A DNA stretch of 26,874 bases from a virus. The notes below the pieces were generated by a model, which did not search any database, was not told the origin of the DNA, and saw nothing but the letters and a program-made list of their open reading frames with translations. The position numbers were made by a program, and so were the translations under genes. This document shows, piece after piece, positions 1 to 26,874 of this stretch (positions are counted from its first letter, which is position 1; each line of letters starts with the position of its first letter). The stretch is from positions 1-26,874 of IMG/VR virus record IMGVR_UViG_3300025469_000025. One strand, written 5' to 3'.

Positions 1-98
1 AATCCCGGGTAAAAATACGGGTCGTCTTGAATATATGATGTGACCGTAATAATTAGCCCGGATCCGATGCCAAACCCACATAAAAACATACTGCTCAT
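1..98 (-). CDS. Small membrane protein, partial (3' end outside window)
   Basis: An open frame runs leftward off the window edge. It starts at an ATG at 98-96, preceded by a GGTGAT ribosome-binding-like stretch that overlaps the end of the neighbouring gene; a GTG at 107-105 is in the same frame. The visible 32 residues begin MSSMFLCGFGIGSGLIITV and form one hydrophobic, glycine-rich segment followed by a polar Asp/Tyr/Pro-rich stretch, so an N-terminal membrane segment is likely. It is the last visible member of the leftward small-gene row. No family is recognised and its length is unknown. Confidence 0.5.
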   Translation of the reverse strand, partial: MSSMFLCGFGIGSGLIITVTSYIQDDPYFYPG

Positions 99-103
99 GA
101 CGA

Positions 104-529
104 TCACCAGTAAATTCCCCAGGTCTCGTGGTCCCAGTTGTTTGATGCACCGGACGGCAGAACAAACCGGATCGCCCCGCCGCGTGGATCTCCATTGAAT
201 TGCACTTTGAACCCGAGATCTTCTGCGATGGCTCTTATCTTGATCTGTATACGCTCCTCTTTCTTTGCATCGCGTGCGGCCCAGTCTGTATCCTCTACAG
301 TGTACCGGTGCTTTCCGTCGCAGATTGTTTTCAGATGCCCGTTACAATCGTTCTCTGCAATACGATGCAGGGTTGTCTCATACCGGTGTAACTCGTCCAA
401 GAGATTCCCAAGCCGATTTACTGAGCCGCCATCGTTGCATAATACCCCGCTGAAAACAGGGTTTGTTGTTTCTCGGCTGAATGCCAAGAGGGTTTTTAAC
501 CTCTCTTCTCTCTGCTGTTTTGTCGTCAT
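104..529 (-). CDS. Phage-type small protein of unknown function (AENDCNG/GDPRG family)
   Basis: This gene encodes 141 residues. The start is the ATG at 529-527, preceded by GAGGTGG at 5-base spacing; a GTG nine bases further upstream lies inside that ribosome-binding site and is therefore unlikely. Residues around 57-68 read LHRIAENDCNG, and the C-terminal third reads EERIQIKIRAIAEDLGF followed by FNGDPRGGAIRFVLPSG. This combination recurs in short uncharacterised proteins of many bacterial and archaeal tailed viruses. No enzymatic motif is visible and the role is unknown. It lies in the leftward row, 10 bases after the stop of the gene before it. The family resemblance is from memory of such phage proteins; the coding call is strong. 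Confidence 0.75.
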   Translation of the reverse strand: MTTKQQREERLKTLLAFSRETTNPVFSGVLCNDGGSVNRLGNLLDELHRYETTLHRIAENDCNGHLKTICDGKHRYTVEDTDWAARDAKKEERIQIKIRAIAEDLGFKVQFNGDPRGGAIRFVLPSGASNNWDHETWGIYW

Positions 530-539
530 GCTATCCACC

Positions 540-800
540 TCACTGTATTAACCGTCCCGACCGGATCATAGTCCCGCTCTCAACACACCGGTGCAGATCC
601 GAGATCCCATTTGGCTCATCGATCTGCGCTGACTCTAGCGACATGTGGTAAAGCATACTGTATGTCCTACCGGCATACTCTCCAGCAACCATCATACCGT
701 TACGGACTCCGGTTAACCGGACATACAGGTGCATGTTGTGTACTCGTGCCTCAACGCTCTCGTTTATCCTTGTGTATTTTGTGGTCATGGTCTTTCTCAT
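540..800 (-). CDS. Hypothetical small protein with duplicated start region
   Basis: This gene encodes 86 residues and is not recognised. Its ATG at 800-798 follows directly on the TAG of the upstream gene (TAGATG), with GGAGAGG further upstream. A second in-frame ATG four codons on (MRKTMTTKYTR) is an alternative start. The first 26 bases of its leader and start are an exact copy of the leader at 1297-1272. The body is polar and mixed (VEARVHNMHLYVRLTGVRNG), predicted as a small beta-rich globular protein without membrane segments. The back-to-back stop and start suggest translation coupled to the upstream gene. Confidence 0.6.
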   Translation of the reverse strand: MRKTMTTKYTRINESVEARVHNMHLYVRLTGVRNGMMVAGEYAGRTYSMLYHMSLESAQIDEPNGISDLHRCVESGTMIRSGRLIQ

Positions 801-802
801 CT
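777..802 (-). repeat. Leader repeat copy A (26 bp, encodes MRKTMTTK)
   Basis: The 26 bases at 777-802 are identical to those at 1272-1297. On the minus strand they span the start region of the 86-residue gene: AGATGAGAAAGACC then ATGACCACAAAA. Both copies lie at the start of leftward reading frames, so this is a duplicated translation-start segment and not a mobile repeat. Confidence 0.8.
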
Positions 803-1046
803 AATACACGCCCTCTCCGAGATTCTGAATCTTTACGCGAGTCTGATCTCCTATCAGATTCGCTTTATAATCTTGCTCCCTCACGTTTCGCTGTATCTCT
901 GCGGTTATTGCCGATTCTGTCGTTTCGTATCTCCATGCACAAGTATCATTACTTGTGCACGAGAGCAAACGCATTGCCTCTTTATACGATACTTTGTTGT
1001 CTTGGTGTATTGTCCCAAGACTCGAAATTCTGATTAATTTTCCCAT
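801..1046 (-). CDS. Hypothetical small protein
   Basis: This gene encodes 81 residues starting MGKLIRISSLGTIHQ, with an AGGATGTGA-like ribosome-binding stretch about 6 bases before the ATG. Its stop codon abuts the next gene's start (TAGATG). The sequence is hydrophilic with two cysteines (residues near 30 and 36, SCTSNDTCAW) and a basic C-terminal half. No domain is recognised. It begins 7 bases after the stop of the upstream leftward gene, so the four genes from 1211 down to 104 probably form one transcript. Confidence 0.55.
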   Translation of the reverse strand: MGKLIRISSLGTIHQDNKVSYKEAMRLLSCTSNDTCAWRYETTESAITAEIQRNVREQDYKANLIGDQTRVKIQNLGEGVY

Positions 1047-1052
1047 TTCAAT

Positions 1053-1211
1053 TCACATCCTAGAGGCGATGGTTTCTTTTAATGTGTCCATCTGTCTCCA
1101 GTTTTCGTTGCTCTCAACCTTATCAAAGAGGGCGCTGGTAACTGCGGTAATTCCGTATTCCTCAACCAGTTTTGTCATTTCGTCAAAGAGTTTGGTTCCT
1201 TTTGTGTCCAT
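1053..1211 (-). CDS. Hypothetical 52-residue protein
   Basis: The start chosen is the ATG at 1211-1209 (MDTKGTKLFDEM), because a full AGGAGG lies at 1226-1221 with nine-base spacing. The frame stays open further upstream, to an ATG at 1295 with the MRKTMTTK leader, but the upstream part (RCQKKQGNSAPGLKQRR) does not look like folded protein and a better-looking mini-ORF occupies the same bases in another frame. The product is a short, charged, probably all-helical protein (LFDEMTKLVEEYGITAV...). Its role is unknown. It is the first well-supported gene of the leftward transcript. Confidence 0.55.
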   Translation of the reverse strand: MDTKGTKLFDEMTKLVEEYGITAVTSALFDKVESNENWRQMDTLKETIASRM

Positions 1212-1212
1212 C

Positions 1213-1269
1213 TTACTCATCCTCCTTTGCTTCAAACCCGGGGCAGAATTTCCTTGTTTCTTTTGACAT
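1213..1269 (-). CDS. Possible 18-residue mini-ORF upstream of the 52-residue gene
   Basis: Read leftward from an ATG at 1269-1267, this gives MSKETRKFCPGFEAKEDE and a TAA, and the next gene's ATG follows two bases later. The peptide is charged with one cysteine and looks more protein-like than the alternative frame over the same bases. It could be a real microprotein or an upstream ORF that couples ribosomes into the 52-residue gene. It has no strong ribosome-binding site of its own. I cannot rule out chance. Confidence 0.25.
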   Translation of the reverse strand: MSKETRKFCPGFEAKEDE

Positions 1270-1271
1270 CT

Positions 1272-1297
1272 TTTTGTGGTCATGGTCTTTCTCATCT
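1272..1297 (-). repeat. Leader repeat copy B (26 bp)
   Basis: Exact second copy of the 26-base leader at 777-802. It sits just downstream of the leftward TATA-like promoter, so it is likely the 5' end of the leftward message. The frame it opens (MRKTMTTKRCQ...) reads into the 52-residue gene; the copy may now serve as untranslated leader or as a decayed gene start. Confidence 0.75.
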
Positions 1298-1302
1298 CTT
1301 TG

Positions 1303-1345
1303 ATATTATCCAATACGATAGTCAAGTATATTAATCTATTTACTT
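1303..1345 (-). promoter_or_regulatory. Probable leftward TATA promoter
   Basis: On the minus strand the bases around 1345-1320 read as an AT-rich stretch with AGATTAATATACTTG, a good archaeal TATA-box candidate centred near 1331. The archaeal spacing of about 25 bases puts the transcript start near 1305, ten bases before the first in-frame ATG at 1295. It would drive the leftward row from 1295 down to at least position 1. This is inferred from base content and spacing only. Confidence 0.45.
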
Positions 1346-1494
1346 CGACGATAAACCTATCTAGCAATACCAGTATTTCTCATGCAATCCACCGTTATTC
1401 AACAACAATCACCGGCAACAACGCGGCACGGTCCTAAAAGATCAGGTAATGACTAGGTATCCATGGACCAACAACACCGGCCCGGGGGGATGGC

Positions 1495-1526
1495 GGCGCA
1501 TCGAGCGCCGGGGGGCAGCGCCCCCC
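1495..1526. repeat. Two adjacent perfect GC hairpins
   Basis: GGCGC-ATCGA-GCGCC (1495-1509) is followed without a gap by GGGGGGC-AGC-GCCCCCC (1510-1526). The second has a seven-pair, all-GC stem with a three-base loop. Bases 1481-1490 just before them are also G/C-rich (CCCGGGGGG). No T-run follows on either strand, so a classical intrinsic terminator is not supported; a structured RNA or DNA cruciform is possible. Confidence 0.7.
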
Positions 1527-1750
1527 AAGAGCGGGGATGTATACTCCTCAGCTCGCTATCCATCATATCACAGTATAGAGCATACAGAGCCTATCCAGGC
1601 ACCTATCATAGCCTCAAGTGCACGATCCCAGAGCAATCATAGATCAGCACCATCTCAAGAGCCAGAGAGCGTTCAGCAAGCGCATACCTTACATCCTCAC
1701 CGGTCCCGCTCCCATGCCCCCCTATACCCCCACACAACCACGACACTTTA

Positions 1751-1785
1751 ATAACGGATTTATTCGTTAACGATATTTCCGTTAT
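1751..1785. promoter_or_regulatory. 35-base interrupted palindrome, probable operator
   Basis: Perfect 8-base arms ATAACGGA (1751-1758) and TCCGTTAT (1778-1785) flank a perfect 10-base palindrome TCGTTAACGA (1764-1773), with AT-rich spacers of 5 and 4 bases. The nested symmetry suits two dimers or one tetramer of a DNA-binding protein. The centre shares GTTAAC with the promoter motif found at 7588, 14244 and 20021. It sits in an AT-rich island inside the divergent region, so an operator or an origin-unwinding element is likely. Confidence 0.6.
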
Positions 1786-1863
1786 CAAAAATACCGTCAG
1801 GACGACCCGGTACCTCATCTATCCCTCTCGTGGCTCTCCATCCGCATCTATTGATAGAGGTAT

Positions 1864-1912
1864 TATTTCCACTGCAATCGCGATCACGTATTTCCACTGC
1901 AATCGCGATCAC
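1864..1912. repeat. Tandem direct repeat, two 24-base copies (iteron-like)
   Basis: Two identical 24-base units lie at 1864-1887 and 1889-1912, giving a 25-base period. Each contains the 8-base palindrome ATCGCGAT. Tandem units of this size with an internal symmetric core are what initiator or repressor proteins bind in origins. Only two copies are present, so a binding-site role is inference. Confidence 0.7.
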
Positions 1913-1939
1913 AAGCCTGGGTCCGACCGGGGGGGTCCG

Positions 1940-1980
1940 GGTGCCCGGGCCGGGTGTATACTGGCTGTATGCCGGGCACC
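1940..1980. repeat. 9-bp inverted repeat
   Basis: GGTGCCCGG at 1940-1948 is matched by CCGGGCACC at 1972-1980, separated by 23 bases that include GTATACTGGCTGTAT. Could form a stem-loop in RNA or DNA. It lies just after the tandem repeat and before two further hairpins. Confidence 0.5.
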
Positions 1981-1994
1981 AGGGCACCCATTAC

Positions 1995-2055
1995 GCACAC
2001 ACTCTCCGACGTGTGCATATCAAGGGGTCACACTACGCAGAACAGATATTCTGCG
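1995..2055. repeat. Two successive hairpins
   Basis: The first stem is GCACAC/GTGTGC (1995-2000 and 2011-2016) with a 10-base loop. The second is CGCAGAA/TTCTGCG (2036-2042 and 2049-2055) with a 6-base loop CAGATA. Both stems are perfect. No T-run follows. They could be part of a structured leader, an attenuator or origin DNA. Confidence 0.5.
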
Positions 2056-2302
2056 ACATATCGACGTGATAGTTCCACGCGCAACTTAGACTCACATCTG
2101 GTGTTTCCTGTGGAATTAAGGCCTGGTCCTCCGGACAAAAATCTGGGAAAAAGAGGGATGTGGGTTTACCGTCGTGTATCGTCGTTGGTATGGGAAACGG
2201 GGGGCGTATAAAGGCGCATTTGGGGAAAGTCACCCGTGAAGTTCGTCCGAATGTTTACGTGATATGTATTAGGCCGTGGTTCGACCGGGACTTGGTCACG
2301 AC

Positions 2303-2322
2303 TGTATAATAAAATATAATAA
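2303..2322 (+). promoter_or_regulatory. Probable rightward TATA promoter
   Basis: TGTATAATAAAATATAATAA is the most AT-rich stretch upstream of the first rightward gene. With the usual archaeal spacing of about 25 bases the transcript would begin about 2336-2344, right at the ATG at 2347, so the message would be leaderless or nearly so. It probably drives the long overlapping gene chain that reaches the terminase gene. Confidence 0.55.
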
Positions 2323-2346
2323 GTGGGAGTGATAGAAAGAAGGAGC

Positions 2347-3345
2347 ATGACAAAGATACTGCGAGTCAAGAAAGGCACATGTCATATTGAAAACTGCGGG
2401 CGGTGTCCTGCCGGGAGCAGCGACGGATTATCTGATATGTTCCTCGGGAGATTCACACGCTGCGGTTTTACTGCGTACGTGTATAAAGCAGACAGGCTCC
2501 CGAAGTATCCGATGTGTCCCTTGGATGATCTGGTCGAAGAAAAACAAGCACCCGCAGAGCAGCCACCCAAAGTATCCAGAAGTGCAGAATATCTGGACAA
2601 GGAAAAAGTGCTTAAAGATCTCGAAGGAAAAGATCGACAAATCAGACTCAAGGATGAGGTTATTGATCAGCTCAAGGACCGGATTGCACAGCAGGATCAA
2701 GAGCTGAGGGATCTCAGCGTATCATCTAAGAAAACCAACACTCCGGAGGAAACACGGGCCGCAGATATGATTGCTGCATACCTTGATGAACTCAACCGTA
2801 CAGGGAATGTTGCCGGAGCGATCTGGAAAGCATATGGATTTCAACATTCTGGAGGACCGGAGCAGGACAGTGTGTATCAGCGGCTTGAGCGGCTGGAACA
2901 GTTCTTCAAGCTTGAGGGAAAAGCTCAGCAGGATCAGAACCGCGAGATCAATGTCATTAAGGCCGATTTCGAGGAGCTCAAACAGCAGTACGGCGGATAT
3001 AATTTCGGTAACCGGGTCAAGGCGCTGGAGGATGTCTTCTGCAACAGTCCGGTGAATAAGTTCCCGGAGATGGAGAAGCGGATCGCGGCGCTGGAGAAAG
3101 GCGCACCTCCGGCAGATCTGGAGAATTATTATGTCCTTGACCTTGGCCCGGGATTCAAGAACATCTATGTCAGGAAGCCGGATGTGAAACCGGTAGAACC
3201 GGAGATGGTGATCTGCCCGCATTCAAAAACATGCGATCAAGAGGGCTGTGACCATAAAACCCCTCACAAAGAGACTCCGCACTGTCAATCATTCTGTGAG
3301 TACGCTCCTTGTGATACTTCTCGTTGCATTCCGGTGAAGAAATGA
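2347..3345 (+). CDS. Cys-rich coiled-coil protein, function unknown
   Basis: Length 332 residues from the ATG at 2347; a GTG at 2323 is in frame, but it lies only a base after the TATA-like stretch and would be upstream of the expected transcript start. The N-terminal 60 residues carry Cys12, Cys17, Cys20 and further cysteines (CHIENCGRCPAG ... RCGF ... CPLDD), suggesting a metal-binding module. Residues about 78-125 (KEKVLKDLEGKDRQIRLKDE...) and 170-225 are heptad-like charged helices, probably coiled coils. The last 45 residues hold a second Cys/His cluster (CPHSKTCDQEGCDH ... CQSFCEYAPC). Two metal-binding ends joined by coiled coil suggest a structural or scaffolding role, but no family is recognised. 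It heads the rightward chain. Confidence 0.7.
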   Translation: MTKILRVKKGTCHIENCGRCPAGSSDGLSDMFLGRFTRCGFTAYVYKADRLPKYPMCPLDDLVEEKQAPAEQPPKVSRSAEYLDKEKVLKDLEGKDRQIRLKDEVIDQLKDRIAQQDQELRDLSVSSKKTNTPEETRAADMIAAYLDELNRTGNVAGAIWKAYGFQHSGGPEQDSVYQRLERLEQFFKLEGKAQQDQNREINVIKADFEELKQQYGGYNFGNRVKALEDVFCNSPVNKFPEMEKRIAALEKGAPPADLENYYVLDLGPGFKNIYVRKPDVKPVEPEMVICPHSKTCDQEGCDHKTPHKETPHCQSFCEYAPCDTSRCIPVKK

Positions 3346-3599
3346 CCGAGCGCAAGAGCCGGGCGTATCACATCTCGCAGGAAGCGATCGCGGTCTGTAA
3401 CCGGCTGGACCTTGACCCATCAGAAGCGATCCTGCAGCTTGACGTGGAGGTTGAGAAACGAGCGGCGTTCATTGATGTGAAGAAGGCGATGCGGGAGGTT
3501 ATGCAGGTCGAGGGTGTGGTGCTGAAGAAGGACGAGAAGGACCGGCTGGAATCGGCGTTTGCCTTGGTGATCAGTGAGATCCAGAATGTGAAAAAATGA
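3342..3599 (+). CDS. Hypothetical small helical protein
   Basis: This gene encodes 85 residues from the ATG at 3342 (MTERKSRAYHIS), which overlaps the upstream stop as ATGA and has GGTGAAGAA just before it. It is rich in charged residues and predicted to be helical (EAILQLDVEVEKRAAFIDVKKAMREVM). The length and amphipathic helices fit a small DNA-binding or regulatory protein, but there is no clear helix-turn-helix. Its stop overlaps the next start as well, so it is translationally coupled on both sides. Confidence 0.65.
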   Translation: MTERKSRAYHISQEAIAVCNRLDLDPSEAILQLDVEVEKRAAFIDVKKAMREVMQVEGVVLKKDEKDRLESAFALVISEIQNVKK

Positions 3600-3766
3600 T
3601 GGAAAACGAAGAGGAACAAATCCGGTTAGATGAACGGAAGAAGATACTCAAAGACCTTCAAACTTTCATCGATAACGCAGATAGTCATATCGGTTGCCCC
3701 AATGGGACTCTGGGCACAGCGTATTTGGTTCAGTGGATGGGAGGGCAGGGGTGGGATTGTGATTAA
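3596..3766 (+). CDS. Hypothetical 56-residue protein
   Basis: Start ATG at 3596 (ATGATG, a second ATG follows immediately) overlaps the previous stop. The product begins MMENEEEQIRLDERKKILKD and continues into an uncharged stretch with GCPNGTLGTAYLVQWMGGQGWDCD at the end, interrupted here only for description of its Cys/Trp-rich tail. The acidic-basic helix followed by a Gly/Trp tail is not a family I know. Coupling to both neighbours supports that it is real. Confidence 0.5.
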   Translation: MMENEEEQIRLDERKKILKDLQTFIDNADSHIGCPNGTLGTAYLVQWMGGQGWDCD

Positions 3767-3893
3767 TCAAGATCAATACTCGGAACCCATTGCATCGGAT
3801 GATAATTGGGATGAATCGCTAAATGCCGTCGTCCCGCAGCAAGTCTACCCGCTTCTCAAAGCGATCGCAGACATTGAAAATGGAAGTGCCTGA
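3759..3893 (+). CDS. Hypothetical 44-residue protein
   Basis: The chosen start is GTG at 3759, overlapping the previous gene's stop by eight bases and preceded by AGGGGTGGG. The frame is open upstream to 3630, but that extension lies wholly inside the preceding gene. The product (start INQDQYSEPIASDDNWDES) is acidic and ends KAIADIENGSA. It has no recognisable motif. The stop abuts the ATG of the next gene directly. Confidence 0.4.
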   Translation: MINQDQYSEPIASDDNWDESLNAVVPQQVYPLLKAIADIENGSA

Positions 3894-4079
3894 ATGATCT
3901 CCATTCCTAAGTACGAATACACTTGTGGAAACTGTGATATGTTTGCGTGTCCGGTATTCATGAAGTACCCGAAAACAAAAGGGTGCGATCAGGGCCCCGA
4001 TATCATGAGGCAGATTAAAGCATCGAAAAAATCAAAGAGTCGCGATTTTCATGAAGTTTGTTGGGAGTTGGGCATATGA
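3894..4079 (+). CDS. Small Cys-rich protein, zinc-ribbon-like
   Basis: This gene encodes 61 residues starting immediately after the previous stop (TGAATG). Cys11, Cys14 (CGNC), Cys19 and Cys31 in the first half, with one more near the C-terminus (EVCWEL), suggest a metal-binding knuckle. The basic stretch KASKKSKSRD follows. No family is recognised. It overlaps the next gene by ATGA. Confidence 0.55.
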   Translation: MISIPKYEYTCGNCDMFACPVFMKYPKTKGCDQGPDIMRQIKASKKSKSRDFHEVCWELGI

Positions 4080-4300
4080 TCTCGCCGTTGGTTCTCTACC
4101 TTGACGGTGCGGTAGTGCTGGTCGTTGCCGGCATTGTGCTGTATGTCCGGCTCTGGGAACGGCAGCGGTGCGGGAACTGTACGCACCGGCACGCCCCGTT
4201 CTGGTTCTGTGCATCAGGGGATACCAATCGGGGATACCTGACATTCTGGGACCGGATCGGCGTGGTGCTATTCGGGTGCGATTGGTGGTGGCGGAGATGA
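4076..4300 (+). CDS. Single-pass membrane protein with CGNC motif
   Basis: This gene encodes 74 residues from the ATG at 4076, which overlaps the previous stop. Residues 4-26 (PLVLYLDGAVVLVVAGIVLYVRL) form one membrane helix, followed by a basic boundary and Cys32-x-x-Cys35 with nearby His37, His39 and Cys45, a likely metal site on the positively charged (cytoplasmic) side. The end is Trp/Arg-rich (CDWWWRR). It may anchor a small metal-binding head at the membrane. Function unknown. Confidence 0.55.
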   Translation: MISPLVLYLDGAVVLVVAGIVLYVRLWERQRCGNCTHRHAPFWFCASGDTNRGYLTFWDRIGVVLFGCDWWWRR

Positions 4301-4431
4301 TCTGCGATGAGAGGATGCAGCAGCTTGTCCGGACGCAGCGGGAGAAGTTCGATACGGACGCGCCGGTTGATGAGAAGGTAGCGGTACTGAGAGAGATTGA
4401 AGCACGACAGAAGGAGCTGAAAGCAGAATGA
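4297..4431 (+). CDS. Hypothetical 44-residue helical protein
   Basis: Start ATG at 4297 overlaps the previous stop (ATGA) and its own stop overlaps the next start in the same way. The sequence starts MICDERMQQLVRTQREKF and is a highly charged helix throughout. The frame is open further upstream, but that part lies inside the preceding gene. Role unknown. Confidence 0.45.
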   Translation: MICDERMQQLVRTQREKFDTDAPVDEKVAVLREIEARQKELKAE

Positions 4432-4955
4432 CCAGCCGGAAAAAGCGTGACCCGTCGCATCGGAGAAAGATCCCGCTGAACATCGCGCCGAATCTTAAAG
4501 GTGCCGGGACGAAAGGAACGATGGAAGAGTACCGGACGAACGTTGCGATGTTTGCGCGGATTGTCCGGGATCCGGAACGGAAGAAGATGCTGGCCCCAGT
4601 ACAGCGCATGGAGGAGCTGATCACGCTCAATAAGATGCTGGCGACACTCTACGACATGCAGGAGAAGTTTGAGAAGAAGGTTGTCCGGAAGGAGGGCACG
4701 GAGGAGCAGGAAGAGGAGCTGGTCGAGATCAAGAAAGGCGAGGTTACGGTGACCACTCCGAAAGAGCCGGAGGTCCACGAGGATCCGGAATCGCTGGTGA
4801 ACTCTCCGATGTTCAAAGAGATCCGTGACGGCATGGAGGATGCGGCGGTCAAGAAGCAGATGGAGGAGATGCCGGTCCAGCTTGTCGTTAAGAAGAAAGA
4901 GCCGGTGCCGGAACAGGAAGTTCATCCGGCGCTCAAGGAGATCTTTCAATCATGA
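4428..4955 (+). CDS. Charged helical protein; terminase small subunit possible but unproven
   Basis: This gene encodes 175 residues. The N-terminus is very basic (MTSRKKRDPSHRRK), followed by helices (EEYRTNVAMFARIVRDPERKK; ELITLNKMLATLYDMQEKFE) and an acidic-basic tail ending HPALKEIFQS. Basic N-terminus, helical oligomer-like middle and the place upstream of the terminase would suit a small terminase subunit, but seven small genes intervene and no helix-turn-helix is obvious. I treat it as unassigned. Its start and stop both overlap neighbours by four bases. Confidence 0.6.
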   Translation: MTSRKKRDPSHRRKIPLNIAPNLKGAGTKGTMEEYRTNVAMFARIVRDPERKKMLAPVQRMEELITLNKMLATLYDMQEKFEKKVVRKEGTEEQEEELVEIKKGEVTVTTPKEPEVHEDPESLVNSPMFKEIRDGMEDAAVKKQMEEMPVQLVVKKKEPVPEQEVHPALKEIFQS

Positions 4956-5134
4956 CCCCAATCATCATAAAATCTGCGACTCCTGAACGCGAAGGAATGC
5001 GAGATATTACTTGTTGCGGCGAATATTCAGATCCTATTTATGATCCTCTATTCTGGATTATCGAAGGTAGTGTTATGGGAGCATTCATAGGATTTGCAAT
5101 CGGATTTTACTTTAAAATGATCGGTGCAATATGA
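4952..5134 (+). CDS. Small single-pass membrane protein
   Basis: This gene encodes 60 residues with the start overlapping the previous stop. A polar N-terminal half (with CC at residues 21-22) is followed by a glycine-rich hydrophobic helix (IEGSVMGAFIGFAIGFYF) near the C-terminus. The topology, with one C-terminal membrane helix and a small soluble domain, is common in viral membrane proteins. No lysis function can be claimed from position, since it lies far from the tail genes. The stop overlaps the next ATG (ATGA). Confidence 0.5.
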   Translation: MTPIIIKSATPEREGMRDITCCGEYSDPIYDPLFWIIEGSVMGAFIGFAIGFYFKMIGAI

Positions 5135-5484
5135 ATGAGCCAACACCATCAATCTCGGGCTGTAAGATGTGCGGGAAGTGTTGCCGGTTCTCATGGTCGT
5201 TCTGCATTGTGAAAGATGGAGATTTCGAACAGGAGAAACTCGCACGGTTTCAAGGAGGTATTGATCTTGGGTATGCAATCGCGCTCGATCTACCGTGCCG
5301 GTATCTCGATCTTAAAACCAATCTCTGTAAAATTCATGATTCTCCCGACCGTCCAGACCCGTGTAAAAAGTTCGGTCCTGATGAAAAGCATTATCATCCG
5401 GATGGTTGTGCATTCGTGAGCACGGATCATAATTCCCGCGACTGGAAGATCCGGAACTCCGGAAGATGGAAGGGACAAGAATGA
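5131..5484 (+). CDS. YkgJ-like cysteine-cluster protein
   Basis: This gene encodes 117 residues. The signature Cys11-x-x-Cys14-x-x-Cys17-Cys18 (GCKMCGKCCRF) is followed by PCRYLD, NLCKIHDSPDRPDPC and a last Cys in DGCAFV. This spacing matches the YkgJ/CxxCxxCC family, proteins thought to bind a metal or Fe-S cluster and found in many prokaryotes and some viruses. The biochemical role of the family is not settled. It sits in the overlapping chain of small genes (ATGA at both ends), among other Cys-rich products. Confidence 0.8.
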   Translation: MNEPTPSISGCKMCGKCCRFSWSFCIVKDGDFEQEKLARFQGGIDLGYAIALDLPCRYLDLKTNLCKIHDSPDRPDPCKKFGPDEKHYHPDGCAFVSTDHNSRDWKIRNSGRWKGQE

Positions 5485-5666
5485 CGGTCGGGTTCACAGA
5501 CGTATCCGATATCCCGCTGCCGTTCGAGCAGTACCAGTACCGGCAGTTGATGCCGGAATCCTACGAGTTGTCCGGATGTCTTGATGATGGGCGAATGGAC
5601 TATTTCCTGCAGAGTTATAATATGCTGGACGCGAAGATTGAGATAATGAAAGGGTGGTTGAAATGA
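5481..5666 (+). CDS. Hypothetical 61-residue protein
   Basis: The start chosen is ATG 5481 (MTVGFTDVSD), which overlaps the previous stop and has GGAAGGGA upstream; an in-frame ATG at 5466 is possible. The product is acidic with an aromatic patch (FEQYQYRQLMPESYEL) and a helical end (MLDAKIEIMKGWLK). Not recognised. It is coupled to the next gene by an ATGA overlap. Confidence 0.5.
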   Translation: MTVGFTDVSDIPLPFEQYQYRQLMPESYELSGCLDDGRMDYFLQSYNMLDAKIEIMKGWLK

Positions 5667-5806
5667 CAGAAGCGGAATGGCTGGAAACGATTGCACGGAA
5701 CTGTTCGAGAGTGGCACCGGTACGGGGCGGTAATATGTGCAAAGATGGACCCCGTGCGAACTATTGTTCCTTCGAGCGATGCCCGAAAAAGAGCGAACTG
5801 CCATGA
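5663..5806 (+). CDS. Small four-cysteine protein
   Basis: This gene encodes 47 residues from ATG 5663 (MTEAEWLETIARNCSR). Cys14, Cys26, Cys35 and Cys40 are spaced as in a small zinc-binding domain. The start overlaps the upstream stop and its stop overlaps the next start. No family is known to me; the chain context and the even cysteine spacing support a real gene. Confidence 0.45.
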   Translation: MTEAEWLETIARNCSRVAPVRGGNMCKDGPRANYCSFERCPKKSELP

Positions 5807-5994
5807 AACAAAGACAGATCAATCTTGGGAGTGGACTTGTCTATTATGTCAATAGGTGCAGTAGTTGTGACTGTCCTCTGCACTCGGAAGAATATGCCGA
5901 ATGCAAACTAAATGGGCATGACATAGAGGTCAATAAGAAGAATCCCGATGATGAGTTCCCATATACTTGTCCATTAGGGGAAACAATGCCATGA
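5803..5994 (+). CDS. Small Cys-rich protein
   Basis: This gene encodes 63 residues from the ATG at 5803, overlapping the previous stop; the frame is open upstream into the previous gene, which I regard as unused. Cys19, Cys22, Cys24, Cys34 and Cys56 (RCSSCDCPLH ... ECKLNGH ... YTCPLGE) with His27 and His39 suggest a bound metal. Unknown role. Ends with ATGA overlap. Confidence 0.5.
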   Translation: MKQRQINLGSGLVYYVNRCSSCDCPLHSEEYAECKLNGHDIEVNKKNPDDEFPYTCPLGETMP

Positions 5995-6137
5995 TCGCGT
6001 GCCATTTCCTTCACTGTTCTGACCACTCATGCCTGCTCAGTAGGATCGAGCCGGCCCTGAAATGCTCCGATCGCCGGAAGAATGATAATTGTGGATTAGC
6101 GAACGACGAGGTAAAGAAAGATGGTCTTTCAGTATAA
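5991..6137 (+). CDS. Small Cys/His-rich protein
   Basis: This gene encodes 48 residues from ATG 5991 (MIACHFLHCSDHSCLL). Cys and His in the first 14 residues plus Cys25 and Cys34 suggest metal binding. It overlaps the terminase gene by 17 bases and contains the terminase ribosome-binding site (GAGGT, 6108-6112), so translation of the terminase may be coupled to it. Could be chance, but it continues the ATGA-coupled series without a break. Confidence 0.4.
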   Translation: MIACHFLHCSDHSCLLSRIEPALKCSDRRKNDNCGLANDEVKKDGLSV

Positions 6138-7542
6138 ACTCAACCTCCATAAGACGCAGATGGAAACCTACGACGATCCGCACAAGCACAAGGTCGTAGC
6201 TGCGGGAAAAGGGTGGGGGAAGACCGATCTCGTAACAAAATCAGGTGCCGGGTTAGCAATGACCAAGCCCGGATCACAAGGCGCGGTAATCGCTCCGTTC
6301 GCGAAACAGGCGCATTACGATTACAAACTTATCCGGTCTCTTATCCCTTCGAATCTGATCGCTGATCAAAGCGTGAAGTGGATGAATTTCGAGCTGAAGA
6401 ACAAAGCCGAAGTCGCGATGTTCTCCGCAGAGAATATTGAGGCCCTGCGAGGGTTTGCATGGGACTGGGCTATTGTTGACGAAGCGGCGTTCATGGACGC
6501 AGAAGTCCTATACGTTATTGACTCACAGGTCGGGAAAAGGGACGGTGACGGCTGGTATATCTCCACACCAAACGGACGAGGCATATTCTATGACTTATAC
6601 TGTCGTGAACAACAGGACGAGACCTGGAAGAGTTTCCATTATACGACCTACGACAACCCGTTCTATCCCCGCGCTGTAATTGACCGGATGAAAGCAACCA
6701 TGCCGGAGATCGTGTTCCGGCAGGAGATCCTAGCGGAGTTCATTGAAGGCGGTATTGTCTTCCCGCACCTTGCGGAGATTATGACCTCCGAATACCGCGA
6801 TCCGATCCCCGGCCACGATTACATTACCGGCGCGGATATCGCCAGCACCAACGATTTCACCGTAATCAAGACATTTGATACGGCTGACAATCACGAGGTC
6901 CAGAGCGAACGGTTTACTTCCCGCGACTGGACCTATATCCGGCAGGCGATCTACGCGATCTGTAAGCAGTACAACAACAGCACCCTTATTATCGATAAGA
7001 CGGGCGTAGGGGCCCCGGTAGTCGAAGATCTCATGAAGATGGACGCACCGTATACCGGCGCCACGAAACAAGGATATCTGACCGTAGTACCAGTTATCTT
7101 CTCATCAGTCTCGAAACCGCAGCTTTATTCGAACTATATCATGGCGCACGAGAACCGGACGATCCGACTCCTGCCTGACCCGATCACCAAGAAAGAGCAC
7201 GAAGATTTCATGATGACGCGGGGACAGGGAACCACCGGGTATATGAAATACAGTGCTCCAAAAGGCCGGAACGATGATACTGTAACAGCCTGCGCTCTGG
7301 CAGTCTGGGGTCTTGACCAGATGGCATCTTCGCAGCTTATCGGCACACCGGAGATTGTCAGTAAAGCCGAGCATGACGAGAATAACCCGTATAACATGGA
7401 AGAGTTGGCTGAGTGGGAGCCGGAGGATGATGGCGGGCAGAAAGGTGTTGGCCGAGCCCATGACAAGATCGTGCTCAAGCGGTTCTTTGACCCGTCCACG
7501 AGCTACAAAGATCCTACCCGCGACACTGTTAACCGAAGTTAA
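6121..7542 (+). CDS. terL: Terminase large subunit (ATPase and nuclease)
   Basis: Packages viral DNA into the prohead at the portal and cuts concatemers. The 473 residues show a Walker A loop AAGKGWGKTD (Gly29-Thr35), a Walker B segment WAIVDEAA (Asp120-Glu121), motif III YISTPNGRG (residues 146-154), and an RNase H-like nuclease with Asp239 and Asp245 (GADIASTND), Asp292 (IIDKTGVG) and Asp385/386 (GRNDDTV). The length is typical of complete large terminases. GAGGT stands eight bases before the start. The last 50 residues are acidic and then basic (EWEPEDDGGQKG...KRFF), probably the portal-binding tail. It ends the overlapping gene chain that starts at 2347. Confidence 0.95.
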   Translation: MVFQYKLNLHKTQMETYDDPHKHKVVAAGKGWGKTDLVTKSGAGLAMTKPGSQGAVIAPFAKQAHYDYKLIRSLIPSNLIADQSVKWMNFELKNKAEVAMFSAENIEALRGFAWDWAIVDEAAFMDAEVLYVIDSQVGKRDGDGWYISTPNGRGIFYDLYCREQQDETWKSFHYTTYDNPFYPRAVIDRMKATMPEIVFRQEILAEFIEGGIVFPHLAEIMTSEYRDPIPGHDYITGADIASTNDFTVIKTFDTADNHEVQSERFTSRDWTYIRQAIYAICKQYNNSTLIIDKTGVGAPVVEDLMKMDAPYTGATKQGYLTVVPVIFSSVSKPQLYSNYIMAHENRTIRLLPDPITKKEHEDFMMTRGQGTTGYMKYSAPKGRNDDTVTACALAVWGLDQMASSQLIGTPEIVSKAEHDENNPYNMEELAEWEPEDDGGQKGVGRAHDKIVLKRFFDPSTSYKDPTRDTVNRS

Positions 7543-7558
7543 AATTATGAACATCGTT
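7534..7558 (+). repeat. Imperfect direct repeat, copy 1 of 2
   Basis: A 24-base stretch from 7534 matches 7703-7726 at 21 of 24 positions; shared blocks are CGAAGTT, AAAT and TGAACATCGT. This copy straddles the terminase stop; the other lies in the start of the portal gene, 169 bases on. It may mark a small duplication across the terL-portal junction. Confidence 0.5.
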
Positions 7559-7562
7559 TAAC

Positions 7563-7606
7563 AACAACACAACTTTTTCTTACATAAAACAAGTTAACTT
7601 TATATT
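7563..7606 (+). promoter_or_regulatory. Late promoter copy 1 (portal)
   Basis: The 88-base gap between terL and the portal gene contains AACAAGTTAACTTTAT at 7588-7603, followed by ATT, giving the TATA-like TTTATATT. The same 16 bases occur at 14244 and 20021, and the upstream bases (ACAACA...ACTTTTTCTTA) also match. The TATA-like centre lies about 27 bases before the portal ATG at 7631, and no ribosome-binding site is seen, so the portal message is probably leaderless. Confidence 0.65.
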
Positions 7607-7630
7607 GGCGTGTCGTCTTATTGACTACTC

Positions 7631-10027
7631 ATGAGCGCGATTCCCAAGCTAAAACAGCAGTCATGGAGCCGATCAATTCTCACACTCGATGACCGTATTG
7701 AACGAAGTTCAAATCCTGAACATCGTCAACACCGTTCAACACCAAAACTCCGGCCAATACAATCCCTCAAGATCATCAGAGCAGGCGACCCGATCCTGAC
7801 GCACGCCATTGATTCTTCGGACTGGAATCGCGACCCTTCCGAGCAGTATATGAGCACGCAGGAAGCCCAAAACCTCATGCTGGCAACTGCCGGACTTACT
7901 CGGCAGATCGAAATCCTTCAGAAAGCCTCTCAGCAGATGCCGACCGCGTTCTACGACTACGAGCAGCCGTATATCGCGGCAAAGACCCGAGCGGATATTA
8001 CCGATACCGACGCCGAACGCCGGCCGATCCACAGCATCAGCAACTATTACAACACGCTCGGGGTCTACCGTTCGGACTTCGATAAGAACTTCAATGATCT
8101 GATCGCCCGGAATGCGATTTACGCGATGTGCGAGAAGGCCATGATGGATTATATGGGAGCCGTGCCGTGGAACATCTTCGATAAGGACCGAAAGCCGGTA
8201 GAGTCGGCAATTGAGTTCATGAAGTATCCGAACCCGCAAGAAGATTTCGGCGTGATCCTCAAGATGATGATCCGCGACCTGATGCGGTATGATGCGGGGG
8301 CGATTGTGAAATCGTTCTCGGTCGGAGGTAAGCGAGGAGACGGGCCCTTACCGCACGTAGCCTATACCATCCCGGGTGAGCGGCAGGTCCGGACGCAGAA
8401 AGCCGGATACCTTCTCGAACTGAAAACGTATCTCGGGACGGAGTTCTGGAAAGAGATCGATCGCGTGCCGATGAGCATCAACATCCCGACTGCCGGCAAC
8501 GTACCGGTCCAGATGACAGAGCCGAACTCGTCCCATTACACGGGATGGTGGAGTCATGGGTATACGGTCCGGTACTGGCAGAGATCCCGCACCGGGGTCT
8601 ACCTGCCATTCCAGCCGGAAGAGATCTGTTACTTCCAGATGTATCCACAGAGCGATCAGATCTACGGCACGGACTTTATCAAGTATCTTCGGTATCACCT
8701 GCAGTATCTCATTGACAGTACCAAGGCAGCCGGCCAGACGTTTGCGAACGGTGTAATCCCGAACATGATCTGGCATCACCCGCAGATCCGGAGTACTCCG
8801 CAGTTGACCGAACGGATCATGCAGATGCAGGCAGAACTTAAAGGCCCGATGAAGTTCGGGGGCGCCATGCATCTGATCGGTGACGAGACGATTGAGTCAA
8901 TGCAGTTCAACCTTCATGACATGGAATGGCTGCAGGGTCAGGAATACGTCGCGAAGATCGTCTGGGCAATGTGGGGATTCAACCCGCAGGAGTTCACCGG
9001 AGGCTCTGAAAATCGCGCGACTGCTTATGTAGGCAGGAACATCACGAAAAGCCGGCTCCTTTACCCGATTATGAGCCTGATCGAGAACAAGATCAATCGT
9101 GAAATCCTGCCCTACTTGCAGGACTACCGGAAGGGATGGACGTTTGAGTTCATCAAGGATATCGATCAGGACGACCAGCAGAAGATCCAGCACACCAAAC
9201 AGATCCAGTGGGGCAGCTTCTCAGTTGCCCGGAATGCTGGTGTTAAACCGTCACTCGCTGCCCGGCATATCTTCGGCAACGAGTTCACGGATGCCGAATA
9301 TAAGGAGATGGATATCGAACAGGAACCGATGCCTGGCGAAGACGGGCAGACTGATGGCGAGAATACACCGGAAGGCCGGTATAACTCTCCGGACGGTCAG
9401 TATCAGCCGGTCTCATTCTCTGATTACGGGCAGGGTGGCGAGAATACCGAGCAGCGCACCGGTGCAAAAGAAGAGAAAGAACATCAGACCGCACCGATCG
9501 GAAAGGCCAAGAAGATCCTGCCTCCCAATTTCGAGATTGAAGTTCCGGAGTTCCCGTATACGGTCGTGACCGGAGAAGATGACAAGTTCATCAAGGCGCA
9601 GGTCTATGTCAAGGACCGCACGGAAGTAGCAGCCGGTCGGTCAGCATATCCCGGGCCGCGCGGAGGCTACTATTACAATACAAAGACCCGAAAACCTGCG
9701 AACCATCGCCCGGCCAATATCGCAGGAGAAGGCAGTAACGAGGCAGAGCAGCACGGCAACCCGCAGCCCCTCCCCCCGGACATGCCTGGCGGCTCGATCC
9801 ATTACATCAAGATCAGCGGGAACGGTGTTGCCTTGTCAGCCGCGCAGTACTCTTACGGAACGGAAGTACAGGCCGCGAAGAACGAAGCGACCAAGAAGTT
9901 CATCGAATGGGTCAAGCCCCAGATGCACGGAATCCCGGACGAAGACCAGATCGATAAACTTAAAGAACTCGCTAAAAAGGAAGGATTAATGATTAAAGAA
10001 GGTGGAGAACCCCGATCACAGTCATAG
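7631..10027 (+). CDS. Portal protein with long C-terminal extension
   Basis: Forms the ring at one capsid vertex through which DNA enters and to which the tail is joined. The 798 residues contain a portal core of about 550: EICYFQMYPQSDQIYGTD near residue 332 and PYLQ/EFTGGSENRATAYV further on are typical of portals of the HK97/SPP1 kind. After a low-complexity Gly/Glu/Gln/Asn stretch (residues about 560-620) comes an extension with GPRGGYYYNTKTRKP near residue 676 and a terminal lysine-rich helix. That extra part is not needed for a portal and might serve in maturation or DNA binding. The start lacks a ribosome-binding site, consistent with leaderless translation from the promoter at 7588. 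Confidence 0.85.
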   Translation: MSAIPKLKQQSWSRSILTLDDRIERSSNPEHRQHRSTPKLRPIQSLKIIRAGDPILTHAIDSSDWNRDPSEQYMSTQEAQNLMLATAGLTRQIEILQKASQQMPTAFYDYEQPYIAAKTRADITDTDAERRPIHSISNYYNTLGVYRSDFDKNFNDLIARNAIYAMCEKAMMDYMGAVPWNIFDKDRKPVESAIEFMKYPNPQEDFGVILKMMIRDLMRYDAGAIVKSFSVGGKRGDGPLPHVAYTIPGERQVRTQKAGYLLELKTYLGTEFWKEIDRVPMSINIPTAGNVPVQMTEPNSSHYTGWWSHGYTVRYWQRSRTGVYLPFQPEEICYFQMYPQSDQIYGTDFIKYLRYHLQYLIDSTKAAGQTFANGVIPNMIWHHPQIRSTPQLTERIMQMQAELKGPMKFGGAMHLIGDETIESMQFNLHDMEWLQGQEYVAKIVWAMWGFNPQEFTGGSENRATAYVGRNITKSRLLYPIMSLIENKINREILPYLQDYRKGWTFEFIKDIDQDDQQKIQHTKQIQWGSFSVARNAGVKPSLAARHIFGNEFTDAEYKEMDIEQEPMPGEDGQTDGENTPEGRYNSPDGQYQPVSFSDYGQGGENTEQRTGAKEEKEHQTAPIGKAKKILPPNFEIEVPEFPYTVVTGEDDKFIKAQVYVKDRTEVAAGRSAYPGPRGGYYYNTKTRKPANHRPANIAGEGSNEAEQHGNPQPLPPDMPGGSIHYIKISGNGVALSAAQYSYGTEVQAAKNEATKKFIEWVKPQMHGIPDEDQIDKLKELAKKEGLMIKEGGEPRSQS
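7703..7726 (+). repeat. Imperfect direct repeat, copy 2 of 2
   Basis: Second copy of the 24-base repeat at 7534. Here it encodes portal residues about 25-32. The portal N-terminus in this part (ERSSNPEHRQHRST) is polar and may be disordered, so it could tolerate a DNA-level signal. Confidence 0.5.
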
Positions 10028-10118
10028 GATACTATCTGAAATAACCCAAACTCTAATATCCTTTACTATCATTATTTTATTGTCCCTCTTGTAATTGAGA
10101 GAGGAGGTTTGTACAAAA
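10028..10118 (+). promoter_or_regulatory. Intergenic gap: possible promoter and strong ribosome-binding site
   Basis: The 91 bases hold an AT-rich stretch (10045-10080, with TTTACTATCATTATTTTATT) that could be a TATA promoter, then AGGAGGT at 10102-10108, ten bases before the ATG at 10119. CCTCT at 10085-10089 can pair with AGAGG at 10100-10104, partly covering the ribosome-binding site. The promoter call is weak; the ribosome-binding site is strong. Confidence 0.4.
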
Positions 10119-10625
10119 ATGTCAGATAACTACGCATCACCCCCGGACGGAAAACTTCCGATGCCGGTCGGAACGATGGGACTTTACATCTACAACGGAC
10201 AGAATTACGTCCCTGTCGGTTCCATAAACCAGAACGCATTGATCCGGATCCAGAAACTCTTCCTTGTGGTCGAGTTCAAACCGCTTGCGGATGGTCTTAC
10301 TGCCGCAGTGATCGACCGGAGCATCGACACCAAGATCATATTCGACGCTTTCCAGAAACCCCTCGTCAACCCGCAGCTCATCAACGGTTCCCGGACCATG
10401 GAGTTCGACACGGATTTCCCCGGATCGACCTCGCTCTGGATGATCCCCGTTCCGCTGCCTTCGGGCGCTCATGTCTCGAATGAGATCCTGCTTGCTCCGG
10501 CACCTACCGATCTCGGGGAGCATTACGTTGACGCGATCCTGACCGACAAGGTATCAGGCGCACAGTCCAAGCAGCGGTTCGAGTATATTGTCGTCTCAAC
10601 CGGCGGCCAGATCCCGGTGTCGTGA
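10119..10625 (+). CDS. Probable virion structural protein (portal-distal)
   Basis: This gene encodes 168 residues, started at ATG 10119 (MSDNYASPPDGKL) because of the AGGAGGT upstream. It is rich in beta-forming residues, with a Pro/Gly N-terminus (GTMGLYIYNGQNYVPVGSI) that resembles the GxxGLYIYNGxxxVPV start of fibre- or spike-linked virion proteins, and a domain with VVEFKPLADGLTAAVIDRSID. No charged linker or membrane segment. Its place between portal and protease suggests a head-associated or fibre-like protein; no family is assigned. Confidence 0.6.
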   Translation: MSDNYASPPDGKLPMPVGTMGLYIYNGQNYVPVGSINQNALIRIQKLFLVVEFKPLADGLTAAVIDRSIDTKIIFDAFQKPLVNPQLINGSRTMEFDTDFPGSTSLWMIPVPLPSGAHVSNEILLAPAPTDLGEHYVDAILTDKVSGAQSKQRFEYIVVSTGGQIPVS

Positions 10626-10630
10626 TCACC

Positions 10631-11026
10631 ATGGCAGACGCAGTACCTCTGGGAAAATTCGGATTTCCTTTGACTCAACAGAAGGAAACCGATATCGAAG
10701 GAAAAGACTTCGATACCTATGCCTCCCCCGATCAGTTTACGGATTACTGGCCTTCAAATATCCCCTTCCACAACGCCCGCCAGCGGCATGTCGGTATCAA
10801 AGCCTTTGTCAAAGGGCTAAGAACAACGATGTGGGAGAACCTCCCGGAATGCCCCCCACTCTGGCAGGATGTCGGCCATTATTGGGACGGATGCGCGGCG
10901 ATCGGATACGAGGTCAAATCCAAAGTATTCACGATCTTCGTGTTTGTGGCAGTCGCTATTGTCTACAAAAACCCCGGCATTATCGGCCAGCTTCTTCCGC
11001 TCGCTATGAAAACGTTCGGAATGTAA
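10631..11026 (+). CDS. Small protein with C-terminal membrane segment
   Basis: This gene encodes 131 residues from ATG 10631 (MADAVPLGKFGFPLTQQ), with GGTG upstream; the GTG at 10622 overlaps the previous stop and is an alternative that would add three residues. The body is rich in aromatic residues (DQFTDYWPSNIPFHN, MWENLPECPPLWQDVGHYW). Residues about 100-117 (SKVFTIFVFVAVAIVY) form one hydrophobic helix close to the C-terminus, unusual for a capsid-region gene. Could be a virion membrane-contact or injection protein; this is a guess from topology. Confidence 0.55.
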   Translation: MADAVPLGKFGFPLTQQKETDIEGKDFDTYASPDQFTDYWPSNIPFHNARQRHVGIKAFVKGLRTTMWENLPECPPLWQDVGHYWDGCAAIGYEVKSKVFTIFVFVAVAIVYKNPGIIGQLLPLAMKTFGM

Positions 11027-11030
11027 TCCT

Positions 11031-11040
11031 CCTTTTTTTC
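11031..11040 (+). terminator. T-run after the membrane-protein gene
   Basis: Seven Ts (11033-11039) follow four bases after the stop at 11026. Archaeal termination mostly relies on such U-rich runs, so this is a plausible transcript end. No stem precedes it. Confidence 0.4.
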
Positions 11041-11080
11041 CATCAGAATCTTTATTATCTCCGCTTCTGTATCATTACAA

Positions 11081-11096
11081 CTAAAGTAAACTTGTA
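11081..11096 (-). promoter_or_regulatory. Reverse-oriented copy of the GTTAAC promoter motif (13 of 16)
   Basis: CTAAAGTAAACTTGTA matches the reverse complement of AACAAGTTAACTTTAT at 13 of 16 bases. It lies 30 bases before the ATG at 11126. It may be a regulator-binding site for the downstream gene, read in the other direction, or a weaker promoter. The remaining bases of this 99-base gap (AT-rich TTTATTATC at 11051-11059) could hold the real TATA box. Confidence 0.35.
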
Positions 11097-11125
11097 ATAA
11101 CACAAGTGGAGATGTTTAACAGATT

Positions 11126-11488
11126 ATGGCAGACGTTGTTGACGTTCCGATTGGGGAACCCGGTACAGTAGTCGGGGGTACGAGCCTTCCGACAGCAAAC
11201 TCGAATCTTCTGACTCCCACAACTACCGTTAATAAAACGGGAAGTATCACCTGTCAAAGACAACCGCTCGGACTGCTGCGGTTCAAGTTCACGCCCTCAG
11301 TTCCGGGCGTTCTTTCGGCAGTATATACCTACGCTGGTACTCCAACATCCGTGGAATTGTTTGCCGGAGCGACTTTACAGGCAAACATTGAGCAACCGGG
11401 GGAGGTCTATGTCACTGCCCGGGAGTCCGTCAACTTCCAATTCAGTGTAACCTCCGGCACATTCCGCCTGATCGTCCGGGAGTATTGA
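11126..11488 (+). CDS. Small beta-rich probable virion protein
   Basis: This gene encodes 120 residues with GTGGAGATG upstream of the ATG. It is made of Val/Thr/Gly/Ser-rich strands (MADVVDVPIGEPGTVVGGTS, SVELFAGATLQANIEQPGEVYVTARES) ending in FRLIVREY, like a jelly-roll or Ig-like decoration protein. No membrane or signal segment. It precedes the YVTN/PKD gene by 37 bases and may share its transcript. Function inferred only from composition and place. Confidence 0.6.
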   Translation: MADVVDVPIGEPGTVVGGTSLPTANSNLLTPTTTVNKTGSITCQRQPLGLLRFKFTPSVPGVLSAVYTYAGTPTSVELFAGATLQANIEQPGEVYVTARESVNFQFSVTSGTFRLIVREY

Positions 11489-11525
11489 TCCTCATGCAGT
11501 CAAAAGGAGAGCGAGAGGTGCTGCG

Positions 11526-13538
11526 ATGAGACAGAAGAAGTATCTGCTGCTGGTGCTGGCCCTGCTGGTGCTGGTGGCGGAAGTGGGGACGGTGGGTGCT
11601 ACCAGTACGGTATATGCTTACGTTGCCAACTTTGGGAGTAATTCCGTATCGGTAATTAATACGACAACAAACACTGTTTCTGCTACAGTAACCGTCGGGG
11701 CTAATCCAGTTGGTATAGCAGTAAATCCGTCCGGGACGTATGCTTACGTTGCCAACCGAGGGAGTAATTCCGTATCGGTAATTAATACGACAACAAACAC
11801 TGTTTCTGCTACAGTAACCGTCAGGGTTAATCCATATGGTATAGCAGTAAATCCGACCGGGACATATGCTTATACTGCCAACTTTGGGAGTAATTCCGTA
11901 TCGGTAATTAATACGACAACAAACACTGTTTCTGCTACAGTAACCGTCGGGGCTAATCCAGTTGGTATAGCAGTAAATCCGTCCGGGACGTATGCTTATG
12001 CTACCAACTATGGGAGTAATTCCGTATCGGTAATTAATACGACAACAAACACTGTTTCTGCTACAATTAACGTCGGGACTAATCCATATGGTGTTGCAAT
12101 AAATCCGACCGGGACATATGCTTACGTTGCCAACTATGGGAGTAATTCCGTATCGGTAATTAATACGACAACAAACACTGTTTCTGCTACAGTAACCGTC
12201 GGGGTTAATCCAGATGGTATAGCAGTAAATCCGACCGGGACATATGCTTATACTGCCAACTATGGGAGTAATTCCGTATCGGTAATTAATACGACAACAA
12301 ACACTGTTTCTGCTACAGTAACCGTCAGGGTTAATCCATATGGTATTTCAGTAAATCCGACCGGGACGTATGCTTACGTTGCCAACTTTGGGAGTAATTC
12401 CGTATCGGTAATTAATACGACAACAAACACTGTTTCTGCTACAGTAACCGTCGGGGTTAATCCAGTTGGTATAGCAGTATTTTACATCCCCATTTCACCC
12501 GTCGCCACATTCACCGCAAATACCACCTTCGGAGTTGCTCCTCTTGCAATACAATTCAACGATACCAGCACTAACGCCCCAACAGCATGGAACTACACTT
12601 TCGGAGATGGAGCATATAGTATTATTCAGAATGCCACGCATACCTACACCACTGCCGGCAACTATTCCGTTTCCTTGACATCCAGCAACATTGCAGGCAG
12701 CAATACCAGCACGCAGACAACGTGGGTGAACGTCACACCGCCCGTTCCGGTTGCATCGTACTCGGCAGCTCCAGTTTCTCCACAAGTGGCTCCGGCCACG
12801 GTAAGTTTCAACGATACCTCAACTAATGCGCCGATATCGTGGCAATGGCAGGTTAATGGTGGAGCGGTACTGGTTACGCAAAATATCACCGCGATATTTT
12901 CAACCGCCGGGACGTACTGGGTCAATCATACCGCGAGCAATTCGGGCGGGACCTCGGTGTGGGATAACGCCACGTATACTGTTACCGCCCCGTTCCTGAC
13001 AGGCGGATTTTCCGGCACTCCACTATCGGGTGCAGTACCACTCTCCGTCACATTCACCGATACCTCAACAAACGCAACCGGGTGGAATTACACGTTTGGT
13101 GATGGGAATTCCAGCACATCACAAAATCCGGTTTTTACCTACAATATTCCCGGGATATACACTGTTGTACAGACCGTGACGAATACATACGGATCCAATC
13201 CGAACGTAACTACAAGAACCAATTATATCAACGTCTCATCTAGCAATTATATCAACGTCTCATCTAGCTCATCTAGTCTATTGGCGATGTTCATCCCCAA
13301 TACCCCGGTATCCGTGACTACCCAGCAGGTAATAGCATTCTGGGATCAGAGCACTGGTAGCCCAACATCACACGTATGGACCTTCGGCGACGGCACCGGG
13401 ATCTCCGGTCTGGCGAACGTCTCGCATTTTTGGGGCGGCATCGGGAACTATCACGTCAATGAAACCGTCTGCGCCGGATCGACCTGCTCCTCGAATTACA
13501 CATGGATTCTGGTCTATGCTCCTCAAGGAGGGTACTGA
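11526..13538 (+). CDS. Secreted seven-bladed YVTN beta-propeller with PKD domains
   Basis: The 670 residues begin with a signal-peptide-like start (MRQKKYLLLVLALLVLVAEV..., probable cleavage near residue 25). Residues 30-323 are seven 42-residue repeats, each YAYVANxGSNSVSVINTTTNT followed by a NPxGIAVNPxGT turn, exactly the number for one closed YVTN propeller. Four PKD-type beta domains follow (about 324-405, 406-488, 489-575 and 585-670) with FGDG and FNDTSTNA signatures. There is no C-terminal anchor. Proteins of this build are surface or S-layer-associated in methanogenic archaea, and the PKD/YVTN families are linked to adhesion. GGAG and GAGGTG lie upstream; the stop is only 2 bases before the protease ATG. 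A signal-peptide surface protein among head genes is unexpected: it may be host-derived and act in virion attachment, envelope remodelling or exclusion of other viruses. Confidence 0.85.
   Translation: MRQKKYLLLVLALLVLVAEVGTVGATSTVYAYVANFGSNSVSVINTTTNTVSATVTVGANPVGIAVNPSGTYAYVANRGSNSVSVINTTTNTVSATVTVRVNPYGIAVNPTGTYAYTANFGSNSVSVINTTTNTVSATVTVGANPVGIAVNPSGTYAYATNYGSNSVSVINTTTNTVSATINVGTNPYGVAINPTGTYAYVANYGSNSVSVINTTTNTVSATVTVGVNPDGIAVNPTGTYAYTANYGSNSVSVINTTTNTVSATVTVRVNPYGISVNPTGTYAYVANFGSNSVSVINTTTNTVSATVTVGVNPVGIAVFYIPISPVATFTANTTFGVAPLAIQFNDTSTNAPTAWNYTFGDGAYSIIQNATHTYTTAGNYSVSLTSSNIAGSNTSTQTTWVNVTPPVPVASYSAAPVSPQVAPATVSFNDTSTNAPISWQWQVNGGAVLVTQNITAIFSTAGTYWVNHTASNSGGTSVWDNATYTVTAPFLTGGFSGTPLSGAVPLSVTFTDTSTNATGWNYTFGDGNSSTSQNPVFTYNIPGIYTVVQTVTNTYGSNPNVTTRTNYINVSSSNYINVSSSSSSLLAMFIPNTPVSVTTQQVIAFWDQSTGSPTSHVWTFGDGTGISGLANVSHFWGGIGNYHVNETVCAGSTCSSNYTWILVYAPQGGY
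11613..12494 (+). repeat. Seven 126-bp tandem repeats in the YVTN gene
   Basis: Repeats begin at 11613, 11739, 11865, 11991, 12117, 12243 and 12369. A core of about 60 bases, from GGGAGTAATTCC through GTTTCTGCTAC, is base-identical in all seven copies; differences cluster in the last third and in the codons after GCC AAC. Variants alternate (GANPVG, RVNPYG, GVNPDG), suggesting unequal recombination or gene conversion between blades. This repeated DNA is clearly more AT-rich than the flanking genes. Confidence 0.9.
13221..13268 (+). repeat. 24-bp tandem duplication between PKD domains
   Basis: Two identical 24-base units (13221-13244 and 13245-13268) encode NYINVSSS twice, followed by a partial serine-rich third start. 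The duplication lengthens the linker before the fourth PKD domain and looks recent. Confidence 0.85.
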
Positions 13539-13540
13539 TC

Positions 13541-14965
13541 ATGCCCGTTGGAGGGGAAGCGACCTTTCAGGGTTGCGTCGATAAAATGAAAAGTAAGGAG
13601 GGGTACACGGACGAAGTAGCGCACAAGGTCTGCGGCAAGCTCGAACAGCAGGCCAAGAAAGGAATGCTCTCACCCGATCAAGCAACGATCGCAGAAGGTA
13701 CAACTGTCGCTAAAGCCCCGCATGATATCGAATGGGGTTTTGATATCCAAGGGATCCTTGCCAGCACCCGGAAGATCCGGGGGACCTTCCATGTCCCGAA
13801 AGTGGACAAGGATAATGAGTACATTACCGAAGAGGCGATGGATAAGGCAATGCACGATTACATGCACCTGCCGATCATCTCGGAATACCACAAGGAACGT
13901 CCGATCGGGATTGTGATAAAGAGCTGGAAGACCAAGGAGGGCGAGTATCAGTTTGAAGGTGTGATGAAGGAGACTCCGGACTGTGATGATGTCTGGGAGA
14001 AGGTAAAGAAAGGCGAATACGATATGCTCTCGATTGCCGGTAAACGTACTGACATTTCCAGCGAGTGCAGTACCCACCCGCTCCTGAGAAGCAAAGACCG
14101 GCCCTGCGTGACAAAAGGGTTACGTCTGGACTCGATCTCTGCCTGCGATGAAGGAGCGCGTAATGACGAGACGCATCTTGAGCCGGTGACGAAAGCGCGT
14201 GAAGAGACCGGGCCGTATCTCTTAACAACTGAACTTGAATTAGAACAAGTTAACTTTATTAAGGCTACGAACGCAGAATCTTCACTAATCCACGTTGTTA
14301 CAGATGGAACGCGGAAAAAGGATGGTAATATGCCTGATTGTTCAAAAGGAAAATCCGGAATGCCTCTGACCAAAGGTGAAACCGGGTCCGACAAGGAGAA
14401 GCTTGGCGAGGACTCGAAGACCGAAGGAAAGAAAGAGGGGTACGAAGGCCGCAAGAATGCGGAGGAAAAGAAAGAGGAAAAAGAGTGGGATGACAAGCCC
14501 GAAGGTGAAGGTGCTGACAAGACCACTGAGAAAAAGGCCGAGCCTGAAGGTGAAAAGACCGAAGAGTCTGAAACCAAGGAGATCCTGCGGTCAATGCACG
14601 CCATGATGAAGGAACTTCACTCTCACATCATGGCCTCCGGGGAAGGCAAGGAGTATAAGAAAGGCGAGGAGACCAAACTCGCACCGCCCATGAAGAAATC
14701 GCTCAAGGACGGCAAGCCCGGGCAGGAGACTCCTGAGGAAGTCGGCGAGCAGCGAGAGATCGATAAGAAAGGTGAGGGCAATGTCAAGAAAGCCCAGAGC
14801 CTTGAACTTGAGCTGCAGAAAGCGCTCAAGCGGATCGAGACTCTTGAGAGCATGGAGTTCCAGAAAGGATCCCCCGTGATCATTCAGGAGACCAAACCCG
14901 AAGAGGGGCGCAAGCTTTCGACTGCCGACGCCATCATGAAAGCGAACAAGGGGAAGTTACGATGA
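13541..14965 (+). CDS. Prohead protease (XkdF-like) fused to scaffold-like domain
   Basis: Processes the prohead during capsid maturation and, in its C-terminal part, probably supplies the scaffold. The start is ATG 13541 with AGGAGG nine bases upstream. The 474 residues open with MPVGGEATFQGCVDKMKSKE and a Cys-containing helical segment that recurs in archaeal and bacterial XkdF-type proteins. Residues about 75-168 form the protease, with candidate catalytic His117 (SEYHKERPIG) and Ser164 (YDMLSIAGKR). Residues from about 264 are extremely rich in Lys and Glu (DKEKLGEDSKTEGKKEGYEG ...) and end in a heptad helix (LELELQKALKRIETLES), typical of a scaffold. It overlaps the capsid gene by ATGA. 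Confidence 0.85.
   Translation: MPVGGEATFQGCVDKMKSKEGYTDEVAHKVCGKLEQQAKKGMLSPDQATIAEGTTVAKAPHDIEWGFDIQGILASTRKIRGTFHVPKVDKDNEYITEEAMDKAMHDYMHLPIISEYHKERPIGIVIKSWKTKEGEYQFEGVMKETPDCDDVWEKVKKGEYDMLSIAGKRTDISSECSTHPLLRSKDRPCVTKGLRLDSISACDEGARNDETHLEPVTKAREETGPYLLTTELELEQVNFIKATNAESSLIHVVTDGTRKKDGNMPDCSKGKSGMPLTKGETGSDKEKLGEDSKTEGKKEGYEGRKNAEEKKEEKEWDDKPEGEGADKTTEKKAEPEGEKTEESETKEILRSMHAMMKELHSHIMASGEGKEYKKGEETKLAPPMKKSLKDGKPGQETPEEVGEQREIDKKGEGNVKKAQSLELELQKALKRIETLESMEFQKGSPVIIQETKPEEGRKLSTADAIMKANKGKLR
14225..14263 (+). promoter_or_regulatory. Late promoter copy 2, inside the protease gene
   Basis: Bases 14225-14259 match 20002-20036 at 29 of 35 positions, including the exact 16-mer AACAAGTTAACTTTAT at 14244-14259. 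It lies in coding sequence (residues about 229-240, LLTTELELEQVNFIK), where such an identity to two intergenic promoters is not expected. The TATA-like part is TTTATTAA; transcription should begin near 14284. Confidence 0.6.
14330..14965 (+). CDS. Nested in-frame scaffold product (internal start)
   Basis: The ATG at 14330 (residue 264 of the full protein, MPDCSKGKSGMPLTKGE) is in frame, and a GGATGG ribosome-binding-like stretch ends four bases before it. The promoter-like element at 14225-14263 lies about 70 bases upstream, so a separate message would start near 14284. The 211-residue product would be the Lys/Glu-rich scaffold half with no protease. Phages such as lambda (C and Nu3) make protease and scaffold by the same nested arrangement. 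It would raise the scaffold:protease ratio and place the capsid gene on the same message. Confidence 0.55.
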   Translation: MPDCSKGKSGMPLTKGETGSDKEKLGEDSKTEGKKEGYEGRKNAEEKKEEKEWDDKPEGEGADKTTEKKAEPEGEKTEESETKEILRSMHAMMKELHSHIMASGEGKEYKKGEETKLAPPMKKSLKDGKPGQETPEEVGEQREIDKKGEGNVKKAQSLELELQKALKRIETLESMEFQKGSPVIIQETKPEEGRKLSTADAIMKANKGKLR

Positions 14966-16380
14966 GAGCAAAAAGAGCAAATCTGACCATTCAGAAAGGA
15001 ATGGCAGTGTCCCAGACAAAGGGACTTGGCCTTGATCTCGGGTTCCATCAGCGTGACCGGGATTTCGGTAACGGCATGTGGGGCAATGTCCCGGATCATT
15101 CAGCCGTTGACACTACGAAGGCAGCAGCCTACTCACAGAAGATCTTTTCCGAAATGGGTCTCATGGATGTCCCGCTCGCTCCGGCCATCCCGGACGACCT
15201 GGTCCGGAAAGCCTGCGGTCTGGGTGCATATGCCCACAGGTACGATGAAGGCGAACCTGCCGACAAGCTGGAAGACCAGCTTATGAAGGCCAAGATCAAC
15301 ACCATCGTCACGCTCGCCCGTGGTTCCGAAATCGCAATGGAAGCCTTCGGGATCCGGAAGGCTGACCGTGAGAACCTCGACTATCTGCTGGATCTCGACA
15401 TCCAGAAAGCGACTGACACTACCTCAAACCTGATGCACGTCATCGCTGACCAGAACGTCGCGTACCTCTACAAGCGTGCGTATCCGATCCAAGCACTCAT
15501 TCCCACAGAAGCCAATAAGGGGAAGACTGCGAACTGGGATGCAATCGCACCGTTCGATCTCGGGTCATGGGGACCCATCACGGAAGATGCCGAACTTGTC
15601 GATTCGTCACAGGCTCCGTATAACCGGTCGCAGGTCGTCAAGTACTTCGCCACCGTGTTCCGTGTCACCAAAGCCGCACAGTTCGCCGGGCTGGCACAGA
15701 TCCCGCCCCGTGACATGCTGGCAATCAGGATCGATGCCGCACAGGACGCGATGCGGGCAGGCAGGGAACGTGCAATGCTCGGGGTCAATCTCTCGATCAA
15801 CGACACGAACTTCGCCTTCCGGCCCACACTCTCGCTGACCACAGATTCAACGAACCTGTACTTCAACGGGATCTACCAGATGCTCCAGAACAACACGTCA
15901 GGAGCGACATCGAACCAGACCTGGGTAGCGTCCAGCGGGAACAGCTACAACCAGATCAACACTGATCTCGGGACCACGTACCGCTACATGCGGAAGTTTG
16001 GCATGATGCCGAACCTTGCGATCACCGATCTCCGGACGTTCACGATCTACAAGCAGGGCTTACAGGACTTCTTCCGGTCAGCACCGGTCACCACATTCCA
16101 CCAGGGGATCTCAAAGGTCTACCTTTCGTTCCCCGGAGGCCCGGACGGTCTGCCGTTAATCGCAACCGAGTTCCTGCCGCAGACTGCCGGACAGGGCGCG
16201 ATCTTCCTGATCGATACCGCAATGATGTCTCGCCGGTCACTCTGGCAGGACATGTTTGAGGACCTCGCCAAGATCAACCTCTCACAGAAAGGCGTGATCT
16301 CATGCGCCGAGACCTTCATCGACAAGAGCGATGTCAACGGAACAAGCACCCTCCAAGGAGGGGTCATAGGCATCGCATAA
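14962..16380 (+). CDS. Major capsid protein (HK97-fold type)
   Basis: Builds the icosahedral shell. The 472 residues follow the protease/scaffold gene directly (ATGA overlap) with AGGGGAAG upstream, the expected place. N-terminal residues 1-140 are helical and charged; the central region holds WDAIAPFDLGSWGPITEDAE and KYFATVFRVTKAAQ (about residues 192-242), which resemble the spine and strand region of HK97-type capsid proteins; the region with DAAQDAMRAGRERAML is a helix of the kind seen before the A-domain. The end TLQGGVIGIA is hydrophobic. The assignment rests on place, length and general pattern; the fold was not modelled. Confidence 0.85.
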   Translation: MRAKRANLTIQKGMAVSQTKGLGLDLGFHQRDRDFGNGMWGNVPDHSAVDTTKAAAYSQKIFSEMGLMDVPLAPAIPDDLVRKACGLGAYAHRYDEGEPADKLEDQLMKAKINTIVTLARGSEIAMEAFGIRKADRENLDYLLDLDIQKATDTTSNLMHVIADQNVAYLYKRAYPIQALIPTEANKGKTANWDAIAPFDLGSWGPITEDAELVDSSQAPYNRSQVVKYFATVFRVTKAAQFAGLAQIPPRDMLAIRIDAAQDAMRAGRERAMLGVNLSINDTNFAFRPTLSLTTDSTNLYFNGIYQMLQNNTSGATSNQTWVASSGNSYNQINTDLGTTYRYMRKFGMMPNLAITDLRTFTIYKQGLQDFFRSAPVTTFHQGISKVYLSFPGGPDGLPLIATEFLPQTAGQGAIFLIDTAMMSRRSLWQDMFEDLAKINLSQKGVISCAETFIDKSDVNGTSTLQGGVIGIA

Positions 16381-16395
16381 GGAGGGAAAAGTAAC

Positions 16396-16938
16396 ATGAC
16401 AGCAGCAGCAGACAAAACCGCAGGACTGTACCGGAGCAACACGCAGGGCATCATGCCAATCCAGCTCTATGTCCTGAAGGTCACACAGAGCGACTGGATC
16501 AACCTTTCCAATATTCGGGGCATATGGCTCCCGTCTGGGTTTACGGTCACAGCAGCCGCGAACGTTGCGGAAACTCCCACATACGGAACCGCCGCGATCA
16601 ACAACTCCGGAACAGCATACGGCACTACCGACACGTCAATCGTCGTCCAGACAGCACAGGCAACCCGGAAACCCCCGTATTACATCCTGACAGCGGGCGG
16701 AGAGGTCATGTTGTGCGTAGCAGATTCAACGCCAACCGCAACCACCAGCACGCTCACCGTTCAGCGGGGGATGCTCGGCACCACTGCATCAGCTACCGGA
16801 CTGGCGAACACGAACGTAGTCTCGATCCTGAACCAGATCGTTCTCGGGTCGGCAAGCGTAGGTCCAACGTTCCTCCGTGCAGTACCGTTCACTGGCGAAC
16901 CGGATTCCGCAACGGTGTTCTCCGTCGTCTCACCGTGA
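16396..16938 (+). CDS. Probable head decoration or accessory structural protein
   Basis: This gene encodes 180 residues with AAGGAGGG upstream of the ATG. It is almost all beta-rich (Thr, Ala, Val, Gly), with PYYILTAGGEVMLCVA and STLTVQRGMLGTTASATG at about residues 93-145, a GEVMxV...TLTVxRGxLGTTA signature seen in viral structural proteins. Its position next to the capsid gene favours a shell-stabilising or decorating role, but a tail-attached role cannot be excluded. Confidence 0.65.
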   Translation: MTAAADKTAGLYRSNTQGIMPIQLYVLKVTQSDWINLSNIRGIWLPSGFTVTAAANVAETPTYGTAAINNSGTAYGTTDTSIVVQTAQATRKPPYYILTAGGEVMLCVADSTPTATTSTLTVQRGMLGTTASATGLANTNVVSILNQIVLGSASVGPTFLRAVPFTGEPDSATVFSVVSP

Positions 16939-16953
16939 GGGAAGTGATGAACA

Positions 16954-17760
16954 ATGGCATCACCACTCGACTCATTTTTTGAGACTATCCACACCAGCAA
17001 TATCCTGAGGCAGCGGAAGGATATTACCAGCTACATTCAAGTCAATGAACCGTTTATGATCGGCAGTGTAACCATATGGACGGGCCTCGGTACTCCGGCA
17101 GCGGTTGTAACAGCAGTCGGAGCGGGAGACCTCTACATTGACAGAACCGGAGGCAATCTCTGGATTGCAGGGGCAGCCGGAACGGGTAGCTGGACGGAGT
17201 TCTCGCCATCCGCAGCTTCATTGTCAACTGGTACGACCATTGGAGGCACTGCGATTAATACCGGTAGCGGCACGCCAAAAAGCGTTGTTACTCCGGGCAG
17301 GATCGGGGATATCTACGTTGATTATACCAACGGATTTGTCTGGTCGGCAAATGGCACGACAAACACAAGCTGGCAGTTTCTTGAGGGCAACGGTGCGATA
17401 CGACAGACCTACGTAGGAACCGTCACGCTCGCGCAGCTCAACGCTGGCAACGTACTTGTCGCAGGAATTACCGGATACACGCTGACACCGATCTACTATA
17501 AGATCGTGGTAAACGGAACAGCGGGTGGCAGTGGCAATGTGGTTCTCGAAGATACCGCAGGGTCTCCAGTTGTCATTACAACAGTCACAGAAGCCGGACT
17601 TGCGGGTATCCTGACTTCAGAAGCAGCAGCATCCGGTAAGACAGATGGTGCCGGATTGTATGCCGCTCTGACTTCTGGAAATGGCATCCAGATCCCGGCA
17701 TCGGCCAGTCTCACCACGCTTACCAGCCTTACGGTCGTCATCGACTACCTAATTACTTAA
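16954..17760 (+). CDS. Probable virion fibre or decoration protein
   Basis: This gene encodes 268 residues, with GGGAAGTGATG upstream. The N-terminal 40 residues (MASPLDSFFETIHTSNILRQ) look like an attachment region. Two tandem short modules follow: GDLYIDRTGGNLWIAG...GSWTEF and GDIYVDYTNGFVWSANG...SWQFL, a G-D-x-Y-x-D...G-x-W pattern common in phage fibre shafts. The last 120 residues (from YVGTVTLAQLNAGNVLVAG) form a Gly/Thr/Val-rich trimer-like domain. It may be a head fibre, since it lies among head genes well before the tail. Confidence 0.6.
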   Translation: MASPLDSFFETIHTSNILRQRKDITSYIQVNEPFMIGSVTIWTGLGTPAAVVTAVGAGDLYIDRTGGNLWIAGAAGTGSWTEFSPSAASLSTGTTIGGTAINTGSGTPKSVVTPGRIGDIYVDYTNGFVWSANGTTNTSWQFLEGNGAIRQTYVGTVTLAQLNAGNVLVAGITGYTLTPIYYKIVVNGTAGGSGNVVLEDTAGSPVVITTVTEAGLAGILTSEAAASGKTDGAGLYAALTSGNGIQIPASASLTTLTSLTVVIDYLIT

Positions 17761-17769
17761 TTCCTACAA

Positions 17770-17793
17770 ACCTTTTTACCCTCTTTTTATCTA
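17770..17793 (+). promoter_or_regulatory. Possible promoter before the connector gene
   Basis: The 42-base gap holds ACAAACCTTTTTACC then CTTTTTATC, an AT-rich run with a TATA-like end about 20 bases before the ATG at 17803. No ribosome-binding site is present; the ATG is preceded by ATTACTCCTC, similar to the GACTACTC before the portal ATG. A leaderless message is plausible. It is a weaker match to the GTTAAC promoter group. Confidence 0.4.
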
Positions 17794-17802
17794 TTACTCC
17801 TC

Positions 17803-18894
17803 ATGGTGCTTACGAGTCAAGCTAATATCGAAGAATATTCCGGGTTTTCGTACTCGGATTTTAAGATCGCCGGTGTCAAAATGACAGCTCCGCAATGGGC
17901 ATCGTTCATTTCCGATCTGATCCCTCGCGTAGAACAATGGATGTATCGGTATTGCCGAGTCCCGACATTTGATCCGAGCAGTTCACTCAACCCGATCATC
18001 GAGATCCAGAGCGGCAGCGGGCAGACGAACTACGACGATGCAACGCCGGACTATAACCCGCGGGATATCGTATACTACCTTCGCAACCTCTACGCGAACG
18101 ATGCTTCTTTGGTCGTGCAGGAAGATGTGAACGACAAGAGCCTGCCGCCCGCATGGGTAACGCGGTTCGCCCGGCCGGCTCCGGCTACTGCGGAGATCGA
18201 TACCCTGACCGTCCAGAGCTCGCCCACAGTATCTGGTAACGTGACGATCACGCTGAACGGCAGCTATCAGTATAATGTCGCAGTAACCGCCGGCCAGAGC
18301 ACAGCACAGGTCGCTACTGCCATAATAGCGGCAGGGCCGCAAACCGATCTCGGGGGGATTGTCTGGACTCCCACAGTCGGCACGTATAACTATCAGGTCG
18401 TGTTCACTGCCGGAACTACAGGCGTGATCAATCAGCTCGTCTACTTTAACCCGAACTCGACAATGATCCAGTCGTATATCACACGGACGCAGGCAGGGAA
18501 TATCGTTAACGGTGGGGATTACGAGGTCCAGATCATCAACGGTCTCCCCCGCGTCATTTATTACAACAACATCCCTATGCGCGGCGTCAATAATGTCAAG
18601 TTCACGTATAATACCGGATACGCAACCAGCAGTCAGGAGTACGCCGAGCTGGTCATGCTGAGTACCCGGGCCTGCACGAACTTCCTGAACTACAAGAAGA
18701 TGGAGCAAGCCGCGCAAGTAATCCAGACTTCCGGAGTGGAAGATCTTGTCAAGCTCTGGGGCGGTCTGAACGACAAGACACTAATGAGTAACGGTGTCGG
18801 CGAGGATCTGGCGAGATATCAGCGGTTCCCGGTTGAGGGCCAGATGTTCCACGACCTGATCTTCGCAACGTCACCGTTCGGAGGCGGGATCTAA
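17803..18894 (+). CDS. Head-tail connector protein with inserted domain
   Basis: Attaches below the portal and forms part of the neck. The N-terminal 65 residues (MVLTSQANIEEYSGFSYSDF, then SDLIPRVEQWMYRYCRV) match the helical pattern of the gp6/gp15-type connectors, and the last 70 (YAELVMLSTRACTNFLNYKK ... EDLVKLWGGL) the matching helices. Between them, residues about 130-215 are beta-rich (TVSGNVTITLNGSYQYNVAV, then QVATAIIAAG), an insertion that is not part of the usual connector, which is normally about 100-150 residues long compared with 363 here. The insert resembles Ig-like virion domains. Confidence 0.65.
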   Translation: MVLTSQANIEEYSGFSYSDFKIAGVKMTAPQWASFISDLIPRVEQWMYRYCRVPTFDPSSSLNPIIEIQSGSGQTNYDDATPDYNPRDIVYYLRNLYANDASLVVQEDVNDKSLPPAWVTRFARPAPATAEIDTLTVQSSPTVSGNVTITLNGSYQYNVAVTAGQSTAQVATAIIAAGPQTDLGGIVWTPTVGTYNYQVVFTAGTTGVINQLVYFNPNSTMIQSYITRTQAGNIVNGGDYEVQIINGLPRVIYYNNIPMRGVNNVKFTYNTGYATSSQEYAELVMLSTRACTNFLNYKKMEQAAQVIQTSGVEDLVKLWGGLNDKTLMSNGVGEDLARYQRFPVEGQMFHDLIFATSPFGGGI

Positions 18895-19481
18895 TGCCGG
18901 TCGTCAAGGTCAAGATCTCGGGCCTGCCGTCCGGCAACCCGGATGAGATCCGTAGAGCGTTCAGCCGGAAGAACATGCCCAAACTATACCGGTATATTGA
19001 GATCGCAACCAAGCAGGCCCTTAGCGACAAGTCATCGTTACCCATGGTCTACGGGCGGCAAGCGTTCAACGATACGGATCGATCACTGACCGGCAAGACA
19101 GGCCCGCATCTCTACACACAGTACCAGACTCGGACGGAGACCGGCCCTGACAGTGAACTCCTTGTGGTCAGTAACAAGAAGAATGTCGGCGGCTGGAACG
19201 TGTTCTGGATGCTGACGGACGGCACGCGCTGGTATAATGCTACGCCGAAGTTGATGAAGTTCTACGACCGATACGGCTGTTTCGATCACACCGGGCCCGG
19301 GTTCCGGCAGGTCCGGTTCCGGCGCGGGAATAAAGCCTTCGTCCCGTTGTTCAACAAATGGCTCGATCAGCAGGTCCAGAAAGGCGTTGAGAAAGGCGTA
19401 CAGGTCTGGGACATGAGCGGTGCGGCTCAATCAGAGTTCGCTAAGGTGCTGAAGAACGCAGGGTTTAAGGTGAAACTATGA
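18894..19481 (+). CDS. Neck/tail-completion protein (HK97 gp10-like)
   Basis: This gene encodes 195 residues starting at the last base of the previous stop (TAATG). It is basic and starts MPVVKVKISGLPSG, with a long helix (AFSRKNMPKLYRYIEIATKQ) and a later WYNATPKLMKFYDRYG segment and a basic tail. Size, basic character and the place between connector and terminator match the HK97-gp10 group of neck proteins, which close the head-tail joint. Family match is inferred from place and pattern. Confidence 0.55.
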   Translation: MPVVKVKISGLPSGNPDEIRRAFSRKNMPKLYRYIEIATKQALSDKSSLPMVYGRQAFNDTDRSLTGKTGPHLYTQYQTRTETGPDSELLVVSNKKNVGGWNVFWMLTDGTRWYNATPKLMKFYDRYGCFDHTGPGFRQVRFRRGNKAFVPLFNKWLDQQVQKGVEKGVQVWDMSGAAQSEFAKVLKNAGFKVKL

Positions 19482-19999
19482 CCTCCTCATCGCAAGCCGA
19501 GATCTTCGCCTTCATGGACGCAGTTAAAGCGGTCCTGACAACCAACGCGGCGGCAATCACTCCGACCGGAATGTCAACCGTAACCATCTACGAGCGGGAC
19601 GACAAACCGTTTAAAGTCGCTGACGGACTTCTGGAACTTCCGATTCTCTACGTGATCCCTATGGCTGACGGCAAGGATTCCTTCAAGATGCAGCAGGGTT
19701 GTGATTCTGTCCTGCACGAGTTCCAGTTCTCGATTATGGGATATTACGAGGCTGCCGTAGCTGACCTGAACTCCGCTGCCGGTCTGGCACAGCGCCGGAA
19801 CATCCTCAAGGCTCTGTTCAATACGGTTGACCTGTTCAGTGGTACGGGAGCGTTCATTTACTACACGTTCAATACGACCTCAAAAGGAGCGGGGTTCATC
19901 TCGGAAGGCGACGCGGAAATGGGCTACTTCGATGACAAAGGAAATGTGATCGCTGGCGGGATCATCACGATCAAGGTCATGCTGATGACCGCACCCTGA
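19478..19999 (+). CDS. Tail terminator-like protein
   Basis: This gene encodes 173 residues overlapping the previous gene (ATGA). A helical N-terminus (SQAEIFAFMDAVKAVLTTNA) is followed by a mixed alpha/beta body with PILYVIPMADGKDSFKMQQG and HEFQFSIMGYYEAA. Tail terminators of siphoviruses are about 130-180 residues and sit at this place, capping the tube and stopping its growth. The call is based on order and fold-like pattern. Confidence 0.55.
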   Translation: MTSSSQAEIFAFMDAVKAVLTTNAAAITPTGMSTVTIYERDDKPFKVADGLLELPILYVIPMADGKDSFKMQQGCDSVLHEFQFSIMGYYEAAVADLNSAAGLAQRRNILKALFNTVDLFSGTGAFIYYTFNTTSKGAGFISEGDAEMGYFDDKGNVIAGGIITIKVMLMTAP

Positions 20000-20001
20000 A
20001 A

Positions 20002-20041
20002 ACAACTCCACTTTTCTTATAACAAGTTAACTTTATCAACC
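20002..20041 (+). promoter_or_regulatory. Late promoter copy 3 (tail tube)
   Basis: Bases 20002-20036 match 14225-14259 at 29 of 35 positions and contain AACAAGTTAACTTTAT at 20021-20036, as at 7588. It lies in the 82-base gap before the tail tube gene. The transcript should begin about 20061, giving a leader of roughly 20 bases with GAGGTTG upstream of the ATG at 20082. Confidence 0.65.
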
Positions 20042-20081
20042 TCCTTACGCTATTGTATCAGTAATAGAGGTTGAAACCGAT

Positions 20082-20552
20082 ATGACAGCAGCAGCACCGG
20101 GAACATTTTTCTCGAATCAAGGAACTCTGACGGTGGCAGGAACCGGTGGAACACCGGCAGCTACCGCAGTTCTCGCGATTCAGAATGTAACGATCACACC
20201 TAAGCACGACACCGCACTCGCTCGCGGATGGGGATCGAACCTGATTCTCCAGCAGTACCAGTACAACTTCCAAGTGGATGTCGATATTGAGTATATTGAG
20301 TGGGATCCTACGGTTGCGAGCAATCTCCAGATGTATATCCTGAACGCATCGGCTGGCGGCACGTACGCGGACACGAACACCCCCCCGACATTCACCGTGG
20401 TTGTTAAGTGGACGAACTCCGCCAGCGTGATCATGGATGTGACGATCTCCAATGTCGTGTTCAAGCAGTTCGATATTGACGCCAAGTATGGCGATATGCT
20501 CCATGTCAAGCTGACCGGCACCGGATCAACTGTAGTATTCACGAACTCTTGA
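20082..20552 (+). CDS. Probable major tail tube protein
   Basis: This gene encodes 156 residues with GAGGTTG upstream of the ATG. It is beta-rich and starts MTAAAPGTFFSNQGTLTVAG, with LAIQNVTITPKHDTALARGWGSN and EYIEWDPTVASNLQMYIL; the end is TGTGSTVVFTNS. Repeated strands and the Thr/Gly composition are those of tail tube subunits. The order tube, chaperone pair, tape measure supports the call, as does a dedicated promoter, since the tube is needed in many copies. Confidence 0.7.
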   Translation: MTAAAPGTFFSNQGTLTVAGTGGTPAATAVLAIQNVTITPKHDTALARGWGSNLILQQYQYNFQVDVDIEYIEWDPTVASNLQMYILNASAGGTYADTNTPPTFTVVVKWTNSASVIMDVTISNVVFKQFDIDAKYGDMLHVKLTGTGSTVVFTNS

Positions 20553-20561
20553 GGGTGACAC

Positions 20562-21053
20562 ATGCCAGAACTCACCCCTGAACAGGAAGCACATGTCGCA
20601 GAGGCTCACCGGAAGATGGACGAAGCCAAGCGGCAGATCTTCGAGAGTAACGAGGATATTAAGGCACTCCTTACCGAAAGCGAGGAGAAGACTGCCGTTA
20701 TCAAGCTCGGCACAATGGAGGTCAAGATCCTTGCCGCCCCGCCAAAAGCACTCCGCCGGGAACTCATCAAGTACTCGCGGATCTGCGCCAAGATGGACTC
20801 TCTCACGGAAGACGATGTGGATGAGAAGGACAAGATCGAAGGCGAACTCGATAACGTTGAGTCGCATCTATACCCCCTTCTTTCGCAGATGGTTGTCGCA
20901 CCGGCCATCCTCAAGGACCCGGATACATGGGAGTTCCTTGACGAGAAACAGGGTCTTGCCGTCATCGCATACCAGATGATCTTAGAGAAGATCAACGAAC
21001 GGAGCGATGATATAAAAAATTCGCGGAGACGGCAGAGGGGCAAGTCCTCTTAA
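20562..21053 (+). CDS. Tail assembly chaperone, short form
   Basis: Helps the tape measure and tube assemble (lambda gpG-like role). The unshifted product has 163 residues: charged helices at the start (PEQEAHVAEAHRKMDEAKRQ), KAVIKLG-like strand (TAVIKLGTMEVKILAAPPK) and helices later, ending in a basic SRRRQRGKSS tail after the shift site. The ATG has GAGGGTGACAC-like bases upstream. The gene lies directly between tube and tape measure, as tail chaperones do. Confidence 0.75.
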   Translation: MPELTPEQEAHVAEAHRKMDEAKRQIFESNEDIKALLTESEEKTAVIKLGTMEVKILAAPPKALRRELIKYSRICAKMDSLTEDDVDEKDKIEGELDNVESHLYPLLSQMVVAPAILKDPDTWEFLDEKQGLAVIAYQMILEKINERSDDIKNSRRRQRGKSS

Positions 21054-21193
21054 TGTGCTGTGAAGTCGCGGGGAGATTGCCTTCTGAGCTGGGGGAAGTT
21101 GACCCGAACGACTGGCAGTTCATTAACCATGCAATGAACAAGAGGATCAACGACGAGCGGAAATTCTGGATAAAGTTGTTCGGAGGGACGTAA
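20562..21193 (+). CDS. Tail assembly chaperone, -1 frameshift fusion
   Basis: At A_AAA_AAT (21014-21020), in phase with codons ATA AAA AAT, a -1 slip would leave the first 153 residues and continue with 57 more: FAETAEGQVLLMCCEVAGRL ... to a TAA at 21191-21193. The extension is plainly protein-like (LPSELGEVDPNDWQFINHA, then KRINDERKFWIKLFGGT). The full fusion has 210 residues and ends five bases before the tape measure ATG. In phages such as lambda (G and G-T) the ratio of the two forms matters for tail length and assembly. A separate start at the ATG 21053 is possible but would yield only 46 residues. Confidence 0.75.
21014..21020 (+). other. -1 ribosomal frameshift site (A_AAA_AAT)
   Basis: The heptamer fits X_XXY_YYZ in the chaperone frame. 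A weak hairpin AGAGG/CCTCT (21034-21038 and 21046-21050) begins 13 bases further on and could stimulate slipping. Confidence 0.7.
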
Positions 21194-21198
21194 TCACC

Positions 21199-22377
21199 AT
21201 GCCACAGGAAGTAAAGATCCCGATCAAGGTTGACGGGATGGATGAGCTGAACAAACTGGTCTCGACGCTCAAAGCGGTTGCGGCAGCTCGAAGTGCTATC
21301 AAGGAATCATCAAGTTCATCCTCATCATCAGGACGGGGAGCCGATATCCCGCGAGGATGGAAATCCGGGAGGTTGCCCGGGGGGATGTCTCCTAGCGATC
21401 TCTATATGGGTGGACAGACAGGTTCTGTTGCCAAAGGCATTATGCGAGCTCCGTCCGGAGTTGGCGGAGGAGGCGGCGGCATGGCGAACGCTCTTGGGCT
21501 TGGCGCGGTGGCCGGGATGGCAGCCGCAGGGATCATGTTGCTGGTCAAAGTACTCAAAGATGCACTTTCGCAGTCAAAGATCGCTAGTGCCTTTGCAAAC
21601 ACCCTTAACAAACTGCTCGGGTTACTGATCGATGTGATCTTATTGCCGTTCCTTCCTATCCTCATTATTGTAATCCTCGGGCTGACATCGGGGATTCTGG
21701 CACTCCATAACTTGATCTCTGGACTCACTCCCGCGACAGTACCTACAGTTCTCACAACAAAGCCGATCAATGATGTAGGACAAGCCGCAATCGGACCCGT
21801 GGGGTTTGATATTGGAAGATGGATCGGAGAAAACTTCACCGATAAGATCATTCAATCGTTTATTGATGGTTATCAAAAGATTGTAGCTGCGGCACAGTTA
21901 ACGTGGACTCAGTGGGTAAACGCATTTAATCTTACGTGGACTCAGTGGGTAAACGCATTTAATGATGACTGGAATGCCCTTACTGGATGGATCAATACAA
22001 ATGTGGTAGTCCCAATTGAGAAACTCTGGAAAGGGATAGCGGATTGGTTTGATACGAATGTTACAACTCCGATAAAGAACCTCTGGAAAGGAATTGTTGA
22101 TGGTCTGTTCGGATGGTTCACCAACCTCTACAACAACCCCCTGATTAAATGGCTGACTTCGATGATGGGCAGTTCATCGACAACAGCAGCAACACCAAAC
22201 TCCAGCAGCATCAATCAGTACGGCGGGAGTGGCAACGGGAACTATGGTCCGACACAGAGCAACACGTTCAATATCGTAGGCGCGGCATCAGCAGACATGA
22301 ACAATATCATCAACTTCATCCATTCGGCACTGTTCCGGACGGGTTCGCAGTCTCCTGGGCAAGGGAGTAACGGATGA
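21199..22377 (+). CDS. Tail tape measure protein (short)
   Basis: Sets tail length and may enter the cell with the DNA. The 392 residues start MPQEVKIPIKVDGMDELNKL. A serine-rich stretch (about residues 38-44) and a Gly-rich hinge (GVGGGGGGMANALGLGAV, about 88-105) lead to strongly hydrophobic segments around 97-175 (LLIDVILLPFLPILIIVILG), then Trp-rich repeats (TWTQWVNAFN twice, then EKLWKGIADWF and KNLWKGIVDGLF). The first 200 residues resemble small-virus tape measures with membrane helices. At about 1.5 Å of tail per residue the tail would be roughly 60 nm, a short siphovirus tail. Stop overlaps the next start. Confidence 0.7.
   Translation: MPQEVKIPIKVDGMDELNKLVSTLKAVAAARSAIKESSSSSSSSGRGADIPRGWKSGRLPGGMSPSDLYMGGQTGSVAKGIMRAPSGVGGGGGGMANALGLGAVAGMAAAGIMLLVKVLKDALSQSKIASAFANTLNKLLGLLIDVILLPFLPILIIVILGLTSGILALHNLISGLTPATVPTVLTTKPINDVGQAAIGPVGFDIGRWIGENFTDKIIQSFIDGYQKIVAAAQLTWTQWVNAFNLTWTQWVNAFNDDWNALTGWINTNVVVPIEKLWKGIADWFDTNVTTPIKNLWKGIVDGLFGWFTNLYNNPLIKWLTSMMGSSSTTAATPNSSSINQYGGSGNGNYGPTQSNTFNIVGAASADMNNIINFIHSALFRTGSQSPGQGSNG
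21901..21963 (+). repeat. 33-bp period tandem repeat in the tape measure gene
   Basis: Bases 21901-21930 recur exactly at 21934-21963, separated by CTT. The repeat encodes TWTQWVNAFN twice. Such in-frame duplications change tape length by 11 residues and so tail length slightly. Confidence 0.9.
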
Positions 22378-22826
22378 CCGCCGGGATAACACTCTCATAT
22401 AGTGGTGTCAATGGTAGCGTTTCCATTGATTTCAATTCTGCCACCGGAAAGACCGGAGGCACGATGGTCACGTATATGATGAACAATCCGATCACTCCAA
22501 TAGCCCTTCAGAAATCAACTAGCGGCGGGACGGCAAACACGGTCGGGATCAATATCGGGTTCTTACAGGAATCGTTTTATGTCACGTTCACGTTCGGGGA
22601 TGGCCCCGGCTCGTTTAATTTCACTGCATCCGGCACAACAAACTTTGAGAAACTGGTATTTATGTCATACCAGAGAGAGAGCGGATGTACACTCACGATC
22701 AATGGACATGCGTTCACTGGATGGATAACACAAATGAACGTCCCGTGGGTTAGCGGCCAGAACAACCTCGCGATTGGCGGCACGTTCACCTTCGTCTATA
22801 CCCAGACTATCAGTATGGGGAGTTGA
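22374..22826 (+). CDS. Distal tail protein-like structural protein
   Basis: This gene encodes 150 residues, overlapping the tape measure stop. It is all-beta and aromatic (ITLSYSGVNGSVSIDFNSAT ... ESFYVTFTFGDGPGSFNF ... GCTLTINGHAFTGWITQM). It lies between tape measure and hub, where a distal tail protein belongs. A sequence family is not recognised; its length is short for classical distal tail proteins of 250 residues, so it may be a compact form or a tube-tip protein. Confidence 0.55.
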   Translation: MTAGITLSYSGVNGSVSIDFNSATGKTGGTMVTYMMNNPITPIALQKSTSGGTANTVGINIGFLQESFYVTFTFGDGPGSFNFTASGTTNFEKLVFMSYQRESGCTLTINGHAFTGWITQMNVPWVSGQNNLAIGGTFTFVYTQTISMGS

Positions 22827-22832
22827 TCTGTA

Positions 22833-25800
22833 TTGACGCCAACGCTCGCAGTCGGATTCAAAGCCAACCCCGCTTCTATTGTTGTCGGCGGGGAAGTCCG
22901 GTTCTTTCCTTACGTTTACGATCGTACCGGCACTGATCTGCAATGGCCATATCCAATAGTTTCATGGTACTGGCAAATTGGCGGAGCTTTAAATTTTACA
23001 ACTGATTTATCAGGAACAAATCTTCTGATCACAAACGCTTCAACATATTATTCAGTGAATGATCAAGTTACTTTAGTAGGAAATTTACCTACGGGCCTTT
23101 CCTCAACACCTGTATATTTTGTAATTTCTGCTTCTTCATCTGCAATTACAATTTCATTAACATTGGGGGGTTCGGCAGTATCATATACCCCCGGGACAGG
23201 ATCGGGATCTTGGGCGGCATATCAAAGTAGTTCATATCCTAATCCGGTATTTCCATGTAGAGGATTTAACCCGGGTACTTATTATGTCTCATTAAAAATT
23301 ACTGATTCTCAAGGGAATACAGCTAACGCACCCTATAACCCTATACTTACTATAGATTCTGCTTCAAATGTTCCGGTTCCACCGAATGACGGCACGTATC
23401 AGGCAATCAGCGTACTTCTGTACAACGCGACGGAATCCGCGCTGGTGACGCGAGTACCTCCGACCAACACAACGCTCGGTTTCTCGAACTTTTACCTGAT
23501 GTATCCGGATGTCGTCAACAATCTCGATAAGATGGGGACTGCGACGTTCTCCCTGCTGGATGTCGGCACGTCAACTGCAACCGATCAATCGCTGAATAAC
23601 ACCGGCACGTTCGTTATGATCTTTGCCGGCCAGAACCTGATCTTCTCCGGTAAGATCCAGACCAGCAACCAGAGCACACAGAACGGCTTTTCCTCATCGA
23701 ATGCCGTGATCCTGTGGAATGTAACCTGCGAGTCGGATTATGGGAAACTACTGGCCCTGAACGTCCCGCAAGCGGCCCTTGACCCGAACGGCTATGCTTT
23801 GATTGACGCACCTGGTGATATTGCACGGAGGATCCTGCAGCCGGTCGCTGGTCTCTTTGGCGACTGGAGGGGCCAGATCTGCTGTGAAGATGTTCAGATC
23901 AGTTACCAGTTGAACAACGCGAACAACCTCCAGAACGCAGGTGACATCTACGATAAGATGGAGACCTTGCGGGTCCAGAGCACGTATGATCTCCGGACGA
24001 GGATGGACTACCTGCTGTTCGAATACTCGACGTATGCCGCGAACGTCGTAACGATTTCCGGTGCTTCGTTCACAACCTCTGAATTTGTTGGGTGTTGGGC
24101 GATCTTCCCCGTGAGTACGATGACGGGAGAAGTGAAGGCATACGGCCAGATCACAGCGAATACCGGTACTACGATCACGATCGCCACGCTCTACGGTTCA
24201 GCCAACGTGCCGGCCAGCAACAATTATATTATTATTGCGAGATGGCCGGTAGTAGACTTTGCGCCGGACCTGACACAACCGACCCCGATCCAAGCGTTCA
24301 ACGTCAATGCGAATACCGGTCTTTCGGTCTTCGGATACACGGACAATTACAACCAGAAGAAGGTCGTGACGAAAGCCGTGGCGAAAGGTACTGACGTTGA
24401 TGGCGTGAGTATTTCCGTAGGGATCTCCGCGATCCATGCGTATAATGTTGCTACGCAGTTCTTCGAGAACTCGACATACATCACCGTGCCGTCAGAGGGA
24501 TACGTTTACCAGAACACCTATTCAACGATCGCACCGACAGCAGCGACAATCTCACCTGCGATTTCCGCCCCGACGTTCACAACCAATTACACGTTAAACC
24601 AGTTCGCGTTATACACGTCAAACCCAATAACGGCAGGGTTCCAAGTCGGAATGTCGATTCAGGTTTCGACTACCGGAACACTTCCGGGCGGCCTGACTGC
24701 CGGCACGGATTATTATATCTGGAGCGTTACTTCGACGTATATCACACTAAGTACCCTCGGCCCGGGATATGGGAGTAACCCGAACGTGATTATCACTTCA
24801 AACGGCGCACCCAATAATTTCATATTATTTAACGGTCAGGTAAGTGGCCCGGGCGCGAGTATGACTTTTGGCACACCGGTCATATTTTACGGAACGTCTG
24901 CCCCCGGGGGAATCACATTCGGAACGACGTACTATTGGGGAAGTAACAACGCGCAGGCCGGATCAGTGTTCGGGTTTATCTGCACATCTTCGTCATGTTC
25001 GGCAGCGTCACGAGTCGGTATCGGCCCGTCAGCCGGCAGCGGGGTACATATCGTCCGGAGTACTCAGGATGTCGTCAACCTTTACAATGGCGCAGGAGCG
25101 GTCTGGCTATACGGCTGGAACCTTGCCATCCCCTCGGGAACAATCCTATCGCTCGTGACAACCGGAGGATCGCCTATTTCAGTAACGACTACTGGTTTAC
25201 CTACCAATGTCACAATGAACGACGGAACGCAATGCTCGTGTGTTCCCCTGTCAGCAACCATCTTATCTACGCTGAACAGCTTCGCAAACCGGGGATACTG
25301 TCTTTCTCCGTATATTTTCGTCCAGAGTACTTCCGCAGTCTATACCTCCGGTTCCGTCACGCTAAAAGTTGGGGAGGAGCCATTGACGGTTACAGCAGCC
25401 GGTACGAACGCGACATGGGGACCTTACCTGACATGCACGGTTGCCGCACGGTTGCCGTCCACTACGGTTATTGCATACCCGCACGGGATCGGCGCAATGG
25501 TCGCCATGACGGACTATACCGAATCGTCTCCGCAGACCGGTTCCCCTGTGCAAAAGAACGGGCTGCTGATCCAGACACTTACTGCCGGTTCAACCATCAC
25601 CTACGGAAACCTCGATACTTACGCGACGCTGACCCTACTCGGTAAATCGACGTTCTACCCCAAAGCCTCCTGCTGGACAGTGTTCAATCAGGGATACGTG
25701 CCGCAGGTCGGCGCGTATTATGCGGGGGTACAGCAGGTCTCCTTATCGAAACCTCCTCAGGTCGGGGATCGGATCTACGTACAGAAGAACACGAATGGCC

Positions 25801-25940
25801 CGCTGTTTGAATGGCAGGTCGTCGCAGTCGAATGGAATTTTGACCAAGGGCAGATTATCCTAACGCTCGGTGATTTCGAGAAGAACGTATTTAACCTACT
25901 CCAGAATGAGACGCAAGGGTTCAACTGGACCATTACATGA
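22833..25940 (+). CDS. Large tail hub/tip protein with PKD and repeated beta modules
   Basis: Probable tail tip and host-recognition protein of 1035 residues. The start is TTG at 22833 after GGGGAG. Residues 1-170 form a PKD-like domain (start LAVGFKANPASIVVGGEVRF; end GFNPGTYYVSLKITDSQGN) that is interrupted by an AT-rich insert coding a LPTGLSSTPVYFVISASSS module. Residues from about 185 to 500 and the last 80 (VGDRIYVQKNTNGP ... GDFEKNVFNLL) resemble a tail hub ring (gp27/Tal type), with FAGQNLIFSGKIQ as a hub strand. A second insert at about 588-740 holds two more modules (LPGGLTAGTDYYIWSVTST; APGGITFGTTYYWGS). The hub is thus a frame carrying adhesin-like inserts. Confidence 0.65.
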   Translation: MTPTLAVGFKANPASIVVGGEVRFFPYVYDRTGTDLQWPYPIVSWYWQIGGALNFTTDLSGTNLLITNASTYYSVNDQVTLVGNLPTGLSSTPVYFVISASSSAITISLTLGGSAVSYTPGTGSGSWAAYQSSSYPNPVFPCRGFNPGTYYVSLKITDSQGNTANAPYNPILTIDSASNVPVPPNDGTYQAISVLLYNATESALVTRVPPTNTTLGFSNFYLMYPDVVNNLDKMGTATFSLLDVGTSTATDQSLNNTGTFVMIFAGQNLIFSGKIQTSNQSTQNGFSSSNAVILWNVTCESDYGKLLALNVPQAALDPNGYALIDAPGDIARRILQPVAGLFGDWRGQICCEDVQISYQLNNANNLQNAGDIYDKMETLRVQSTYDLRTRMDYLLFEYSTYAANVVTISGASFTTSEFVGCWAIFPVSTMTGEVKAYGQITANTGTTITIATLYGSANVPASNNYIIIARWPVVDFAPDLTQPTPIQAFNVNANTGLSVFGYTDNYNQKKVVTKAVAKGTDVDGVSISVGISAIHAYNVATQFFENSTYITVPSEGYVYQNTYSTIAPTAATISPAISAPTFTTNYTLNQFALYTSNPITAGFQVGMSIQVSTTGTLPGGLTAGTDYYIWSVTSTYITLSTLGPGYGSNPNVIITSNGAPNNFILFNGQVSGPGASMTFGTPVIFYGTSAPGGITFGTTYYWGSNNAQAGSVFGFICTSSSCSAASRVGIGPSAGSGVHIVRSTQDVVNLYNGAGAVWLYGWNLAIPSGTILSLVTTGGSPISVTTTGLPTNVTMNDGTQCSCVPLSATILSTLNSFANRGYCLSPYIFVQSTSAVYTSGSVTLKVGEEPLTVTAAGTNATWGPYLTCTVAARLPSTTVIAYPHGIGAMVAMTDYTESSPQTGSPVQKNGLLIQTLTAGSTITYGNLDTYATLTLLGKSTFYPKASCWTVFNQGYVPQVGAYYAGVQQVSLSKPPQVGDRIYVQKNTNGPLFEWQVVAVEWNFDQGQIILTLGDFEKNVFNLLQNETQGFNWTIT

Positions 25941-26158
25941 ACGAGGTAGAAATGGGTGACTCAGAACTTTATGTTACGGAAGGACAGTGTAAAGAACGAC
26001 GAGATTCCTGTAAGGAACTCCGGGAACATGATTGCAGTAGCCGCGATGCTTGGGTCGGAAAACTCGAAAAGAAGATCGATGCCCTGACTTACATCGCAAT
26101 AACGCAGCTCTGCGCGCTTGTCATTGCTCTTGTTATCTGGAGAACGACAAATCTATAA
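25937..26158 (+). CDS. Small protein with C-terminal membrane helix
   Basis: This gene encodes 73 residues overlapping the hub stop (ATGA); a second start, MGDSELYV, lies five codons on. The first 45 residues are charged helix with three cysteines (QCKERRDSCKELREHDC), then LEKKIDALTYIAITQLCALVIALVIW forms one C-terminal membrane segment. The layout, a soluble charged helix followed by a tail-anchored segment directly after the tail genes, recalls hemolysin XhlA-like lysis-associated proteins. No endolysin lies next to it in the window, so lysis is only a possibility. Confidence 0.55.
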   Translation: MNEVEMGDSELYVTEGQCKERRDSCKELREHDCSSRDAWVGKLEKKIDALTYIAITQLCALVIALVIWRTTNL

Positions 26159-26166
26159 AAAAGGGT

Positions 26167-26334
26167 TTACTTTTCTACCGGCATCGGAACGCCGGCCTCG
26201 TCACAGATCCGCGTGATGATCTCACTGAAACTTTCGTTCTTCTTGCCGTACTGCTCGATTCGGTCATAAGTGATAAGAGCGAGCTGGACCGGCTTGTGGT
26301 TCTCGTGCCAGCGGTCTTTTTTGGTTGAGGTCAT
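26167..26334 (-). CDS. Small 55-residue protein, possible antitoxin-like or DNA-binding
   Basis: Read leftward from ATG at 26334 (MTSTKKDRWHENHKPVQLAL) to TAA at 26169-26167. Its ATG overlaps the stop of the upstream leftward gene (ATGA). The middle (LITYDRIEQYGKKNESFSEI then ITRICDEAG) has the look of short archaeal antitoxin-like proteins in which a strand is followed by a GKKxESFxxxI helix. No toxin is visible nearby. It ends 8 bases from the rightward gene it converges on. Confidence 0.5.
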   Translation of the reverse strand: MTSTKKDRWHENHKPVQLALITYDRIEQYGKKNESFSEIITRICDEAGVPMPVEK

Positions 26335-26513
26335 TTATTCAAACACCCCTTTACCCTATCAAACCACGATTGCTGTGGGGCATCCGCAAAGGTCCGTGCA
26401 TCTTCCCGCACTCTCCTCAGGACCAGCTCATCCTTGATGATGGAGAGGTTACCGGCAATCTGCGTCAAGATCTGGTCGCGCTGTGCCTGCGATAACTCGC
26501 CGGGATCAGGCAT
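26331..26513 (-). CDS. Hypothetical 60-residue protein
   Basis: This gene encodes 60 residues from ATG at 26513 (MPDPGELSQAQRDQILTQIA), overlapping neighbours by ATGA at both ends. It is helical and polar with a Trp near the C-terminus (QQSWFDRVKGCLNK). No family is recognised. It forms one leftward transcript with the genes on both sides. Confidence 0.55.
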   Translation of the reverse strand: MPDPGELSQAQRDQILTQIAGNLSIIKDELVLRRVREDARTFADAPQQSWFDRVKGCLNK

Positions 26514-26874
26514 CAGAGTTCACCCTTCCATAGAATCATCGCATCCTCGCCACCATGCAGTCTCCACTTCTTACCATCGAATGACGGAACAAGTCCCTGC
26601 TCCCAGAGCTTGACAAGCGGGAGGAACGGATATTCATCGGTCTTGACATTCTCAGTATATTTCCATGCATCACGGGGCAATAGGAAGAAGGTACCTGTAT
26701 AGGCCCCCACGCTGTCCTTCACGCTGTCCCCCACGCTGGCCCCCACGCTGTCCCCCACGCTGTCCCCCACGATGTCCCTCACGCTGGCCCACACGCTGGC
26801 CCCCACGCTGTCCCTCACGCTGGCCCACACGATGTCCCCCACGCTGTCCCCCACGCTGGCCCTCACGCTGGCCC
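26513..26874 (-). CDS. SVGD-repeat phage protein, partial (5' end outside window)
   Basis: The frame enters from the right edge and ends with TGA at 26515-26513. The visible N-terminal part is a four-residue repeat (SVGD, SVWA, SVRD, SVGA) of at least 14 units. The unique C-terminal part (AYTGTFFLLPRDAWKYTENV, then LVKLWEQGLVPSFDGKKWRL with HGGEDAMIL) belongs to a recognisable phage hypothetical family in which a variable S-V-x-x repeat precedes a fixed AYTG...PSFDGKKWRLHGG domain. The role of the family is unknown to me; the repeats probably form a regular helix or solenoid. The start codon lies beyond the window. Confidence 0.75.
   Translation of the reverse strand, partial: ASVRASVGDSVGDIVWASVRDSVGASVWASVRDIVGDSVGDSVGASVGDSVKDSVGAYTGTFFLLPRDAWKYTENVKTDEYPFLPLVKLWEQGLVPSFDGKKWRLHGGEDAMILWKGEL
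26703..26874 (-). repeat. 12-bp tandem repeat, at least 14 copies
   Basis: On the + strand the unit is [GT]CCCNCACG[CA]TG with an exact 12-base period from 26703 to the window end (14 full units, then GCCC). Three positions vary while CACG and TG are nearly constant. It encodes the SVxx repeat in the minus-strand gene and continues beyond the window. Confidence 0.9.

Follow-up and report, generated by a model that had tools for sequence, protein, structure and literature searches.

A predicted exported YVTN-PKD protein with a variable propeller, encoded among the virion genes of a tailed virus that probably infects an archaeon

Why would a tailed virus carry, among the genes for its own particle, a gene for a protein that appears to be made for export from the cell? 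The question is raised by a 670-aa protein encoded in a virus sequence of 26,874 bases, referred to here as the window, which is an entire IMG/VR virus record and probably a genome fragment. The features needed for the argument are as follows.

7631-10027, plus strand: portal protein (family match), the upstream border of the variable interval
10622-11026, plus strand: 134-aa protein with a PECPPLW motif and a C-terminal hydrophobic stretch (sequence inspection and cross-hits)
11126-11488, plus strand: 120-aa small beta-rich protein, probably structural, directly upstream of the YVTN-PKD gene
11513-11520, plus strand: likely ribosome binding site GAGAGGTG of the signal-peptide-YVTN-PKD gene, read from the sequence
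11526-13538, plus strand: signal-peptide-YVTN-PKD gene, ATG start, 670 aa
11526-11600, plus strand: signal peptide, residues 1-25, with a cleavage-type site between VGA and TS
11604-12485, plus strand: seven YVTN blades of 126 nt (42 aa) each, 882 nt in all
12498-12734, plus strand: PKD domain 1 (PF18911)
12738-12983, plus strand: PKD domain 2 (PF18911)
13032-13220, plus strand: PKD domain 3 (PF18911)
13221-13268, plus strand: duplicated 8-aa linker, one copy of which is missing from contig L002 (24-nt indel)
13329-13493, plus strand: PKD domain 4 (PF18911)
13525-13532, plus strand: Shine-Dalgarno sequence AAGGAGGG of the protease, within the final codons of the PKD gene
13541-14965, plus strand: prohead protease/scaffold (Peptidase_S78_2), probable ATG start at 13541 (called ORF start 13502)
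14962-16380, plus strand: major capsid protein, after the protease; used as the query for relatives

A sequence-only reading had assigned to positions 11526-13538 a signal peptide, a seven-blade YVTN propeller and four PKD domains, and this architecture is confirmed. The protein has seven YVTN repeats (NCBIfam TIGR02276, E 6.9e-101) and four stretches above the cut-off for PKD_4 (Pfam). Its N-terminus, MRQKK-YLLLVLALLVLVAEVGTVGA with TST following the cleavage point, has a charged n-region, a hydrophobic core at residues 4-25 and a V-x-A site; the signal peptide was called from hydropathy and this cleavage motif. The closest PDB entry by sequence is 1L0Q (E 1.7e-87, residues 29-403), an archaeal surface layer protein with a YVTN propeller and PKD, and the alignment extends through the first PKD domain of the viral protein. 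The term S-layer mimic, which the same reading had proposed, would be fair by fold given this match, and the part of it that implies lattice formation finds no support in the sequence. An AlphaFold2 model (three-sequence alignment, mean pLDDT 37) was set aside, and the structural likeness refers to the 1L0Q sequence match only. The 670-aa protein has no cysteine near the cleavage site, and neither a lipobox nor a membrane anchor that would explain its retention on the cell, which counts against a surface location.

The gene had also been placed between small structural genes and the protease, and its surroundings bear this out. The gene for the 120-aa protein, which has no family match, is directly upstream, and a Peptidase_S78_2-type protease and then the capsid protein follow downstream. 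The 134-aa PECPPLW protein has look-alikes in the related genomes G001 (L013:11600-11980) and G005/G015. The stop codon of the YVTN-PKD gene (13536-13538) is downstream of the Shine-Dalgarno sequence of the protease; as this signal lies inside its last codons, the gene is an integral part of the operon. A search for inverted repeats around it found none, and the longest direct repeat between its flanks is 8 nt.

Relatives of the virus were found with a profile from three capsid proteins, which led to contigs L021-L028 besides L002, L005 and L006. A tblastn search of the phage collection with the YVTN-PKD protein, the portal and the capsid protein gave no match, one scan of genome contigs gave a weak Ferruginibacter match only, and no tRNA genes or Rfam families were found in the window. 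Two of the relatives, G001 (L005/L013) and G007 (L023), encode an MCM helicase, which fits archaeal hosts, and the host of the window virus is probably an archaeon.

The relatives display a varied pattern. L002 is from a nearly identical virus and has the same gene at the same place. The G002 virus (L006) encodes a signal-peptide-glycine-rich-PKD protein upstream of the protease. The gene is absent from G001 between the PECPPLW-type gene and the protease; instead, this virus has a 971-aa tail protein and a diversity-generating retroelement (DGR) further upstream in the portal-protease interval. The G001 DGR (L013:6589-10805, which is G001:36588-40804) includes the gene for the tail protein and a reverse transcriptase; its variable repeat is at ~39391-39493 with the template 174 nt downstream, and 17 of the 21 mismatches are at template adenines, the other four being at the 3' end. 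In G005, the plus-strand portal-protease interval contains a fibre-like open frame of 1031 codons on the minus strand (G005:15780-20120, L021:3195-7517), possibly an inverted or invertible fibre. Finally, the distant relative G007 (L023), whose major capsid protein is ~47% identical, encodes a signal peptide-YVTN7-PKD2 protein (L023:11728-13185) directly behind a tail fibre (L023:9647-11656), in a ~4-kb insert between tail genes.

This pattern bears on the simplest explanation, that a host surface gene was captured and is carried as neutral cargo. The propeller does have a foreign composition (GC 0.43 vs 0.52 for the record; GC3 0.33 vs ~0.6), the family is common in archaea and the gene is missing at the equivalent place in G001. 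Nevertheless, we consider neutral cargo very unlikely, because L023 has the same architecture at another place, the frame is open, the allelic change described below is strongly localised, the gene lacks flanking repeats and its 3' end contains the ribosome binding site of the protease. With the gene present in relatives and no marks of transposition, the simple-cargo option of the sequence-only reading is disfavoured.

The G007 protein, used as a query, led to three further genomes, G013 (L047), G014 (L048, 7.9 kb) and G015 (L049), and a further search led to L060. Their structural proteins do not match those of the window, apart from the common genes for a fibre and for what we call an X-PKD protein, in which X is discoidin-like in L047 and, by similarity, also in L048 and L060, glycine-rich in L049 and a propeller in the window and L023. 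The fibre gene is followed immediately by the X-PKD gene in three viruses with unrelated backbones (L047, L049 and L060) and in L048, the near-identical partner contig of L047; for G015, the two genes are in this order provided that the record is joined end to end. The G013 and G015 fibres are related to that of G007, and the L060 fibre is related to that of G015. The PKD stalks of L047 and L049 are 64% and 55% identical, respectively, to that of G007, and the heads differ. Signal peptides are present in L047, L048 and L060, as well as in L023 and L006; the 5' end of the L049 gene is cut by the contig end. In addition, the L047 and L048 proteins resemble type I membrane proteins in having a transmembrane segment at the C-terminus, with RRR as its last residues. 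The gene is thus beside a fibre in L023, L047, L048, G015 and L060; the upstream neighbor in the window is the small beta-rich protein, which is not a recognised fibre, and so the fibre link rests on the relatives.

L047:6468-8846 and L048:2-1933 differ jointly in the fibre end and the surface-protein gene. The differences are mostly synonymous (pN/pS 0.20), as if one allele of the fibre-surface-protein block had replaced another; hypermutation was rejected as their source on the same grounds. Two other small exported-type proteins occur in these viruses. G013:19232-19885 (minus strand) encodes a second one of 217 aa, whose part beyond the signal peptide has 7.4 sequons per 100 aa, among the structural genes of a tailed virus unrelated to that of the window. 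G015:33224-33841 and L060:7458-8096 encode a conserved small signal-peptide protein, convergently and just past the tail protein gene downstream of X-PKD.

Is the protein really exported, or does its N-terminal segment merely anchor it in the virion? If the segment served only as a virion anchor, the protein should be under no pressure to have N-glycosylation sites. The density of sequons (N-x-S/T) was ranked over 117 proteins of at least 300 aa from the compared virus records, and the five complete signal-peptide-PKD proteins compared, two of them being alleles of a single gene, rank first to fifth with 4.0-4.7 per 100 aa; the next protein has 1.96. The PKD domains alone have 5.7-8.4 sequons per 100 aa, vs 0-1.2 for the PKD domains of the G001 and G007 tail proteins. 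There is no such enrichment in the propeller, and propellers of high-GC phages that lack a signal peptide have 2.6-3.4 per 100 aa, so that the argument rests on the PKD parts. Together with the signal peptides, the enrichment makes true export a better reading than anchoring in the virion. Genes of host origin could show such enrichment as well, and even then the lineage would be an exported one. On this sequence evidence, we think it likely that the 670-aa protein is exported.

The opposing explanation is that the protein is a virion adhesin, in which the propeller binds the receptor and the N-terminal helix is an anchor or assembly tag. The genes are, after all, in the structural operon, often behind a fibre, the high-GC phages have tail proteins with fused YVTN propellers, and the glycine-rich and discoidin-like heads match phage tail protein families too. 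The presence of these three domains in tail proteins lends a virion role some weight. We regard it as improbable all the same, since signal peptides are lacking in those phage propeller proteins whose 5' end is present, only the PKDs of signal-peptide proteins are enriched in sequons, the L047/L048 proteins have the transmembrane segment with RRR, and A/V-x-A sites occur in the window, L023, L047 and L006. With its signal peptide and sequon-enriched PKD domains, the protein does not have the cytoplasmic, signal-less profile of a tail fibre or receptor-binding virion protein. Among the three options initially offered, an exported surface protein is therefore the best supported, from the recurrence of the signal peptide with independent N-terminal domains, the PKD sequons and the L047/L048 anchor, and the virion anchor joins simple cargo as disfavoured.

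The propeller differs between the window and L002 in a way that the rest of the sequence does not. From ~8000 to 16907, there are 9 substitutions (~8 kb) and the single 24-nt indel outside the propeller, vs 114 substitutions inside its 882 nt. At 112 of these 114 sites, the window base recurs at the corresponding position of a different L002 blade, where 48 would be expected with random bases at those sites and 18 with random sites. The matching segments are in register or shifted by multiples of 126 nt, and blades of the two alleles are alike at 109.7 of 126 positions in register vs 108.6 out of register. Both alleles have seven blades. This difference fits exchange among blades with the number kept at seven, subject to the caveat that the window and L002 are metagenome contigs and that 126-bp propeller repeats cannot be assembled reliably from short reads (PMC12222747).

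The difference could thus be mainly an artefact of short-read assembly, which would bear on the diversification claim only. The WD40 repeats of Podospora, also 126 bp, are mis-assembled from Illumina reads by SPAdes (PMC12222747), exact repeats of up to 123 nt occur within the window allele, and several related contigs end inside propellers. An artefact nonetheless seems rather unlikely to us. In the propeller, 25% of the window 21-mers and 37% of the 31-mers have no counterpart in L002, and the same is true of 45-57% in the opposite direction, which means that the reads of one allele, reordered, cannot yield the other; furthermore, there are exactly seven blades on both contigs.

If the alleles are taken as assembled, the pN/pS between them is 0.65 for the propeller vs 0.02 for the terminase, at equal pS (0.17). 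We do not take the propeller value as a sign of positive selection, since blades that have been shuffled are no longer compared with their orthologues. Since the upstream terminase is at equal pS, an older propeller allele that was retained or re-imported by recombination and then shuffled would be just as probable as fast change in place. The most variable blade positions are 10 and 36 in both lineages; a test for their clustering on one face gave p 0.08, and we claim no such clustering. A DGR in the window was rejected: there is no template copy of the propeller outside the gene, and no reverse transcriptase match among the 20 main proteins of the partial genome. From the alleles compared, change in the propeller head seems to be much more rapid than elsewhere in the virus, and the shuffling of blades would presumably be adaptive.

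We predict that the gene encodes an exported, probably N-glycosylated protein of the host surface, tied to the fibre-receptor system and most likely masking the receptor, with a head that is blade-shuffled. We rate this explanation as an even call, a compromise between export, of which we are more confident, and receptor masking as the purpose of export, to which we give somewhat less than even weight. It builds on what is established, namely the architecture, its repeated occurrence next to fibre genes in tailed viruses that are unrelated, the enrichment in sequons and the localised allelic difference. The protein would be made along with the virion genes and placed outside the infected archaeal cell, presumably on its surface, and not in the virion. 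The PKD domains would form a stalk and the N-terminal domain (YVTN, discoidin-like or glycine-rich) an interchangeable specificity head. Because the gene is directly behind the tail-fibre gene in several relatives, the protein most likely acts on the receptor system of the fibre. It would cover or mimic the receptor, and related viruses as well as the virus's own progeny would cease attaching to the infected cell or its debris, which would amount to superinfection exclusion. The propeller would be diversified by swapping whole and partial blades among its seven repeats, seven blades being kept.

The same export evidence, the signal peptide and the sequons, would serve equally for a surface protein that alters the host in some other manner, such as adhesion, aggregation or lysogenic conversion (like lambda Lom), with attachment not blocked. 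YVTN/PKD proteins are ordinary archaeal surface proteins (1L0Q), and PKD proteins are present on Methanosarcina plasmids. We consider such a role unlikely, although more probable than a virion adhesin, because the recurrent order of fibre and X-PKD in unrelated viruses and the fast-changing head point to attachment. As to receptor masking, the tailed archaeal virus HFTV1 uses the S-layer protein as its primary receptor (PMC9973310), and so a surface mimic could act on adsorption; no superinfection exclusion was observed for HFTV1 (PMC9973310), which counts against masking. A more speculative proposal, which we put forward as tentative, is that the fibre and an exported, exchangeable-head glycoprotein that masks the fibre's receptor and is blade-shuffled form a mobile pair in archaeal tailed viruses, providing fibre-matched exclusion. 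In general, the results suggest that an exported protein with a changeable head has a part in the contest over cell attachment.

For bacteria, it is known that tailed viruses can bring about exclusion and remodel the cell surface. The sequence-only reading knew of no archaeal virus function of this kind, and our searches of the open-access literature agree, with nothing found on YVTN or PKD proteins in archaeal viruses. A virus-encoded surface protein linked to attachment genes is a kind already known; its exported version in an archaeal tailed virus is new in the open-access literature searched. The fixed stalk, the swapped heads and the recurrent place after the fibre provide a handle on receptor competition among archaeal viruses, and the heads of the X-PKD proteins may point to the receptors themselves.

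Several known systems resemble parts of this one. The archaeal surface layer protein 1L0Q likewise has a seven-blade YVTN propeller followed by PKD, whereas the window protein is encoded by a virus in a structural operon, has four PKD domains and has a propeller that varies between near-identical viruses. Lambda Lom is also a signal-peptide surface protein encoded among virion genes, in its case tail genes, but it is a small outer-membrane barrel. The llp and cor genes of T5 are adjacent to a fibre/receptor-binding gene, as is the gene in the relatives of the window virus, and the Llp/Cor exclusion lipoproteins are exported-type viral proteins as well. T5 Llp is a small periplasmic lipoprotein that acts on FhuA (PMC9586334), while the window protein has 670 aa and no lipobox, and its part in exclusion is one that we infer. 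T5 combines receptor binding and exclusion on one receptor (PMC9586334), and any likeness to the fibre/YVTN-PKD pair would be one of function, not of family.

Other resemblances concern the propeller. The high-GC phages (L003, L004, L063-L068 and L070) have the same repeat family in tail-region proteins, but these have no signal peptide where the start is present, no PKD where searched, and are fused to or beside tail proteins. Several of the high-GC phage-type contigs (L003, L004, L063, L064, L066, L067, L068 and L070) end inside YVTN repeats. In the fungal WD40 propellers of HET-D/HET-E, 126-bp repeats are reshuffled within the gene and there are few hypervariable positions (PMC1805685, PMC12222747). 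Concerted repeat exchange between alleles, a feature of these HNWD-type proteins, is found here as well (the 112/114 sites and the lack of an in-register signal, with the assembly caveat); however, HET-D/HET-E are intracellular immune receptors with a varying number of repeats, whereas both alleles here have seven and no positive selection is claimed. The archaeal virus ANMV-1 has a tail fibre diversified by a DGR (PMC4372165), also a hypervariable attachment protein, and a DGR of this kind is present between portal and protease in the relative G001. The variation in the window, in contrast, is a mosaic between repeats, with no template copy outside the gene and no reverse transcriptase match among the scanned proteins. 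Should long reads bear out the blade shuffling, viruses would have a route to propeller diversification distinct from the reverse-transcriptase route of this close relative.
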